The notes below the pieces were generated by a model, which was given only the letters and a program-made list of their open reading frames with translations, did no database searches and had not been told where the DNA came from. Shown here one piece after another: positions 1 through 64,000 of a stretch of DNA of 64,000 bases. Source of the DNA: Sinomonas gamaensis (GTDB lineage: Bacteria > Actinomycetota > Actinomycetes > Actinomycetales > Micrococcaceae); NCBI RefSeq assembly GCF_005876955.1, contig NZ_SSCL01000001.1, positions 186,001-250,000 on the forward strand, written 5' to 3'. A program made the translations under genes and the position numbers. Numbering within the stretch: the stretch's first letter is position 1; every line of letters begins with the position of its first letter.

Positions 1-910
1 CGGCCACGAGCGTGATCGCCGTCGCGGCACCCGGGAGGCCCGCGGCGTCGAGGACGGCGGCGAACGGGCTCTTGAGTCCGGCCGAATTCCACGGCAGGAC
101 CGCCGCGATGATGAAGATCGAGCCGATGTAGAAGACCAGGATGCGCCAGACGACGGTTCGGACGGCCTTGCCTACGCTCCGGGCCGGGTCCTCGGTCTCA
201 GCCGCGGCAACCGAGACGATCTCCGTGCCGCCGAAGGCAAAGGCAACCACGAAGAGCGCCGTGGCGATGCCGCCGAAGCCGTGCGGCGCGAAGCCCTCGC
301 CCCCGAAGTGCGCAAGCCCCGGCGACGGGACGCCCGGGATCCAGCCGAACAGCAGGGCTGCGCCGATCACCAGGAAGCCGACGATCGCGGCAACCTTGAG
401 GAGCGCGAACCAGAACTCGAACTCGCCGAAGTTCCGCACCCGCGTGAGGTTGACCGCCGTCAACACCGCGACGAACAGCAGCGCCATGAGCCACACCGGC
501 AGGGCGGGGAAGACGGTCGCAAGGAGGCCCGCAGCTCCGAGGGCTTCCGCCGCGATCACCACGACGAGCTGGAGCCACCACAGCCAGCCGACCGTAGCTC
601 CGGCCACGGGGCCCAGGGCGCGGGCGGTGTAGACGGAGAAGGCGCCGCTGTTCGGGTTCGCCGCAGCCATCTCGCCGAGCGCCCACATGACGAGGATGAT
701 GAGCGTTCCTGCGACGAGGTAGGAAATGAGGACGGCGGGCCCGGCGGCCTGGATGCCCGCTCCCGAGCCGATGAAGAGGCCAGCGCCGATCGCGCTGCCG
801 AGCCCCATCATGGTGAGCTGCCGGGGCTTGAGTGCTGCCCCAAGCGTCGACTTCGTTGTCGTAGTCGCTTGTTCGGTGTGCGCTGCGTTTGCAGTCTGCA
901 TAGGTGTCAT
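1..910 (-). CDS. APC-family amino acid permease (partial, C-terminus beyond window)
   Basis: Secondary amino-acid transporter of the APC superfamily, in the cytoplasmic membrane. The 303 visible codons start with a hydrophilic tail (residues 1-30), then the family signature GSAIGAGLFIGSG at about residues 38-50 in the first membrane segment, followed by several further hydrophobic helices and the FAFGGTEIVSVAAAE segment near residue 235, typical of the GABA/aromatic amino-acid permease branch. Two starts are possible: ATG at 910 or ATG at 901, with an AGAGGG stretch just upstream better spaced for 901. It is divergent from the Lrp/AsnC gene, a common pairing in which the regulator controls the transporter. 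The substrate cannot be told from sequence. Confidence 0.9.
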   Translation of the reverse strand, partial: MTPMQTANAAHTEQATTTTKSTLGAALKPRQLTMMGLGSAIGAGLFIGSGAGIQAAGPAVLISYLVAGTLIILVMWALGEMAAANPNSGAFSVYTARALGPVAGATVGWLWWLQLVVVIAAEALGAAGLLATVFPALPVWLMALLFVAVLTAVNLTRVRNFGEFEFWFALLKVAAIVGFLVIGAALLFGWIPGVPSPGLAHFGGEGFAPHGFGGIATALFVVAFAFGGTEIVSVAAAETEDPARSVGKAVRTVVWRILVFYIGSIFIIAAVLPWNSAGLKSPFAAVLDAAGLPGAATAITLVA

Positions 911-1149
911 TGACCCTCTTCGGTTCTTCGATGGCCGCGGCGGGGTATGCCGGACCAAGGGGACGGTGACGAGGATAGCCTCATTTTCCGACCTTGTGTG
1001 GCGCGGATCACGGCTCTGAGCAGAGTGCTAGGAGTCGCGGGTGGAGCGAGTTCGGATCTGGGCAGAATGCGCAATGGATGTTCATGCGGGCATCAATCTG
1101 TAGCATCGTGTCTGCGTGGCACCGGTGCCAAGCGAAGGGGAGTGATGCG

Positions 1150-1620
1150 GTGAAGGTCGACGAGCTGGATGCCAAGATCGTGAGGCTGTTCACGGAGGAG
1201 CAGCGCATGTCCGTCCTCGAGGCGTCTCGCATCCTCAAGGTGGCCCGCGCCACCGTCCAGGCGCGGCTCGACCGGATGATCGCCAACGGCGTGATCGCGC
1301 GCTGGGCGCCGGAGCCCGAGCCTCGGGCCTTCGGCTTTCCCGTCGTCGCGTTCTGCTTCCTGACCATCAACCAGGATCTCGGGCACGACGCCGTCTCCAA
1401 GACCCTGGCGGAAATCCCCGAGGTCATCGAAGTCCATACCGTGTCGGGCGACAGCGACCTCATGGCCCGCGTCGCCGCCCGCTCCAACTCAGACCTGCAG
1501 AGGGTCCTCGACATCATCATGGCCACGAAGGCCGTGGTCCGGTCCTCGAGCGTGATCGCCCTCAACACCCACTTCGAGGGGCGCACCCTGCCGCTGCTGG
1601 AAGCTGCCGCGCGGGGCTGA
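1150..1620 (+). CDS. Lrp/AsnC family transcriptional regulator
   Basis: Feast/famine DNA-binding regulator of 156 residues. An N-terminal winged helix-turn-helix (about residues 4-55, containing ASRILKVARATVQARLDRM) is followed by the AsnC/RAM ligand-binding domain (about 65-145, with the VSGDSDLMARVAA segment). GTG at 1150 is preferred because AAGGGGAG at 1134-1141 lies at good ribosome-binding distance; longer in-frame extensions have no such site. Divergent orientation to the amino-acid permease suggests it responds to an amino acid and controls that transporter (inference). The effector is unknown. Confidence 0.9.
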   Translation: MKVDELDAKIVRLFTEEQRMSVLEASRILKVARATVQARLDRMIANGVIARWAPEPEPRAFGFPVVAFCFLTINQDLGHDAVSKTLAEIPEVIEVHTVSGDSDLMARVAARSNSDLQRVLDIIMATKAVVRSSSVIALNTHFEGRTLPLLEAAARG

Positions 1621-1624
1621 CCGT

Positions 1625-1637
1625 CCCCGCTGCGGGG
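1625..1637 (+). terminator. Short GC hairpin after the Lrp gene
   Basis: CCCCG, 3-nt loop, CGGGG immediately after the Lrp stop codon. There is no T-run, so this is a weak candidate terminator. Confidence 0.35.
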
Positions 1638-1659
1638 CCAGCTTCGTTGCGACGCTGAC

Positions 1660-1975
1660 CCCGTTGCGCCGTCAGCAGGGTCCTCGTTCCGTCCTCACCA
1701 GCTTTAGGCTTCAATCCGCGGCGAGTCGCCCGGATCTACCGGCGAGTCGTGCTGCTGTCGCCTTGAAAAGTGGGGAGGAAGGCAGTCCCCAGAGGCCGGC
1801 GGCGGCATCTGCAACTGACGCTCCCCGTTGCGCCGTCAGCTTTGCAGGGCCCTCGTTCCGTCCTCACCAGCTTTAGGCTTCAATTCGCGGCGAGTTGCCC
1901 CAATTTGCCGGCGAGTCGTGCTGCTGCCGCTTTGAAAAGTGGGGAGGAAGGCAGCGCCCAGACGCCGACGGCGGC
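1660..1975. repeat. Imperfect tandem direct repeat, two copies of about 150 bp
   Basis: Copy 1 (about 1660-1805) and copy 2 (about 1824-1975) share long exact blocks such as CCCGTTGCGCCGTCAGC, TCACCAGCTTTAGGCTTCAA and AAAAGTGGGGAGGAAGGCAG, separated by scattered substitutions and a small indel. Each copy opens with a 6-bp inverted repeat (GCTGAC at 1654 with GTCAGC at 1671; CTGACG at 1815 with CGTCAG at 1834). No convincing gene is present; together with the promoter below this explains the 443-bp gene-free stretch 1621-2063. It may be a genus-specific intergenic repeat or a decayed duplicated gene end (inference). Confidence 0.75.
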
Positions 1976-1985
1976 GCGTCACCTT

Positions 1986-2014
1986 TTGCTCCTCCGCTCG
2001 CCGGGGCGTATCAT
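1986..2014 (+). promoter_or_regulatory. Sigma-70-like promoter of nrtR-nadABC operon
   Basis: TTGCTC at 1986-1991, a 17-nt spacer and TATCAT at 2009-2014. The expected transcription start (about 2020-2022) falls inside the NrtR-type palindrome. Confidence 0.65.
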
Positions 2015-2017
2015 GAC

Positions 2018-2038
2018 TTAGGGTCAAAGTGACTTTAA
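2018..2038 (+). promoter_or_regulatory. Putative NrtR operator
   Basis: Imperfect palindrome TTAGGGTCA-AAG-TGACTTTAA (7 of 9 positions symmetrical), overlapping the predicted transcription start of the NAD operon and lying 26 bp before the nrtR start codon. NrtR regulators are known to bind AT-rich palindromes with GTCA/TGAC cores upstream of NAD genes, so autoregulation and repression of nadABC is expected. Confidence 0.65.
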
Positions 2039-2063
2039 CTAGCGGTGAAGGGAGGGAGACGCG

Positions 2064-2822
2064 ATGAGTACCCTTTTCGCTGGCCCCCTCGGCGCCAACG
2101 TTTCGGAGCGCGCCCAGCTCCCTCCATCGCTCGCGATCTCCACCGTAATCTTCGCCCTGAAGCCGAGCCGCGACGCGGGCAGGCCGACGCTGTGGCTCCC
2201 GCTCGTCCGTCGGGTGAAGGAGCCGTTCAAGGGGCAGTGGGCCCTTCCGGGCGGCCCGCTGACTGCGACGGAGTCGCTTGAGGATGCCGCTCGGAGGAAT
2301 CTGCGGGAGACTACGGGCCTCGCCCCGGAGTACCTCGAACAGCTCTACGCGTTCGGCGGCCTTGACCGTGCGAGCAAGCCCCATCGGGGAGCCCAGCGCG
2401 TTGTTTCGATCGTGTACTGGGCGCTCGTGCGGCCAACGGAGGCTGAGCTCCTCTTGGAGAACGAGACCGAGAACGTGGCCTGGCATCGCGCCGACACGGC
2501 CGGCGAGGACGAGGACGGCCTCGCCTTCGACCATCGCGAGATCATCGACTACGCGCTCTGGCGACTGCGCAACAAGATTGAATACGCGCAGGTCGCGTAC
2601 CACTTCCTCGGCGAGACGTTCACCCTCGCCCAGCTCCGCGAGGTCTACGAGGCGGTCCTCGGACGCCCGCTCGATCCCGCCAATTTCCGCCGCCAGCTCA
2701 AGTCCGTGTCTCAGATCGAGCCGACTGATCAGTTCCAAGAGGGCGGCCGCCATCGGCCCCCACGCCTCTACCGTTACACCGGTCCCCACTACACAGGCCC
2801 AGCACAAAGGAGCACGACATGA
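2064..2822 (+). CDS. nrtR: NrtR-type Nudix-related transcriptional regulator of NAD synthesis
   Basis: Repressor of 252 residues: an N-terminal Nudix-like domain (about 20-155) that senses ADP-ribose-type NAD metabolites in this family, and a C-terminal winged helix (about 165-240, FTLAQLREVYEAVLG, FRRQL). The Nudix box is degenerate: G64-x5-E70-x7-R78 is kept, but the next positions read N-L-R-E-T-T-G-L (79-86), so two of the metal-binding glutamates are replaced by N79 and T83. That fits a sensor rather than a hydrolase. The start has GGAGGGAG just upstream. Its stop overlaps the nadA start (ATGA), so regulator and pathway are translationally coupled. Confidence 0.9.
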   Translation: MSTLFAGPLGANVSERAQLPPSLAISTVIFALKPSRDAGRPTLWLPLVRRVKEPFKGQWALPGGPLTATESLEDAARRNLRETTGLAPEYLEQLYAFGGLDRASKPHRGAQRVVSIVYWALVRPTEAELLLENETENVAWHRADTAGEDEDGLAFDHREIIDYALWRLRNKIEYAQVAYHFLGETFTLAQLREVYEAVLGRPLDPANFRRQLKSVSQIEPTDQFQEGGRHRPPRLYRYTGPHYTGPAQRSTT

Positions 2823-4129
2823 CGTCGGTCGCCACCGCCATCAACCTCATCACCCGCGCTGATGCGGAGCGGCTGTCCAAGGAGGCTCCGGCTGCCAGCA
2901 CGTGCAGCTCCGACCTCGCGAAGGGTCCGTGGGAGTTCGACGCCGCCGAGGCCCTCCGCGGTCTGCCCGCCTACGGGCCAGGCGCTTCGAGCGCCGACGT
3001 CGCTCCGGCGTCGACCCCTCGCCAGGGCCAGCTGCCCCAGGAGTACAAGGACGCGAGCGACGACGAACTCCGCGCCCGCATCCACGCCGCCAAGCAGACT
3101 CTCGGCGACCGAGTCGTGGTGCTCGGCCACTTCTACCAGCGTGACGAGGTTGTGGAGCACGCCGACTTCGTGGGCGACTCGTTCCAGCTCGCGAACGCCG
3201 CGCTCACCCGCCCCGACGCCGAGGCGATCGTCTTCTGCGGCGTGCATTTCATGGCGGAGACAGCCGACATCCTCTCGCGCGAGGACCAGGCCGTGATCCT
3301 GCCCAACCTCGCGGCGGGGTGCTCGATGGCGGACATGGCGGACATCGACTCGGTCCAGCAGTGCTGGGACCAGCTCGAGGAGCTGTTCGGCACCGAGCCG
3401 GACGCGGAGGGCCGCGTTCCGGTCATCCCGGTGACGTACATGAACTCCTCGGCGGCGCTCAAGGGATTCTGCGGCGAGCACGGTGGGATCGTGTGCACGT
3501 CGTCGAACGCTGCGACTGTCCTCGAGTGGGCTTTCGAGCGCGCCCAGCGCGTCCTGTTCTTCCCTGACCAGCACCTCGGCCGGAACACGGCCAAGGCCAT
3601 GGGGGTCCCGCTTGAGCAGATGCCCATGTGGAGCCCGCGCAAGCCGTGGGGCGGCACCGATCCGGAGACCCTCCGCGACTCCCGGGTCATCCTGTGGCAC
3701 GGCTTCTGCTCGGTGCACCGCCGCTTCAATGTCGCGCAGATCGACAAGGCCCGCGCGGAGTACCCGGGCGTGCGCGTGATCGTGCACCCCGAGTGCCCCA
3801 TGGAGGTCGTCGACGCGGCCGACGAGTACGGCTCGACCGACTACATCCGCAAGGCCATCGCCGCCGCGACCGTGCCCACGGTCTTCGCGATCGGCACCGA
3901 GGTCAATCTCGTGAACCGGCTCGCGGCAGAGTACCCGCAGCACACGATCTTCTGCCTTGACCCGGTCATCTGCCCTTGCTCCACGATGTACCGGATCCAC
4001 CCGGGCTATCTCGCCTGGGTGCTCGAGGGCCTCGTCGAGGGCGAGGTCCGGAACCGCATCGAGGTTGCGGCCGACGTCGCGGAGCCTGCACGCGTCGCCC
4101 TCGAACGGATGCTGGCGGCTCGGCCGTGA
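2819..4129 (+). CDS. nadA: Quinolinate synthase NadA
   Basis: Condenses iminoaspartate with dihydroxyacetone phosphate to quinolinate using a [4Fe-4S] cluster; second step of de novo NAD synthesis, cytosolic. 436 residues, longer than the E. coli enzyme because of an N-terminal extension of about 80 residues rich in Ala/Ser/Pro, as is common in actinobacteria. Motifs include VVLGHFYQRDEV (about 100-112), FCGVHFMAE with C140, MNSSAALKGFCG, HPECPME with C326 and CPCSTMYRIHPGYL with C385/C387, covering the cluster cysteines. It overlaps nrtR by 4 bp and nadB by 4 bp (GTGA). Confidence 0.97.
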   Translation: MTSVATAINLITRADAERLSKEAPAASTCSSDLAKGPWEFDAAEALRGLPAYGPGASSADVAPASTPRQGQLPQEYKDASDDELRARIHAAKQTLGDRVVVLGHFYQRDEVVEHADFVGDSFQLANAALTRPDAEAIVFCGVHFMAETADILSREDQAVILPNLAAGCSMADMADIDSVQQCWDQLEELFGTEPDAEGRVPVIPVTYMNSSAALKGFCGEHGGIVCTSSNAATVLEWAFERAQRVLFFPDQHLGRNTAKAMGVPLEQMPMWSPRKPWGGTDPETLRDSRVILWHGFCSVHRRFNVAQIDKARAEYPGVRVIVHPECPMEVVDAADEYGSTDYIRKAIAAATVPTVFAIGTEVNLVNRLAAEYPQHTIFCLDPVICPCSTMYRIHPGYLAWVLEGLVEGEVRNRIEVAADVAEPARVALERMLAARP

Positions 4130-5757
4130 GCACGTCGACCGGGCGCCGTCTGGCGGTCATCGGCAGTGGTGTTGCCGGGCTCTTCGCGGCGATCTCCGCA
4201 GCGGAGGCCGGGGCCGCCGTCGTCCTCCTGACGAAGGCGACTCTCGCGGACAGCAACAGCATGCTCGCTCAGGGCGGCTTCTCTGCAGTGTTGCCGGAGG
4301 GGCAGCGCGCGCCGGGGGACAGCGTCGAGAGCCACGCCGCGGACACGATGGCGGCTGGGGCGGGGCTCGGTTCCCGTGCCGCCGTCGACGTCATGTGCGC
4401 CCGCGGAGCCAACGCCGTCGACGCGCTCCTCGCGCACGGCGTCGCGTTCGACCGCGGACCCGACGGCCGCCTCCTCCTCGGGCTCGAGGCCGCCCACTCG
4501 TTCCCGCGCATCCTGCACGCCGGGGGCGACGCGAGCGGCGCCGGGATCAGCAGGGCGCTCATTGCCCGGGTGCGCGACCTTGAGGCGCAGGGGCGCCTCG
4601 AGGTTCTCGAGGGGGCGATGGCCGCCGAGCTCGTGCTCGATTGCGGGGCGATTGCCGGAGTGGAGTACGTGCAGGCAAGCGAATCAGGCGCACGACGGCG
4701 TCTGGAGGCCGATGCGGTTCTCCTCGCCACCGGGGGAGCGGGCCAGCTCTTCGCCCAGACCACCAACCCCGCGGTGGCGACGGGCGACGGCGTAGCCCTC
4801 GCCTTCCGCGCGGGCGCGGCGCTCCGCGACCTCGAGTTCTACCAGTTCCACCCGACCGCGCTCCAGGTCCGCGGGGCGGACGGAACGGTCCGCTCAACGC
4901 TCATTTCCGAGGCTGTCCGGGGCGAGGGCGCACTCATTCGCGACGCATCCGGGCGCCGGTTCGTGGGCGAGTATCACCCGCTGGGCGAGCTCGCCCCCCG
5001 CGACGCCGTCTCTCGCGCGCTCGCCCTCCACCGCCGCGCCGGAGGCGGCCAGGCCTACCTCGATGCGACCGAGCTCGAGTCGGTCCACGGCGGCGGCTTC
5101 CTGGCCCGTCGCTTCCCCGGTCTGGACGCCATGACCCGAGCCGCGGGCTTCGACTGGCGTCGGGAGCCCCTCCCGATCGGGCCGGCCGCGCACTACTGGA
5201 TGGGCGGCGTGGCGACTGACCTCGACGGGGCGACCAGCGTCCCCGGGCTGTATGCGGCCGGTGAAGTCGCGTGCACGGGCGTGCACGGGGCGAACCGCCT
5301 GGCCTCCAATTCCCTGCTCGAAGGCGTCGTGTTCGCGGCGCGCGCTGTCGAGCGCTTCGTAGCCGGCCGTGCCGACGAGTGGGGCGGCCCCGCCGTCGAG
5401 ACCGCCGTTGCCCTCGCGGTCGCGGCGGAACCCGAAGCGGGAGCCCTAACGCTGGCTGGTGCTTCAGGCCGGGCCGCGCTCGCCGCCGCCATGGAGGCCG
5501 ACGCCGGCGTGCTGCGCGAGGCGAGCGGCCTCGTGCGCCTCGGCCACTCGCTCGCTGCATGGACTTCCGGTGAGCCCGAGGTGGCGAACCTCCTGGTCGC
5601 CGCCCGACTGCTCGTTGCCTCCGCCGCCCTCCGTGAGGAATCGGTGGGCGCCCACTTCCGCCTCGACTTCCCCGAGCGCCGCGTGAGTGGCGGCGGCGAG
5701 GCGGAGGCGGGCACCGTTGTCGTCCGCCAGCCCGCGCTGGCAGGAAGGAGCCTGTGA
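4126..5757 (+). CDS. nadB: L-aspartate oxidase NadB
   Basis: FAD-dependent oxidase that turns L-aspartate into iminoaspartate, the substrate of NadA. 543 residues from GTG 4126, which overlaps the nadA stop. Rossmann motif GSGVAGL at 13-19, SNSMLAQGG at about 43-51, EFYQFHPT at about 237-244, SEAVRGEGAL, and the flavin-binding HGANRLASNSLLEG at about 387-400. The C-terminal helical domain is shorter and more Ala-rich than in enterobacteria. There is no independent ribosome site, which argues for translational coupling. Confidence 0.95.
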   Translation: MSTSTGRRLAVIGSGVAGLFAAISAAEAGAAVVLLTKATLADSNSMLAQGGFSAVLPEGQRAPGDSVESHAADTMAAGAGLGSRAAVDVMCARGANAVDALLAHGVAFDRGPDGRLLLGLEAAHSFPRILHAGGDASGAGISRALIARVRDLEAQGRLEVLEGAMAAELVLDCGAIAGVEYVQASESGARRRLEADAVLLATGGAGQLFAQTTNPAVATGDGVALAFRAGAALRDLEFYQFHPTALQVRGADGTVRSTLISEAVRGEGALIRDASGRRFVGEYHPLGELAPRDAVSRALALHRRAGGGQAYLDATELESVHGGGFLARRFPGLDAMTRAAGFDWRREPLPIGPAAHYWMGGVATDLDGATSVPGLYAAGEVACTGVHGANRLASNSLLEGVVFAARAVERFVAGRADEWGGPAVETAVALAVAAEPEAGALTLAGASGRAALAAAMEADAGVLREASGLVRLGHSLAAWTSGEPEVANLLVAARLLVASAALREESVGAHFRLDFPERRVSGGGEAEAGTVVVRQPALAGRSL

Positions 5758-5758
5758 C

Positions 5759-5818
5759 ATGCCGGCCCAGACCATGCCAGCCCAAACCATGCCAGCCCAA
5801 ACCATGCCAGCCCAGAAC
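5759..5818 (+). repeat. nadC: Four tandem 15-bp repeats at the nadC start
   Basis: Units start at 5759, 5774, 5789 and 5804, each reading ATGCC[GA]GCCCA[AG]A[CA]C. The two middle units are identical. A 15-bp period keeps frame, so expansion or contraction would change only the N-terminal M-P-A-Q-T repeats and the number of start codons. Confidence 0.95.
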
Positions 5819-6706
5819 ACTGCGCAGATCCCGCTTCCGGCTCACGCGCTGCGGGCCGTGCTTGAGCGGGCCTATGCGGAAGATGCCCCTCATGGGGACA
5901 TCACATCGCTTGTCCTGATCCCTGATTCGGCGCGTGCTACCGCGGAGCTCCGTGCTCGCGTCCCAGGCGTGTTCTCCGGCGGTCCCGTGATCGAGGCCGG
6001 CTTCCGCTTCCATGATCCCGAGGCGCAGGTGGACCTCGTCGTCGGGGAGGGCGAGGAGTTCAGTGCGGGCGCCGTGCTGGCCAGAGTTGCGGGCCGCGCG
6101 CGGGAGATCCTGACGGCCGAGCGCGTGGTGCTCAATCTGGTCCAGAGGATGAGCGCGATCGCGACCCTCACGGCACGCTACGTCGCGCTCACGCAGGGCA
6201 CAAACGCGCGCATCGTGGACACCCGCAAGACCACCCCGGGGCTGCGCGAGGTGGAGCGGTATGCGGTGCGGTGCGGCGGTGGCCGGAACCACCGCTTCAG
6301 CCTCTCGGACGCCGTCATGGCCAAGGACAATCACCTCGCGGTCCTGACCGGGGGCGACCCAGCGCTTCTGACCGATGTTCTGCGCGCGGCGCGCGAGAGG
6401 CTGGGCCACACGACGCATTTCGAGGTCGAGGTGGATTCGATCGAGCAGATTGAGCCTGTCCTCGCGGCGGGTGTCGACACGATCATGCTCGACAACTTCA
6501 CCCCCGAGCAGCTCCGCGAGGGCGTCGCGATTGTCGCGGGCCGGGCGATCGTCGAAGCGAGCGGCGGAGTGAATCTCGACACGGTGGCCGACATCGCGGC
6601 GGCGGGGGTCGACGTGATCTCGGTCGGGGCCCTCACACATTCGATCGTGAACCTCGATCTCGGACTCGACGTCGTGCTCGACGCCGCGGAGGGCGGACGC
6701 GCGTGA
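5759..6706 (+). CDS. nadC: Nicotinate-nucleotide pyrophosphorylase (carboxylating) NadC
   Basis: Converts quinolinate and PRPP to nicotinate mononucleotide. 315 residues; conserved blocks DTRKTTPGLR, the RCGGGRNHRFSLSDAVMAKDNH region and FEVEVD/DTIMLDN/EASGGVN in the TIM-barrel half. The start at 5759 follows GGAAGGAG (5742-5749). The first 20 residues are an odd repeat of M-P-A-Q-[TN], encoded by four 15-bp units each carrying an ATG, so four in-frame starts are available (5759, 5774, 5789, 5804); the enzyme body begins near residue 24. It overlaps the desulfurase gene by GTGA. Confidence 0.96.
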   Translation: MPAQTMPAQTMPAQTMPAQNTAQIPLPAHALRAVLERAYAEDAPHGDITSLVLIPDSARATAELRARVPGVFSGGPVIEAGFRFHDPEAQVDLVVGEGEEFSAGAVLARVAGRAREILTAERVVLNLVQRMSAIATLTARYVALTQGTNARIVDTRKTTPGLREVERYAVRCGGGRNHRFSLSDAVMAKDNHLAVLTGGDPALLTDVLRAARERLGHTTHFEVEVDSIEQIEPVLAAGVDTIMLDNFTPEQLREGVAIVAGRAIVEASGGVNLDTVADIAAAGVDVISVGALTHSIVNLDLGLDVVLDAAEGGRA

Positions 6707-7860
6707 TCTACCTTGATGCGGCCGGCACCACTCCCGTGCGCCGCGAGGTCCTCGAGGCCATGTGGCCGTACCTCACTGGCGACTTCGGCAATCCGTCGAG
6801 CCATCACGAGCTGGGGGAGCGTGCCCGCGCCGGCCTCGAGGCAGCTCGGGCCGACGTCGCCCGCGTGCTCGGCTGTCGGCCGGGAGAGGTCACGTTCACG
6901 TCCGGTGGCACTGAGGCGGACAACCTCGCCGTCAAGGGCATCGCGCTCGCACGCCGCGCGGCAGACCCACGCCGTACCCGCATCGCCGTGAGCGCCGTCG
7001 AACACCCTGCCGTGCTCGAATCCGCGCGGAGCCTCGCGCGCCTGCACGGCTTCGTGGTTGACGTTGTGCCAGTCGACGGGACCGGTCGCGTTTCGCCTGA
7101 GGCGCTCGCCGCCGTCGTCGGGCCGGACACCGCCGTGGCCTCGGTGATGTACGCGAACAACGAAGTCGGGACGATCCAGCCCATCGCCGAGCTCGCTGCC
7201 GTGGCCCACGCCGCCAAAGTTCCGTTCCACACCGACGCCGTCCAGGCTGCCGGGGTGCTCCCGCTCGACGTCCGCGACCTCGGTGTCGACGCGCTCAGCA
7301 TCTCGGGCCACAAGCTCGGCGCGCCCAAGGGGGTCGGGGCGCTCTATGTCGCCGGGCGGGTGAGCATCGAGCCACTCGTCGACGGCGGCGGCCAGGAGCG
7401 GGGCGCGCGGTCGGGCACGGAGAACGTCGCGGGCGCGGTCGCGCTCGCCACCGCGCTTCGGCTCGCGGAGGGCGAGCGTCCGACGGCGGCCCCGCGCCTC
7501 GCCGAGCTCCGGCGCGGCTTTGTGCAGCGCGTGCTCGAGCTTGTCCCCGAGGCGCTGCTCACGGGCGACGACGTCCACCGCCTGCCGGGCAGCGCCTCCT
7601 TCTGCTTCCCCCGCGTGAGCGGGGAGTCGATCCTCCTCGAGCTTGAACGCCGGGGCATCATCTGCTCGTCCGGATCGGCCTGCGCGGCCGGTTCGAGCGA
7701 CCCCTCGCACGTGCTCCTCGCCCTCGGCATCGACCCCGAGACCGCGCAGACCGCCGTGCGGTTCACGCTTCCGGCCACGGTAACGGCTGGGGATCTCGAC
7801 GAGGCGGCTCGCGCCCTGGAAGGGGCCTACGCCGCCGTCACGGGCATCGCGCGCAGGTAG
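6703..7860 (+). CDS. Cysteine desulfurase (NifS/IscS-like), NAD-operon member
   Basis: PLP-dependent enzyme moving sulfur from cysteine to iron-sulfur cluster assembly. 385 residues, class V aminotransferase fold. PLP lysine in SISGHKLG (K204), catalytic persulfide cysteine in SSGSACAAGS (C327, the short loop of the NifS/IscS group), TSGGTEADNLA near residue 66. The GTG start overlaps the nadC stop. Position as last gene of nrtR-nadABC suggests it is dedicated to loading or repairing the NadA [4Fe-4S] cluster (inference from context; desulfurases are known nad-operon partners in several bacteria). Confidence 0.92.
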   Translation: MIYLDAAGTTPVRREVLEAMWPYLTGDFGNPSSHHELGERARAGLEAARADVARVLGCRPGEVTFTSGGTEADNLAVKGIALARRAADPRRTRIAVSAVEHPAVLESARSLARLHGFVVDVVPVDGTGRVSPEALAAVVGPDTAVASVMYANNEVGTIQPIAELAAVAHAAKVPFHTDAVQAAGVLPLDVRDLGVDALSISGHKLGAPKGVGALYVAGRVSIEPLVDGGGQERGARSGTENVAGAVALATALRLAEGERPTAAPRLAELRRGFVQRVLELVPEALLTGDDVHRLPGSASFCFPRVSGESILLELERRGIICSSGSACAAGSSDPSHVLLALGIDPETAQTAVRFTLPATVTAGDLDEAARALEGAYAAVTGIARR

Positions 7861-7872
7861 CGCCTCATCACG

Positions 7873-7903
7873 CCGAACTCCCCACTAGTCCCGGGGAGTT
7901 CGG
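7873..7903. terminator. Hairpin between converging desulfurase and GtrA genes
   Basis: Perfect 11-bp stem CCGAACTCCCC/GGGGAGTTCGG with a 9-nt loop, symmetric and without T-run. It lies between convergent genes, so it could serve both strands. Confidence 0.65.
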
Positions 7904-7935
7904 GGCAGAAGGTGGGGAGCTCGGCGGAGCCGAGA

Positions 7936-8418
7936 CTATGCGTTCCGAGCCCGGCGGAAGACCCAATAGCGGAGCAGCACGAACCGGGCGGCGGTCGCGG
8001 CCCAGCCGGCGATCGTCGTCGTCCAGAGCTCGCCCGTGATTCCAACGTCCGGCTTCACGAAGAGGACGGCCGAGAGGCTGCCGCTCGTGAGGACGAGGGC
8101 GATCATCATCGCCACGAGGCCGTGCAGGTGATCCAGCAGCAGGCCGCGACGCTCGCGGATGTGGAACGTGAACCTGCGGTTCAGCTCGGTGTTCAGCAGC
8201 GAGGTGGCGATGAGTGCCGCGGCGTTGGCCGCATGCGGACCCCACGGGAGTCGGAGGATGGCGTACAGAGCCAGCGAGGCGGCGGTGCAGATGACGCCGA
8301 CGCCCGTGAACCGCACGAGCTGACGGATCACGGGACGCCGAACGGCCCCCTCCAGCGACGTCCGCCAGGAGGCGGTATTCGTCGGCCGGGGGCCGTTCGT
8401 CGTGGTAGTCGGCGTCAT
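7936..8418 (-). CDS. GtrA-like membrane protein
   Basis: 160-residue protein of the GtrA/DPMS_TM family: four predicted membrane helices after a hydrophilic Thr/Pro-rich N-terminus (about 1-35), beginning with the typical LVRFTGVGVICTAASLALYA segment. Members are thought to help move polyprenyl-linked sugars across the membrane in cell-envelope glycan synthesis. No glycosyltransferase gene is adjacent, so the partner is unknown. A CATGCT hexamer lies six bases before the start codon, so the message may be leaderless. Confidence 0.85.
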   Translation of the reverse strand: MTPTTTTNGPRPTNTASWRTSLEGAVRRPVIRQLVRFTGVGVICTAASLALYAILRLPWGPHAANAAALIATSLLNTELNRRFTFHIRERRGLLLDHLHGLVAMMIALVLTSGSLSAVLFVKPDVGITGELWTTTIAGWAATAARFVLLRYWVFRRARNA

Positions 8419-8490
8419 GCAGTCAGCATGGCATCGGGCGCTGTGCCGGTGCTGTGACGCAGCCGTGCAGAGTGATCGCGTCGCGTCGGG

Positions 8491-9144
8491 CTACAGCGCC
8501 GGATACAGCTCGCCGACCGGCACATCCGCCGCCAGACGGTTCTCCGGCCCGGGCAGGGGGCACGCCCACGCCTCGTCGTAGGCGCACGACGGGTTGTAGG
8601 CGAAGTTGAAGTCGAGGAGGTAGAGGGGCGTGCCGTCGTCGGCCTCGCGCACCCCGAGAAAAGCGCCCTTGATCGTGTCCAGGAGATAGCGGCCAGCACC
8701 ATAGGAACCATCCGCGCGCCCGGACGTCGAGTCGCGGAACGGCACAAAGATGCCACCGCCATAACCCGCATGTCGCCATGCGGCGAGGGCGCCGAGCTGT
8801 GGCACGTCGAAGGTGCCCAGCCGAACGAACGGGACCACTCCGTCCGTCCCGGTCTGCACGTTCCGGACGGTCCCAGCGCCGTCCGGCAGCAGGGGCAGCT
8901 CGAACCGGAACGCGGGATCGTAGGGCGCCACACGCAGGCCGCGGAAGGCCGCGCGCTCGGAATGCACGACGGCGGAGGCCGGGTGGGTGCCGAACATCCG
9001 GTCCCGCTCACGGCACCAGAGCGCATGCCCCTCGGCAGGGGTCGCCGCCGCCCTGACCGCGGCATAGAGGGCGTAGGTGCGCACGCGCCAATCGGCGACC
9101 TGGTGGGCTGGGAGGGCGGGGACCGCTTCGTCCAGTTCGAGCAT
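8491..9144 (-). CDS. DUF1684 family protein
   Basis: 217 residues matching the DUF1684 family of unknown function; the conserved parts visible are GVPF/FVRLG, a FVPFRD-T-G motif with the Y-G-A-GRYL segment, and the C-terminal LDFNFAYNPSCAYDEAWACPLPGPENRL block that defines the family. ATG 9144 is chosen because TACTCT sits exactly six bases upstream (9151-9156), the leaderless spacing seen elsewhere in the window, and a longer start would run into the divergent lipoprotein gene. The function is unknown. Confidence 0.85.
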   Translation of the reverse strand: MLELDEAVPALPAHQVADWRVRTYALYAAVRAAATPAEGHALWCRERDRMFGTHPASAVVHSERAAFRGLRVAPYDPAFRFELPLLPDGAGTVRNVQTGTDGVVPFVRLGTFDVPQLGALAAWRHAGYGGGIFVPFRDSTSGRADGSYGAGRYLLDTIKGAFLGVREADDGTPLYLLDFNFAYNPSCAYDEAWACPLPGPENRLAADVPVGELYPAL

Positions 9145-9150
9145 GGCGCC

Positions 9151-9156
9151 AGAGTA
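9151..9156 (-). promoter_or_regulatory. -10 hexamer of leaderless DUF1684 gene
   Basis: TACTCT on the minus strand, six bases before ATG 9144. Confidence 0.5.
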
Positions 9157-9173
9157 CAGCCGCAGGTGTTCGC

Positions 9174-9179
9174 TAGGGT
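9174..9179 (+). promoter_or_regulatory. -10 hexamer of the divergent lipoprotein gene
   Basis: TAGGGT seven bases before ATG 9187. The AGGGTG could alternatively act as a ribosome-binding site. Confidence 0.45.
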
Positions 9180-9186
9180 GAAGCGC

Positions 9187-9999
9187 ATGGATGCTCGTCG
9201 CCTCCTTCCCCTGGTGCTTCCTCCGCTGGCCCTCGCGGGGGCGCTCGTGCTGGCTTCCTGCGGCGCTGGCCAGAGCGGACCGCAATGGACCGCCGTCGCG
9301 CCTCAGCAGAGCGGTGGTGCCGGCGCCGGGGGTGCGTCTGCCGGCGCCTCGCGGTCGGCCGGCGCCTCGGCCAGCGCGTCCGCCGTCGGCACACCGTCGC
9401 CCGGTGCCACGTCGGCCGAATGGAAGACGTACACGGACCCAGGCAAGACCGTCAGCTTCGACCTGCCGGCTTCGTGGATCGTGCAGTCTCAGCCCGCCGC
9501 CCCAGGCTCGGCGTCCGGCGCCCTCCATGTTGACGTGAGGAAGCCCGACGGCACTTTCGTAGCCGCGCTCCAGACGGGTTTGTCCCTGCCGAGCCAGCAG
9601 CCGTGCGACCCTGCTCAGGCCAAGCCGTATACCGTCCTCAACAGCCTTCCTGTAGACCTTCCGTTCGTGGATGGGCCGACCGCGATCTCCCCGCGCTTCG
9701 TGTACCGCGTGCTGCAGGGCTACAAGTACTTCGGCTCGTTCGGTCTCGTCGGCGTGGCAACCGTCGCCCAGGACGGCAAGGCCTGCCGGCTCGACAACGT
9801 GGTTCCCGGGCCGGCGGGGATCGGAGGCTATTCGTTTTCCGACGTCCTCGAGGTCACTCCGCTTGCGCCGGAGGCGAAGGTTGCGCCGCTCTCGTCGTTC
9901 GATAACCTTGCTCAGGCATCGGCGTACGTCCGGAACTCCGGAGACTTCGCCGATGCGCAGCGGATGATCATGTCGCTGAAGTTCACCAAGAAGTCTTAG
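9187..9999 (+). CDS. Secreted lipoprotein, unknown function
   Basis: 270-residue probable lipoprotein: signal peptide with lipobox LASC (C25), then a low-complexity Gly/Ala/Ser linker (about 35-70) and a globular domain beginning YTDPGKTVSFDLPASW, a style shared with PsbP/LpqN-like actinobacterial lipoproteins. The domain contains one Cys pair (QPC.. and KAC..). The function is unknown. The start at ATG 9187 gives a proper signal peptide; a GTG at 9178 would add three residues. It is 42 bp from the divergent DUF1684 start. Confidence 0.85.
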   Translation: MDARRLLPLVLPPLALAGALVLASCGAGQSGPQWTAVAPQQSGGAGAGGASAGASRSAGASASASAVGTPSPGATSAEWKTYTDPGKTVSFDLPASWIVQSQPAAPGSASGALHVDVRKPDGTFVAALQTGLSLPSQQPCDPAQAKPYTVLNSLPVDLPFVDGPTAISPRFVYRVLQGYKYFGSFGLVGVATVAQDGKACRLDNVVPGPAGIGGYSFSDVLEVTPLAPEAKVAPLSSFDNLAQASAYVRNSGDFADAQRMIMSLKFTKKS

Positions 10000-10016
10000 C
10001 CCCCGTCTGGAGCCCC

Positions 10017-10823
10017 ATGCTGCGCACTGTCAGCGCCCGTCTGTCCTTCACCACCGTGGCGCGGACGAAGGTGGCCATGGCCGTGGCCGTCGCGAAGAAT
10101 CCGGGCTACTCCTCATTCGAGGAGCGGCTTTCCGTCACGTCCCAGGGTGGGGAGGTGCCGCGGCGCGAGCTCGTCGACGGCCACGGCGGACGATTCCACG
10201 TCCTCGAGCTCGACGAGCCCGCGGACGTCGAGGTCGAGTATTCGGCGTCGATCGGGGGCCGTGCCGTTCAGGAGCCGGTCGACGAGATGGACCTCATCCG
10301 GTATGTGCGGCCCAGCCGGTATGCCGAAAGCGATCGGCTCCTGCCGACCTCCTACGGGCAGTTCGGTTCCCTGCGCGGCGCGGAGCTCGTCGTGGCAGTC
10401 CGTGCGTGGGTGCACGAGCAGCTCTCGTATGTGGCCGGGTCGTCCCGCGGAACGGACGGGGCTGTGGAGACTCTGCTTCACCGCAGGGGAGTGTGCCGCG
10501 ACTACGCCCACCTCGCGATCGCACTCCTGCGGGCGAAGGACATTCCGGCCCGGCTCACCGCGGTCTACGCCCCAGGGCTCCGACCGATGGACTTCCACGC
10601 GGTCGCCGAGGCCTACGTTGACGGGGCGTGGCACGTCATCGACCCCACCGGGCTCGCCTCGCGCGCCGGCATGCTGCGGATCACCGCGGGCCGCGATTCC
10701 TCGGATACGGCGTTCCTGTCCACCGTGGGAGGAAGTCTCGTGCTGCGTCGGCTTGCAGTGTCGGCAGAATGCGACGAAGCGCTCCCGGACGATGATCCGA
10801 GAGCGCTCCTCGTCATCGAGTAG
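10017..10823 (+). CDS. Transglutaminase-like cysteine protease-fold protein
   Basis: 268 residues. An N-terminal beta-rich region (about 35-95) precedes a transglutaminase-core domain with the full catalytic triad: C160 in HRRGVCRDYAHLAIALLRA, H194 in MDFHAVAEAYV and D209 in HVIDPTG. Bacterial members of this group are usually peptidases or peptide-modifying enzymes, without known substrate. There is no signal peptide, so it is probably cytosolic. TGGAG lies shortly before ATG 10017. It follows the lipoprotein by 17 bp and may be cotranscribed with it. Confidence 0.9.
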   Translation: MLRTVSARLSFTTVARTKVAMAVAVAKNPGYSSFEERLSVTSQGGEVPRRELVDGHGGRFHVLELDEPADVEVEYSASIGGRAVQEPVDEMDLIRYVRPSRYAESDRLLPTSYGQFGSLRGAELVVAVRAWVHEQLSYVAGSSRGTDGAVETLLHRRGVCRDYAHLAIALLRAKDIPARLTAVYAPGLRPMDFHAVAEAYVDGAWHVIDPTGLASRAGMLRITAGRDSSDTAFLSTVGGSLVLRRLAVSAECDEALPDDDPRALLVIE

Positions 10824-10861
10824 GCGAGCAGCCGTTCCCCCTGCAGCCGGTAGCCGCGCTC

Positions 10862-11338
10862 TTACAGCGCGTGGTTCTGCACCACGTGCTGACGCAGCTT
10901 GGTGGTGAGCCGAGTCAGCTCGGCGAGCTCGTCGCCGTCGAGGGCGCTCCCGAACAGGCGCGCGATCTCCCGCACGTGGCCGCGGCCAATCCGCCGCTGC
11001 GCCTCCAAACCTGCCTCGGTGAGGGTGATCAGGATGCCCCGCGCGTCGTCCGGCGCCGCCCGCCTGGCGACGAGCCCTCGCCGCTCAAGCCGTTCCACGA
11101 GTCGGCTCAGGCTCGACTGGGCCAGCAGCACGTGGTCGTTGAGCTCGTTGAGCCTCAGGCCGCCCTCCGGGCAGGTGCTCAGGGTGAAGAGCACGTCGTA
11201 CTCTTTCATGCCGAGTTCCTTGAAGGCAGGGTCGGCCTGCAGCCGGCGCATGACGGCTACCTGCGCACGGAAGAGGGACTCCCATGCCTCGGCGGTCTCG
11301 CGGACGGACGGGGCCTGCTGCGGGGTGGCAGTGCTCAT
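10862..11338 (-). CDS. MarR family transcriptional regulator
   Basis: 158 residues with the MarR winged helix (about 45-115: the LNELNDHVLLAQSSLSRLVERLE recognition region and the DDARGILITLTEAG wing). It is the second gene of a two-gene minus-strand operon; its ATG overlaps the stop of the flavin oxidoreductase gene (ATGA). A strong palindrome upstream of the operon is its likely operator, implying autoregulation. The ligand is unknown. Confidence 0.9.
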   Translation of the reverse strand: MSTATPQQAPSVRETAEAWESLFRAQVAVMRRLQADPAFKELGMKEYDVLFTLSTCPEGGLRLNELNDHVLLAQSSLSRLVERLERRGLVARRAAPDDARGILITLTEAGLEAQRRIGRGHVREIARLFGSALDGDELAELTRLTTKLRQHVVQNHAL

Positions 11339-12471
11339 CGCACCGCCTCTGCATCTGGCGTGGGAACTGTCCCGGTGCCGGCCGTGGCGGCATCAGCTGT
11401 GCTGGCCTTCTGCGCCACGAGGGCCGCATGCGTCGGGCCCTCGGGCACGTCGGCGGGACGGCCGGCCTCGAAACCGGCCTTGAGCTCGGGGAGCACCTCG
11501 CCGAGCAGGTCGAGCTGCTCGAGGACGGTCTTGAGCGGGAGGCCTGCGTGATCCACCAGGAACAGCTGTCGCTGGTAGTCGCCGAAGTAGTCGCGGAAGG
11601 CGAGGGTCTTCTCGACGAACTCCGCCGGGCTGCCCACCGTCAACGGCGTCTGAGAGGTGAAGTCCTCGAGTGAGGGGCCGTGGCCGTAGACCGGTGCGTT
11701 GTCGAAGTACGGGCGGAATTCGCGGACGGCATCCTGGGAGTTCCGGCGCATGAAGAACTGGCCGCCCAAGCCCACGATCGCCTGATGCGCCTTGCCGTGG
11801 CCGTAGTGCTCGAAGCGCTCGCGGTAAAGGTTGATGAGCCGGATGTAATGCTCCTTCGGCCAGAAGATGTTGTTGGCGAAGAAGCCATCGCCGTAGTACG
11901 CGGCGAGCTCAGCGATCTGCGGCGTCCGGATCGAGCCGTGCCACACGAACGGCGCCACGCCATCGAGCGGTCGCGGGGTCGCCGTGAAGTTGTGCAGCGG
12001 GGTGCGGAACTTTCCGCTCCAGTCCACCACGTCTTCGTCCCAGAGGCGCCGCAGGAGCGCGTAGTTCTCGATCGTGAGCTCGAGCGCGTCGTGCGGGTTC
12101 TTGCCGAACCACGGGTACACCGGGGCCGTGTTGCCTCGGCCCAGGACGAGGTCCGTCCGCCCGTCGACGAGGTGCTGCAGCATGGCGAAGTCTTCCGCGA
12201 TCTTGACGGGGTCATTCGTTGTGATGAGAGTCGTGGTGGTGGACAGGATGAGGCGCTCGGTCTGGGCGCCGATGTAGCCGAGCAGAGTCGTGGGGGAGCT
12301 CGGGTAGAACGGCGGGTTGTGGTGCTCGCCCGTGGCGAAGACGTCGAGCCCGACCTCCTCGGCATGCTTGGCGATCTGGACGATCGCCTTGATCCGCTCG
12401 GCCTCGGTTGGCATACGACCGTTGGTGGGGTCGAGGGTGATGTCGCCGACGCTGAAGATTCCGAACTGCAT
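11335..12471 (-). CDS. LLM-class flavin-dependent oxidoreductase (luciferase-like monooxygenase)
   Basis: 378 residues, bacterial luciferase fold. It has the N-terminal MQFGIFSVGD strand, FATGEHHNPPFYPSSP, the LSTTTTLITTNDPVKIAEDFAMLQHLVDGR region typical of the family, LGRGNT, and a C-terminal tail rich in Ala/Thr (last 30 residues) that may be disordered. It likely uses reduced flavin to oxidise a small organic compound; the substrate is unknown. It is translationally coupled to the MarR gene, suggesting induction by its substrate or a related toxicant (inference). Confidence 0.9.
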   Translation of the reverse strand: MQFGIFSVGDITLDPTNGRMPTEAERIKAIVQIAKHAEEVGLDVFATGEHHNPPFYPSSPTTLLGYIGAQTERLILSTTTTLITTNDPVKIAEDFAMLQHLVDGRTDLVLGRGNTAPVYPWFGKNPHDALELTIENYALLRRLWDEDVVDWSGKFRTPLHNFTATPRPLDGVAPFVWHGSIRTPQIAELAAYYGDGFFANNIFWPKEHYIRLINLYRERFEHYGHGKAHQAIVGLGGQFFMRRNSQDAVREFRPYFDNAPVYGHGPSLEDFTSQTPLTVGSPAEFVEKTLAFRDYFGDYQRQLFLVDHAGLPLKTVLEQLDLLGEVLPELKAGFEAGRPADVPEGPTHAALVAQKASTADAATAGTGTVPTPDAEAVR

Positions 12472-12499
12472 GATGACCTCTCTTCTTCGGTTTACTCAG

Positions 12500-12521
12500 G
12501 ATACATGCATTTGCATCTATC
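12500..12521 (-). promoter_or_regulatory. Putative MarR operator
   Basis: Palindrome GATACATGCA-TT-TGCATCTATC, 9 of 10 positions symmetrical, 29 bp upstream of the flavin oxidoreductase start. Size, symmetry and AT-rich core fit a MarR-dimer site. Confidence 0.7.
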
Positions 12522-12536
12522 TCCGAAACCGAAGCT

Positions 12537-12558
12537 GCCCCGGGTTTGTTCCCGGGGC
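12537..12558 (-). terminator. Hairpin after the RND permease gene
   Basis: GCCCCGGG, 6-nt loop, CCCGGGGC, 16 bp beyond the permease stop on the minus strand; no T-run. Confidence 0.6.
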
Positions 12559-12574
12559 AAAGATCGGGGCAGGA

Positions 12575-15500
12575 TCAGGGCCGCGCCGCGCGCCGACCCG
12601 TGATCTTGGGGACGGCGCCGGTGGTCCAATCGGGTTCGGCCCCGGCGTCCTCGCCGGGCCCTGCCGCGCCCGCTTCCCCGGCCGGCTCCGGCCGCCGCGC
12701 GAGGTCGCGCAGCAGGCGCCGCCGCTCCAGGCGGCCTTCGACGAGGCGATACAGGACGGGCACCAGGACGAGCGTCAGAGCGGTCGAGGAGACTAGGCCG
12801 CCGATCACGACGACGGCCAGCGGCCGGGAGATGAACCCTCCGCCGCCCGTGAGGCCGAGCGCCATCGGCGTGAGCGCGAAGATCGTCGCGAGGGCTGTCA
12901 TGAGGATGGGGCGGAGCCGCTGCCGCGCACCGTGCTCGATCGCGTCCTCGAGGCTCAGCGCAGGCCTGCCCGGTCCGGGCCTCCTGTACTGGTTGATGAG
13001 GTCGATCAGCACGATCGCGTTCGTCACGACGATTCCCACCAGCATGAGAAGCCCGATGAGCGCGGGGAGGCCGAGCGGGATTCCCGTGGCCAGCAGGAGC
13101 AGGATCGCCCCCGTCGCCGCGAAAGGAATCGAGACGAGCAGGACGAGCGGCTGGAGGAGGCTCTTGAACGTAGCGACCATGATCACGTAGACGATCGCGA
13201 TCGCGGCGAGCAGCGCGAGGCCGAGCTGCCGGAACGACTCCGCCTGCTGCGAGGCCGCTCCGCCCACGGAGGCCGTGGCGCCGCCGTCGAGCGCGATGCC
13301 GCTGATGCGCTTCTGCACCTCGGAACTCACCGATCCGAGATTGGATTCGCCCGGCGTCACGGAGACGGTGGCGGTCCGCTGGCCGGACGTGCTCGTCACC
13401 GTCACAGGAACATCGACGGCGGTCACGCTCGCAATCGCTCCGAGCGTGAGGCCCGGGGCACCCGGAAGGGGCAGCGACCGCACGGCATCGACGCTCGTGA
13501 ACTGCGTGCCTTTCCCAATCAGCACCGGGTAATCGGTGGTGTCAATCCGGACCGTTCCCGCGGGGACCGGGCTGACGGTCGCGGCGAGCGCGGCACCCAC
13601 CTGCTGCTCGTTGAGCCCGGCGGCGACGGCCTTGGCCCGGTCCACCTTCACCTGCACGATCGGCTGGCTCGCGGCGAGGTTGCTCGTCACGTCCGTGGAC
13701 CCGGGCACACCCTTGAGTGCGGTGACGACGGCGTCGTTGGCCTTCGCGAGGGAGGCCGAGTCGGGGGCTTTGACCGTGACGTCCACGGTGGACGCCGTCC
13801 CGAACCCACCCTGCTGCTGGCCGACGCCGACTTTCCCGACGCCGTCGAGCTTGGCCACCTCGTCCCGCACGCGCTGCACCAGCGCGGCCTGGTCCGCATT
13901 CTCATCCGTGATGGCGGTGAAGCTGGAGTTCGAGGCGCCCGAGGACAGGAAGGCGCTGAACCCCGTGGTCGAGTTGCCGATGGTGACCTGAACCGTCCGG
14001 ACACCGTCGGTGTGCCGCAGCACGTCCTCGACCTTGGCAGCGGCCGCACTGGTCGCGTCAAGGCTCGTCCCCGGAGGCATCGTCTGTGTCACGGTGAAGC
14101 TGTTCTGCCCGGAGTTTCCGAGAAGGTTCGTGGAGAGCAGAGGAGTCATGGCAAACGTCGCGACCAGCACGAGCGCGCCTGCCACAAGCGTCCATACAGG
14201 GTGCTTCTGCGTCGTTCGCAGGATCGGGAGGTAGCCGCGTTGAATGCGGCTGCGCTTCTCCTTCTCATGCGCGGCCGCCTCCACCTCGGCAGTGTTGACG
14301 CTGCCTGTGGGGCCGGTGCGGAGGAACCAGTAGGCGAGCACCGGCACGATGGTGAGGGCGACGGCGAGCGATGCGAGGAGCGCGATGGTCACCGTGAGCG
14401 CGAAGGGACGGAAGAGCTCGCCCGCGAGGTTCCCCACGAAGGCGATCGGAAGGAACACGGCGACGGTGGTCAGGGTCGAGGCGGTCACGGCGCCGGCGAC
14501 CTCGCGCGCGGCGGTGAGGATCGCCGTCGTCTTCTCCTCGCCGTAGCTCAGGTGCCGCTTGATGTTCTCGATGACCACGATCGAGTCGTCCACCACGCGC
14601 CCGATCGCGATGGTGAGCGCGCCGAGGGTGAGGATGTTGAGCGAGTAGTGGGACGCGAACAGCCCGATGAACGTGATGAGGAGCGAGAGCGGGATCGACA
14701 CCGCCGTGACGAGCGTGGAGCGGACCGAGAGCAGGAACACGAGGATCACCAGCACGGCGAAGCCGAGGCCGAGGAGGCCCTCGGTCGTGAGATCTCTGAT
14801 GGACTTCTCGATGAACGGCGCCTGGTCGAACACGGTCGTGAGCTTCGCGTTCGAACCGAGCCCGGATTCGAGCCCGGGCACCGCGTCGCGCACCGCGTGG
14901 GAGATGGCCACGGTATCGGCGTCCGGCTTCTTGGTCACCGACACGGCGAGCGTCGGCTTGCCGTCCGTCCGCGTGATGGAGGTGGCGGCGTCGTCCTGGA
15001 GGGCGACGGCGGCCACGTCGCCGATCGTCGTGGGCTGCTTCGCGCCGCCGAGGGGGAGGCCCTTGATGACGTCCGTCGAGTCGATCGGGCTTCCCGCCTG
15101 GATCGAGAGAGTGCGCCCCTGATCGGTCACCGTGCCCACGGGAACGAGCGAGCCGTTGTTGGACAGCGCCGTGCGGATGGCCCCAACGTCGACGCCGCGG
15201 GCCGCCAGAGCCGCTGGGTCCGGCTGAATCTGGATGTGGCGCGAGGCGCCTCCCGTGATGTCGACGGTGCGGACGCCGTCGATCTTCGAGAGCTTCGGCA
15301 CCACCTGCTGGACGAGCTGGTTCTCCAGGTCGCTCAGGCCGCGGTCGGACGACGCCGCGATGAACACGATCGGGAAGTCGCTGATGCTTCCCGCGAGCGT
15401 ATTGGGGGAGACGCTGCTGGGAAGCTGCGATTTGGTATTCGAGATGGCGCGGTCGATCTGGTTTCGCGCGCGGTCGAGGTTCGTTCCGTAGGCGAACGAG

Positions 15501-15781
15501 AGGCGGATGGTGGAGACGCCCGTGCGCGAGGTGGAGGCGCTGCTCTCCAGCCCTTCGACGGCTTGGAGCGCCTTCTCGAGGGGCTGGCCCACCTGCTTGT
15601 CCACGACGTCCGGGGAGGCACCCGGCATCGAGGTCACCACGGTGAGCTGGGGGAACTCGATCGATGGGATCAGCTCCTGCTTGAGCGAGCCCGCCGTGAT
15701 CACGCCGAAGACGGCCGCGAAGATCGTGATGAGCGCGATCAGGGCCTTGTTGCCCATGGAGAGGGTCGCAAGCCGGAACAT
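12575..15781 (-). CDS. RND-superfamily efflux permease (AcrB/SwrC-like)
   Basis: 1068-residue proton-driven inner-membrane pump with the full hydrophobe-amphiphile-efflux layout: TM1, first large extracytoplasmic loop (about 35-330), TM2-6 with G-RVVDDSIVVIEN in TM4 (D398/D399 equal the AcrB proton-relay aspartates), TM7, second loop (about 550-850), TM8-12 with NAIVLIDLINQ in TM10. The usual relay lysine of AcrB is not obvious there. ATG 15781 has GGAGAG nine bases upstream and gives a normal N-terminus. No membrane-fusion or outer-membrane partner is adjacent, as for SwrC of Bacillus. The C-terminus is a Pro/Ala-rich cytosolic tail. The substrate is unknown. Confidence 0.93.
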   Translation of the reverse strand: MFRLATLSMGNKALIALITIFAAVFGVITAGSLKQELIPSIEFPQLTVVTSMPGASPDVVDKQVGQPLEKALQAVEGLESSASTSRTGVSTIRLSFAYGTNLDRARNQIDRAISNTKSQLPSSVSPNTLAGSISDFPIVFIAASSDRGLSDLENQLVQQVVPKLSKIDGVRTVDITGGASRHIQIQPDPAALAARGVDVGAIRTALSNNGSLVPVGTVTDQGRTLSIQAGSPIDSTDVIKGLPLGGAKQPTTIGDVAAVALQDDAATSITRTDGKPTLAVSVTKKPDADTVAISHAVRDAVPGLESGLGSNAKLTTVFDQAPFIEKSIRDLTTEGLLGLGFAVLVILVFLLSVRSTLVTAVSIPLSLLITFIGLFASHYSLNILTLGALTIAIGRVVDDSIVVIENIKRHLSYGEEKTTAILTAAREVAGAVTASTLTTVAVFLPIAFVGNLAGELFRPFALTVTIALLASLAVALTIVPVLAYWFLRTGPTGSVNTAEVEAAAHEKEKRSRIQRGYLPILRTTQKHPVWTLVAGALVLVATFAMTPLLSTNLLGNSGQNSFTVTQTMPPGTSLDATSAAAAKVEDVLRHTDGVRTVQVTIGNSTTGFSAFLSSGASNSSFTAITDENADQAALVQRVRDEVAKLDGVGKVGVGQQQGGFGTASTVDVTVKAPDSASLAKANDAVVTALKGVPGSTDVTSNLAASQPIVQVKVDRAKAVAAGLNEQQVGAALAATVSPVPAGTVRIDTTDYPVLIGKGTQFTSVDAVRSLPLPGAPGLTLGAIASVTAVDVPVTVTSTSGQRTATVSVTPGESNLGSVSSEVQKRISGIALDGGATASVGGAASQQAESFRQLGLALLAAIAIVYVIMVATFKSLLQPLVLLVSIPFAATGAILLLLATGIPLGLPALIGLLMLVGIVVTNAIVLIDLINQYRRPGPGRPALSLEDAIEHGARQRLRPILMTALATIFALTPMALGLTGGGGFISRPLAVVVIGGLVSSTALTLVLVPVLYRLVEGRLERRRLLRDLARRPEPAGEAGAAGPGEDAGAEPDWTTGAVPKITGRRAARP

Positions 15782-15821
15782 CTGTGTCTTCTCTCCAGAT
15801 CGACCGAATAATGAAGAACGG

Positions 15822-15865
15822 ACGACGGCGGCCCGCACCTTCACTGTGGTGCGGGCCGCCGTCGT
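15822..15865 (-). terminator. Strong terminator between mqo and the RND gene
   Basis: Perfect 18-bp stem starting ACGACGGCGGCC with an 8-nt loop, immediately downstream of mqo on the minus strand. It shares the ACGACGGC...GCCGTCGT outer stem with the hairpins at 36934 and 42179. Confidence 0.8.
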
Positions 15866-15870
15866 GATGG

Positions 15871-17361
15871 CTATTGAGCGGTGGCCGCGAGCTGCAGGGC
15901 CTCGGCCGTGCTGGCCGACACCTCCGCGAGCAGCTCCGGGTTCTCGTTGAGCTTGACGCCGTAGCCCGGCATCATCTCCCGGAGGCGGTTCTCCCACCCG
16001 CGGTACTGCTTCGGGAAGCAGCGCTGCATGAGCTCGAGCATGATGGGCACCGCAGTGGATGCGCCGGGGGACGCCCCGAGGAGCGCGCCGATCGAGCCAT
16101 CGCGGGATGTGATGACCTCGGTGCCGAATTGGAGGACGCCGCCCTTCTGGGGGTCCTTCTTGATGATCTGCACACGCTGGCCGGCCGTGATGAGCTCCCA
16201 CTTGCCGCCGTCGGCAAGCGGGAAGTACTCGCGCAGGGCCTCGATCTTCGCGCTGTGGCTCTTCGCGACTTCCTTAACGAGGTACGCGGTGAGGTCCATG
16301 TTGTCCTTCGCCACGGCGAGCATCGGGACGATGTTGCCCAGGCGGATCGAGAGCGGAAGGTCCAGAAGCGAGCCGCTCTTGAGGAAGTTCGTGGAGAACC
16401 CGGCATAAGGCCCGAAAAGGAGCGAGCGCTTGCCGTCGACGTACCGCGTGTCCAGGTGCGGGACCGACATCGGAGGGGCGCCCACGGAGGCCTGCCCGTA
16501 GACCTTGGCGTTGTGCCGTGCCGCGATGTCCTCATCGGTGCAGCGGAAGAACTTCCCTGAGACGGGGAAGCCGCCGTAGCCCTTGCTCTCGGGGATCCCC
16601 GAGGCCTGGAGGAGGTGCAGCGCGCCGCCGCCTGCGCCGACGAAGACGAACTTGGCGTGGATGCTGCCGCGCTCGCCCGAGGCCGTGTGCTTCGTGGCAA
16701 TGTCCCAGCCCCCGCGGGCCCGGGTCACGTCCGTTACGTCCGTGCCGTAGTTCACCTCGACGCCGTTGCGGGCCAGGAAGCCGACAAGCTCTCGGCTCAG
16801 CGTGCCGAAGTCAACGTCAGTTCCGGAGGCCACGCGGCTCGCGGCAACCCGGCCGGGGCCGCGGCCATCCATGACGAGGGGCGCCCACTCGGCGATCTGC
16901 GCGGGGTCCTCGCTGAACTCCATCTCGGCGAAGAGCGGGTTCGGCTTGAGTACCTCGAAGCGCTTCTTGAGGTAGTCGGCGTGGCCCTGCCCGAGGACGA
17001 AGCTCATGTGCGGCACCGTGTGGATGAAGCGCGTGGGGTTGGAAATGTCCCCTTCGCGCACCAGATGGGACCAGAACTGGCGCGAGAGCTGGAAGCCCTC
17101 GTTGATGCCCAGCGCCTTCGCGGGGCTGATCGAGCCGTCCTTGGCCTGTGGGGTGTAGTTGAGCTCGCAGTACGCGGCGTGACCCGTTCCTGCGTTGTTC
17201 CACGGACCCGAGCTCTCGAGTCCGACGGCTGGGAGGCGCTCGAAGAGCACCACGTTCCAAGCCGGTTCAAGTTTCTTGATGAACGCCCCGAGGGTTGCGC
17301 TCATGATGCCCCCGCCGATCAGGACGACGTCGGCGGAACGAGTGGTGGATATGAAGGTCAC
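15871..17361 (-). CDS. mqo: Malate:quinone oxidoreductase
   Basis: FAD-dependent peripheral membrane enzyme that oxidises malate to oxaloacetate and passes electrons to menaquinone; the main malate-oxidising enzyme in many actinobacteria. 496 residues, normal for the family. [15 protein letters not shown] (about 11-25) binds [22 protein letters not shown] and the [11 protein letters not shown] motif are diagnostic. GTG 17361 follows GGGAGAG. A promoter is visible at 17415-17444 and a strong terminator follows the gene, so it is monocistronic. Confidence 0.95.
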
Positions 17362-17414
17362 TGACTCTCCCTGCGCAAATGGACCACACGCAGAATATCC
17401 CTCGCGACGGCCGT

Positions 17415-17444
17415 TCTCTAAATCCTCGCGTGCCTTCGCGTCAA
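17415..17444 (-). promoter_or_regulatory. Putative mqo promoter
   Basis: On the minus strand TTGACG (17444-17439), 18-nt spacer, TAGAGA (17420-17415), about 55 bp before the mqo start. Confidence 0.5.
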
Positions 17445-17491
17445 GGGGTGTCCGCCCCAATTTTCCCCGCGTGCACACCCGCCCGTGAGCC

Positions 17492-19147
17492 CTAGGAGGT
17501 TTTGAGTGTGACGCGGTTGAAAGTCTCGTTGAGGACGGGGGAGGTCGGGTAGGAGTCGACGCGGGAGGAGACCGCCACGGCCGAGATGGGGAAGGCGATC
17601 GGGACGGCCGGGGCGCTGCCAGCAAGCTGGGCATTGATGGTCTGGTACGCCTGCGTTCGGTCTGAACCCTCGGGGAGGCCGCGGGCCCGCTCGATCTTGC
17701 TGAAGAGCGGCGCGTCGAAGAAGCCGAACTCGCCGGTCTTGGAGCCGAAAAGGGGCGAGAGGAAATCGTCCGGGTCGGCATACGTCCCGTAGCGTCCCAG
17801 GAGGTGCAGGGCGTGGTCCCCCGGGGCAGTGACCTTCTGGAGATACCCGTCGGACCATTCGACGGGCACGGGCTTGATGTTCAGGCCCACGCGGATCAGC
17901 TGCGCGCTGAGCTCTGCGAAGACCTTCTCGGGCGAGGGCAGGTAGAGCCTGGTCACATCGAGGGGGTAGCAGAACTTGAGTTCCTCGCCGTGGTAGCCGG
18001 CCTCCGCGAGGAGCCTCTTGGCCTTCTCGGGGTCGTAGGACGGGAAGCCGCCCGCCTGGTTGAAGCCGTTGAGCTTGGGGGGAACGAACTGGGCGGCGGG
18101 CTTCGTGTCCTCGAGGAAGAACGGCCGGATTACTGCGTCCCGGTTGATGGCCGAGGCGATGGCGAGCCGTGCCTTCTCGTTCTGCAGGAAGGGGACCGCC
18201 TGGTTCATGCCGAGGTACATGACCGAGAAGGGATCGCGGCGGACCACCTGGAATCCCTTGCGGACCAGCGTCTCGATGTTATCCAGCGTCACGGCGTCGT
18301 AGCCGTCGATCCGACCGTCCACGAGCGCTTGGAGTCGGCTCTGTGCTTGGTCGAACACCACGAAGGAGAGCTGCGCGATCTGCCCGCGTGGCCCCCAGTA
18401 GTCGGGCGACGACTCCACGAGGACACGGTCCTGGGTCCATTCCTTGAAGCGGAACGGCCCGGTGCCCACGGGTTGCATCGCGTAGCGCGAGACCTTCGAC
18501 CCGAACGCGGACTGGTCCTCGACGTCGGCTGTGCCTGCCGTCAGCGCGGCTGGCGACGAGATGGCGAAGGCCGGCGTGGTGAGCGCTTGGAGGAAGCTGG
18601 TCAGCGGCTGCGTGAGGTCGATCCTCACCTGGGTGTCGCTGAGGACCGTGCACCCTTTGTAGACGGAGAGCTGGGCCGCATCGGCATGGGCCTTGAAGAC
18701 GGCCGTGAACGGCAGAATTCTGCCCGCGCGCAGGGCGGGCGTGAACGCGAACCAACGGTCGAAATTGGCTTTGACGGCCGCAGCCGTGAATGGAGTGCCA
18801 TCGTGGAAGCGAATTCCCTCGCGGAGGGTGAAGGTGTACGAGAGGAGATCCGAGCTCTGGGACCACTTGGTCGCGAGCGACGGCGCCGGGGCGCCCGTCT
18901 CGGGATCGGTGGTGAGGAGACCCTCGAGGACCTGCCGGGTGATGCGCCACGACTCGATGTCCGTCGTCACCGCGGGGTCCAGACCCCTCGGGGGTGCCGG
19001 AGTCGCAAACCTGAACGACGCGGAGGGCGGCGCGTCTGCGCTCGAGCTGGGCGCCGGCTTCGGGCCGGGTGCCCCCGTGCATCCCGTGAGGAGCGCGGCG
19101 ACGGCAGCCGCCTGAAGCAGATCCCTGCGCCTGATGCTCCGCGCCAC
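17492..19147 (-). CDS. ABC transporter solute-binding lipoprotein, family 5 (peptide type)
   Basis: 551-residue extracellular lipoprotein of the oligopeptide/dipeptide-binding family. An N-terminal twin-Arg-like RRR segment and hydrophobic stretch end in lipobox LLTGC (C23), followed by a Pro/Ser linker. Family signatures include [22 protein letters not shown], the [26 protein letters not shown] block and the [11 protein letters not shown] region. The start is GTG 19147 with AAAGG upstream. No permease or ATPase genes are adjacent, so it is an orphan binding protein; the ligand is unknown. Confidence 0.92.
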
Positions 19148-19247
19148 GCCTATGCCTTTCTCGGCGCGCCTCCCGGGCGCCCCTTCCCCATTCGTGCCGA
19201 TCTGGTTGCCCGGGCGCTGTCTGATGGCCAGGCCCGGGGTCAGAGGA

Positions 19248-19330
19248 TGGTGCGCGAGGAGGGACTTGAACCCTCACGTCCGAAGACACAGGAACCTAAA
19301 TCCTGCGTGTCTGCCAATTCCACCACTCGC
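19248..19330 (-). tRNA. tRNA-Leu (anticodon TAG), CCA encoded
   Basis: Acceptor GCGCGAG (19330-19324) pairs with CTCGCGC (19258-19252); the anticodon loop TTTAGGT gives TAG; long variable arm as expected for a class II tRNA; T-loop GGTTCAAGTCC. CCA is encoded at 19250-19248. Confidence 0.95.
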
Positions 19331-19336
19331 GCGGGG

Positions 19337-19423
19337 CCCTGCCGAACAACTGCGTGCTGAACAATCGAGTGCGAACACCGAGTGCCGAACACCTAGTGCC
19401 GAACAGCTAGTGCCGAACAGCTA
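19337..19423. repeat. Degenerate minisatellite, about six units of 13-16 bp
   Basis: Successive units resemble AGTGCCGAACAGCT; the last two are identical 14-mers and earlier ones are increasingly diverged. It lies between tRNA-Leu and the bcp stop; no gene is apparent. Confidence 0.8.
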
Positions 19424-19464
19424 GGGCCTTCGTCAGTCTAGCGGGCGGGGCGGGTACCTACGCC

Positions 19465-19950
19465 TCACGCAAGCCCGAGGTCGCGCCGGAGCTTCGCGAC
19501 GTGACCCTTGGCCCGCACGTTGTACTGGGCGATCGCTATGCGGCCTTCCTCGTCGAGGACGAACGTGCTCCGGATCAATCCCTCGTACGTCCGCCCATAG
19601 TTCTTCTTCTCGCCCCACGTTCCGTAGAGCTGTGCAACGTGGTGCCCTTCGTCGGCCAGGAGGGGGAAATTCAGCTCCTGCTCGGCGGCGAACTTGACGA
19701 CCGCCGATGCCGGATCGGGCGAGATGCCAACGACGGCGTAACCCGCCGCCCCGAGCGATGCGAGATTGTCGCGGAAATCGCACGCCTGCTGGGTGCAGGC
19801 AGGGGTGTCTGCCTGCGGATAGAAGTAGAGGACGGTCTTGTGGCCGCGGAGGTCGGACAAGGCGGTCGTGCCGCCCTCCGAATTGGGCAGTGAGAAGTCA
19901 GGTGCGACATCGCCGGGGGAGAGTCGCAGGGGCGTCGTCGATGCGGGCAT
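19465..19950 (-). CDS. bcp: Thioredoxin-dependent peroxiredoxin, Bcp/PrxQ type
   Basis: 161-residue cytosolic peroxidase reducing hydrogen and organic peroxides with thioredoxin. FYPQADTPACTQQACDFRD carries the peroxidatic C52 and the resolving C57 five residues later, the PrxQ spacing. VVGISPDP and FPLLADE are typical downstream strands. TACGCT lies exactly six bases before ATG (19957-19962), suggesting leaderless translation. It is flanked by tRNA-Leu and tRNA-Lys. Confidence 0.95.
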   Translation of the reverse strand: MPASTTPLRLSPGDVAPDFSLPNSEGGTTALSDLRGHKTVLYFYPQADTPACTQQACDFRDNLASLGAAGYAVVGISPDPASAVVKFAAEQELNFPLLADEGHHVAQLYGTWGEKKNYGRTYEGLIRSTFVLDEEGRIAIAQYNVRAKGHVAKLRRDLGLA

Positions 19951-19956
19951 GCCGCC

Positions 19957-19962
19957 AGCGTA
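19957..19962 (-). promoter_or_regulatory. -10 hexamer of leaderless bcp
   Basis: TACGCT on the minus strand, six bases before the ATG. Confidence 0.5.
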
Positions 19963-20124
19963 GCCCCGATCCTGCCCCAGAATTCCGGCGTGACCGAGAA
20001 CACTTTGCCCGACCCTTCAACCGATTTCATTCTCGGCGGGCGACCGTGTAGAGTTACATGTCGTTGCGGGGGACGCCGCGAGGTCAAAGGAACTTCCGAA
20101 GGCCTCGGGGATGCCGCACGAAAT

Positions 20125-20197
20125 GCGCCTCTAGCTCAATTGGCAGAGCAATTGACTCTTAATCAATGGGTTCCGGGTTCGAGTCCCGGGGGGCGCA
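20125..20197 (+). tRNA. tRNA-Lys (anticodon CTT)
   Basis: 73 nt; acceptor GCGCCTC/GGGGCGC (one G-T pair), D-arm AGCTCAATTGGCAGAGC, anticodon stem ATTGA/TCAAT with loop CTCTTAA, T-arm CCGGGTTCGAGTCCCGG. CCA is not encoded. Confidence 0.97.
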
Positions 20198-20201
20198 CAG
20201 C

Positions 20202-20243
20202 AACCCCTTCCTGATCTGCGGAAACGCGGATTGGGAAGGGGTT
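20202..20243 (+). terminator. Intrinsic terminator after tRNA-Lys
   Basis: Outer stem AACCCCTTCC/GGAAGGGGTT plus an inner ATCTGCG-GAAA-CGCGGAT stem, followed by TCTTTGT. Confidence 0.9.
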
Positions 20244-20345
20244 TCTTTGTGTCTGCTCGGTCCCGCAGCCCATCGGTTCACTCCCTTTGGCGCGGTGCCC
20301 CCTTCGGCGGCATGGGTCACTGGTTCCGTGCGCAGCGTTCCCCTC

Positions 20346-20374
20346 TTGCACTCGGACTCGGATCGAGTCAAAAT
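20346..20374 (+). promoter_or_regulatory. Putative hsp20 promoter with internal palindrome
   Basis: TTGCAC (20346-20351), 17-nt spacer, CAAAAT (20369-20374). The spacer contains the perfect inverted repeat GACTCG-GAT-CGAGTC (20355-20369), a candidate repressor site. It does not match the canonical HspR box (CTTGAGT-N7-ACTCAAG). Confidence 0.45.
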
Positions 20375-20455
20375 ATCTGTGTCCGCAAGAGTAGATTTAG
20401 TGAGCGGACAGCACGTAGGTATTGCAGAGGGTCTCTTGAAAAGGAGGTTCCAGTG

Positions 20456-20878
20456 ATGCTGATGCGAACAGATCCCTTCCGGGAGCTCGACCGGCTGACC
20501 CGGCAGGTGCTGGGGAATGCCGCCCTCCCGTCCGCGATGCCGTTGGAGGCGTGGCGGCAGGACGGCGAATTCGTCGTGGAGTTCGATCTGCCCGGGGTTG
20601 ACCCGGAGACGATCGATGTCGGAGTCGAGCGCAACGTCCTGACCGTTCGGGCCGAGCGCCGCACCCACCGGCCGGAGCAGGCCGAGGTGGTCGCGGACGA
20701 GCGGGCGCAGGGGTCCTTCACCCGGGAACTGATCCTGGGCGACGCCCTGGACACCGAGAAGATCCAGGCGAACTACGAGGACGGGGTCCTGACCCTGCAC
20801 GTGCCCGTGGCCGAGGAGGCCAAGCCCCGGAAGATCGCCATCCAAGCCGGCGAGTCCAAGAAGGAGATCAACGCCTGA
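20456..20878 (+). CDS. Hsp20/alpha-crystallin small heat-shock protein (first copy)
   Basis: 140-residue ATP-independent holdase chaperone. The alpha-crystallin domain (about 33-125) has EFDLPGVDPETIDVGVERNVLTVRAER, the GSFTRELILG loop and YEDGVLTLHVPV with the family A-x-x-x-x-G-V-L pattern; the C-terminal tail is Lys-rich (RKIAIQAG). AAGGAGG at 20441-20447 supports ATG 20456 (or GTG 20453). It is followed by a strong GC hairpin and then by a second, quite different Hsp20, with which it probably forms an operon. Confidence 0.95.
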   Translation: MLMRTDPFRELDRLTRQVLGNAALPSAMPLEAWRQDGEFVVEFDLPGVDPETIDVGVERNVLTVRAERRTHRPEQAEVVADERAQGSFTRELILGDALDTEKIQANYEDGVLTLHVPVAEEAKPRKIAIQAGESKKEINA

Positions 20879-20883
20879 CCGCG

Positions 20884-20929
20884 GCGCAGCCCGGGGGCGG
20901 CCCCCATTGCCCCGCCCCCGGGCCTGCGC
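20884..20929 (+). terminator. Intercistronic GC-rich hairpin between the two hsp20 genes
   Basis: A long imperfect stem built on GCGCAG/CTGCGC and CCCGGGGGCGG/CCGCCCCCGGG. It could attenuate or stabilise the operon mRNA; no T-run. Confidence 0.55.
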
Positions 20930-20956
20930 CCTGAGCCGAGACAGAGAGGATGAATC

Positions 20957-21385
20957 ATGTCCGAATTGATCAAGTGGTTCGATTCGCGCCGCAGTCCGTT
21001 CGACCTGCTCGAGCGGCTCTTCGAGGGCGACCGGGGCACGCCCGGGGCGATCAGGGTCGAGGAGCTCGTCGACGGCAACGACCTCATCGTGCGGGCGGAG
21101 CTGCCCGGAGTGGACCCGGAGAAGGATGTGGACATCAGCGTCCAGGACCATTCCCTGCTGATCAACGCCCATCGGCAGGAGCGCAAGGAGGAGAAGGAGA
21201 AGGGCGGCTACCGCTCGGAGTTCCGCTACGGGTCCTTCTCCCGGACGCTGCCCCTGCCCGAAGGCGTCACCGACCAGGACATCCAGGCCACCTACCGAGA
21301 CGGAGTCCTCGAGGTCCGCGTCCCGGTCCCGGAGCAGAAGCAGGCCGCCGCGAAGAAGAAGATCGAGGTCAAGCGAGCGGGGTGA
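20957..21385 (+). CDS. Hsp20/alpha-crystallin small heat-shock protein (second copy)
   Basis: 142 residues. The alpha-crystallin domain (about 33-130) has VRAELPGVDPEKDVDISVQDHSLLINAHR, YRSEFRYGSFSRTLPLPEGV and YRDGVLEVRVPVPE, with a Lys-rich end (AAAKKKIEVKR). It differs strongly from the preceding Hsp20, so this is not a recent tandem duplication. AGAGAGG lies upstream of ATG 20957. It is the last gene before a perfect hairpin terminator. Confidence 0.95.
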   Translation: MSELIKWFDSRRSPFDLLERLFEGDRGTPGAIRVEELVDGNDLIVRAELPGVDPEKDVDISVQDHSLLINAHRQERKEEKEKGGYRSEFRYGSFSRTLPLPEGVTDQDIQATYRDGVLEVRVPVPEQKQAAAKKKIEVKRAG

Positions 21386-21398
21386 GCGGGGCTCGGAT

Positions 21399-21429
21399 GG
21401 GCGGGCAGCCGAAACCCGGCAGCCCGCCC
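21399..21429 (+). terminator. Terminator of the hsp20 pair
   Basis: Stem GGGCGGGC-A-GCCG with CGGC-A-GCCCGCCC around a short loop, 14 bp after the stop. Confidence 0.75.
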
Positions 21430-21461
21430 TAACGGGCGAGCCAGGCGTCGAGGGCGCCTGA

Positions 21462-21533
21462 TCCCGGTTCGTCCAACCGGCAGGACACTGCACTCTGGAT
21501 GCAGGAATCGTGGTTCGAATCCACGGCCGGGAG
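21462..21533 (+). tRNA. tRNA-Gln (anticodon CTG), second, divergent type
   Basis: Acceptor TCCCGGT/GCCGGGA (one T-G pair), D-stem GTCC/GGAC, anticodon stem CTGCA/TGCAG around loop CTCTGGA (CTG), T-arm CGTGGTTCGAATCCACG; no CCA. The sequence is unlike the ordinary tRNA-Gln(CTG) at 45455. Confidence 0.85.
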
Positions 21534-21564
21534 CGCTTCACGAAGGACAGGAGGATTGCAGAAG

Positions 21565-22122
21565 ATGGTCAGGATCGCGATCGTGGTCGGAAGCACCCGC
21601 CCCGGAAGGCGGGGACGGCAAGTCGCAGACTGGGTTCTCAAACGCGCCGACGGGCTCCAGGGAGCCGAGTTCGAGATCCTCGACCTGGCAGACTTCGAAC
21701 TCCCGCTCCTGGACGAGCCGCTCCCGCCCTCGCTGGGCCGCTACGAGCACGAGCACACCAAGGCGTGGGCGAGGGCGGTGGAGCCATTCGACGGGTTCGT
21801 CTTCGTTACCGGCGAGTACAACCACTCCGTCCCCGGCGCTCTGAAGAACGCCCTGGATTACCTGTACGCGGAGTGGAACAACAAGGCCGCTGGCTTCGTC
21901 GGCTACGGCAGTGCGGGCGGGGTCCGAGCCGTAGAGAACCTGCGGCTGATCGCCGGAGAGCTGCAGATGGCCGACGTGCGCGCACAGGTCGCCCTGCCCT
22001 TCGCGACCGAATTCCAGGACTACACCACCTTCACCCCCAGCCCCGCAGCTGAAGAGCAGCTGGAGACCATGCTGGAGCAGGTAGTCGCCTGGGCAGGAGC
22101 CCTTAAGACCCTCCGGCCCTGA
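21565..22122 (+). CDS. NADPH-dependent FMN reductase family protein
   Basis: 185-residue flavodoxin-like oxidoreductase. VVGSTRPGRRG (about 8-18) binds the FMN phosphate; VTGEYNHSVPGALKNALDYLYAEW (about 82-105) is the family signature; GYGSAGGVRAVENLR lines the flavin. It likely reduces FMN or quinones with NADPH. AGGAGG at 21549-21554 precedes ATG 21565, only 32 bp after the tRNA-Gln, so it may be read through from the tRNA promoter. Adjacent stress genes suggest a redox-protection role (inference). Confidence 0.9.
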   Translation: MVRIAIVVGSTRPGRRGRQVADWVLKRADGLQGAEFEILDLADFELPLLDEPLPPSLGRYEHEHTKAWARAVEPFDGFVFVTGEYNHSVPGALKNALDYLYAEWNNKAAGFVGYGSAGGVRAVENLRLIAGELQMADVRAQVALPFATEFQDYTTFTPSPAAEEQLETMLEQVVAWAGALKTLRP

Positions 22123-22174
22123 AACCGGCCGTAATCACTGGCTAGGGGCTCCTGTGATCAGTCCGCGTTTGTCA

Positions 22175-22624
22175 TCAGTCCACGTTCTCGCCGTTGCCGC
22201 CGACGATCTTCTCGGCAGCGTCCACGACGTTGGTGACGGCGCTCTCGACCTTCCCGGCGACCGTCGTCACGACGTCCTCGACTTTCTGCTCCACAGTCTC
22301 TATCGCATCTTCGGCCTTGTCCCTCGTGACCTTGTAGGCGACGTCCTCGACCGTTTTCTCGAACCCCTTCTGGAAGACCTCCGTCAAGGGCTTGCCGCCA
22401 TGCTTGGCCAGGTCTAGGCGATTCGTCGCCTCCGCGAACCGGAGGTACGTGTCCACGCTCGCGACGACAATCCTGGCGTCAATGGTCAGCAGCTGGACTC
22501 CGAGCAGGGATACGCCAACGTAGGCGTCGATGACGAGGCCCTTGTCCAAGATCACGTTCAGGACATCCGCCAGCGAACTCGAATGGGGGCGGTCGAGGTA
22601 ACCCCCACTGGAAGTGCTGCTCAT
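22175..22624 (-). CDS. gvpA: GvpA/GvpJ-like gas vesicle structural protein with C-terminal extension
   Basis: 149 residues. Residues about 15-72 match the gas-vesicle shell protein: [51 protein letters not shown]. The tail (about 75-149) is a charged, Val/Lys/Glu/Asp-rich amphipathic helix absent from classical GvpA (about 70 residues), closer to GvpJ-like or elongated types. ATG 22624 (or 22633) is used; GAGG is well spaced for 22624. No gvpF, gvpK, gvpL, gvpN or gvpO is visible here, so gas vesicles from this locus alone are unlikely; it could belong to a cluster elsewhere or form another protein shell (inference). Confidence 0.85.
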
Positions 22625-22770
22625 GGCTTCCATGCCTCGCGTGGGTTGGGGCGACGAACACCTGTTGTTACCCAGCGGCGGGCGCCCTGAATCTTGCGGG
22701 GGAACGGCTTGACTCTCGCGAATCCCACCGCGTCCGCACTTCAGCCGTCGATTCGTATGACTGTTCTTGT

Positions 22771-23886
22771 GTGAGCATTTCCACTTTAATGTCAAGCATG
22801 GTGGCTGGGGCCGGGGTTGGGACGCCGCGTGCGTTGATTGTCGAGGACAGTGCGGACGTCGCGATTCTGTTGGAGGCGGTTCTCGCCAAGGAGGGCTTCG
22901 CCACAGAGAATGCAGCTACTGGCCACAGCGCTCTCGAGGCTGCTCGTTGGAGTCGCCCCGATTTGATCACCCTGGACCTGGGGCTCCCGGACATCGACGG
23001 CCTCGAGGTCTGCCGTGCTCTCAGAGTGTTCACGGACGCCTACATCTTGGTGATCTCCGGAAGCGCCGATGAGGAAACCCGGCTGGCGAGCCTCGGCCTG
23101 GGAGCGGACGGCTTTCTCGCCAAACCCGTCAACCCGCGGGAGTTGAGCGCGAGGGTCCAAGCCCTCCTGCGCCGTCCCCACGCCGAAAGCATCCCTGCCA
23201 GCGAACTCGAGATGGCGGCTCGGGTGCAGCGGACGCTCCTGCCCGAGCGGAGTCCTGAACTTGAAGGCTACGATCTCGCCGGTGCCTGCCGCCCCAGCCG
23301 GGCAGTCGGAGGCGACTTCTTCGACTGGAAGGTCGAGGGTGCCTTGCTGGCCGTCACCCTTGCCGATGCGATGGGGAAGGGTATGGGGGCAGCGCTGGTC
23401 GCAGCTACGGCACGTGCCGTGCTGAGAGCCGCACCACTCGGGCGTGGCGCAGGAGCGATGATTGGGCAAGCCGCAGCCGCCCTCGAAGCTGATCTGGAGA
23501 GGATCGCCTCGTTTGTGACGCTCCTCCACTTGGAACTGGAAGGCGGCACAGGACGCGTGGACTACGTCGACGCCGGGCACGGGCTGGGTCTGCTGATTGA
23601 GCCCGGGGGCGCGTGGAAGCGGCTTGTCAGCAGTGGGCCACCACTCGGGCTCATTCCCGGCGCGTCGTGGATCTCCTCCGGCGTGTCTCTGGAACCTGGC
23701 AGTTCGCTCGCCCTCATCAGCGACGGGCTTCTGGACTCGTTTGCGGGAGTCGACGAGGCGTTTGACGCCGTCGCGGACGCCGTCGATCGAGCGTCAGGCG
23801 CTCAAGGGTCAGTGGACGCAATCCTCGACTTGGCCGAAATGGCGGAGGACGACGTGACGGCTGTTGTTCTCACTCGGGGAAGGTGA
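22771..23886 (+). CDS. Response regulator with C-terminal PP2C (RsbU/SpoIIE) phosphatase domain
   Basis: 371 residues. The receiver domain (about 19-135) has acidic E25/D26, phospho-acceptor D69 in TLDLGLPD, S96 and K118. The PPM/SpoIIE phosphatase domain (about 150-370) has metal-binding D182 in [22 protein letters not shown]318 in ISDGLLDS and EDDVTAVVL. Such proteins dephosphorylate anti-sigma-factor antagonists, releasing a general-stress sigma factor. GTG 22771 lacks a ribosome site; TATGAC at 22756-22761 suggests a leaderless or near-leaderless start, with ATG 22789 or 22798 as alternatives. The next gene is a histidine kinase 7 bp downstream, its likely phosphodonor. Confidence 0.93.
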
Positions 23887-23893
23887 GTCCTTC

Positions 23894-26800
23894 GTGAAGA
23901 GTGCGAACGTTCCGCGGGCCAACGGGAGGCGTTTGGCGTGGGGGATCGCGGCGGGCATAGCCGTCGTCGCCCTCGTTGCGGCGGCGGTCGATACAGACCC
24001 CGGGTCGGCGGGAAGCCAAACCCTGGGCGATCTCGGAATACTCCTGGCCTCGTTGACCGCCGCGGTGACTTGTGCGCGGGCAGCGGCGCGACAGGACGCC
24101 GCCGCGCGCGCGTGGCGCTGGATCAGCGTCGCGATGGGAGTCTGGACGTTGGGCCAGGTGGTTTGGACCTTCTTCGGACTGACCACGGACCACAACTACC
24201 CCTTCCCATCGCTCGCCGACGCGGGCTTCTTGGCATATTCGATTCCAGCTGTCATCGGCCTGCTCGCCTTCCCCCGCCTGCGTGCCTCGGCCGTCGGGCT
24301 TGCCCGCGCGGTGCTCGACGCAGCCGTGATCGCAGCAGCCGTGCTCTTCGTCAGCTGGTCAGTGGTCCTCGGCCCGATTTTCGGCTCGGAGAGCCACGAC
24401 CTGCTGACTCGGCTCACGGGGCTCGGCTATCCCGTCGTGGATGTCGCCATTGCGTCCTTCGTCCTCGTGCTGATGATGCGCCAGCCGCCGGGGCACCGGC
24501 TTCCGTGGCTGTTTCTCGGGGCAGGGCTCATGACCCTCGCGCTCACCGACAGCACCTATGTTCGGCTCACGTTCGATGGAATCACCGGCGTGACCGGAAC
24601 TTGGCTGGCGGCGGGTTGGATGTCGGCCTTCCTTCTCGTTGCGCTGAGTGCGGCGCTTCCTCGAAAGCCCCGGCCAGGGAAGGACCGGCCTCTTTACGCG
24701 CTCGCTCTGGAACTGCTTCCCTACGCCCCGGTCCTCGGCGCCGTCGTGATCTCCTCATGGAACCTCACCGAGGGGAATCAAGGCTTCCTCCTGGCGACGG
24801 GCCTCGTGCTGCTGTTCCTCGTGGTGGCCCGCCAAGTCCTCATCGTGTTCGAGAACGTCACCCTCACGAGGGACCTCGAGGAGAAGGTCGCCCAGCGCAC
24901 CGCGGAACTCGAAGGCCTCGCGGCGATCGTGAATTCCTCGACGGAAGCCATCGTGAGCAAGACCCCGGACGGGGTGGTGATGAGCTGGAACCCCGGCGCA
25001 GAACGGGTGTATGGCTACACGGCGTCCGAGGCGGTGGGCCGCGACCACCATTTCCTGATCCCCGAGGAGCGGCGGGCGGCAGAGGATGAGAATTTCGCCG
25101 CGGTGCGCAACGAGGGGCAGACCCGCAGGTATGAGACCGAGCGTCGTCGCCGTGACGGGAGCCTTGTGCCGGTGGCCACCACGGCTTTTCCCGTTCGAGG
25201 TGACCACGGCATCCACCGCGTCGCCACCATCGGCGAGGACATCACGGAGCGGCTCCGCACCCAGAAGGAACTGGTGGCCGCCCGGGAGGCTGCGCTGGAG
25301 TCCAGCCGCCTCAAATCGGAGTTCATGGCCACGATGAGCCACGAAATCAGGACCCCGATGAACGGCGTCATTGGACTCACCACGCTCTTGCTGCAGACAC
25401 CGTTGGACGCCGCGCAGCGCCAGTACGCCGAGGGGATCAGGACGGCAGGGGAAGCCCTCCTGGCCCTCATCAACGACATCCTCGACTTTTCAAAACTCGA
25501 GGCCGGCAAGGTTGAGCTCGACCTGACGCCGTTTGAGCCCAGGCGCCTGATCGACGAGGTGGCCGGGCTGTTCGCGGAGCAGGCCCATGGCAAGGGACTC
25601 GAATTGATTGCGCATTGCGAACCGGACGTCCCGGAGCTCCTCCTCGGAGACTCCCGGGCTCTGCGCCAGATCCTCCTCAATCTTGTTGCGAATGCCGTGA
25701 AGTTCACGGGAGAGGGCGAGGTTGCGGTCCACGCAGGAATCCACGACAGTGCCTCGGTCAGCCCTCGCTTGCGCTTCGAAGTGAGGGACACGGGCATCGG
25801 CATCACCCGCGAACAGCAGCGCCTGATCTTCGATGCCTTCGCTCAGGCCGATGCTTCCACGACCCGCCGCTACGGAGGCACAGGCCTCGGACTGGCCATC
25901 TGCCGCCGCCTCGCTGAGGCGCTGGGCGGAGAGATCGGCGTGAGCAGCAAGCCCGGCGAAGGGTCAGTCTTCTGGGTTTCCATCCCTGTCTCGATCGCCG
26001 AGCTCGAGGAATCACGGCGGGATGCGCCGCAGGTGGAACTTCCCTCTGGCACTCGAGTACTCGTCGTCGACGACAACGCCACGAATCGCCTCGTCCTCGA
26101 GCAGCAGCTGACTGCGTGGGGACTGGATCCCGAAGTGGTCGAAGACGGGGTAACGGGCCTTGCGCGGTTGCGGGCGGGGGCAGAGGAGGGCGCGCCCATC
26201 GCTCTCGCCATCTTGGACCTGTGCATGCCGGGGCTGAGCGGGCTGGAACTTGCCCAGGAGATCGGAAGGGACCCTGCGCTGGCCGCGACACCGATCGTGC
26301 TCCTCACCTCGGCCGGCCAGCCTGAGCAGGCTGAGCTTCAACGAGCAGGGATTCGCGAGTGGCTGAGCAAGCCGGTCCGCAGCTCGGACCTCTACGAGCG
26401 GATCAATCGGCTGATCGGCCGGGCGCCCGAGTCGATTACAGACCCCAGCCCAGCACCCGCCCCTGCAAGGCGCGCGGCTCGCCGGGGGAGACTCTTGGTC
26501 GTCGAGGACAACCAGGTCAACCAGCTGGTCGCGAAGAGCATGGCCGAGAAGCTCGGTTATGACGTTGACATCGTGGGAGACGGCGCCGAGGCGGTGCGCG
26601 CAACCCAGCAGGGGGAGTACATCGCCGTGCTGATGGACTGCCACATGCCCGTCATGGACGGTTTTGCGGCGACGAGGGCCATTCGCTCCCGTCCAGGACC
26701 GGCTGGAACCCTGCCGATCATCGCGATGACTGCAGGCGTCCTCGACGAGGACCGGGAACGGTGTTCAGCCGCCGGAATGGACGACTACCTGTCCAAACCG

Positions 26801-27232
26801 GTGAACATCGCGGAACTGGAGGCGGCCTTGGACCGCTGGGCCGGATCGCCTACCTCCACCGTCTCCGCAGAGGAGCGAGTCTCTCCAGAGATGCCGCCCG
26901 AGGAGGATGGGGTCCTCGACCTCGATCGGCTAGACCTTCTCCGGGAACTCGGCGTGCTCGAGGCGACCGTGCGGGCGTTTGCGGCCGAGGCACTGCCGAT
27001 CCTGGAGTCCATCCGTGGAGCAGCACATGAAGGAGGCACCGAGCTGGCAAAGGCGGCTCATAAGCTGAAGGGCTCGGCGGGGAACATCGGGGCCGTTCAG
27101 GTGGCTGAGCTCTGCCGGCAGCTCGAGGAAGCTGGTCGAGGCGAGCTTGCGCCCAATGCCGAGGCCGTCGCGGAAGTCGAGGCGGCCCTCGAGAGAGTGC
27201 TCGAGTCTCTTGAGCATCACGCGCGGGAATAG
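23894..27232 (+). CDS. Hybrid sensor histidine kinase (7-9 TM, PAS, HisKA, HATPase, two REC, HPt)
   Basis: 1112-residue membrane sensor. About nine predicted membrane helices (15-330), PAS domain (about 350-455), HisKA with H483 in FMATMSHEIRTPMNG, HATPase_c with DTGIGI and GGTGLGLAI, REC1 with D775 (ILDLCMPG), REC2 with D915 (LMDCHMPVMDG) and a C-terminal HPt domain with H1056 (AHKLKGSAGN). This is a complete BarA-type phosphorelay, unusual in an actinobacterium. GTG 23894 follows GGGGAAGG. Its phosphate could leave through the HPt to the receiver of the upstream PP2C protein (inference from adjacency). Confidence 0.94.
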   Translation: MKSANVPRANGRRLAWGIAAGIAVVALVAAAVDTDPGSAGSQTLGDLGILLASLTAAVTCARAAARQDAAARAWRWISVAMGVWTLGQVVWTFFGLTTDHNYPFPSLADAGFLAYSIPAVIGLLAFPRLRASAVGLARAVLDAAVIAAAVLFVSWSVVLGPIFGSESHDLLTRLTGLGYPVVDVAIASFVLVLMMRQPPGHRLPWLFLGAGLMTLALTDSTYVRLTFDGITGVTGTWLAAGWMSAFLLVALSAALPRKPRPGKDRPLYALALELLPYAPVLGAVVISSWNLTEGNQGFLLATGLVLLFLVVARQVLIVFENVTLTRDLEEKVAQRTAELEGLAAIVNSSTEAIVSKTPDGVVMSWNPGAERVYGYTASEAVGRDHHFLIPEERRAAEDENFAAVRNEGQTRRYETERRRRDGSLVPVATTAFPVRGDHGIHRVATIGEDITERLRTQKELVAAREAALESSRLKSEFMATMSHEIRTPMNGVIGLTTLLLQTPLDAAQRQYAEGIRTAGEALLALINDILDFSKLEAGKVELDLTPFEPRRLIDEVAGLFAEQAHGKGLELIAHCEPDVPELLLGDSRALRQILLNLVANAVKFTGEGEVAVHAGIHDSASVSPRLRFEVRDTGIGITREQQRLIFDAFAQADASTTRRYGGTGLGLAICRRLAEALGGEIGVSSKPGEGSVFWVSIPVSIAELEESRRDAPQVELPSGTRVLVVDDNATNRLVLEQQLTAWGLDPEVVEDGVTGLARLRAGAEEGAPIALAILDLCMPGLSGLELAQEIGRDPALAATPIVLLTSAGQPEQAELQRAGIREWLSKPVRSSDLYERINRLIGRAPESITDPSPAPAPARRAARRGRLLVVEDNQVNQLVAKSMAEKLGYDVDIVGDGAEAVRATQQGEYIAVLMDCHMPVMDGFAATRAIRSRPGPAGTLPIIAMTAGVLDEDRERCSAAGMDDYLSKPVNIAELEAALDRWAGSPTSTVSAEERVSPEMPPEEDGVLDLDRLDLLRELGVLEATVRAFAAEALPILESIRGAAHEGGTELAKAAHKLKGSAGNIGAVQVAELCRQLEEAGRGELAPNAEAVAEVEAALERVLESLEHHARE

Positions 27233-27403
27233 CACCCCCCGCAATAGCGAAGGCCCTCGAACCTCTCATTCCGCTCTCCCCTTGGAGGGGTGATGGCACC
27301 GCCTGTCAGAGCTGAGGTTCTGGGCCTTCTTGAGCACTAGGTTAGCGCTCAACCGCTGGACGATCCATAGTCATTTCCGCCGCCAGCGGTCATGGGGGCC
27401 CGG

Positions 27404-27871
27404 TTAGGTCCGGCCGTGCCTCTGGAAGGCGCGCCGTGCCAGGAAGGTCGCCGCGGCCGCGGCGACGAGCAGGATTCCTCCCGCCACTGCACCACTTCCG
27501 GTGCGAGTGCCGCCCGAGGCCCGCCGGAGCTCCTTCGACGCCGTGCGGGCGGTGTCGGCGATCGCCTTCTGCCCGGCCCTGATGGCTTTCCTTGTTGCCG
27601 GCACCGGGGCATGGGAAACCGCGTCGGCCAAGTGCTCGGCGGCTTCGGCCAGTCGGCCGGTCGCGGCCTGTGCGGCGGCTTCGGCTTTATGGGCGCCCTT
27701 CGAGGCCGCCTCGCCGATGCTCTCGCCCACCGGGGGAAGAGCGTCGAGCCGGTGACGGAGCCCCGTCAGGACTTCATCGAGGCCGCCCCTGAGCCGGGGC
27801 GCGACCCGGTCCAGGCTCGACTCGATGCGTGTGATCGAGTGGCGGATGGCCGCCCTCGCATCGGATGTCAT
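27404..27871 (-). CDS. Ala-rich helical protein with C-terminal membrane anchor, unknown
   Basis: 155 residues, not recognised. The N-terminal two thirds are amphipathic helices rich in Ala/Arg/Glu (e.g. ASKGAHKAEAAAQAATGRLAE), followed by one membrane helix (AVAGGILLVAAAAATFLARR) and a short basic end, giving a tail-anchored topology. AGGAGGG lies upstream of the ATG. The composition resembles phasin- or apolipoprotein-like surface-coating proteins; that is only a resemblance. It converges on the kinase gene and may close the stress island. Confidence 0.7.
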   Translation of the reverse strand: MTSDARAAIRHSITRIESSLDRVAPRLRGGLDEVLTGLRHRLDALPPVGESIGEAASKGAHKAEAAAQAATGRLAEAAEHLADAVSHAPVPATRKAIRAGQKAIADTARTASKELRRASGGTRTGSGAVAGGILLVAAAAATFLARRAFQRHGRT

Positions 27872-27973
27872 CTCGATGGCCCTCCTGTTCGCGTGCGTGC
27901 GCGACCAGAGTACGACGCGTCCCTCAGTTGGGTCACTGCTCCGAAAGGCGAAAGGCTGAGGCGACGACGGGGA

Positions 27974-28696
27974 TCAGGCGCCGAACTGGAGGCCGTCGAC
28001 CTTCCAGGCGCCGCCCTCCTTGACCATCGTCACCACGGCGTTCTGGAGCTCGTCGGGATTGATCGCATTCGGCTCCCCGGGCGTGGTCCAGCGGCTGTCG
28101 GTCACGGGGGAGCCGTCGGGACCCACGTAGTGGCGGCTGAAGTAGCAGAAGACCCGGCCCGTCTGGAGCGCTGAGCCAGCGCCCGTCCGCAATGAGCACA
28201 GCATTCCCGTGGTCTGGACCGTGAATCCGGTCGCGTTGACTTCCTTCTGCTCGCGCGTGAACTCCATCGGGAAGGAAGCAGCCATGTGCTGCGTGATGAG
28301 CCCCTGGGAAGCGAGTTCGTCCCGCGCCCCGATCGGCGAAGAATAGCGGTGCGAGGCCTCGTTCAGGAGCGTGGGCAGCGAGCGGTAGATGGCGTCGCGG
28401 GCTTGGCTCTCCTCGCCGGTGAGGTTCTGCTCGTAGCCCGGGCCGTCAATGTGCAGGGTCCGCAAGGTGGGCGCCACGACGGGAACGTTGACAGCGGCGC
28501 TCGCGGTCGGCGCATTGGAAACCCCGCTGGGAGCCGCACTGCCCGACGGACTGGCGTTCGCCGTCGTACTTGCCGACGACGACGGAGCCTGAGTCGCGCT
28601 CGAACCGGCGGCCTGCGGCGCGGCAGCCGAGCAGCCGGCGACAAGGACGGCGGCAAGAGCGGCAGTCGCGGCGGGCAGAATTCTTCTCGCGGTCAT
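27974..28696 (-). CDS. Putative lipoprotein, unknown function
   Basis: 240 residues from ATG 28696, which has AGGAAGG eight bases upstream (a GTG at 28702 is less well placed). The signal peptide ends in lipobox LVAGC, followed by a Ser/Ala/Thr/Pro-rich linker to about residue 75 and a globular domain with EESQARDAIYRSLPTLLNEASHRY, two cysteines (MLCSLR, VFCYFSR) and the ending VKEGGAWKVDGLQFGA, a style of NTF2-like/limited-domain secreted proteins. The family is not recognised. Confidence 0.75.
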   Translation of the reverse strand: MTARRILPAATAALAAVLVAGCSAAAPQAAGSSATQAPSSSASTTANASPSGSAAPSGVSNAPTASAAVNVPVVAPTLRTLHIDGPGYEQNLTGEESQARDAIYRSLPTLLNEASHRYSSPIGARDELASQGLITQHMAASFPMEFTREQKEVNATGFTVQTTGMLCSLRTGAGSALQTGRVFCYFSRHYVGPDGSPVTDSRWTTPGEPNAINPDELQNAVVTMVKEGGAWKVDGLQFGA

Positions 28697-28818
28697 CCCC
28701 ACGTCCTTCCTGTGGTTCCCAGCGGGAACGAGAGTCTCCCTGCCAACTTACGCGACGCACGACGACGGCCCGCGCCTGCCGCGCGGAGCATGGGGCAACC
28801 GGAGGGGGCTGGGGGAGA

Positions 28819-28950
28819 TCAGGCCGGCGGACGCCGGACCCGGGCGCGGTGCCTGCCGCGGCCGGAGACGGAGTTGTCCCTGTGGAAGATGGCCCAGCCT
28901 GCCACGGCGGCGAGTGCAATCGCCGAGAGCACGATCGCGAACCAATCCAT
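28819..28950 (-). CDS. Small single-pass membrane protein, 43 residues
   Basis: Short gene supported by GGAGGTGG directly before ATG 28950. The protein starts MDWFAIVLSAIALAAVAGWA (one membrane helix, residues 3-22), then a charged HRDNS turn and a very basic Arg-rich tail ending RRPPA. The inside-positive rule places the tail in the cytosol. No function is recognised. Neighbours are a lipoprotein and an unknown soluble protein on the same strand. Confidence 0.6.
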   Translation of the reverse strand: MDWFAIVLSAIALAAVAGWAIFHRDNSVSGRGRHRARVRRPPA

Positions 28951-29047
28951 GGCCACCTCCGAGAAGCGCCCGGCGGTGCCCCAGCCTCAGGGCGCCCCTG
29001 GGTCCATTCAACGGCGGGCTGTTGGACGTGTCCAGAGTCGGACGGCG

Positions 29048-29533
29048 TCAAAGCGCTGCGAGATGCCTCATGAAGGCGCTGAAATCCTCGGCATCGTCCT
29101 CTTGCTCGACGGTGCGTGGATCGGGCCGCTCCTCGGGCCTGTCGATAAGGCACCTGCGACGGACCGTGAACGAGAACATCCGGCCGGTGCTCGTGCCGAT
29201 GTCGAAGGCTCCGGGAGAGCTTTCCGCGGCGTAGGCGAGATTGGTGAGGTCGACCGTCCACGGCCGGCCCGCCGAGGCGAGGGAGCGCCTGTCGAAGGGG
29301 GCGATGACGAGTTCGATCGGCTGACGGCGGTACCCGAGCACGAGTCCATGCGGAATGCGCTGGGACGACCAGGTGCCGTCCACCGTCCCTCCCGACTCGG
29401 AGGAGCAGACGAGGTTGTACGAGGCGTAGTTGGGAATCTGGGTGTCGAAGACCCGGTGCAAGGCTGCCTTGAGGGCTGCGTCCGATGCTGCAGGGCCCCG
29501 GCCCGCGTCACCGGGCGGGTGCTGGCTCGTCAC
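29048..29533 (-). CDS. Hypothetical protein, 161 residues
   Basis: Not recognised. A soluble protein starting at GTG 29533, supported by AAAGGAG eight bases upstream. It has an N-terminal Gly/Ala-rich stretch, a mixed alpha/beta middle (VFDTQIPNYASYNLVCSSE, GLVLGYRRQPIELVIAPFD), and an acidic end (RPEERPDPRTVEQEDDAEDF). No signal peptide or membrane helix. It is divergent from ilvD, with 90 bp between them. Confidence 0.6.
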   Translation of the reverse strand: MTSQHPPGDAGRGPAASDAALKAALHRVFDTQIPNYASYNLVCSSESGGTVDGTWSSQRIPHGLVLGYRRQPIELVIAPFDRRSLASAGRPWTVDLTNLAYAAESSPGAFDIGTSTGRMFSFTVRRRCLIDRPEERPDPRTVEQEDDAEDFSAFMRHLAAL

Positions 29534-29611
29534 AGGCTGCTCCTTTCGCCGCGGTCCAGTCTACGGATGGTGCGCGTGTTGTCCCATGGGCGGACACGTC
29601 CCGGGCAGTCA

Positions 29612-29617
29612 TAGACT
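29612..29617 (+). promoter_or_regulatory. -10 hexamer of leaderless ilvD
   Basis: TAGACT exactly six bases before ATG 29624; no ribosome-binding site is visible. Confidence 0.55.
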
Positions 29618-29623
29618 TTGGCC

Positions 29624-31351
29624 ATGACCGACCAAAGCCAAAGCCCCTTTACGCCCCGTGACGGTGTGGACATCAAGCCACGCAGTCGCGTCGTGACGGA
29701 CGGCATCCATGCCGCTCCCGCTCGAGGCATGCTCCGCGCCGTCGGCTTCGGCGACGAGGACTTCGCCAAGCCCCAGGTCGGCATCGCGAGCTCGTGGAAC
29801 GAGATCACGCCCTGCAACCTCTCGCTCGACCGCCTCGCGAAGGCCGCCAAGGAGGGCGTGCACGCGGCGGGTGGCTTCCCCATGCAGTTCGGCACGATCT
29901 CGGTCTCAGACGGCATTTCCATGGGCCATCAGGGCATGCACTTCTCCCTGGTCTCCCGCGAGATCATCGCTGACTCGGTCGAGACGGTCATGCAGGCAGA
30001 GCGCATCGACGGCCAGGTCCTGCTGGCGGGCTGCGACAAGTCCCTGCCGGGCATGCTCATGGCCGCTGCCCGCCTCGACGTCTCGAGCGTCTTCCTCTAC
30101 GCCGGCTCGATCATGCCTGGCTGGGTCAAGCTCGAGGACGGCACGGAGAAGGACGTCACGCTCATCGATGCGTTCGAGGCCGTCGGCGCGTGCGCCGCAG
30201 GCAAGATGTCCACGGGCGATCTGGACCGTATCGAGCGCGCGATCTGCCCCGGCGAGGGCGCCTGCGGTGGCATGTACACCGCGAACACGATGGCGAGCGC
30301 CGCCGAGGCTCTCGGCATGTCGCTCCCGGGTTCAGCCGCGCCGCCGTCGGCCGACCGCCGCCGCGACATGTTCGCCCACCGCTCGGGCGAGGCCGTCGTC
30401 AACCTCCTGCGCCAGGGCATCACGTCGCGGGACATCATGACGCGCGAGGCGTTCGAGAACGCCATCGCCGTGGTCATGGCGTTCGGCGGGTCGACGAACG
30501 CGGTTCTCCACCTCCTGGCCATCGCCCGGGAGGCGGAGGTCGAGCTCGAGCTGGAGGACTTCAACCGCATCGGGGACAAGGTCCCGCACCTCGGCGACCT
30601 CAAGCCGTTCGGCCGCTATGTCATGTACGACCTCGACCGCGTCGGCGGCGTGCCCGTCGTCATGCGCGCACTGCTCGACGCGGGTCTGCTCCACGGCGAC
30701 TGCCTCACGGTGACCGGCAAGACGGTCGCCGAGAACCTCGAGGAGATCGCCCCGCCGGACCTTGACGGGAAGATCGTCCGGGCGCTGGACAACCCGATCC
30801 ACAAGACGGGCGGCGTGTCGATCCTGAGCGGTTCGCTTGCCCCCGAGGGCGCGGTGGTGAAGACCGCGGGCTTTGACGCCGAGGTCTTCGAGGGCTCGGC
30901 CCGCGTCTTCGAGCGCGAGCAGGGCGCGCTCGACGCGCTCGACAACGGCGAGATCAAGCCCGGAGACGTCGTCGTCATCCGCTATGAAGGCCCCAAGGGG
31001 GGCCCCGGCATGCGCGAGATGCTCGCCATCACGGGTGCCATCAAGGGAGCCGGCCTCGGCAAGGATGTCCTGCTGCTGACGGACGGCCGCTTCTCCGGGG
31101 GGACGACGGGACTGTGCATCGGCCACGTTGCCCCAGAGGCGGTCGACGGCGGCCCGATCGCCTTTGTGCGCGACGGCGACAGGATTCGGGTCGATATTCC
31201 TAACCGCACCATCGAGCTGCTCGTCGACGACTCCGAGCTGGAGGCGCGGCGCGAGGGCTGGCAGCCGATCCCTGCGAAGTTCACCAAGGGTGTCCTCGCC
31301 AAGTACGCGAAGCTCGTGCACTCCGCGAGCGAAGGCGCCGTCCTCAGCTAG
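29624..31351 (+). CDS. ilvD: Dihydroxy-acid dehydratase IlvD
   Basis: Iron-sulfur dehydratase giving 2-keto-isovalerate and 2-keto-3-methylvalerate, the third step of valine/isoleucine synthesis. 575 residues. Family motifs: [18 protein letters not shown] (about 45-62), the [14 protein letters not shown] cluster cysteine, [40 protein letters not shown] near the C-terminus. A TTG two codons upstream is in frame, but the -10-like TAGACT six bases before ATG 29624 favours a leaderless start there. It is separated from ilvB by a terminator and the attenuator, so it is its own transcription unit. Confidence 0.97.
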
Positions 31352-31369
31352 GACTCGGATCATCAGCAA

Positions 31370-31401
31370 GGGGTGGCCGGCTCCGAGGGCCCGGCCACTC
31401 C
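31370..31401 (+). terminator. ilvD terminator
   Basis: 11-bp stem GGGGTGGCCGG/CCGGCCACTCC (one G-T pair) with a 10-nt loop, 18 bp after the ilvD stop. Confidence 0.7.
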
Positions 31402-31451
31402 GTCTCACTTGATGGATACACGTCCGCAATGTGAGACAAGCAAGCCGCAGA

Positions 31452-31481
31452 TTGACACTCTCACAAGCGATTGTGAAGACT
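31452..31481 (+). promoter_or_regulatory. ilvBNC promoter
   Basis: Consensus TTGACA at 31452-31457, 18-nt spacer, AAGACT at 31476-31481. The expected transcription start coincides with the A of the leader-peptide ATG. Confidence 0.7.
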
Positions 31482-31487
31482 GTGGAC

Positions 31488-31553
31488 ATGCAGACCGCCC
31501 GGAGCGACATGGTGCTCAATGTCGTCGTCCTTGCCAAGCGCGTGGCTCACTGA
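31488..31553 (+). CDS. ilvBNC leader peptide (attenuation)
   Basis: 21 codons encoding MQTARSDMVL-NVVVLAKRVAH: five Val and two Leu, with three consecutive Val codons followed by Leu. It begins six bases after the -10 hexamer, so it is apparently translated from a leaderless mRNA. It is followed by a terminator 30 bp downstream. In Corynebacterium glutamicum the ilvBNC operon is controlled by attenuation through a similar leader peptide lacking a ribosome-binding site, which supports the reading here. Confidence 0.85.
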   Translation: MQTARSDMVLNVVVLAKRVAH

Positions 31554-31582
31554 AGCCCGACTGGCAACGATCTGTCACGCGC

Positions 31583-31624
31583 AACCCCTCGGAGAGCCGG
31601 AAGGCTGAGGGGTTGTTTTTATTT
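31583..31624 (+). terminator. ilvBNC attenuator terminator
   Basis: AACCCCTC/GAGGGGTT stem with an inner AGCC-GGAA-GGCT stem, followed by GTTTTTATTT. Competing pairings upstream: TTGCCA (31531-31536) with TGGCAA (31562-31567), and GCGCGTG (31538-31544, inside the leader) with CACGCGC (31576-31582), which abuts the terminator. Confidence 0.9.
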
Positions 31625-31671
31625 GAGCTGGGCACAGCTCCTTCGCCACGAAGATCCTAAGGAAGAGACTG

Positions 31672-33546
31672 ATGAGCAAAGGAACGCCGATCAGCCCATC
31701 GCTGATGGCTTCGAAGCCGTCTGCGGCCAAGGCCGCGGATTCTGTCGACTCTGTCGACTCTGCCTCTGCCGTCCTGGGGCCCAACCGCGTCGTTGAGCCC
31801 ACAGGGATGACTGGATCTGAAGCAATCGTCCGCTCGCTCGAGGAACTTGGCGTGGACGATGTCTTTGGTCTTCCGGGCGGCGCGATCCTGCCGACCTACG
31901 ACCCTCTGATGGCTTCGAAGATCAACCACGTTCTGGTGCGCCACGAGCAGGGCGCCGGCCATGCTGCCCAAGGGTATGCGATGGTCACGGGACGTGTCGG
32001 CGTCTGCATTGCCACGTCCGGTCCGGGCGCCACCAACCTGGTGACCGCGATCGCCGATGCGCATATGGACTCCGTCCCCCTCGTCGCAATCACCGGCCAG
32101 GTCGCGAGCAGCGTCATCGGCTCCGACGCCTTCCAGGAAGCGGACATCGTCGGCATCACCATGCCGATCACCAAGCACTCGTTCCTTGTCACCCGGGCGG
32201 AGGACATCCCGCGCACCCTCGCGGAAGCCTTCCACCTCGCCTCGACGGGCCGTCCCGGTCCCGTCCTCGTGGACGTGACGAAGGACGCGCAGCAGTCCCC
32301 GATGACATTCAGCTGGCCGCCCAAGATCGACCTCCCGGGCTACCGCCCCGTGACCCGCGGCCACAGCAAGCAGGTCCGCGAGGCCGCCCGCCTCATCGCG
32401 GCCTCGTCGAAGCCGGTCCTGTATGTGGGCGGCGGTGTGGTCAAGGCGGACGCCTCCAAGGAGCTTCTTGAGCTGGCCGAGACCACCGGCGCTCCCGTGG
32501 TCACCACCCTCACGGCACGCGGGTCCTTCCCTGACTCGCACTCCCAGCACGTGGGAATGCCCGGCATGCACGGCTCCGTCTCGGCGGTCACCGCCCTGCA
32601 GCAGGCCGATCTGCTCATCACGCTGGGCGCGCGGTTCGACGACCGCGTGACGGGTGTTCTGAGCTCGTTCGCGCCGAACGCCAAAGTCATCCACGCCGAC
32701 ATCGACCCCGCGGAGATCTCGAAGAACCGTGCGGCTGACGTCCCGATCGTGGGGTCGGTCAAGGAGATCATCCCCGAGCTCACCGAAGCCGTGCGCGCGC
32801 TCCAGGAGAAGGACGGCGGCGTCGACCTCGCCCCGTGGTGGGCCTTCCTCAACAAGCTCCGTGACGACTACCCGCTCGGGTGGACCGAGCCCGAGGACGG
32901 GCTCCTCGCGCCGCAGAAGATCATCCAGCGGATCGGCGAACTCACCGGCCCGGAGGGCGTCTACGTTGCGGGCGTCGGCCAGCACCAGATGTGGGCTGCC
33001 CAGTTCGTCAAGTACGAGCGGCCGCGCGCCTGGCTCAACTCGGCCGGGCTCGGCACGATGGGCTACTCGGTGCCCGCCGCGATGGGCGCGAAGGTGGGCA
33101 ATCCGCAGCGCGTGGTGTGGGCGATCGACGGTGACGGCTGTTTCCAGATGACCAATCAGGAGCTCGCCACCTGCACGCTGAACAACATCCCGATCAAGGT
33201 CGCGGTCATCAACAACTCGTCCCTCGGCATGGTCCGCCAGTGGCAGACGCTCTTCTACGAGGGCCGCTACTCGAACACAGACCTGCACACGGGCGCTGAG
33301 ACGCTGCGGGTCCCGGATTTCGTCAAGCTCGGCGAGGCCTACGGCTGCGCGTCGTTCCGTGTGGAGCGGGAGGACCAGATCGACGACGTCATCAAGCAGG
33401 CGCTCGAGATCAACGACCGTCCGGTCGTCATCGACTTCGTGGTGAGCCCGAATTCCATGGTCTGGCCCATGGTTCCCTCGGGCGTGAGCAACGATCTGAT
33501 CCAGGTGGCCCGCAATTCCACGCCTGTGTGGGAAGAGGAGGACTGA
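31672..33546 (+). CDS. ilvB: Acetolactate synthase large subunit IlvB
   Basis: ThDP-dependent catalytic subunit of acetohydroxyacid synthase, the first common step to Val, Leu and Ile. 624 residues. The N-terminal 45 residues are a Ser/Ala/Lys-rich extension containing a small DSVDSVDS repeat. Catalytic E92 is in [15 protein letters not shown]; the ThDP/Mg motif [19 protein letters not shown] lies near residue 485; FAD-binding and central domains are between. AAGGAAGAG precedes the start. It forms the ilvBNC operon under attenuator control. Confidence 0.97.
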
Positions 33547-33549
33547 GGC

Positions 33550-35126
<1,577 letters not shown>

Positions 35127-35296
35127 TCGCCGACCGAAGCGGCGGGCGCCCCGTGCGCCCGCCGCGTCCGGCTGTCATCGCCCACCCCCTGACGACCGCC
35201 ACACATCCCGGCCCAGGTGCTGATCCGCCCGCCCGCACCCGGCCGCCCGTCCCCGCCCCGCCCATATCCGCCCCATTGACCGGAGAGGCCCCGCCC

Positions 35297-36892
35297 GTGT
35301 CCAACGAGAAGCCCGTCGTCCTCCTCGCCGAGGAACTTTCGCCTGCCACCATCGATGCCCTCGGCCCCGACTTCGAGATCCGTCACGCCGACGGCGCCGA
35401 CCGCTCCCAGCTTCTTCCCGCCATCGCAGACGTCGACGCGATCCTCGTCCGCTCCGCCACGAAGGTGGACGCCGAGGCGATCGCAGCAGCCAAGAAGCTC
35501 AAGGTCATCGCCCGCGCAGGCGTCGGCCTGGACAACGTCGATATCAAGGCCGCCACGCAGGCGGGCGTCATGGTGGTCAATGCGCCGACGTCGAACATCG
35601 TGTCCGCCGCCGAACTCACGTGCGGCCACATCCTGAGCCTCGCCCGCAACATCCCCGCCGCAAACGGTTCCCTCAAGGGCGGCGAGTGGAAGCGGTCCAA
35701 GTTCGCGGGAATCGAGCTGCTCGACAAGACGCTCGGCGTGATCGGCCTGGGCCGCATCGGGGCGCTGGTCGCCGCGCGCATGCAGGCGTTCGAGATGAAT
35801 GTGGTCGCCTTCGACCCGTACGTCACCTCGGCGCGCGCAGCTCAGCTCGGCGTCAAGCTCGTCACCCTCGACGAACTCCTCGCACAGAGCGACTTCATCA
35901 CGATCCACATGCCGAAGACCCCGGAAACCGTCGGCATGCTGGGAGCGGACGCCTTCGAGAAGATGAAGAAGACCGCATACGTGGTCAACGTGGCCCGCGG
36001 CGGGCTCGTCGACGAGGACGCGCTCACGAAGGCCCTCGAGGCCGGGCAGATCGCGGGCGCGGGCATCGACGTCTTCGAGAAGGAGCCCAGCACCAATCTC
36101 CCCTTCTTCGAGTACCCGAACGTCGTCGTCACGCCGCACCTCGGTGCCTCGACGGACGAGGCCCAGGAGAAGGCTGGCATCTCGGTCGCGAAGTCGGTGC
36201 GGCTCGCCCTCGCCGGCGAGCTCGTCCCGGATGCCGTCAACGTCGCTGGCGGGGTCATCGCCCCCGACGTGCGCCCGGGCATTCCGCTGATCGAGAAGCT
36301 CGGCCGCATCTTCACCGCCCTGAGCCACGAGCCGGTGGCGCAGATCGATGTCGAGGTCGCGGGCGAGATCGCCTCGCTCGACGTCAAGTCCCTTGAGCTC
36401 GCCGCGCTGAAGGGCGTATTCACGGACGTCGTCTCGGAGAAGGTCTCCTACGTCAACGCGCCGGTTCTCGCGGAGCAGCGCGGTGTTGCGGTCCGTCTGC
36501 TGACCACGTCCGAGGCAGAGGATTACCGGAACGTCCTGACCATTCGCGGCCTGCTCACCGACGGCAGCCAGGTCTCGGTCGCGGGCACGCTGACGGGTCC
36601 GAAGCAGATCCAGAAGCTCGTGGGCATCAACGGCTACGACCTCGAGATCCCCGTCTCGGAGCACCTCGTGGTGATGACCTACACCGACCGCCCCGGCGTC
36701 ATCGGAACGATCGGCCACATCCTCGGCATGAACGGCGTCAACATCGCCGGCATGCAGGTGGCCCGCGCCGAGCAGGCCGGCGAGGCGATGGCGCTCCTCA
36801 CGGTCGACTCGAAGATCCCGGCCAACGTGCTCGAAACCGTGAAGAGCGAGATCGGCGCGACCGCGGTGCGGGAGATCGACCTCGAGGACTAG
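35297..36892 (+). CDS. serA: D-3-phosphoglycerate dehydrogenase SerA
   Basis: First step of serine synthesis. 531 residues, the long (type 1) form of actinobacteria: substrate/nucleotide domains with GLGRIGALVAARMQAF (about 149-164), NVARGGLVDEDAL, the TPHLGAST catalytic His block near residue 280, an intervening ASB domain (about 320-450), and a C-terminal ACT domain for serine feedback (DRPGVIGTIGHILGMNGVNIAGM). GTG 35297 follows GGAGAGG (35282-35288). The 170 bp after ilvC show no gene or clear terminator, so read-through from ilvBNC is possible. Confidence 0.96.
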   Translation: MSNEKPVVLLAEELSPATIDALGPDFEIRHADGADRSQLLPAIADVDAILVRSATKVDAEAIAAAKKLKVIARAGVGLDNVDIKAATQAGVMVVNAPTSNIVSAAELTCGHILSLARNIPAANGSLKGGEWKRSKFAGIELLDKTLGVIGLGRIGALVAARMQAFEMNVVAFDPYVTSARAAQLGVKLVTLDELLAQSDFITIHMPKTPETVGMLGADAFEKMKKTAYVVNVARGGLVDEDALTKALEAGQIAGAGIDVFEKEPSTNLPFFEYPNVVVTPHLGASTDEAQEKAGISVAKSVRLALAGELVPDAVNVAGGVIAPDVRPGIPLIEKLGRIFTALSHEPVAQIDVEVAGEIASLDVKSLELAALKGVFTDVVSEKVSYVNAPVLAEQRGVAVRLLTTSEAEDYRNVLTIRGLLTDGSQVSVAGTLTGPKQIQKLVGINGYDLEIPVSEHLVVMTYTDRPGVIGTIGHILGMNGVNIAGMQVARAEQAGEAMALLTVDSKIPANVLETVKSEIGATAVREIDLED

Positions 36893-36933
36893 GCCTGAGC
36901 TCGCCAGACGAGCCAGCTCATCCTGACACGCAC

Positions 36934-36977
36934 GACGACGGCGGGCCTCACCGCATGCGGTGAGGCCCGCCGTCGTC
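36934..36977. terminator. Perfect 44-nt palindrome after serA
   Basis: Uninterrupted palindrome, beginning GACGACGGCGGGCCTC and centred on GCATGC. Strong hairpin in either direction; shares the ACGACGGC outer stem with 15822 and 42179. Confidence 0.85.
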
Positions 36978-37014
36978 CGTCGACGCATTCGCCGCGCCGG
37001 TCCCGCGGATCCGG

Positions 37015-37020
37015 TAAATT
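37015..37020 (+). promoter_or_regulatory. -10 hexamer of leaderless metG
   Basis: TAAATT exactly six bases before GTG 37027. Confidence 0.55.
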
Positions 37021-37026
37021 CTTAGG

Positions 37027-38586
37027 GTGACGTCCGCAGCTGAGAAGACACCGTTCTATATCACCACCGCCATCACGTACCCCAACGGCGAGCCGCACAT
37101 CGGCCATGCCTACGAGTACATCGCGACGGACGCGATGGCGCGCTTCAAGCGGCTGGACGGCTACGACGTCTTCTTCCTCACGGGCACCGATGAGCACGGG
37201 CTCAAGATCGCGCAGTCCGCCCAGAAGGAGGGCATGACGCCCAAGGAACTGGTGGACCGCAACGTGGAACTCTACAAGGAGACCCACGCGGCGCTTGGGG
37301 TGAGCTATGACCGGTTCATCCGCACCACCGACGCCGATCACTATGCCTCCGCCCAGACGATCTGGAAGCGCATGGAGGAGAACGGGGACATCTACCTCGA
37401 CAAGTACGAGGGCTGGTACTCCGTGCGCGACGAGGCGTACTACACCGAGGACGAGACCATCGTGCGCGACGGTGTGCGGTACTCGAAGGAGACCGACACT
37501 GAAGTCACCTGGACCGCCGAGGAGAGCTACTTCTTCCGGCTTTCGGCCTATCAGGACAAGCTCCTCGAGCTCTACGCGGCGCAGCCGGAGTTCGGTGCCC
37601 CGCAGTATCGGTTCAACGAGGTCATCTCGTTCGTCAAGCGTGGACTCGAGGACCTCTCGATCTCCCGCACGACCTTCGACTGGGGAATCCCGGTTCCCGA
37701 CGCCCCTGGGCACGTCATGTACGTGTGGGTCGACGCCCTCACGAACTACCTCACCGGCGTCGGGTTCCCCGACGTCGACTCCGAGTCCTTCCAGAAGTTC
37801 TGGCCCGCGGACGTGCATGTGATCGGCAAGGACATCTCGCGTTTCCACGCGGTCTACTGGCCTGCATTCCTCATGAGCGCCGGGATCGAGGTGCCCCGGC
37901 GCGTCATGATCCACGGCTTCCTGCAGAACAACGGTGTCAAGATGTCCAAGTCGCTCGGCAACGTCGTCGCGCCGCGGGACTTCACCAGCCAGTACGGCCT
38001 GGATCAGGTGCGCTACTTCCTCCTCCGTGAGGTGCCGTTCGGTGCGGACGGGAGCTACAACCACGACGCCATCGTGGGGCGGATGAACGCCGACCTTGCG
38101 AACAATCTCGGCAATCTCGCGCAGCGGTCGCTGTCGATGGTCGCCAAGAACCTGGACGGCGTCGTACCGGAACCGGGGGAGTTCACAGCCGCCGACGAGG
38201 CCCTGCTCGAGGCCGCCGACGGACTGCTCGAGGCCGCACGCGCCGCGTTCGAGAAGCAGGAGTTCAGCCGGGCGCTCGAGGCCATCTGGGGTGTGCTCGG
38301 CGACACCAACGCGTACTTCGCCGAGCAGGCCCCCTGGGTGCTGCGCAAGACCGACCCCGCCCGCATGGCCACGGTGCTGTACGTGACGCTCGAAGTTCTG
38401 CGGATCGTGTCGGTGCTGGTTCAGCCGGTCATGCCCGGGTCCGCCGGGAAGCTCCTCGACGCCCTCGGCCAGCCGCAGGGTGACGCCCGACAGTTCTCGG
38501 CGCTCGGAGCGCGCATCCTCCCGGGGACAACGCTGCCCGCGCCGGTGCCGATCTTCCCGAAGTACGAGGAGCCGACCGAAGCCTGA
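37027..38586 (+). CDS. metG: Methionyl-tRNA synthetase
   Basis: Charges tRNA-Met. 519 residues: class I signature HIGH at 24-27, KMSKS at about 305-309 (VKMSKSLGN), a connective peptide without the zinc-binding cysteines of the E. coli type, and the anticodon-binding helical domain. It has no C-terminal EMAPII domain, as usual in actinobacteria. GTG 37027 lacks a Shine-Dalgarno sequence; the -10-like hexamer six bases upstream implies a leaderless message. The stop is directly followed by the 21-nt-period repeat array. Confidence 0.97.
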
Positions 38587-38587
38587 G

Positions 38588-38668
38588 GCCGAGGTCGGGC
38601 CATGTGCCGCCGAGGTCGGGTGGTGTGGCGCCGAGGTCGGGCCGTGTGCCGCCGAGGTCGGGCCGCCG
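38588..38668 (+). repeat. Left 21-nt-period array, four units (plus orientation)
   Basis: GCCGAGGTCGGG occurs at 38588, 38609, 38630 and 38651, exactly 21 nt apart, with 9-nt linkers such as CCATGTGCC. The array fills the 82 bp between the converging metG and nuclease stop codons. Each core contains the short palindrome CCGA-GG-TCGG. Confidence 0.95.
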
Positions 38669-39634
38669 TTACGGCAGCTGCACAGCTGCGTGAGGTGTCC
38701 TCACGAAGGCCTTGACTTTCGCGCCCAACGTGATGGGGTCGTCGAGCTCCGGCCAATACACGTTGAGAACGCGCCAGCCGGCCGCAAGCAGCCGCGCCTC
38801 GCGCGCCTGCTGCTGAGCGACCTTCTCGTCTATCGGGAGGTAATCGAAGTACTTCCCGTAGCCGTGTACCTCGATGACAATCCGTCGGTTCGGCCACCCG
38901 AAATCCACTCGTTCGTGGCCTGTCGCGGTCTGGATCCAGAGTTGGAGTTCCGGTTCTGGGAGGTTCCACTCGGCGAGCAGCAGGCGAAATCGGCTCTCGG
39001 CTGGTGATTCGGAGCGACCGTCGGCCGCGAGCAGCGCCTCACGCACCTTGCGGATTCCTCGAGTCGCTTTTCCTTCACTGACGAGCCGTTGGAGAACCGC
39101 TTCGTCAGCGCCCCGGGATAGGCCGGAATCGGCGATGACTACGGCCTGCTCGAACGGTAAAAGCCGCGCACAATCGACGATTGTCCGTTCGAGCGAAGTC
39201 ACCCGGAGCGCGCCCACCAGACGGACGTCGCGAGCCGGGATTCGCTGATTATGCCGGACAACATCGCCGAGAGGTCCGCCGTCGCCGCGGCGGCTCGCGT
39301 GTGCCACATGCACCAACGGGCGTGCCCGCCACACCGACAGCCCCCAAATATGGGCTGCGGAGGTGTGGGTGTAGATATGTGATTGGCCTGACGATGCAGC
39401 ATCGTGCGCCTGGATTCTCACAAGCTCGGGGCTTGCACTGGTTCCGACGTTCGCGGCATAGACCCCACGCTCGTGCCGGACAAGTGAGCCGTCCTCGAGC
39501 AGATTCCGGATGGCTTTCCCGTCGACCCCTGCTGCTACGAGTTCCGACCGCAGGAACATCGGAGTGGCCGACGGCGATTGCTCGGCTAGTGCTTTGAGGG
39601 CTCGCGCTGACTTGGGATCCAGATTGAGGTGCAT
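38669..39634 (-). CDS. AbiEi-like N-terminal / DUF559-like endonuclease-fold protein
   Basis: 321 residues. The N-terminal winged-helix-like region (about 15-60: MFLRSELVAAGVDGKAIRNLLEDGSLVRHERGVYA style) resembles the AbiEi antitoxin N-terminal domain. The middle has THTSAAHIWGL and RVTSLERTIVDCARLL, typical of the same family. The C-terminal domain (about 215-315) resembles DUF559/Vsr-type nucleases: E in ESRFRLLL, RVDFGWPNRRIVIEVHGYGK with D-x8-E-x-H in place of the common D-x-E-x-D/K, and VLNVYWPELDD. AAGACT six bases before the ATG suggests leaderless translation. It is bracketed by inverted repeat arrays; no toxin partner gene is adjacent. The function is unproven. Confidence 0.75.
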   Translation of the reverse strand: MHLNLDPKSARALKALAEQSPSATPMFLRSELVAAGVDGKAIRNLLEDGSLVRHERGVYAANVGTSASPELVRIQAHDAASSGQSHIYTHTSAAHIWGLSVWRARPLVHVAHASRRGDGGPLGDVVRHNQRIPARDVRLVGALRVTSLERTIVDCARLLPFEQAVVIADSGLSRGADEAVLQRLVSEGKATRGIRKVREALLAADGRSESPAESRFRLLLAEWNLPEPELQLWIQTATGHERVDFGWPNRRIVIEVHGYGKYFDYLPIDEKVAQQQAREARLLAAGWRVLNVYWPELDDPITLGAKVKAFVRTPHAAVQLP

Positions 39635-39640
39635 GTCCTG

Positions 39641-39646
39641 AGTCTT
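39641..39646 (-). promoter_or_regulatory. -10 hexamer of the AbiEi/DUF559-like gene
   Basis: AAGACT on the minus strand, six bases before the ATG; same hexamer and spacing as at the ilv leader. Confidence 0.5.
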
Positions 39647-39732
39647 CAGCGGGAGCGCTGGCGGGGAGAGTCGTTCGCGTTCCTATGTGGATAACATCGG
39701 GAGGTCTGCTATGTGGGGGAGTAACTGCTTCG

Positions 39733-39828
39733 CCCGACCTCGGCGGCAGGGGGCCCGACCTCGGCGGCGGGGGGCCCGATGTCGGCGGCAGGGGGCCCGA
39801 CCTCGGCGTCACACGACCCGACCTCGGC
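39733..39828 (-). repeat. Right 21-nt-period array, five units (minus orientation)
   Basis: CCCGACCTCGGC, the exact reverse complement of the left-array core, occurs at 39733, 39754, 39796 and 39817, with a two-base variant at 39775, all 21 nt apart. It lies between the nuclease gene start and leuB and ends 51 bp before the leuB -10 hexamer. Confidence 0.95.
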
Positions 39829-39879
39829 GAAGGCTGTCCGGATAGCGAGACCAAATGCCCAGCATATGGATGACGCCGC

Positions 39880-39885
39880 TAAGGT
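39880..39885 (+). promoter_or_regulatory. -10 hexamer of leaderless leuB
   Basis: TAAGGT exactly six bases before ATG 39892. Confidence 0.55.
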
Positions 39886-39891
39886 GGCTCC

Positions 39892-40944
39892 ATGACGCAG
39901 ACTCTCGACCTTGCAGTGATCCCCGGCGACGGCATAGGCCCTGAGGTCACCACTGAGGCCCTGAAAGTCCTCCGCTCGGTGCTCGACGGCACGGGTGTCG
40001 AGGTCAAGGAGACGCACTACACCCTCGGCGCCCAGCACTGGCTCGCCACGGGGGAGACGCTCCCCGACGACGTCCTCGACGACATCCGGGGCAGGGACGC
40101 TATCCTCTTCGGCGCGGTGGGCGCCGCCCCTGGTGACACCCGCATCCCGTCGGGGCTCATCGAGCGGGAGCTGCTCCTGAAGCTGCGTTTCACCCTCGAC
40201 CACTGCGTCAACCTCCGTCCTTCGCGGTTGTACGCAGGCGTTGGGAGCCCCTTGACCGAGCCCGGCGAGGTCGACTTCGTCGTGGTGCGCGAGGGCACTG
40301 AGGGTCCCTACGTCGGCAACGGCGGTGCCCTGCGCGTCGGCACCCCGCACGAGATTGCCACCGAGGTGTCGGTCAACACGGCCTATGGCGTTGAGCGAGT
40401 TGTCCGCGACGCCTTCCGCCGTGCCTCGCAGCGGCTGCGCAAGAAGGTAACACTCGTGCACAAGCACAACGTCCTGGTCCACGCGGGTCACCTGTGGAAG
40501 CGCACGGTCGAGGCTGTTGCGGCCGAGTTCCCTGAGGTCCAGCACGACTATCTCCACGTCGACGCAGCGACGATCTTCCTCGTTACCGACCCGTCACGGT
40601 TCGACGTCATTGTGACCGACAACCTGTTCGGCGACATCCTGACGGATCTCGCTGGGGCTGTGACGGGCGGAATCGGCCTCGCCGCGTCGGGCAGCATCAA
40701 CATCGACCGCACGGCGCCGTCCATGTTCGAGCCCGTCCACGGCTCGGCGCCGGACATTGCCGGCCAGCAGAAGGCTGATCCGACGGCCGCGATCCTCTCC
40801 GCCGCGCTGCTGCTCGACCACCTGGGCCAAGGCGAAGCGGCCGCGCGGATCGAGGAGGCCGTTCGGGCCGACGTCGAGTCTCGCACCGCGGGCGAACAGC
40901 GCACGACGTCGCAGATCGGCGACGCGATCGCGGCCCGGTTGTGA
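39892..40944 (+). CDS. leuB: 3-Isopropylmalate dehydrogenase LeuB
   Basis: NAD-dependent oxidative decarboxylase of leucine synthesis. 350 residues. [12 protein letters not shown] at 8-19, [20 protein letters not shown] with the substrate arginines, [24 protein letters not shown] with the catalytic Lys, and [21 protein letters not shown] at the NAD site. No ribosome site; leaderless architecture. A compact GC hairpin follows, then ilvE. Confidence 0.97.
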
Positions 40945-40962
40945 GGCGTAAGCTGTAGGCAG

Positions 40963-40981
40963 CCCGGGGCCGTGCCCCGGG
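40963..40981 (+). terminator. Hairpin between leuB and ilvE
   Basis: CCCGGGGC-CGT-GCCCCGGG, 8-bp perfect stem with a 3-nt loop, no T-run. Confidence 0.65.
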
Positions 40982-41042
40982 GGAGTGCCGTGGAATGAAC
41001 GGGCACAGACGGGATCAAAGCCCCGATTGATGTGGAGGACCA

Positions 41043-42155
41043 ATGACTCAGAACGCCGTCGGCGTTGACTTCGCGCAGCGGCTCACCGAGAACCCGACGA
41101 GCGCTGAGCGGCGCGCCGCGATCCTCGCGGACCCGGGCTTCGGCAACTACTTCACTGATCACACTGCAGTGGTCGACTGGTCGGTAGACGCCGAGGGGCG
41201 TGGGGGTTGGCACGACGCGCGGATTGAGCCGTACGGTCCGATCGCCATGGACCCGGCGGCGGCGGTGCTCCACTACGGCCAGGAGATCTTCGAGGGCCTC
41301 AAGGCCTACCGGCACGCCGACGGCAGCGTCTGGACCTTCCGTGCTGAGGCCAACGCGCACCGCTTCAACCGCTCTGCCCGCCGCCTCGCCCTGCCCGAGC
41401 TCCCGCCGGAGCTGTTCGTCGAGTCCCTGCGCCAGCTGGTCTCGGTGGACAAGGATTGGGTGCCGAGCGGCGAGGGTGAAGCGCTGTACCTTCGGCCCTT
41501 CATGATCGCCACGGAAGCCTTCCTCGGAGTCCGCCCGGCACGTGAAGTCTCCTATCGGGTGATCGCATCGCCGGCGGGCAACTACTTCGGCGGAGAGCTC
41601 AAGCCGGTGTCCATCTGGCTGTCGGAACACTTTGCGCGGGCAGGCCACGGCGGCACGGGCGAGGCGAAGTGCGGCGGCAACTACGCGGCGTCGCTCGCGG
41701 CTCAGCTGGAGGCCGAGGAGCATGGCTGCAAGCAGGTCATCTTCCTTGACCCGTACAACGACAACGCTGTCGAGGAGCTCGGGGGGATGAACATCGTCTT
41801 CGTGTTCACCGACGGCCGGTTGGTCACTCCCGCGCTCAACGGCAACATCCTCCACGGAGTGACGCGCGATTCGGTCCTCCAGCTTGCGTCGGACCGCGGG
41901 CTCTCCGTCGAGGAGCGCAAGATCACGATCGACGAGTGGCGCGCCTCGGTGGCCGATGGCACCCTCGCGGAGGTGTTCGCGTGCGGCACAGCCGCGGTCA
42001 TCACGCCGATCAGCGAGCTCAAGACGGCCGATGGCTCGCTGGTGTCACCGCAGCCGGGCCCGGACTCGGTGGCCATGAGCATCCGCGAGCAGCTTCTCGG
42101 GATCCAGACGGGCACCGTGGAGGACCTCCACGGCTGGCTGACACGGCTCGCCTAG
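41043..42155 (+). CDS. ilvE: Branched-chain amino acid aminotransferase IlvE
   Basis: PLP enzyme (fold type IV) performing the last step of Val, Leu and Ile synthesis. 370 residues, the long actinobacterial/eukaryotic form. LHYGQEIFEGLKAYRHADG (about 77-95), RPFMIATE, the PLP lysine segment GEAKCGGNYAASLAAQ near 205-220, NGNILHGVTRDSVLQLA and FACGTAAVITPI. TGTGGAGGACC before ATG 41043 provides a ribosome site. Terminated by the hairpin at 42179. Confidence 0.96.
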   Translation: MTQNAVGVDFAQRLTENPTSAERRAAILADPGFGNYFTDHTAVVDWSVDAEGRGGWHDARIEPYGPIAMDPAAAVLHYGQEIFEGLKAYRHADGSVWTFRAEANAHRFNRSARRLALPELPPELFVESLRQLVSVDKDWVPSGEGEALYLRPFMIATEAFLGVRPAREVSYRVIASPAGNYFGGELKPVSIWLSEHFARAGHGGTGEAKCGGNYAASLAAQLEAEEHGCKQVIFLDPYNDNAVEELGGMNIVFVFTDGRLVTPALNGNILHGVTRDSVLQLASDRGLSVEERKITIDEWRASVADGTLAEVFACGTAAVITPISELKTADGSLVSPQPGPDSVAMSIREQLLGIQTGTVEDLHGWLTRLA

Positions 42156-42178
42156 GCATCGGCTCGCCTACGCAACGC

Positions 42179-42215
42179 ACGACGGCGCGTCCCCGGTTTG
42201 GGGAGGCGCCGTCGT
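42179..42215 (+). terminator. ilvE terminator
   Basis: Stem ACGACGGCGCGTCCCC/GGGGAGGCGCCGTCGT (one mismatch) with a 5-nt loop. Confidence 0.8.
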
Positions 42216-42236
42216 CGTCCGGGTGCTGGACCGCGA

Positions 42237-42242
42237 TAGGGT
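42237..42242 (+). promoter_or_regulatory. -10 hexamer of leaderless fumarylacetoacetase-family gene
   Basis: TAGGGT exactly six bases before ATG 42249. Confidence 0.5.
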
Positions 42243-42248
42243 GAGGCC

Positions 42249-43037
42249 ATGCGCATCGCCCGTTTTGTCATTGATTCTGCTGCGGATGCGGCGCCCGTCT
42301 ACGGAGTCGTCCACGGCGATCCCGGCAATGAGCAGGTTGCGGTGATCAAGGGCGACCCCTTCTACCAGGGAGTCACTCCGACGGGACAGACCCACCGTCT
42401 TGAGGATGTCCGGCTTCTCGCTCCGATCATTCCCCGCAGCAAGGTAGTGGGCATCGGGCGCAACTACGCGGACCATGCCAAGGAGCTCGGGAACGAGCTC
42501 CCCACGGAACCGGCCATGTTCCTCGTTGCGAACACGGCCGTCGTCGGACCCGGCGACCCGGTGGTGCTGCCGGAGTGGACCGAGGAGGTCTCCTACGAGG
42601 GCGAACTCTGCGTGGTGATCGGCCGGATCTGCAAGGACGTTCCCGCTGAGAAGGCGGACGATGTGATCTTCGGCTACACAGTGGGCAACGACCTCACGGC
42701 TCGGGACAAGCAGCGCTCCGACGTGCAGTGGGCTCGAGCCAAGTCCTTTGACACGTCGTCGCCGCTCGGACCGTGGATCGAAACGGAACTCGATCCCGAG
42801 GACCTCTCGCTCGTGACACGCCTCAACGGGAACGTGGTGCAGGATGGGACGACTGCGGACATGGTGTTCGGTGTGCGGGAGCTCGTCGCGGCCGTCTCGC
42901 AGGCTTTCACCCTCCTCCCCGGCGACGTGATCATGACCGGCACGCCGGCGGGCGTGGGCCTCGTCTCGGAGGGGGACCGGGTCGACGTCGAAATCGAGGG
43001 CATCGGCACGCTCTCGAACCCGATCGTGCGCCGCTGA
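42249..43037 (+). CDS. Fumarylacetoacetate hydrolase family protein
   Basis: 262 residues of the FAH superfamily (hydrolases, isomerases and decarboxylases acting on keto-acids). GIGRNYADHAKELGNELP (about 73-90), EGELCVVIGR and the metal site E-x-E near 115-117, GYTVGNDLTARDKQ, and GDVIMTGTPAGVGL near the C-terminus. The physiological substrate is unknown; small members of this type often act as oxaloacetate decarboxylase or in aromatic catabolism. Its position between ilvE and gltX is conserved in relatives (from general knowledge of such genomes). Confidence 0.92.
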   Translation: MRIARFVIDSAADAAPVYGVVHGDPGNEQVAVIKGDPFYQGVTPTGQTHRLEDVRLLAPIIPRSKVVGIGRNYADHAKELGNELPTEPAMFLVANTAVVGPGDPVVLPEWTEEVSYEGELCVVIGRICKDVPAEKADDVIFGYTVGNDLTARDKQRSDVQWARAKSFDTSSPLGPWIETELDPEDLSLVTRLNGNVVQDGTTADMVFGVRELVAAVSQAFTLLPGDVIMTGTPAGVGLVSEGDRVDVEIEGIGTLSNPIVRR

Positions 43038-43076
43038 CCGCCTCTGAGGGTCGGGGGAGGAGCTTCGCCAGCGGCC

Positions 43077-43082
43077 TAGAAT
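43077..43082 (+). promoter_or_regulatory. -10 hexamer of gltX
   Basis: TAGAAT nine bases before ATG 43092; overlapping TAGGGT at 43082-43087 is an alternative. Confidence 0.4.
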
Positions 43083-43091
43083 AGGGTCACT

Positions 43092-44609
43092 ATGACTTCC
43101 GCCGCTGAGCTGCACGACGCCAACGCCATTCCCTCCGTCACTCCGGACACCCCTGTCCGCGTCCGCTTCTGCCCGTCGCCGACCGGCACGCCCCACGTGG
43201 GCATGGTCCGCACGGCCCTCTTCAACTGGGCCTACGCGCGCCACACGGGAGGAACGTTCGTGTTCCGTATCGAAGATACCGACGCGCAGCGGGACACCGA
43301 GGAGAGCTACGAGCAGATCGTCGAAGCGCTCCGCTGGCTCGGGCTGACCTGGGACGAGGGCATCGACGTCGGCGGCCCTCACGAGCCGTATCGTCAGTCT
43401 CGCCGTCTGGACCTCTACAAGGAGGTCGCCGGGAAGCTCAAGGAGGCGGGCTTCCTCTATGAGTCCTACTCGACTCCCGACGAGATCGAGGCGAGGCATC
43501 GGGCCGCGGGGCGCGATCCCAAGCTCGGGTACGACAACTCCGACAGGGACCTGACCCCCGAGCAGATCGCCGCGTTCCGGGCCGAGGGGCGCGAACCGGT
43601 GCTCCGCTTCCGCATGCCGGAGACGGACGTGGTCTTCGACGACCTCATCCGCGGGGAAATCCGCTTCAAGGCCGGCACAGTGCCGGACTTCGTGGTGGTG
43701 CGTGCTGACGGCTCGCCGCTGTACACGCTCGTCAACCCCGTGGACGACGCGCTCATGGGGATCACCCATGTCCTGCGCGGGGAGGACCTCCTGTCCTCGA
43801 CGCCGCGTCAGGTGGCCCTCTACCACGCGCTCCATGCGGTCGGGGTCGCCGCCTACATGCCGCTCTTCGGCCACCTGCCGTACGTCATGGGCGAGGGCAA
43901 CAAGAAGCTGTCGAAGCGCGACCCCCAGTCGAATCTGTTCCACCACCGGGACCGCGGCTTCATCCCGGAAGGCCTCCTCAACTACCTGGCCCTGCTCGGC
44001 TGGTCGCTCTCCGCCGATGAGGACATCTTCACGGTCGAGCAGCTGATCGAGAACTTCGACATCAAGGACGTGCTGCCCAATCCCGCGCGGTTCGACCAGA
44101 AGAAGGCGGAAGCCATCAACGGCACGCACGTCCGCCTGCTGGCGCCCGAGGACTTCCGGGGTCGGCTCCTTCCATACCTGCGCGCCGCGGGGATAGTGGG
44201 CGAGACCCTGACGTCGCGCGAGGAGCAGATCCTCATGGAAGCCGCTCCGCTCATCCAGGAGCGCATCACGCTCCTCGGCGAGGCTCCCGGCATGCTCGGC
44301 TTCCTGTTCGCCGACGATTCAGCGATCACCGTGGAGGAGGACGCGCGGAAGGGCCTCCCCGAGAACCTCACCGAGGTGCTCGATGCCGCGATCGGGGCCC
44401 TTGAACCGCTGGCCGAGTGGACGGCCGAAGCAGTCCAGGAGGCGCTGCGGTCGGCGCTCGTCGACGGCTTGGGGATCAAGCCGCGGCTTGCCTTCGGCCC
44501 AGTGCGCACGGCTGTCTCCGGCCGCCGCGTGTCGCCGCCGCTCTTCGAGTCGATGGTCATCCTCGGCAAAGAGTCCTCGCTCGCCCGCCTCAAGGCCTTC
44601 CGTGGCTGA
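43092..44609 (+). CDS. gltX: Glutamyl-tRNA synthetase
   Basis: Charges tRNA-Glu; in actinobacteria it usually also misacylates tRNA-Gln for the amidotransferase route, which matters here because tRNA-Gln and tRNA-Glu genes follow. 505 residues; class I signature [21 protein letters not shown] (HVGM for HIGH), [10 protein letters not shown] for KMSKS, and a C-terminal anticodon-binding domain. The stop overlaps the downstream HAD gene by 8 bp. Confidence 0.97.
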
Positions 44610-45381
44610 CGCTGCCCGGGTGGCCGCGGTGCTGCTCGACATCGACGAGACGCTCGTGGACCTTGAAGGGGCGATGCACCGCGCCCTGCGAGAGGTCACG
44701 GCCGCCTACGTCGACCTCGACGAGGCTGGATGGGCCGCGTTCTGCCATACCTTCACCCGCGGTTCTGACGACATCTACGACCAGTACGTGGCGGGGGAGA
44801 TCACCTTCGCCGAGCAGCGCGTGCTGCGTGCCGAGCGATGCCTCGCCAACGCCGGGGCGGCCTTCGTGGACCAGACGGCGGCGCGGGCGTGGCTTGAGGC
44901 GTACGAGACGGCTCAGCCGCGCTATGTGCGCGCGTTCGATGACGTGGCCCCCTTGCTCGACACGCTTGAGGCTGCGGGAATCGCCTTTGGGGCCGTGAGC
45001 AACAACGTCCATGACTACCAGCGGGCAAAGCTCGACCACGCGGGTCTCCAGCGGATCAAGATCCTCGTGGGGATCGATGCTGTGGGAGCGGCCAAGCCGG
45101 ATCCCGCGATCTTCCACGAAGGACTTCGGCTCGTGGATGCGTCTCCAGAGCAGACTGTCTACGTGGGCGACAACCCGCACCACGACGTCCTCGGGGCGGA
45201 GGCTGCTGGGCTGCGCGGGGTCTGGCTCAATCGCCTCGGGCGGTCGCTTCCCGAAGATCTCGCTCCTCTGGTGCGCGAGCAGATCTCCAGCCTGACCGAG
45301 TTGCCTGCCCTCATCGGCCTGGACTCACTCTCGGCGACGGACGGCGCCGGCGATTTGGCAGGCGGGCGAGTGTTCCAGTAA
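44602..45381 (+). CDS. HAD-superfamily hydrolase
   Basis: 259-residue phosphatase-type HAD protein. Motif I LLDIDETL (nucleophile D13, D15), motif II VSNNV, motif III lysine in AKPDPAIF, motif [20 protein letters not shown]1 cap between about 20 and 90. A phosphoglycolate-phosphatase-like small-molecule phosphatase is likely; the substrate is unknown. GTG 44602 overlaps the gltX end, so the two are translationally coupled. Confidence 0.9.
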
Positions 45382-45454
45382 AGTAATTACTCGTGCTGAG
45401 GGGCACGGAGGGACTTGAACCGATGGTTCAGGGACGCCGGCCCGGAACACGCCT

Positions 45455-45526
45455 TGGGATATGGTGTAATTGGCAACACTACGGTTTCTGGTACCGTCAT
45501 TCTAGGTTCGAGTCCTGGTATCCCAG
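45455..45526 (+). tRNA. tRNA-Gln (anticodon CTG)
   Basis: Acceptor TGGGATA/TATCCCA, D-arm with GGTGTAATTGGCAACAC, anticodon stem ACGGT/ACCGT around TTCTGGT, T-loop GTTCGAG. The ordinary actinobacterial tRNA-Gln type; CCA not encoded. Confidence 0.95.
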
Positions 45527-45573
45527 CTCCTGACGCCCCGTGAGCGATTGGCGGGTCTGACGGTCAAAGTACT

Positions 45574-45646
45574 GGCCCCATCGTATAGCGGCCTAGTACG
45601 CCGCCCTCTCACGGCGGTAACGCGGGTTCGAATCCCGCTGGGGTCA
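45574..45646 (+). tRNA. tRNA-Glu (anticodon CTC), copy 1
   Basis: Acceptor GGCCCCA/TGGGGTC (one G-T pair), anticodon stem CCGCC/GGCGG around CTCTCAC, T-arm CGGGTTCGAATCCCG. Confidence 0.97.
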
Positions 45647-45653
45647 CGGAATG

Positions 45654-45673
45654 GCTGCGGAGTAATCCGCAGC
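45654..45673 (+). terminator. Hairpin between the two tRNA-Glu genes
   Basis: GCTGCGGA-GTAA-TCCGCAGC followed by TATTTTC; a terminator or processing hairpin. Confidence 0.6.
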
Positions 45674-45718
45674 TATTTTCGAGAAAGCCTTTTTTCGGAA
45701 AGGCGTCAGCAGTGAAGA

Positions 45719-45791
45719 GGCCCCATCGTATAGCGGCCTAGTACGCCGCCCTCTCACGGCGGTAACGCGGGTTCGAATCCCGCTGGGGTCA
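45719..45791 (+). tRNA. tRNA-Glu (anticodon CTC), copy 2
   Basis: Identical over its 73 nt to the copy at 45574; start-to-start distance 145 bp. Confidence 0.97.
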
Positions 45792-45795
45792 CTGC

Positions 45796-45834
45796 GAAAG
45801 AGCGTCCCGGTCTTCAAGGCCGGGGCGCTCTTTC
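45796..45834 (+). terminator. Terminator of the tRNA cluster
   Basis: 15-bp stem GAAAGAGCGTCCCGG/CCGGGGCGCTCTTTC (one G-T pair), 9-nt loop, followed by ATTTTC. It also faces the converging DUF1697 gene. Confidence 0.9.
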
Positions 45835-45861
45835 ATTTTCACGGTCGATCTGCCGCAGCGG

Positions 45862-46398
45862 TCACGTGGCGAGTTTGGCTGCGGCGGCTTTCACCTTCAG
45901 CATCGTTCGGAGATTTCGGGTGGTCGTTGTGGCCTTGAACCTGGCTTTCCCCGTTTCCTTCGACATGGCACTGTCGAGCGTGCTTCCCACGGGGGCGAGC
46001 CACGCGGTCGCGAAGGGGGAGAGGCGGGTCTGCTCGGTTCCGCCGGCGGCCAGCGCCCAGAGCTCATCCAGCACGGCGGGGTCCGAGGACAGGGTCACGT
46101 ACGAATGCGTCGAAGGGTCGTCGGAGGGATACGGGCAGGCATCAATTGTGGCGGCCACATCCGCGGCGGTCATGACGATGACCCACGCGTCGTACCCGAA
46201 TTCGGTGCGCAGGGCAGTCTGGATCGTGTCCTTGAGCTCGGCCGCGCCCAGCTCGGAACGAAGGACGATGTTCCCGCTCGCGAGCAGCGTGGAGACGTCG
46301 CTGACCGGCAGACGGGAGATCACGGTGCGGACGTCGGCCATCTTGAGGTTGATGCCGCCGACATTGACCCCCCTCAGGAAGACCGCGTAGGGCGTCAT
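45862..46398 (-). CDS. DUF1697 family protein
   Basis: 178 residues of the DUF1697 family (unknown function). Diagnostic N-terminus YAVFLRGVNVGGINLKMADV (about 4-23), YLASGN-like LLASGNIVLRS, and the C-terminal TTTTRNLRTMLKV segment in which family members end with a T-x-R-N-x-x-T pattern. ATG 46398 overlaps the stop of ndgR (ATGA), so it is translated as second gene of the ndgR unit. Confidence 0.88.
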   Translation of the reverse strand: MTPYAVFLRGVNVGGINLKMADVRTVISRLPVSDVSTLLASGNIVLRSELGAAELKDTIQTALRTEFGYDAWVIVMTAADVAATIDACPYPSDDPSTHSYVTLSSDPAVLDELWALAAGGTEQTRLSPFATAWLAPVGSTLDSAMSKETGKARFKATTTTRNLRTMLKVKAAAAKLAT

Positions 46399-47117
46399 CA
46401 GTCGTTGCCCTTGCGGAGTGCCTCGCTGAGGAGGCGCGCAGCGCTGCACACGACTTCGGCGTGCTGGCGTCCGGGCTGCCGGGTCAGGCGTTCGATGGGA
46501 CCCGAGATCGAGACGGCTGCGATGACGCGGCCGGAAGGCCCCCGCACGGGTGCCGAGACTGAGGCGACCCCGGGCTCGCGTTCGCCGAGCGACTGGGCCC
46601 AGCCCCGCCGTCGTACGCCGGCCAGGACGGTGGGGGTGAAGCGGGCGTTGTTGAGGCCCTCGAGGAGGCGATCGTGATCCTCCCAAGCCACGAGGATCTG
46701 CGCAGCGGATCCGGCCTTCATGGTGAGCTGGGTGCCCACCGGAATCGTGTCGCGGAGTCCGACCGGCCGCTCGGCGGACGCGACGCAGACGCGCCAGTCG
46801 CCCTGGCGCCGGAAGATCTGGGCGCTTTCGCCCGTGGCGTCGCGGAGTTGGACGAGAATGGGGCCGGCGGCGGCAATGAGGCGATCCTCTCCGGCTGCGG
46901 ATGCGAGCTCCACGAGGCGCGAACCGAGCACGAACCGCCCTTGGATGTCGCGGGCCACGAGGCGGTGGTGGACAAGAGCGAGGGCCAGCCGGTGAACAGT
47001 CGGGCGGGCGAGACCAGTGGCCGCCACGAGCTGCGCGAGCGTGGTCGGCCCGGCTTCGAGGGCATCAAGTACCATTGCGGCCTTGTCGATCACGCCGACG
47101 CCACTAGAATTGTCCAT
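46398..47117 (-). CDS. ndgR: IclR-family regulator of leucine biosynthesis (NdgR/LtbR)
   Basis: 239-residue regulator. An N-terminal winged helix (about 8-65: LDALEAGPTTLAQLVAATGLARPTVHRLALAL) and the IclR effector domain (about 80-235, GPSGRVIAAVSISGP). Its place divergent from leuC is the conserved place of NdgR (Streptomyces) and LtbR (Corynebacterium), which control leuCD and other amino-acid genes. The ATG at 47117 lies six bases after CAATAT, suggesting leaderless translation; the operator palindrome overlaps this promoter, so autoregulation is likely. Longer in-frame starts are disfavoured by that position. Confidence 0.9.
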   Translation of the reverse strand: MDNSSGVGVIDKAAMVLDALEAGPTTLAQLVAATGLARPTVHRLALALVHHRLVARDIQGRFVLGSRLVELASAAGEDRLIAAAGPILVQLRDATGESAQIFRRQGDWRVCVASAERPVGLRDTIPVGTQLTMKAGSAAQILVAWEDHDRLLEGLNNARFTPTVLAGVRRRGWAQSLGEREPGVASVSAPVRGPSGRVIAAVSISGPIERLTRQPGRQHAEVVCSAARLLSEALRKGND

Positions 47118-47122
47118 AGATT

Positions 47123-47142
47123 GATATTGCCGTCTCAATATC
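47123..47142. promoter_or_regulatory. NdgR/LtbR operator palindrome between ndgR and leuC
   Basis: Perfect inverted repeat GATATTG-CCGTCT-CAATATC, six to 25 bases upstream of the ndgR start and about 95 bp before leuC. Confidence 0.75.
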
Positions 47143-47236
47143 TGAGATGCAAGTCGATGGAGTGGCCGCAGGGCGAACCGCCTGCTGGACTGGTATGACA
47201 GGCGCTGAAGGCGCGAGCGAACGAAGGGAGCTGGCC

Positions 47237-48673
47237 ATGGGACGCACTCTGGCCGAGAAGGTCTGGGATGCGCATGTTGTGCGCAAGGGCGAGGCTGGCC
47301 AGCCCGACCTTCTCTACATCGACCTGCACCTTGTGCACGAGGTGACCTCCCCGCAGGCGTTCGAAGGGCTCCGCCTTGCCGGCCGCCGCCTGCGTCGCCC
47401 CGACCTGACGATCGCCACGGAGGACCACAACACCCCGACGCTGGACATCGACAAGCCGATCGCGGACCCGACGAGCCGGACCCAGATCGAGACGCTGCGC
47501 GCGAACTGTCAGGAGTTCGGCGTCCGCCTGCATCCCCTCGGGGACAAGGAGCAGGGCATCGTCCACGTGGTGGGGCCGCAGCTGGGCCTGACCCAGCCTG
47601 GCCTGACGATCGTGTGCGGCGACTCGCACACGTCCACGCACGGCGCCTTCGGCGCGCTCGCGATGGGCATCGGCACCTCCGAGGTCGAGCATGTCATGGC
47701 CACCCAGACGCTGCCGCTGAAGCCCTTCAAGACGATGGCCATCAACGTCGAGGGCACGCTCAAGCCGGGCGTGAGCTCGAAGGACATCATTTTGGCGGTC
47801 ATCGCGAAGATCGGCACCGGCGGGGGCCAGGGCTACGTCCTTGAGTACCGCGGTTCCGCCATCCGCGCGCTGTCGATGGAGGCGCGCATGACGATCTGCA
47901 ACATGTCGATCGAAGCCGGTGCCCGCGCCGGCATGGTCGCGCCGGATGAGACCACCTACGCCTTCATGAAGGGCCGCCCGCACGCCCCGCAGGGTGCAGA
48001 CTGGGACGCCGCCGTCGAGTACTGGAACACGCTGCACACGGACGAGGACGCGGTCTTCGACGCCGAGGTGTTCCTCGACGCGGACGAGCTCGAGCCCTTC
48101 GTCACGTGGGGCACCAACCCCGGCCAGGGCGTCTCGCTCTCGCAGGCGGTCCCGGACCCCGAGGCATTCGCCGACGAGAACTCGAAGGCCGCCGCCCGCC
48201 GGGCCCTGCAGTACATGGGGCTCGAGGCCGGCACGCCGATGAAGGACATCCGCGTGGACACCGTGTTCCTGGGCTCCTGCACCAACTCCCGCCTGGAGGA
48301 CCTGCGGGCTGCGGCAGACGTCATCCGTGGGCGCCAGAAGGATCCGAACGTGCGCATGCTCGTGGTTCCCGGCTCGGCGAGGGTGCGCCTCGAGGCCGAG
48401 GCGGAGGGCCTGGACCAGGTGTTCAAGGACTTCGGCGCCGAGTGGCGCTTCGCGGGCTGCTCCATGTGCCTGGGGATGAACCCGGACCAGCTCGCCCCGG
48501 GCGAGCGGTGCGCGTCGACCTCGAACCGCAACTTCGAGGGCCGTCAGGGCAAGGGCGGCCGGACCCACCTTGTCTCGCCCGTCGTCGCAGCGGCGACCGC
48601 GATCCGCGGAACCCTCTCGTCGCCGTCGGACCTCGATCCCGTGCCCGCCACCGCCGCCAGCAGCGCCGCCTGA
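47237..48673 (+). CDS. leuC: 3-Isopropylmalate dehydratase large subunit LeuC
   Basis: Aconitase-family [4Fe-4S] subunit isomerising isopropylmalate. 478 residues from ATG 47237, preceded by GAAGGGAG. Conserved: [86 protein letters not shown] and the C-x-M-C cluster motif [11 protein letters not shown]. The C-terminal 20 residues are Ser/Ala-rich. The gene is under the NdgR-type palindrome and forms an operon with leuD. Confidence 0.97.
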
Positions 48674-48705
48674 GCCGGCCCCGCCGAGACATTACGGAGA
48701 AAACC

Positions 48706-49305
48706 ATGGAGAAGTTCACCTCCCACACCGGGATCGGCGTGCCGCTGCGCCAGAGCAATGTCGACACCGACCAGATCATCCCCGCCGTCTTCCTCAAGCG
48801 GATCACCCGCACCGGCTTCGAGGACGCCCTGTTCTCGTCGTGGCGCAAGGACGAGCAGTTCATCCTCAACCAGGAGCCGTTCAACCGCGGCTCGGTCCTC
48901 GTGGCGGGGCCGGACTTCGGCACCGGCTCCTCGCGGGAGCACGCCGTGTGGGCTCTCAAGGACTACGGGTTCAGGGCAGTCCTCTCGTCCCGCTTCGCGG
49001 ACATCTTCCGCGGCAACTCCGGCAAGCAGGGCCTCCTCGCCGCCGTCGTGGCGCAGGACGACATCGAGCTGATCTGGAAGGAGCTCGAGAACCACCCGGG
49101 CACCCAGATCACCGTGGACCTCGAGTCGAAGACGGCGACCTGCGGGAACATCGTGGCCCCCTTCGAGATCGATGACTACACGCGGTGGCGGCTCCTCGAG
49201 GGCCTCGACGACATCGGCCTGACCCTCCAGCACGAGGACGAGATCGCCGCCTACGAGGCCACGCGGCCGTCGTTCAAGCCCACCACCCTCCCGGCCAAGT
49301 CCTGA
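48706..49305 (+). CDS. leuD: 3-Isopropylmalate dehydratase small subunit LeuD
   Basis: 199-residue swivelling subunit of isopropylmalate isomerase. [21 protein letters not shown] (about 17-37), [44 protein letters not shown] lies before ATG 48706, 32 bp after leuC. No gene between it and murA; a possible murA promoter follows. Confidence 0.96.
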
Positions 49306-49385
49306 CCTGGCCGAACTCGGCGGGCGTACCGTCCCTGAGGGGAGGCGCGCCCGCTTGGCGTTTCGCGGCCCACCTCGCGAGCTTC

Positions 49386-49391
49386 TATGCT
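49386..49391 (+). promoter_or_regulatory. Possible murA -10 hexamer
   Basis: TATGCT about 55 bp upstream of the murA start; no convincing -35. Confidence 0.35.
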
Positions 49392-49446
49392 TAGCAAGGT
49401 CCGCGGCCACGCCGTGGGGCAGGCGAGCAGTGAGGAAGCACATTCG

Positions 49447-50769
49447 ATGAGCAGTGTCCTGACCATCCGCGGCGGCGTTCCGCTCTCGGGACGGGTTGCC
49501 GTCCGCGGGGCCAAGAACCTCGTCCCGAAGGCGATGGTCGCCGCGCTGCTCGGTGACGAGCCGTCGATCCTCCGCAACGTGCCTGAGATCAAGGACGTGG
49601 AGGTCGTCACCAACCTCCTCGCGCTGCACGGCGTGGGCATCAGGAAGGATGCGGCGGGGGATCTGACCCTTGACCCCGCCAATGCCCGCACGGCTCAGGT
49701 CGCAGACATCGACGCTCACGCCGGCGATTCGCGCATCCCGATTCTCTTCTGCGGCCCGCTCATCCACGCGATCGGCGAGGCCTTCATCCCGGACCTCGGC
49801 GGCTGCCGCATCGGGGACCGCCCCATCAACTACCACCTGAATGTGCTCCGCGAGTTCGGGGCCGTCGTGGACAAGCGCCCGGGCGGCATCAGCATCTCCG
49901 CGCCCAAGGGCCTGAAGGGCGCCAAGATCTCGCTGCCCTACCCGAGCGTCGGCGCCACGGAGCAGGTCCTGCTGAGCGCCACCCGCGCAGAGGGCATCAC
50001 CGAGCTGACAGGCGCAGCGACGGAGCCGGAGATCGTGGACCTCATCGCGGTCCTGCAGAAGATGGGTGCGCTCATCTCCATCCAGTCGGACCGGACGATC
50101 CGGATCGAGGGCGTTCCGACACTGGGGGGCTACGTCCACACGGCCCTTCCCGACCGCAACGAGGCGGCTTCGTGGGCCTCCGCCGCTCTCGTGACCAAGG
50201 GGGAGATCTTCGTCGAAGGCGCCCTCCAGCGGGACATGATGACCTTCCTCAACACGTTCCGGAAGCTCGGTGGGGGCCTTGAGATCCTGGACGACGGGAT
50301 CCGCTTCTTCCACAAGGGAGGGAAGCTCTCGCCGCTCGTCCTCGAGACCGACGTGCACCCGGGCTTCATGACCGACTGGCAGCAACCGCTCGTGGTGGCA
50401 CTCACCCAGGCGGACGGGGTCTCGATCGTCCACGAGACGGTCTACGAGAACCGCTTCGGCTTCACCGAGGCGCTGCGCAGGATGGGGGCCCAGATCCAAG
50501 TCCACCGCGAGTGCCTCGGCAGCGTTCCGTGCCGCTTCGGGCAGCGGAACTTCCTCCACTCAGCCGTCATCTCGGGCCCCAGCGAGCTGCACGGTGCGGA
50601 CTTCAACGTGCCGGACCTGCGGGGCGGCTTCAGCCACCTCATCGCCGCTCTCGCAGCCCAGGGCATTTCCCGCGCGTCGGGCGTCGACGTCATCAAGCGC
50701 GGGTACGAGCACTTCACGGACAAGCTGGCAGCGCTCGGCGCGGACTTCGACCTCGAGGAAGCGGCATGA
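49447..50769 (+). CDS. murA: UDP-N-acetylglucosamine 1-carboxyvinyltransferase MurA
   Basis: First committed step of peptidoglycan synthesis. 440 residues, EPSP-synthase fold. SGRVAVRGAKNLVPKAMVAALL, the active-site loop GGCRIGDRPINYHL with catalytic C120 (so fosfomycin-sensitive type by this residue), DRNEAASWASAALVTKG, LETDVHPGFMTDWQQPLVVALTQADG. GAGGAAG lies before ATG 49447; a longer form from 49387 is possible but lacks homology in its extra 20 residues. It overlaps plsC by ATGA. Confidence 0.95.
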   Translation: MSSVLTIRGGVPLSGRVAVRGAKNLVPKAMVAALLGDEPSILRNVPEIKDVEVVTNLLALHGVGIRKDAAGDLTLDPANARTAQVADIDAHAGDSRIPILFCGPLIHAIGEAFIPDLGGCRIGDRPINYHLNVLREFGAVVDKRPGGISISAPKGLKGAKISLPYPSVGATEQVLLSATRAEGITELTGAATEPEIVDLIAVLQKMGALISIQSDRTIRIEGVPTLGGYVHTALPDRNEAASWASAALVTKGEIFVEGALQRDMMTFLNTFRKLGGGLEILDDGIRFFHKGGKLSPLVLETDVHPGFMTDWQQPLVVALTQADGVSIVHETVYENRFGFTEALRRMGAQIQVHRECLGSVPCRFGQRNFLHSAVISGPSELHGADFNVPDLRGGFSHLIAALAAQGISRASGVDVIKRGYEHFTDKLAALGADFDLEEAA

Positions 50770-51557
50770 CCCGGGCGACGACGGCGGAAAGCGCCGGCGA
50801 GCGCGTCGCCTTCGCGATCGCCGGCGCCGTGGTGCGCCCCCTCATGAACGCGCTCATGGGCAGGAAGTGGCTCGGCACGGAGAAGCTGCCCGACGGCGGC
50901 TTCATTGCCTGCCCCAACCACTGCACGGAGATCGACCCGCTCGTCGTGGGCCACATGCTGTACAACAACGGCCGCCCACCCCACTTCCTGGCCAAGGCGG
51001 GCCTGTTCAAGCCTCCCGTGGTCGGTCAGATCATGCGGTCCACGAAGCAGATTCCTGTGGACCGCAGCGGCACGGGGGCGGGGCAGTCCCTCGAAGTCGC
51101 GCGGGAGGTGCTCGGGGACGGCGGCGCGATCCTGATCTACCCAGAAGGCACTCTCACCCGTGATCCCGATCTGTGGCCCATGAAGGGGCACACCGGAGCG
51201 GCCCGGCTCGCCCTCAAGACCGGAGCTCCGGTGGTCCCGATTGCCCATTGGGGCGCCCAAGAGGTCTTCCCGCGGTACGCCAAGCGGTTCCACGTCTGGC
51301 CCCGGAAGCGCGTCCGGGTTCTGGTCGGAGATCCTGTGGACCTGACCGAGTTCGAAGGTCGCCCGCTGGACAAGACCACTCTCCTCGCGGCCACGGAGAA
51401 GATCATGGACGCGATCACGGCGCTCCTGGCCGAGCTTCGCGGCGAGCAGCCGCCTGCCGAGCGGTGGGATCCTTCGGCGCATCAGCAGACGCGCCACGGC
51501 CGGGACGTGGCACGCGGCACGGAGAGCCCCGCGAACGACGGCGGAGCCTCCGCGTGA
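50766..51557 (+). CDS. plsC: 1-Acyl-sn-glycerol-3-phosphate acyltransferase
   Basis: 263-residue membrane-associated acyltransferase of phospholipid synthesis. Catalytic NHCTEIDP (the HX4D motif, about 51-58), glycerol-phosphate-binding FLAKAGLFK and IPVDR, and YPEGT motif. The last 40 residues are hydrophilic and likely disordered. It lies within a tight murA-plsC-gpsA-ddl operon linking wall and phospholipid synthesis; both ends overlap neighbours. Confidence 0.92.
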   Translation: MTRATTAESAGERVAFAIAGAVVRPLMNALMGRKWLGTEKLPDGGFIACPNHCTEIDPLVVGHMLYNNGRPPHFLAKAGLFKPPVVGQIMRSTKQIPVDRSGTGAGQSLEVAREVLGDGGAILIYPEGTLTRDPDLWPMKGHTGAARLALKTGAPVVPIAHWGAQEVFPRYAKRFHVWPRKRVRVLVGDPVDLTEFEGRPLDKTTLLAATEKIMDAITALLAELRGEQPPAERWDPSAHQQTRHGRDVARGTESPANDGGASA

Positions 51558-52627
51558 GCGCTGGCCTCGCCTCCGGCGTTGCCGCGCCCCACGGCAAAGG
51601 GGGCCCGGACTTCGGGACCATCGCCGTCTTCGGCGCGGGAAGCTGGGGGACGACGTTTGCGAAGGTGCTCGCCGACGCCGCGGCAGCGAGCGGCGTGACC
51701 CGCCGGATCACCATCTGGGGCCGCAATCCGGAGACGATCGCGGACATCAACCGCCGGCGCAATGAGCGATACCTCGGGGACATCGAGCTTCCCGACGGCA
51801 TCGTCGCCACCACGGACCCGGCCGAGGCGATGGCCGGCGCGGGGCTGGTGGTGTTCGCCGTTCCCGCCCAGTCACTGCGGGGTCAGCTCGCGCAATGGCG
51901 TGGGCTCCTTCCCTCCGGTGGCGTGGTGATGTCACTCATGAAGGGCCTCGAGGCGGGCAGCGATCTGAGGATGAGCGAAGTCATCACCGAGGTCGCAGGG
52001 GTGCCCGCCGACCGCATCGCCGTTCTCTCAGGTCCGAACCTCGCCATGGAGATAGCGCGGCGCGAGCCCACCGCGTCGGTCGTCGCCTGCTCGGACGAGG
52101 GCCTCGCGCTTCGCATCGCCCGCGTGTGTACCGCACCCTATTTCCGCCCCTACACCTCGACCGACGTCGTCGGGGCGGAAATCGGCGGCATCGTCAAGAA
52201 CGTCATCGCCCTGTGTGTCGGGATCTGCGAGGGCAAGGGCATGGGCGACAACACGAAGGCCTCCGTCATGACGCGCGGCCTCGCCGAGACCACTCGTCTG
52301 GCCGTGGCCCTCGGCGCGGACCCCCAGACCTTGGCCGGCCTTGCGGGTCTGGGCGATCTCGTGGCGACCTGCGCCTCCAAGCTCTCGCGCAACCACACGG
52401 CGGGAACCCTGCTCGGGCAGGGCTTCAGCGTCGAAGAACTCGGCAGCCACATGACCCAGGTGGCGGAGGGCATCAAGTCCGCGCCAGCCGTGCGCGAGCT
52501 CGCGCGGCGCGTGGGCGTGGAGATGCCCATCACCGAAGCGGTGGTCGGCGTGCTCGCCGGGCACCTCGAGGTGAACCAGCTCGAATCGCTCCTGCTCGCG
52601 CGGGAGCTCAAGTCGGAAGGCGGATAG
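51554..52627 (+). CDS. gpsA: Glycerol-3-phosphate dehydrogenase [NAD(P)+] GpsA
   Basis: Makes sn-glycerol-3-phosphate for phospholipids. 357 residues. After a 22-residue hydrophilic N-terminus comes the Rossmann motif IAVFGAGSWGTTFAKVLAD, then VFAVPAQSLR, LSGPNLAMEIARREPTASVVA, and GGIVKNVIALCVGICEGKGMGDNTKASVMTRGLAE with the catalytic lysine. GTG 51554 overlaps the plsC stop. Confidence 0.96.
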   Translation: MSAGLASGVAAPHGKGGPDFGTIAVFGAGSWGTTFAKVLADAAAASGVTRRITIWGRNPETIADINRRRNERYLGDIELPDGIVATTDPAEAMAGAGLVVFAVPAQSLRGQLAQWRGLLPSGGVVMSLMKGLEAGSDLRMSEVITEVAGVPADRIAVLSGPNLAMEIARREPTASVVACSDEGLALRIARVCTAPYFRPYTSTDVVGAEIGGIVKNVIALCVGICEGKGMGDNTKASVMTRGLAETTRLAVALGADPQTLAGLAGLGDLVATCASKLSRNHTAGTLLGQGFSVEELGSHMTQVAEGIKSAPAVRELARRVGVEMPITEAVVGVLAGHLEVNQLESLLLARELKSEGG

Positions 52628-52628
52628 C

Positions 52629-53759
52629 GTGTCCCTCCCTGCATCGTCCGGGCGAAAGGTCCGCGTCGCGCTCCTGTTCGGAGGGCGGTCGAGCGAACAC
52701 GCCGTCAGCTGCGTCACCGCCGCGGGCGTCATGAACGCGATCGACAAGGACAAGTACGAGGTGGTGCCGGTCGGCATCGCCAAAGACGGCCAGTGGGTCC
52801 TCAGCGACGGCGACTGGCAGCAGTGGGCACTCAACGCGGGACAGATGCCCGAAGTGCGGCCGGGCGCCGAGACCGTGCGGCTCGCGGGCGGCGCCGGACG
52901 GCCGGGGCTCGTGGTGACCCGCCCCAACGAAGTGCCGAGGGAGCTGGGCGACGTCGACGTCGTGTTCCCCCTTCTCCACGGCGCCTTCGGCGAGGACGGC
53001 ACCGTCCAGGGACTCCTCGAGCTGGCCGATGTGCGCTACGTCGGCGCGGGAGTCCTCGCTTCGGCCGTGGGCATGGACAAGCACTTCATGAAGGTCGCGT
53101 TCAAGGCTGCCGGGTTGACGGTGGGCCCTTACATCGCCGTGACCGACAAGGAATGGCGCCGCGACCCCGACGGGGTGCGCGCCGCCGTCGACCGCCTCGG
53201 ATACCCCGTCTTCGTGAAGCCCTGCCGGGCCGGTTCCTCGGTCGGGATCAGTCGCGTCGAGCGGCCCGAGGACCTAGCTGCCGCGATCGCCGAGGCGCGC
53301 CGGCACGATCTCCGGATCGTCATCGAGGCCGGGATCACGGGACGCGAGATCGAGTGCGGCGTCCTCGAGGGGCGGGGGAGCGAGCCCCCCCGGACCTCCC
53401 TGCCGGGCGAGATCGTGGTCCAGGGCCCGGCGCACGCGTTCTACGACTTCGAGGCAAAGTACGTGGAGGACAACGCTGCCGCCCTGAGCTGCCCCGCCGA
53501 CCTTCCAGAGGAGGCCATCGCGCGGGTCCGCGAGCAGGCGGCGATCGCCTTCGATGCGGTCTCGGCCGAGGGCCTCAGCCGGGTCGACTTCTTCTACACG
53601 CCCGAGGGCGAGCTCATCATCAACGAGATCAACACGATGCCCGGCTTCACGCCGATCAGCATGTACCCCCAGATGTGGGCGGCGACGGGCCTCTCGTACC
53701 ACGACCTCATCGACGAGCTCATCCAGCTCGCGCTCGAACGGCCCACGGGCCTGCGGTAG
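52629..53759 (+). CDS. ddl: D-alanine--D-alanine ligase
   Basis: ATP-grasp ligase for the peptidoglycan D-Ala-D-Ala dipeptide. 376 residues. ALLFGGRSSEHAVSCVTA (about 15-32), LLHGAFGEDGTVQG, VGAGVLASAVGMDKHFMK, VKPCRAGSSVGISRV, GREIECGVL, and INEINTMPGFTPISMYP at the end, all typical. The Y in SMYP and the S-S-V-G loop fit a D-Ala ligase rather than D-Lac. It starts at GTG one base after the gpsA stop. Confidence 0.96.
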   Translation: MSLPASSGRKVRVALLFGGRSSEHAVSCVTAAGVMNAIDKDKYEVVPVGIAKDGQWVLSDGDWQQWALNAGQMPEVRPGAETVRLAGGAGRPGLVVTRPNEVPRELGDVDVVFPLLHGAFGEDGTVQGLLELADVRYVGAGVLASAVGMDKHFMKVAFKAAGLTVGPYIAVTDKEWRRDPDGVRAAVDRLGYPVFVKPCRAGSSVGISRVERPEDLAAAIAEARRHDLRIVIEAGITGREIECGVLEGRGSEPPRTSLPGEIVVQGPAHAFYDFEAKYVEDNAAALSCPADLPEEAIARVREQAAIAFDAVSAEGLSRVDFFYTPEGELIINEINTMPGFTPISMYPQMWAATGLSYHDLIDELIQLALERPTGLR

Positions 53760-53783
53760 CGCCGGGACCAGCCTCGCCGCCCC

Positions 53784-54368
53784 TCAGCCCTGCGGGAGCT
53801 GGGCGACCTCGGCCTGGCCCACGCACTTTGCGGTCTGCGGAACCTTGGCCACGGCCGAGGCGAGGGACGCGAGGACGGTCGCGGAGCTGATCTTGGACGT
53901 ATCGAGGACAAGTTCTGTTGCCGGCGTCCGCCCGAAGGTCGTCAGGATGTAGGTGCCGTTCGCGCCGTCGTCCGCCGCCGCCGTCGGCTGCGCACTCGGC
54001 CGGGCCTGCGAACTCGGCTGAGGCTGTGCGCTAGGCGAAGCCTGCCTACTCGGCGAGGAGCTGGCCGTGGGCGAGGTTTCGCGGATAACCCAGTCGACTC
54101 CGTTGACGGTGACGCAGCGATCCGTGGTGGGGCCCGGCGAGGCGACGCCGCACCGGAGGACGACGGCGGCCGGGTCGCCCCAGACGGCAGTCGCCTGGCT
54201 GGTGGTCTTGCGCAGCGATGCGTCGCCGATGGAATCGGGGACGGCAATCATCTCCGGCGCGCAGGCCGGGTTGGCGGCGTCAGGAGCGGGCTCGACGGCG
54301 ACAGGGGCACTGCAGGCGGACAGCGAGACTGCGAGCGCGAGGGCGGAAAGAATCGCCGATGCGCGCAT
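53784..54368 (-). CDS. DUF3515 lipoprotein
   Basis: 194-residue probable lipoprotein: lipobox LSAC near residue 19 and the DUF3515 pattern CAPEMIAVPDSIGD, AVWGDPAAVVLRCGV, VNGVDWVIRE, LTTFGRTPATEL. A low-complexity Ser/Pro/Gln/Ala insert (about 100-128) interrupts the domain. GAGGAGA precedes the ATG. Found beside ddl/thiL in many actinobacteria; the function is unknown but envelope-related context suggests a cell-wall role. Confidence 0.88.
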   Translation of the reverse strand: MRASAILSALALAVSLSACSAPVAVEPAPDAANPACAPEMIAVPDSIGDASLRKTTSQATAVWGDPAAVVLRCGVASPGPTTDRCVTVNGVDWVIRETSPTASSSPSRQASPSAQPQPSSQARPSAQPTAAADDGANGTYILTTFGRTPATELVLDTSKISSATVLASLASAVAKVPQTAKCVGQAEVAQLPQG

Positions 54369-54433
54369 GACGTCGTTCTCCTCAGGACGGTGAAGGGGTG
54401 TGTCCGGAACAGCCGGGCCTCTCCCCAGACTAC

Positions 54434-54439
54434 TAGGCT
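54434..54439 (+). promoter_or_regulatory. -10 hexamer of leaderless thiL
   Basis: TAGGCT exactly six bases before GTG 54446. Confidence 0.5.
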
Positions 54440-54445
54440 GGACTG

Positions 54446-55462
54446 GTGCGCACGTCCCCGCTGCCCCTGACCGTCGGCGAGCTGAGCGAGGGGGAGCTCC
54501 TTGACCGCATCCTGCCCCGGCTCGCTGGGGGCCCGCCCGCGCTGCTGGGCCCGGGCGACGACGCCGCGGTGCTCGCCGCCGACGACGGGCGCGTCGTAGT
54601 CAGCACCGACACCCAGACCCAGGACTCCGACTTCCGCCTGGTGTGGCCCAACGGCTACCGGCACACTGGGCGCGACGTCGGATGGAAGGCCGCGGCCCAG
54701 AACCTGAGCGACATCAACGCCATGGGCGGTGTTGCGACCGGGATCGTCGTGAGCCTCACGCTCCCGGCGGCGACCGAGGTCGGCTGGGTCGAAGACTTCG
54801 CGGACGGTCTTGCGGAAGCTGTCGCCGGGCTGGGAGCTACCCGTTGCGCGCTTGCGGGAGGGGACCTTGGCCGCGGAGAAGAGCTGTCCGTGACGGCCAC
54901 CGTGCTCGGGAGCCTCGAGGGGCGCGAACCCGTCCTGCGCAGCGGCGCTCGCCCCGGAGACGTGCTCGCGGTCGCCGGCTCGCTCGGTCCGGCAGCCGCG
55001 GGGCTCGCGCTCCTCGAGCGCGGGCCGGAGTATCGTGCGCTCGATGCGGCGATGCGGGCGCTCGTTGCCCTGCAGTGCCGTCCGGTCCCGCCCCTCGCGG
55101 CAGGTCCCGCGGCCGCCCGGAGCGGGGCGAGTGCGCTCATGGACCTCTCCGACGGGCTGCTCAAGGACGCGGGGCGAATGGCCGGGGCCAGCAACGTGCG
55201 CCTCGACCTCGATCCGGACATCCTCGCCGCGGCGGCGGAAGCACTGCGCCCCGCCTCCGAACTGCTCGGAGGGGATGCGCTCGAGTGGGTTCTGGGCGGA
55301 GGCGAGGACCATGGACTCCTCGCGGCTTTCCCCAGTGGAACACAGCTTCCGCATGGCTTCACTGCGATAGGCTCGGTGATGCCAGCCGACGGAGGGAAGT
55401 CCGCGGTATCCATCGGAGGCAAGCCGGCGGCGACGAGGGGATGGGACCACTTTGCCAGGTAG
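54446..55462 (+). CDS. thiL: Thiamine-monophosphate kinase ThiL
   Basis: ATP-dependent formation of thiamine diphosphate, the cofactor of IlvB among others. 338 residues, AIR-synthase-like fold: GDDAAVLAADDGRVVVSTD near 33-52, GRDVGWKAAAQNLSDINAMG, LAGGDLGRGEELSVT, DLSDGLLKDAGRMA, WVLGGGEDHGLLA. Apparent leaderless GTG start. It overlaps the next gene by 11 bp if the TTG start there is right. Confidence 0.94.
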   Translation: MRTSPLPLTVGELSEGELLDRILPRLAGGPPALLGPGDDAAVLAADDGRVVVSTDTQTQDSDFRLVWPNGYRHTGRDVGWKAAAQNLSDINAMGGVATGIVVSLTLPAATEVGWVEDFADGLAEAVAGLGATRCALAGGDLGRGEELSVTATVLGSLEGREPVLRSGARPGDVLAVAGSLGPAAAGLALLERGPEYRALDAAMRALVALQCRPVPPLAAGPAAARSGASALMDLSDGLLKDAGRMAGASNVRLDLDPDILAAAAEALRPASELLGGDALEWVLGGGEDHGLLAAFPSGTQLPHGFTAIGSVMPADGGKSAVSIGGKPAATRGWDHFAR

Positions 55463-56438
55463 AAACGCCGCGAAGACGGCGTCGAACGCCGCGGCGATGC
55501 GCCGGTGGCTGGGCGTTGCGGAGACAGTGCTCGCGAACCACAGTGATCGCCTCAACGCGATCAACATCTTCCCTGTGCCCGACGGCGATACCGGCACCAA
55601 TCTCTATCTCACCGCACACGCGGCCGCCACCGCGGCCGCGGAATGCGACAGCGTGGACCTCGGTACGGTCGTCGCGGCCGGCGCGCGAGCGGCCATGGAG
55701 GAAGCCCGAGGCAATTCCGGGACGCTCCTCGCCGTCTTCCTCGACGCGTTCGCAGTGCCGCTCGCGGGCCAGACGCGCCTCACGGGCCCCCTGTTGGCAG
55801 AGGCACTCCACCGGAGCGAGATCCGTGCGTGGTCGGCCCTGAGCGAGCCCGTCGAAGGCACCATGCTCTCGGTGCTCGGGTCCGCGGCTGTTGCGGCGGC
55901 CGAAGCCGCCGCCAGTGCGGACGCCGCAGGGGCGGACAGCAACGCGACGCTTTCCCGCGTCCTGGGCGACGTCATCGACGCGGCGGTCCACGCTGTCGTC
56001 GACACGGAGGGCCAGCTCGCCACGCTGCACGACGCGAAAGTCGTCGATGCGGGAGCGGTCGGGCTCCTCCTCGTCCTCGGAGCGCTCCGGTCCGCCGTGC
56101 TGGGCGAGGGGCTTGCCGAGCCCGTGCTCGATGCGCTGCATGGATACCACGTGCAGGACCCCCACATCCATGGGGATCAGCCGCCCGCCGAGGGGGTCGA
56201 ACTCATGTGCACCATCACGCTCAGCCCGCTCGACGCGGCGGGTCTCAGGCACCGCCTCGACGAACTCGGCGAGTCCGTCATCATGAGTCCGCTGGGGACG
56301 TTGGACGAGGACTCGGGATGCGTCCGCTGGCGGGTCCACGTCCACGTCATAGATCCCGAGGCCGCCCTCGCGGAGATCCGCCGCGTTGGGGAACCCGAAC
56401 GGGTCTCCTTCACCGAACTGCACTCCGATGCCGTCTGA
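55452..56438 (+). CDS. DAK2 (DhaL-like) domain protein
   Basis: 328 residues. The DAK2 domain (about 18-205) has the Mg-ADP site INIFPVPDGDTGTNLYLT, ARGNSGTLLA and KVVDAGAVGLLLVL; the C-terminal 100 residues resemble the middle domain of FakA-type fatty-acid kinase proteins, but the DegV-binding C-terminal portion is short. It may be a fatty-acid kinase-like protein; not certain. The TTG start at 55452 overlaps thiL; ATG 55497 is an alternative without ribosome site. It overlaps recG by 11 bp. Confidence 0.85.
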   Translation: MPGRNAAKTASNAAAMRRWLGVAETVLANHSDRLNAINIFPVPDGDTGTNLYLTAHAAATAAAECDSVDLGTVVAAGARAAMEEARGNSGTLLAVFLDAFAVPLAGQTRLTGPLLAEALHRSEIRAWSALSEPVEGTMLSVLGSAAVAAAEAAASADAAGADSNATLSRVLGDVIDAAVHAVVDTEGQLATLHDAKVVDAGAVGLLLVLGALRSAVLGEGLAEPVLDALHGYHVQDPHIHGDQPPAEGVELMCTITLSPLDAAGLRHRLDELGESVIMSPLGTLDEDSGCVRWRVHVHVIDPEAALAEIRRVGEPERVSFTELHSDAV

Positions 56439-58656
56439 CCGCAATACCACGCTCGACCGTCTCATCGGCGCGCGGAGCGCAAAGAAGTTCCGCGAGCAGC
56501 TGGGCCTCGACACGGCAGGCGACCTGCTTCACCACTTCCCACGCCGCTATCTTGCGCGCGGTGAGCTGACGCCGATCCGGGAGCTGCCCCTCGACGAGGA
56601 CGTCACGCTTGTGGCACAGGTTGTGTCCTCCACGAGCCGACGGATGAACACCCGGAAGGGGAGCATCACCGAGGTGCTGGTCAGCGACCGGCCGGGGGCG
56701 AGCAGCGGACCCAGCACCCTCTCGCTGACGTTCTTCAACGGGTATTCGGCACAGAAGCAGCTCACCCGGGGCGTCGTGGCGATGTTCTCTGGCCGAGTGA
56801 CGGCCTATCGGGGGAAGCTCCAGCTCACCAACCCCATCTACGAGCTGCTCGACCCGGAGGAGTTCAGCGCCGAAGCCGCCGCCCGGCTCGCGGGGCGCCC
56901 CATTCCTGTTTATCCGGCCACCGGTTCGATCCCGAGCTGGACGATCGCGAAGGCGGTCGGCACCGTCCTCGGCCAGGTCGACCTCGACTCCGTCCCCGAG
57001 GCGCTTCCTCCCGATCTCCGGCTCAAGTACCGCCTTCCGGGTGTCGCGGATGCCTTCCGCATGATCCACGAGCCCGAGACGGATGCCGCGTGGCGCGCGG
57101 CGCAGAAGCGATTCCGCTACGAGGAGGCGCTCGTCCTTCAGACGGCGCTCGCGCGCCGCAAGGCGCAGCATGCCGCCCTCCCGTCGCGTCCCAGTCCCGC
57201 CCGCAGGGGCGGACTGCTCGAGGCCTTCGACCGGAATCTGCCGTTCGAGCTGACGGCGGGACAGCGCGAGGTCGGCGAGCTCCTCGCCAGGGAGCTCGCC
57301 GAGAATCATCCGATGAACCGCCTCCTGCAGGGCGAGGTGGGCTCGGGCAAGACAGTCGTGGCGCTTCGCGCGATGCTCCAGGTCGTGGACGACGGCGGTC
57401 AGGCGGCTCTGCTTGCCCCCACCGAGGTTCTCGCGGCCCAGCACTATGCCTCCATCCGCACCACGCTGGGTCCGCTCGTGCGCGACGGCCTCCTGGGCGA
57501 CGCCGATGGCGTCGAGGTTGCGCTGCTCACCGGCTCCCAGTCCGCCGCGGAGAAGAAGCGAAGCCTGCTTGCCGCGGCCAGCGGTCAGGCGGGAATCGTC
57601 GTCGGGACCCACGCGCTCCTCTCGGAGCACGTCCAGTTCGCCGACCTCGGACTCGTGGTCGTGGACGAGCAACACCGTTTCGGCGTCGAGCAGCGCGACG
57701 CGCTCCGGGCAAAGAGCCTCGCGACACCGCACCTGCTGGTCATGACGGCGACGCCGATCCCGCGCACGGTGGCGATGACGGTCTTCGGGGACCTCGAGAC
57801 GTCGGTCCTCCGGGAGCTTCCCGCGGGTCGCTCGCCCATCGCCACGCACACTGTGGGGCTCGTCGAGAACCCCACGTGGGAGCGACGCATCTGGCAGCGG
57901 GCGCGGGAAGAGGTCGACGCCGGGCGGCAGGTCTATGTTGTGTGTCCCGCGATCGGACTCGATGACGGTGACCTCGAGGCGCTTGACGAGGCCACGTGGG
58001 GCGGAACGGCGCTCGCGGCTTCTGCTTCCGAGCCTGACCTCCGGCCGATCTCGGTCGTGGAGGTCGCCGAGCAGCTCGCGTCCGAAGCTGCGCTCGAGGG
58101 CGTACAGGTCGGCATCCTGCACGGGAGGCTCGACACCGAGGCCAAGACGGCGGCGATGCGTTCCTTCGCGGTGGGCGAGACCGGCGTTCTCGTCGCGACG
58201 ACGGTCGTCGAAGTCGGTGTCGATGTGCCGAACGCCACGCTCATGGTCATCCTCGACGCCGACCGCTTCGGCATCGCCCAGCTCCATCAGCTGCGCGGAC
58301 GGGTCGGGCGCGGAGGCCACGCGGGCACCTGCCTGTTGGTGACGAGGCTTGAGCCCGGTCACCCGAGTCGCGAACGCCTAGCGGCCGTCGCGGCGAGCAC
58401 AGACGGGTTCGAGCTCGCGCAGAAGGATCTCGAGTTTCGCCGCGAGGGCGACATCCTCGGGTCGAGCCAGTCCGGCCGCCGCTCGACGCTCCGCCTCCTG
58501 CGGGTCCTGCGCGACGTCGACGTCATCGAAAGCGCGCGCGACGACGCGCTCGGACTCGTCTCCGAGGACCCGGAGCTCAAACACCATCCCGAACTCGCCT
58601 CCGCCATCGACGACTACCTCGATCCAGAAAGGGAGGTGTTCCTCGAACGTGGGTAA
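56428..58656 (+). CDS. recG: ATP-dependent DNA helicase RecG
   Basis: Branch-migrating helicase for stalled forks and recombination intermediates. 742 residues: an N-terminal wedge/OB domain (about 1-170), helicase motif I GEVGSGKT (about 302-309), II DEQH (about 413-416), III TATPIPRT, V/VI VVEVGVDVPNAT and HQLRGRVGRGG, and the RecG C-terminal end. ATG 56428 is inside the end of the DAK2 gene. The thiL-DAK2-recG-rsmD order is common to actinobacteria. Confidence 0.96.
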   Translation: MPSDRNTTLDRLIGARSAKKFREQLGLDTAGDLLHHFPRRYLARGELTPIRELPLDEDVTLVAQVVSSTSRRMNTRKGSITEVLVSDRPGASSGPSTLSLTFFNGYSAQKQLTRGVVAMFSGRVTAYRGKLQLTNPIYELLDPEEFSAEAAARLAGRPIPVYPATGSIPSWTIAKAVGTVLGQVDLDSVPEALPPDLRLKYRLPGVADAFRMIHEPETDAAWRAAQKRFRYEEALVLQTALARRKAQHAALPSRPSPARRGGLLEAFDRNLPFELTAGQREVGELLARELAENHPMNRLLQGEVGSGKTVVALRAMLQVVDDGGQAALLAPTEVLAAQHYASIRTTLGPLVRDGLLGDADGVEVALLTGSQSAAEKKRSLLAAASGQAGIVVGTHALLSEHVQFADLGLVVVDEQHRFGVEQRDALRAKSLATPHLLVMTATPIPRTVAMTVFGDLETSVLRELPAGRSPIATHTVGLVENPTWERRIWQRAREEVDAGRQVYVVCPAIGLDDGDLEALDEATWGGTALAASASEPDLRPISVVEVAEQLASEAALEGVQVGILHGRLDTEAKTAAMRSFAVGETGVLVATTVVEVGVDVPNATLMVILDADRFGIAQLHQLRGRVGRGGHAGTCLLVTRLEPGHPSRERLAAVAASTDGFELAQKDLEFRREGDILGSSQSGRRSTLRLLRVLRDVDVIESARDDALGLVSEDPELKHHPELASAIDDYLDPEREVFLERG

Positions 58657-58718
58657 GACAGGACCACGTCTTGCTGAAACGCCGGGACAGGAACGTTCAC
58701 GATGAGGAGGATGGCGGC

Positions 58719-59330
58719 ATGAGCAGGATCATCGCGGGGATCGCCGGCGGAGTGCCGCTCGCGTCCGTTCCCGGTTCGGCCACGCGGCCCACCACGGACC
58801 GTGTGAAGGAGGCGCTCTTTTCTCGGCTCGATGCGCTCGGCATGGTTCAGCGGGCGCGGGTGCTCGACCTCTTCGCGGGCTCCGGAGCCCTGGGGGTCGA
58901 GGCGGCCAGCCGCGGCGCCTCGACCGTCGAACTCGTCGAGTCGGAGGCCAAGGCCGCCCAGGTGTGCGAGCGCAATGCGCGCACTGTCAACGACGCCGTG
59001 GGCCGCCGCGCCGTCACCGTGCGCCGTTCCAAAGTGTCGACCTTTCTCGAGCGGGTGCCACCCGGCCCCCACTGGGACCTTGTCCTGATGGATCCGCCGT
59101 ACCCGCTGGGAGAGGGCCAACTCGCCGCGGTGCTCTCCGCCGTCGCCCTCCGTCTCGCGCCCGACGCCATCGTCGTCGTCGAACGCTCCGCCCGCTCGCC
59201 CGAGCCAGACTGGCCGGAAGGGCTGACTCACTATGCTGACCGCAAATATGGGGAGACCCGCCTCTGGTTCGCCGAGCCCGCGCCAGCAGAGTCGGCGGCC
59301 GCGCGGCTCGACGCCGCGGAGGGCGCGTGA
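58719..59330 (+). CDS. rsmD: 16S rRNA (guanine966-N2)-methyltransferase RsmD
   Basis: 203 residues, class I SAM methyltransferase: N-terminal MSRIIAGIAGG and TRPTTDRVKEALFSRLD, SAM motif LDLFAGSGALGVEAASRGA, catalytic DPPYPLG (D125). GAGGAGG eight bases before ATG 58719 fixes the start. The C-terminal 20 residues are Ala-rich. It overlaps the next small gene by GTGA. Confidence 0.94.
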   Translation: MSRIIAGIAGGVPLASVPGSATRPTTDRVKEALFSRLDALGMVQRARVLDLFAGSGALGVEAASRGASTVELVESEAKAAQVCERNARTVNDAVGRRAVTVRRSKVSTFLERVPPGPHWDLVLMDPPYPLGEGQLAAVLSAVALRLAPDAIVVVERSARSPEPDWPEGLTHYADRKYGETRLWFAEPAPAESAAARLDAAEGA

Positions 59331-59710
59331 GGCTTCTCGAGCAGACCGCAGCGGCCGGCCCGCAGTGGTGGGACATCCTGGCGGCGTTCGCCCCCATCGG
59401 GACCCTCGCCGCCGCGGTCGTGGCCGCGATTGTCGGCCTGAACACCATCCGCCAGCGCTCCTATGCCGATCGTCGGGCAGAGTTCTGGAGGCGCACGGAG
59501 TGGGCCCTCGAAGCGACGGTTCACCCGGATCCCCAGATGCAGACGATGGGCACGATGGTGCTCGCGAGCCTGGCCAAGAGTGAACTCATCGCGAGCGATG
59601 AGGAGCTCAGGCTCCTCGATGCCGTGTGGGTCGACCCGATCGCAGAGGCGGAGGCTGCGGGACTCGACGAAGAGCTGGGCGGCGAGGAGGATCCGGGGGA
59701 TACTGAATGA
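59327..59710 (+). CDS. Small membrane-anchored protein, unknown
   Basis: 127 residues, not recognised. One predicted membrane helix (FAPIGTLAAAVVAAIVGLNTI, about 21-41) preceded by WW-aromatic residues, then RQRSYADRRAEFWRRTEWALE, a soluble helical part and a strongly acidic tail (LDEELGGEEDPGDTE). GTG start overlaps the rsmD stop and ATGA links it to the following gene, so the three are coupled. Confidence 0.75.
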   Translation: MRLLEQTAAAGPQWWDILAAFAPIGTLAAAVVAAIVGLNTIRQRSYADRRAEFWRRTEWALEATVHPDPQMQTMGTMVLASLAKSELIASDEELRLLDAVWVDPIAEAEAAGLDEELGGEEDPGDTE

Positions 59711-59931
59711 GAGGATCCCGAATCGTCAGGAACGGGGGAGCGATGAGCGAGCACGAGGTGCCTGCACCGAAGCATGCGGCCGAGTCCGAGCGGCAGGAGC
59801 GTCGCCCGGGGGCCTCGGATCGCCGCGTCCAGATCGCGGCGGCCCGGCTTCGCGTGGTCCTCGATGAGCGGCTCAAGCGCGAGACTCCCGAGTGGGTCAA
59901 GAGACTGGCCGAGCAGAAGCTCGCAAGCTAA
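59707..59931 (+). CDS. Small charged protein, unknown
   Basis: 74 residues (62 if ATG 59743, which has GGGGGAG just before it, is the start). Not recognised. Highly charged; the C-terminal half AAARLRVVLDERLKRETPEW is predicted helical. It overlaps the preceding membrane-protein gene by ATGA and ends at the converging methyltransferase-like gene. Confidence 0.6.
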   Translation: MRGSRIVRNGGAMSEHEVPAPKHAAESERQERRPGASDRRVQIAAARLRVVLDERLKRETPEWVKRLAEQKLAS

Positions 59932-59951
59932 GGATCAGCGCGGCCTGACGA

Positions 59952-60728
59952 TCAGTGCTGCGTGAGGCCGTCCAAGTCGACGCCCCGCCGTACCTCTGTG
60001 GGATGAGGCCCGACCGAGGCTATCGCCTCGCTCCAGCCGGGAGGCCATGGCCGCGTGAGTGCCACCGCCACGACATTGCCCGGATAGCGGGCCTCGAAGA
60101 TCTCCGGCTCGCTGGCCGCGGCGACCTCCGGGAACACCGTCCGCAGAGCGGTGAGCTGCGATCGGACCAGGCGCAGCGGCGGGTCGTCGCCGATGTTCAC
60201 GAGCAGCGCTCCGTCGGGGGCCAGCAGTTCGCGAAGTTCGGCGTAGAAGTCCTGATTCGCAAGGTGCTCGGGGGCCTCGGGACCCGAGAAGATATCCAGG
60301 ATGACGGCGTCGAACGGTGCCTCCGGCCGCAGCGCCGGCAGCACCCACCGCGCATCGCCGATTTGGGTCTCAAGGTGGGTGCCCTCGGGGAGCGGCAGGT
60401 GCTCGAGGACGAAGCCGAGGAGCTCCCTCTCGAGCTCAACGGCGATCTGCCGGGAGCCGGGGCGCGTGGCCTGAACGTAGCGCGCGAGCGTGAGGGCGCC
60501 CGCGCCGAGGTGGAGGACGCGCAGGGGCTCCTGCGGCGGCCGCGCGAGGTCCAGGACGGTCGCCATGCGCCTCAAGTAGGCGTAGAAGACCTGCTCCGGA
60601 TGCGCGAGGTCGACGTGGGACTGCTCCGCACCGCCGATCGAGAGCACATAGGCGCCGGGAACGAAGGCGTCAGGCTCTATGGCCGCATGGGTTCCGAGCC
60701 CTGCGAGGAAGCGCTCGGCGCGGCTCAC
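59952..60728 (-). CDS. Spermidine synthase-like methyltransferase-fold protein
   Basis: 258 residues with a SpeE-like Rossmann fold: VLHLGAGALTLARYVQATRP (about 70-89), QIAVELERELLGFV, the IGDARWVLPAL segment, AVILDIFSGPEAPEHL. The polyamine-binding residues of true spermidine synthases are not evident, and a fixed substrate cannot be assigned. The GTG start overlaps the stop of the aminotransferase gene (GTGA), forming a two-gene operon. Confidence 0.82.
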   Translation of the reverse strand: MSRAERFLAGLGTHAAIEPDAFVPGAYVLSIGGAEQSHVDLAHPEQVFYAYLRRMATVLDLARPPQEPLRVLHLGAGALTLARYVQATRPGSRQIAVELERELLGFVLEHLPLPEGTHLETQIGDARWVLPALRPEAPFDAVILDIFSGPEAPEHLANQDFYAELRELLAPDGALLVNIGDDPPLRLVRSQLTALRTVFPEVAAASEPEIFEARYPGNVVAVALTRPWPPGWSEAIASVGPHPTEVRRGVDLDGLTQH

Positions 60729-61921
60729 ACCAGCTCGCTCAGCCGGGCCAGTCTGTCGGCTGCCTCCTTGAGCACGGTCTCCTGCTTGCAGAAGGCGAAT
60801 CGGAGCAGGGACCGCGTCCTCTTCGCGCCGTCCTCGTGGCAGAAGACTGAGACCGGGATCGCTGCGACGCCCACGAGCTCGGGCAGGCGGCGAGCCAAGT
60901 CCAGAGCGTCGTCGAAGCCGATCGCCGACGTGTCCGCCGTGATGAAGTACGTGCCGTCGGGCAGATAGACCGTGAGCCCGGCCTGACGGAGCCCTTCGGC
61001 CAGGATGTCCCGTTTGCGGCGCAGCGTCGCGGCGGCTTCCGTGAAGAAGTCGTCGGGGAGCCCGAGGCCGAGTGCGACTGCACCCTGAAACGGTGTTCCC
61101 GAGCTGTAGGTGAGGAATTGCTTGACCGTGCGCACGCGCGCAACGAGCTCCTCGGGCCCCGTCACCCAGCCGACCTTCCAGCCCGTGAAGGAGAAGGTCT
61201 TCCCTGCCGACGAGATGCTGAGGGTGCGGTCGGCGGCTCCGGGAAGTGTGGCGACCGGTACGTGCGGCTCGCCGAAGACCAGGTGCTCATACACCTCGTC
61301 CGAGATGATGATCGCGTCGTGCTGGGCAGCGAGGTCAACCACGGCCTGGAGCACTTCGCGTCCGAACACGGCTCCCGTGGGATTGTGCGGGTTGTTGAGG
61401 ATCACGAGCCTGGTGCTGGGTCCGAAGGCTGCTGCGAGCTCGCCGAGGTCCGGCTGGAAATGCGGCGCGTGGAGCGGAACCGTGACGTGCTGTGCGCCCG
61501 CGAGGGCGATCATCGCCCCGTACGAGTCGTAGAACGGCTCGAAGGTCAGCACTTCGTCCCCCGGCTCGGCAAACGCCAGGACGGCTGCCGCGATGGCTTC
61601 TGTCGCCCCCGTCGTGATCAAGACTTCCCGGTCGGGATCCGGGTCGAGGCCGTAGAAGCGCTGCTGATGGCCTGCGACTGCTTCCCGCAGGATCGGCAGG
61701 CCCTTCCCCGGGGCGTATTGGTTCGCCCCGTCCGCGATCGCCTGCCGCGCGGCCGCCGCCATTTCGGCCGGGCCGTCCTCGTCGGGGAACCCCTGCCCCA
61801 GATTGATGGCGCCTGTCCGGACGGCGAGGCCTGTCATCTCCTCGAAGATCGTCACACCGAGCCGTCCGTCGGCACTCAGGAGGTTGGCGCCTGCGGCCGT
61901 GCGTTGCCAAGGGGAAGTCAT
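60725..61921 (-). CDS. Class I/II PLP aminotransferase
   Basis: 398 residues, fold type I. GAINLGQGFPDEDGP (about 37-51), the NNPHNPTG motif (176-183), SDEVYEHL (207-214), PLP lysine K241 in SSAGKTFSFTGWK, and a C-terminal arginine in RSLLRFAFCK. Members of this subgroup are annotated as N-succinyldiaminopimelate or methionine/kynurenine-type aminotransferases; the substrate is not decided by sequence alone. TAGCAT six bases before the ATG suggests leaderless translation. Confidence 0.9.
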   Translation of the reverse strand: MTSPWQRTAAGANLLSADGRLGVTIFEEMTGLAVRTGAINLGQGFPDEDGPAEMAAAARQAIADGANQYAPGKGLPILREAVAGHQQRFYGLDPDPDREVLITTGATEAIAAAVLAFAEPGDEVLTFEPFYDSYGAMIALAGAQHVTVPLHAPHFQPDLGELAAAFGPSTRLVILNNPHNPTGAVFGREVLQAVVDLAAQHDAIIISDEVYEHLVFGEPHVPVATLPGAADRTLSISSAGKTFSFTGWKVGWVTGPEELVARVRTVKQFLTYSSGTPFQGAVALGLGLPDDFFTEAAATLRRKRDILAEGLRQAGLTVYLPDGTYFITADTSAIGFDDALDLARRLPELVGVAAIPVSVFCHEDGAKRTRSLLRFAFCKQETVLKEAADRLARLSELV

Positions 61922-61927
61922 TTGCCC

Positions 61928-61933
61928 ATGCTA
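61928..61933 (-). promoter_or_regulatory. -10 hexamer of leaderless aminotransferase gene
   Basis: TAGCAT on the minus strand, six bases before ATG 61921. Confidence 0.5.
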
Positions 61934-61960
61934 TCCACCAGGCGAACGGGCGCCGTGCAG

Positions 61961-61966
61961 TATGTT
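61961..61966 (+). promoter_or_regulatory. -10 hexamer of leaderless coaD
   Basis: TATGTT exactly six bases before ATG 61973. Confidence 0.55.
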
Positions 61967-61972
61967 GACAGC

Positions 61973-62461
61973 ATGAGACGCGCCGTCTGCCCAGGCTCCT
62001 TCGACCCGATCCACAACGGCCACCTCGAAGTCATCGCACGTGCCGCGAACCAGTTCGACGAGGTGATCGTGGCGGTGTCCACGAACTACGCGAAGAAGTA
62101 CCGATTCGGTTTGGACGAACGGATTGAGATGGCACGGCGGACCCTCGGCGCGATCAGCGGCATCCTCGTCGAGCCGATGGGGGAGGGCCTGCTGGCCGAG
62201 TACTGCCACGAACGCGGAGCGTCGGCCATCGTCAAGGGCCTGCGGTCGTCGTCGGACTTCGACTACGAGCTGCCCATGGCCATCATGAACCGCCAGCTCT
62301 CAGGGGTGGAAACGGTATTCTTGGCGGCGGAGTCCCACTACGTGCACCTCTCTTCGACCCTGATCAAAGAGGTCCACGATCTCGGCGGGGACGTGTCCGA
62401 GTTCGTGCCGCGCGCCGTCTTGGCGCGCCTCGATGCGACGGCTCCCCGGCGCGAGGCGTGA
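61973..62461 (+). CDS. coaD: Phosphopantetheine adenylyltransferase CoaD
   Basis: Penultimate step of coenzyme A synthesis. 162 residues. Nucleotidyltransferase motif PGSFDPIHNGHLEV with H14/H17, NYAKKYRFGLDERIEM, VKGLRSSSDFDYELPMA and the ATP-binding LSSTLIKEV. No ribosome site; -10 hexamer six bases before the ATG. Divergent from the aminotransferase gene with 51 bp between the two starts. Confidence 0.96.
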   Translation: MRRAVCPGSFDPIHNGHLEVIARAANQFDEVIVAVSTNYAKKYRFGLDERIEMARRTLGAISGILVEPMGEGLLAEYCHERGASAIVKGLRSSSDFDYELPMAIMNRQLSGVETVFLAAESHYVHLSSTLIKEVHDLGGDVSEFVPRAVLARLDATAPRREA

Positions 62462-62502
62462 CCGTCTGGGTGCCCCGTTTTGGGCCTCGGCGCCGCACAG
62501 GC

Positions 62503-62508
62503 TAGGAT
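62503..62508 (+). promoter_or_regulatory. -10 hexamer upstream of DUF177-rpmF-rnc
   Basis: TAGGAT; predicted transcription start near 62515, upstream of AGGAG (62531-62535). Confidence 0.45.
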
Positions 62509-62540
62509 TGTTTGTCGGTCTATGTTCTACAGGAGTTCTC

Positions 62541-63095
62541 ATTAAGCGCGAAGATCGTTCGCCCTTGACGGTCGACGTCAAGGATCTCGGGCGCAGCCCG
62601 GGCATGATGCGGACACTCACAGAGCATGTGCCCGCACCGAGTGATCTCGGTGTGGCGCTCATCGGCGTCAGGGAAGGGTCCCCCGTGGACCTCGATCTGA
62701 GGCTCGAGTCCGTCCACGAGGGGATCCTGGTATCGGGAACCGCGCACGTCGAAGTAAACGGCGAGTGCGGGCGGTGCCTGGATCCTATCGAGTACGGTCT
62801 CGACGTCGATGTGCAAGAGCTTTTCTCCTTCGAGGGCGTGGTGCCTTCCGAGGGGGAAGACGATGAAGAGCAACGTCGAGTCGAGCACGATTCCATCGAT
62901 CTTGAGCCGGTGTTGCGGGACGCAGTAGTAACCATGCTGCCGTTCCAGCCGGTGTGCCGGGAGGACTGCCCGGGGCTGTGCCCCGAGTGCGGGATCCGCC
63001 TCGCAGACGAGCCGGGCCACCATCACGAGGTCCTCGACCCGCGGTGGTCGGCCTTGGCGGATCTGGTCAGGCCCGACCGGCAGAATGATGAATAA
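62541..63095 (+). CDS. DUF177/YceD family protein, probable ATT start
   Basis: 184 residues; YceD-type protein encoded before rpmF, thought to act in 23S rRNA or large-subunit maturation. [20 protein letters not shown] near the N-terminus, [12 protein letters not shown] and [25 protein letters not shown] with cysteines typical of the family. No ATG, GTG or TTG has a ribosome site: AGGAG (62531-62535) sits five bases before ATT 62541, and the predicted promoter at 62503 excludes starts further up. TTG 62565 is the fallback. A short overlapping reading frame (62522-62545) ends at the ATT. Confidence 0.85.
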
Positions 63096-63124
63096 GTGTT
63101 GGCCCTAAGAGAAATGAGTTAGCA

Positions 63125-63328
63125 GTGGCAGTTCCCAAGCGGAAGATGTCCCGCTCGAACACCCGTGCGCGCCGCTCCCAGTGGAAGGCGTCCGTCCCCA
63201 CCCTCGTCAAGACCGTGGAGAACGGTCGCGTGACCTACAGCCTCCCGCACCAGGCGAAGGTCGTCACCGACTCGGCCGGCACGGCGCTCTTCATGGAGTA
63301 CAAGGGCCGCAAGGTCGCCGACGCCTGA
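63125..63328 (+). CDS. rpmF: 50S ribosomal protein L32
   Basis: 67 residues. [20 protein letters not shown] at the N-terminus is diagnostic. There is no Cys-x2-Cys zinc ribbon, so this is the zinc-independent form; it may still be the sole L32, as that is common in Micrococcaceae-type genomes. The start is GTG. It lies between DUF177 and rnc as in many bacteria. Confidence 0.96.
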
Positions 63329-63356
63329 GCTGTTCGAAGACAGCCAGTCGCCCGAT

Positions 63357-64000
63357 ATGCCCGCTCGCGATGAGCTTCTGAAGCGTCTCGGCGTCGAGAT
63401 CGACGCCGAGACGCTTCGTCTTGCCCTCACGCATCGCTCGTACGCCTATGAGAACGGCGGAATCCCCACGAACGAGCGCCTCGAGTTCCTCGGGGACTCG
63501 ATTCTGGGCTTCTCCGTCACCGATCACCTCTACCGCACCTACCCGCACCTATCGGAGGGTGAGCTCGCCAAGCGCCGGGCCGCCGTCGTGAGCACCCGAG
63601 CCCTCGCCAGCATCGCGCGCCGCCTCGGCGTCGGGGAGTGCATCCTTCTCGGCCACGGCGAGAAGGTGACCAACGGCAAGAACAAGTCGTCCATCCTCGC
63701 GGACACCATGGAGGCCCTTATCGGCGCCACCTACATGTCCAACGACCTCGAGGAGGCCCGCCGCCTCGTGGTGCGGCTCGTGGGGCCGCTCCTCGAAGAC
63801 GCCGCCGTGCTAGGAGCAGGCACCGACTGGAAGACCCACATCCAGGAACTGGCCGCGAATCGTCAGCTCGGCAACATCCACTACGCCGTCGTCGGCGATG
63901 GACCCGACCATGCGCGCACCTACACGGCGACTCTGAGCATCGGGGGAGTCCCCTACGGCACCGGAGCCGGCAATTCGAAGAAGGAAGCGGAGCAGCACTC
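63357..64000 (+). CDS. rnc: Ribonuclease III (partial, C-terminus beyond window)
   Basis: Double-strand-specific RNase for rRNA and mRNA processing. 214 complete codons are visible: catalytic signature [20 protein letters not shown] (residues 40-59), the [15 protein letters not shown] helix with the second acidic pair, and the double-stranded RNA-binding domain starting near WKTHIQEL (about 160) and running to the edge ([11 protein letters not shown]). ATG 63357 is the first good start; no strong ribosome site, so coupling to rpmF is possible. Confidence 0.96.

Follow-up and report, generated by a model that had tools for sequence, protein, structure and literature searches.

A nuclease gene between metG and leuB is bracketed by facing arrays of 21-nt repeats

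The stretch of DNA analysed here (hereafter the window) comprises 64,000 nucleotides of the Sinomonas gamaensis genome, termed G000, and contains a gene for an AbiEi-type winged-helix/Vsr-like nuclease that lies between metG and leuB and has an array of short tandem units on either side. The features of the locus, in window coordinates, are as follows:

38588..38662, plus strand: array of four tandem units with core GCCGAGGTCGGG and a period of 21 nt, right behind the metG stop
38669..39634, minus strand: gene for a 321-aa AbiEi-type winged-helix/Vsr-like (DUF559-type) nuclease, the proposed trans factor of the arrays
38699..39022, minus strand: predicted Vsr/I-Bth0305I-like endonuclease domain, approximately residues 205-312 (alignment, structure model and Foldseek; limits set by eye)
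39437..39634, minus strand: predicted AbiEi-type DNA-binding domain, residues 1-66 (Pfam, ortholog alignment, AlphaFold2 model and Foldseek)
39494..39520, minus strand: predicted recognition helix, residues 39-47 (ortholog alignment and structure model)
39686..39694, minus strand: box TTATCCACA, which starts 60 nt before the nuclease start codon and is common to much of the family
39733..39828, minus strand: facing array of five tandem units with core GCCGAGGTCGGG and a 21-nt period, between the nuclease gene start and leuB

Eight exact copies of GCCGAGGTCGGG were found when both strands of the window were searched, and every one resides within the two arrays, with plus-strand starts at 38588, 38609, 38630 and 38651 and minus-strand starts at 39733, 39754, 39796 and 39817. 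The third unit of the minus-strand array, at 39775, reads GCCGACATCGGG and departs from the core by two changes. With up to two mismatches allowed, the window contains 67 matches, compared to 33.3 ± 5.2 in 100 shuffles (maximum 47). These searches confirmed what an initial sequence-only reading of the locus had described, namely two inverted arrays around the gene with these copy numbers, the 21-nt period, the two-change copy and linkers that are unlike between the two arrays.

A single base stands between the metG stop and the first array, the second array is 63 nt from leuB, and the two arrays are 1.07 kb apart. Pfam identifies methionyl-tRNA ligase domains in the product of metG and Iso_dh in that of leuB, which upholds both gene identities. 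The sequence-only reading had proposed comparing this junction in relatives lacking the gene; metG is followed by leuB in the gene-less Sinomonas genomes G010, G001 and G012, at a distance of about 120-250 bp measured from the last aligned metG residue; the comparison covers these three relatives because the stretches fetched from gene-less G005, G006, G007 and G013 have no detectable metG. Degraded single units persist at both array places of the G012 junction, and a search of the G010 junction for units found none.

The arrays are dispersed through the genome as facing pairs

A pattern of two consecutive units, with up to two mismatches, matches the G000 genome at 107 places (40 forward and 67 reverse), and a reversed control pattern gives 0 matches. 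On this dispersal a private cassette of this gene was rejected, and the suggestion that the arrays are the recognition ends of a self-contained unit is not supported. A three-unit pattern matches 7 of 245 genomes of the family, and 9 of 197 genomes match a two-unit pattern that tolerates dialects; the matching genomes are all Sinomonas in both cases. A wider draw yielded two matches at one mismatch in a genome of the same order but another family (G051).

To describe the layout of the arrays, 25 loci from G000, eight from G008 and 34 from G004, chosen among the matches listed, were inspected with genes called by a home-made gene finder, yielding 110 arrays. Thirty-one of these lie inside genes (13 sense and 18 antisense). 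Among the 79 intergenic arrays, 36 are no more than 30 nt from a stop codon in the sense orientation only and three in the antisense orientation only, six are sense and antisense at stops between converging genes, one is sense at a stop and also near a start, four are close to a start alone, and for 29 the nearest gene end is more than 30 nt away.

Neighbouring arrays no more than 1.5 kb apart were found facing each other in 29 cases, pointing the same way in three and back-to-back in none. The gap between facing arrays ranges from 10 bp to 1.4 kb, and many arrays are unpaired. Three short elements picked for folding gave z-scores of -6.6, -7.9 and -7.3 relative to shuffles, forming two-tier hairpins in which cores are paired and linkers remain as internal loops. 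The earlier proposal of hairpins between arrays is supported by these three short elements, which lie elsewhere in the genomes, the two arrays of the window itself being 1.07 kb apart. At three loci (L048, L057 and L063), a separate hairpin-like sequence, e.g. ACGACGACGGGTGGC and its complement, is seen by eye between the facing arrays and is perhaps an old terminator.

Within a species the core is alike across the genome. The 9-nt linkers recur between loci, unlike CRISPR spacers. Single units of 20 or 22 nt occur among the 21-nt arrays, and the sister systems described below use 19 nt, which argues against 21 nt, or two helical turns, as a phasing requirement. In the gene encoding a DUF4194 protein, in-frame arrays are present at both ends in G008 (L071) and at one end in G000 (L064).

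Several other accounts of the arrays were considered and rejected. A conserved encoded peptide does not agree with arrays that stand behind stops in differing frames or with the 20- and 22-nt units, and replication-strand polarity does not agree with the G004 arrays, which occur on both strands in both halves of the genome. Matches in a viral contig and in a Clostridia bin were judged by eye to be unrelated repetitive coding sequence. In one comparison with an array-free site, no clean junction was found, and neither a target-site duplication nor a donor was identified.

Gene and arrays come and go together in Sinomonas

An ortholog of the nuclease gene (66-69% identity) is present in eight of 15 Sinomonas genomes, with one copy per genome and a position near leuB in all eight carriers; the other seven genomes contain paralogs only, with up to 40% identity. 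The gene adjoins metG in six of the eight carriers, and G004 and G009 have another gene on that side. In G011 (L125), leuB is set apart from the second array by an additional gene, so that this array stays with the nuclease gene and not with leuB.

Two-unit matches, counted per genome with those beside the gene included, number 77 in G000, 29 in G009, 32 in G002, 144 in G004, 93 in G011, 70 in G014, 87 in G003 and 52 in G008. The gene-less genomes have three (G001), six each (G013, G005 and G012) or one each (G006, G007 and G010), in a search whose patterns derive from the motifs of gene-bearing genomes and would miss arrays of other dialects. A few 21-nt matches therefore persist without the ortholog in G001, G005, G012 and G013; one of the matches, found again in several genomes, resembles a conserved gene. 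The perfect split between presence of the gene and array count would arise by chance once in 6435 if the genomes were independent. In a tree of the leuB region, the gene-bearing species do not form one clade (p-AU 1.8e-77) and four to five changes are needed; gene and arrays change together in four of four independent pairs, for which a sign test alone gives p = 0.125, four being too few pairs for more, and this tree is built on one locus that adjoins the gene.

The sequence-only reading had named, as an outcome that would count against it, arrays scattered through the genome and unconnected with this gene family. Scattered they are, but they track the gene. Its suggestion of a phased binding array for the protein itself fares similarly: the arrays belong with the gene, which they flank in eight of eight carriers and with which they are jointly present, but helical phasing as a requirement is not supported. 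Because the arrays flank the gene and both come and go together, a recognition sequence of the protein itself is supported as the right direction. The dispersal of the arrays, together with their near absence from gene-less species, suggests a partnership of gene and repeats in a hitherto unnoticed mobile-repeat system.

The core is written in species dialects

Across the eight gene-bearing genomes, the core consists of GCCGARGT followed by a tetramer that varies by species, giving three dialects:

CGGG: G000, G008
CACC: G003, G014, G004, G009
GGGG: G011, G002

By eye, arrays are present on both sides of the gene in the same orientation in all eight. One of the seven other carriers shares the window core and six carry another, so that relatives with the gene and without GCCGAGGTCGGG arrays turned out to have arrays of another dialect rather than none. 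The small palindrome CCGA-N2-TCGG, which the sequence-only reading had noted in each core, is broken in the CACC and GGGG dialects and was rejected as the essential feature.

Orthologous places were compared by alignment of flanks. For 11 of the 25 array loci of G000, the orthologous place in G004 contains one or more arrays, written in the G004 dialect; in one of these comparisons (L051) the G000 array consists of two units, the second imperfect. The number of units in arrays varies between species. The dialect difference extends to arrays inside coding genes. An E2-type acyltransferase gene contains arrays in both linkers, between the lipoyl, E3-binding and catalytic domains, and the array in the first linker reads AEVG in G000 and AEVT in G004; the in-gene arrays of a LUD-domain protein behave alike.

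G002 contains two dialects, with both GATCGGG and GGTGGGG arrays (L128, L134-L137 and L078-L080). Its nuclease is placed beside the G011 nuclease (100/99), while its leuB region groups with that of gene-less G012 (100/100). As the place of the G002 nuclease in its tree conflicts with the leuB tree, the dialect seems, from these phylogenies, to follow the gene and not the species; the second dialect in G002 may be a relic.

The protein is predicted to join a variable DNA-binding domain to a Vsr-like nuclease fold

The N-terminal part of the protein matches Pfam AbiEi_4 (9.7e-8), and PADLOC assigns the protein to AbiEi (5e-13); an NCBIfam search gave nothing above cut-off. An AlphaFold2 model built from 42 family sequences has a pLDDT of 89.8 and a pTM of 0.87. 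Foldseek relates the model to the AbiEi antitoxin 6y8q (7e-6) and Rv2827c (1zel, 7e-4), as well as to Vsr with DNA (1cw0, 0.006) and the homing endonuclease I-Bth0305I (3r3p, 0.019, TM 0.70 on target); the E-values of the Vsr-type matches are weak (0.006-0.02) at a probability of 1.00. Among 42 aligned family members, E209, E213 and D244 are invariant and E255 is nearly so. The protein is thus confidently modelled as an AbiEi-type DNA-binding domain combined with a Vsr/homing-endonuclease fold. In the label first given to the gene, AbiEi-like/DUF559-like, the AbiEi half is upheld by Pfam, PADLOC and fold, but the Pfam search matched neither the DUF559 model nor a transposase, so that "DUF559-type" rests on the fold, the earlier reading and the annotation of one distant relative.

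The fastest-evolving part of the protein among orthologs is the DNA-binding domain: alignment columns 1-66 have a mean identity of 0.49, compared to 0.75-0.77 elsewhere. Ten columns separate all three dialects, and four of these fall within the nine-residue helix 39-47 (hypergeometric 6e-5, uncorrected for helix variability or relatedness).

Sister genes in the genus have arrays of their own

By eye and by shared 9-mers, many paralogs of the gene bear their own motifs with other cores on both flanks, and the best period was 19 nt in 12 of 30 paralog loci scanned. A family tree was built from 50 of 51 extracted members, the 51 being all homolog matches down to an E-value of 3.5e-32 except one short match, plus three weaker ones. 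Two paralog motifs were followed across the 15 genomes. Arrays of ACCGTCC number 34 in G008, 22 in G010, 12 in G006, four in G007, three in G000 and one in G012, with none in nine genomes, and the matching paralog clade has members in G008, G010, G006 and G007. G000 has a broken copy of this paralog (contig C6, positions 70689-71627, with matches in two frames), beside which one of its three ACCGTCC matches lies; the single G012 match is a stray without gene or broken copy. All four G007 matches flank the gene itself and none is dispersed. Arrays had been expected in G006, G007 and G010 only, and so the richest genome, G008, was unforeseen and G007 proved poor. Arrays of CAGGCC number seven in G002, four in G012 and two each in G014, G003 and G011, with none in ten genomes, and the corresponding gene clade has members in exactly these five, with one to five matches per genome located away from the gene. 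Both motifs are, in short, limited to genomes with the matching gene or a broken copy of it, bar one stray match.

The layout of a 19-nt family was examined at 20 loci (16 in G008 and four in G010) comprising 41 arrays or single cores. Neighbours face each other in 19 cases, point the same way in two and stand back-to-back in none. Exactly two units face two at six of the 20 loci, and the others have between one and six per side. Near stop codons, at a distance of up to 60 nt, sense-only cases number 20 and antisense-only cases four. None of the 41 lies inside a gene, compared to 31 of 110 in the 21-nt family (p = 2e-5), and this absence of 19-nt and presence of 21-nt arrays within genes is as expected if insertions that disrupt the reading frame are selected against.

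Flank-sharing repeats are commoner at homologs in other genera than at control genes

Homologs with E-values of at most 0.001 were found in 144 of 197 genomes of the class, with up to 38% identity. Flanks were compared for the 29 best homologs from other genera, one of which (L227) had a faulty gene end, and for controls consisting of Sinomonas genes without adjacent 21-nt arrays. Sharing of 9-mers across the two flanks in excess of shuffles (p ≤ 0.02) was seen for 16 of the 29 homologs and 17 of 43 Sinomonas paralogs, compared to four of 163 control genes; when repeats within a flank were counted as well, the numbers at the same threshold were 16/29, 29/43 and 26/163, respectively. Flank arrays are visible by eye at homolog loci L204, L209, L215 and L231, and one long inverted repeat at L216, L217, L220 and L208. 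Partial relatives were found in six plasmid records and one phage record, none covering more than 80% of the length. In open-access literature screened by title and start of abstract, nothing links this protein family with repeats.

In L216 and L220, the same two neighbour genes flank the nuclease in opposite orientation (by eye), a picture that an inversion of the gene between its inverted repeats would produce.

A proposed sequence-specific nuclease and its dependent repeats

We propose that the gene encodes a chromosomal sequence-specific nuclease and that the arrays are its dependent, non-autonomous repeats, maintained and spread in trans, a reading that we consider probable. In the order of events that we infer, the winged-helix domain would recognise the 12-nt core, and the basic element would be a hairpin-capable inverted pair in which at least two tandem units face at least two reversed units. 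By cleaving or nicking DNA, the nuclease would maintain and spread such elements in trans, repair would copy them elsewhere or convert other arrays, and slippage would lengthen arrays. Insertions would persist where harm is small, that is, just behind stop codons and in the linkers or ends of coding genes, those inside genes being tolerable because 21 is a multiple of three. A change in the recognition helix would be followed by a change of the array core genome-wide, giving rise to dialects, and loss of the gene by decay of the arrays. The protein may copy elements or may convert existing ones. Taken across the Actinomycetes, AbiEi-Vsr (DUF559-type) nucleases may form an unrecognised repeat-maintaining class, in which each clade writes and keeps its own dispersed, hairpin-forming arrays, several such pairs coexist in one genome, and a change in the recognition helix rewrites all arrays, even those inside central metabolic proteins; for this broader claim we see even chances.

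Possible, though we are inclined to doubt it, is a homing-type drive in which the nuclease cuts core-like sites and gene conversion copies units, making the arrays by-products of cutting rather than elements copied as units. The resemblance of the fold to the Vsr-type I-Bth0305I (TM 0.70 on target, E 0.019) and the genome-wide likeness of the core within a species both agree with such a drive. However, there is one ortholog per genome, near one gene, an intron or intein setting was not seen, and the 19-nt elements share a layout, two units facing two with an equal gap at six of 20 loci, that resembles a copied unit.

Another account, which we find improbable, treats the arrays as operators, with the protein an AbiEi-like regulator whose nuclease fold is inactive and the dispersed arrays its regulon. 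Phased tandem sites and an AbiEi-type N-terminal domain agree with it, as do arrays on each gene's own flanks, which an autoregulator would have, but arrays at gene ends stand behind stops in the sense orientation (36 versus three antisense only) and not at promoters, coding genes contain 31 of the 110, hairpins form from facing pairs on folding, and the acidic residues E209, E213 and D244 are invariant (E255 nearly so) in 42 family members.

Lower still we would place the reading in which the arrays terminate transcription in both directions or stabilise 3' ends, a role under selection in some members of the genus, with the nuclease gene as an incidental neighbour. Arrays right behind stops, between converging genes and sometimes around a separate hairpin would suit this role, which leaves unexplained the joint loss in four of four independent pairs, the two further families with their own genes, the dialect switching and the arrays inside genes. 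Neutral minisatellites that grow by slippage and share only ancestry with the gene seem very unlikely: unit number does differ between species, but one core recurs at dozens of dispersed loci, back-to-back pairs are absent, presence alternates on the tree, two further gene/array families repeat the pattern, and cross-flank repeats occur at 16 of 29 homologs versus four of 163 controls.

Relation to known repeat systems

The nearest precedent for the proposed nuclease-repeat partnership is the RAYT/REPIN system. There, the chromosomal RAYT gene is mostly single-copy with repeats beside it, the repeats are spread through the genome as inverted pairs able to form hairpins, with a flavour of their own for each gene, their abundance correlates with gene presence, and co-evolution of protein and repeat is supposed (PMC8266576, PMC8049555, PMC3116915). 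Measured against this description, the Sinomonas repeats are alike in bordering the gene, being dispersed, following gene presence in abundance and forming facing inverted pairs able to form hairpins. In contrast to a REPtron, the Sinomonas protein is predicted to combine an AbiEi winged helix with a Vsr-like nuclease instead of being a Y1 (HUH) transposase (TnpA-REP), the core has no GTAG or CGTC tag in 186 G000 and 71 G008 units, the repeats are tandem arrays with a 19- or 21-nt period and not single palindromes, and the 21-nt family also occurs in frame inside genes. The parsimonious reading is that the Sinomonas system works like a REPtron built from an unrelated nuclease, without being a member of the REPtrons.

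Other known systems share single features. As in AbiE type IV toxin-antitoxin systems, the N-terminal part matches AbiEi_4, PADLOC AbiEi and 6y8q; however, Pfam shows the neighbours to be a methionyl-tRNA ligase and an isopropylmalate-dehydrogenase-type gene and not an AbiEii toxin, and the Sinomonas system adds a Vsr-like nuclease domain and dispersed repeats. The C-terminal fold resembles Vsr and I-Bth0305I (1cw0, 1vsr and 3r3p), with acidic residues kept, but is fused to a winged helix, and the Foldseek E-values are weak. DNA uptake sequences are 12-nt words with species dialects that form inverted pairs behind genes, and the 12-nt Sinomonas core, with its dialects and its inverted pairs behind genes, is similar in each respect; they were rejected as an explanation, as the 64-kb window has all eight of its exact copies within the two arrays and no scattered singles. 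As no known family fits, we place the system outside the known kinds, although its mode of working has a precedent in the REPtron.

If the proposed reading is right, the REPIN idea of a domesticated nuclease living with a population of small non-autonomous repeats would have a second origin, in an unrelated enzyme, and a widespread actinobacterial protein family for which no repeat role was found stated would gain one. The dialects would constitute a natural experiment on how a DNA-binding domain changes jointly with its sites, of which there are dozens. In the in-frame arrays, a repeat is seen to reshape the linkers of central proteins, as in both linkers of the lipoyl/E3-binding/acyltransferase E2 protein. 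Finally, the candidate target of many such genes can be read from their flanks, which makes the proposal directly testable.

A DnaA-box-like sequence precedes many of the nuclease genes

The box TTATCCACA at 39686..39694 fits the DnaA-box consensus. Among 51 Sinomonas genes of the family, 45 have a DnaA-box-like TTNTCCACA or GTNTCCACA in the 320 nt upstream, and in 27 of the 51 it starts 59-62 nt before the chosen start codon. A box of this type was also found upstream of ten of 29 class homologs, compared to none of the 505 control genes for which 350 nt were searched. The position of these boxes upstream of the nuclease genes suggests that the nuclease may be under replication-linked control.
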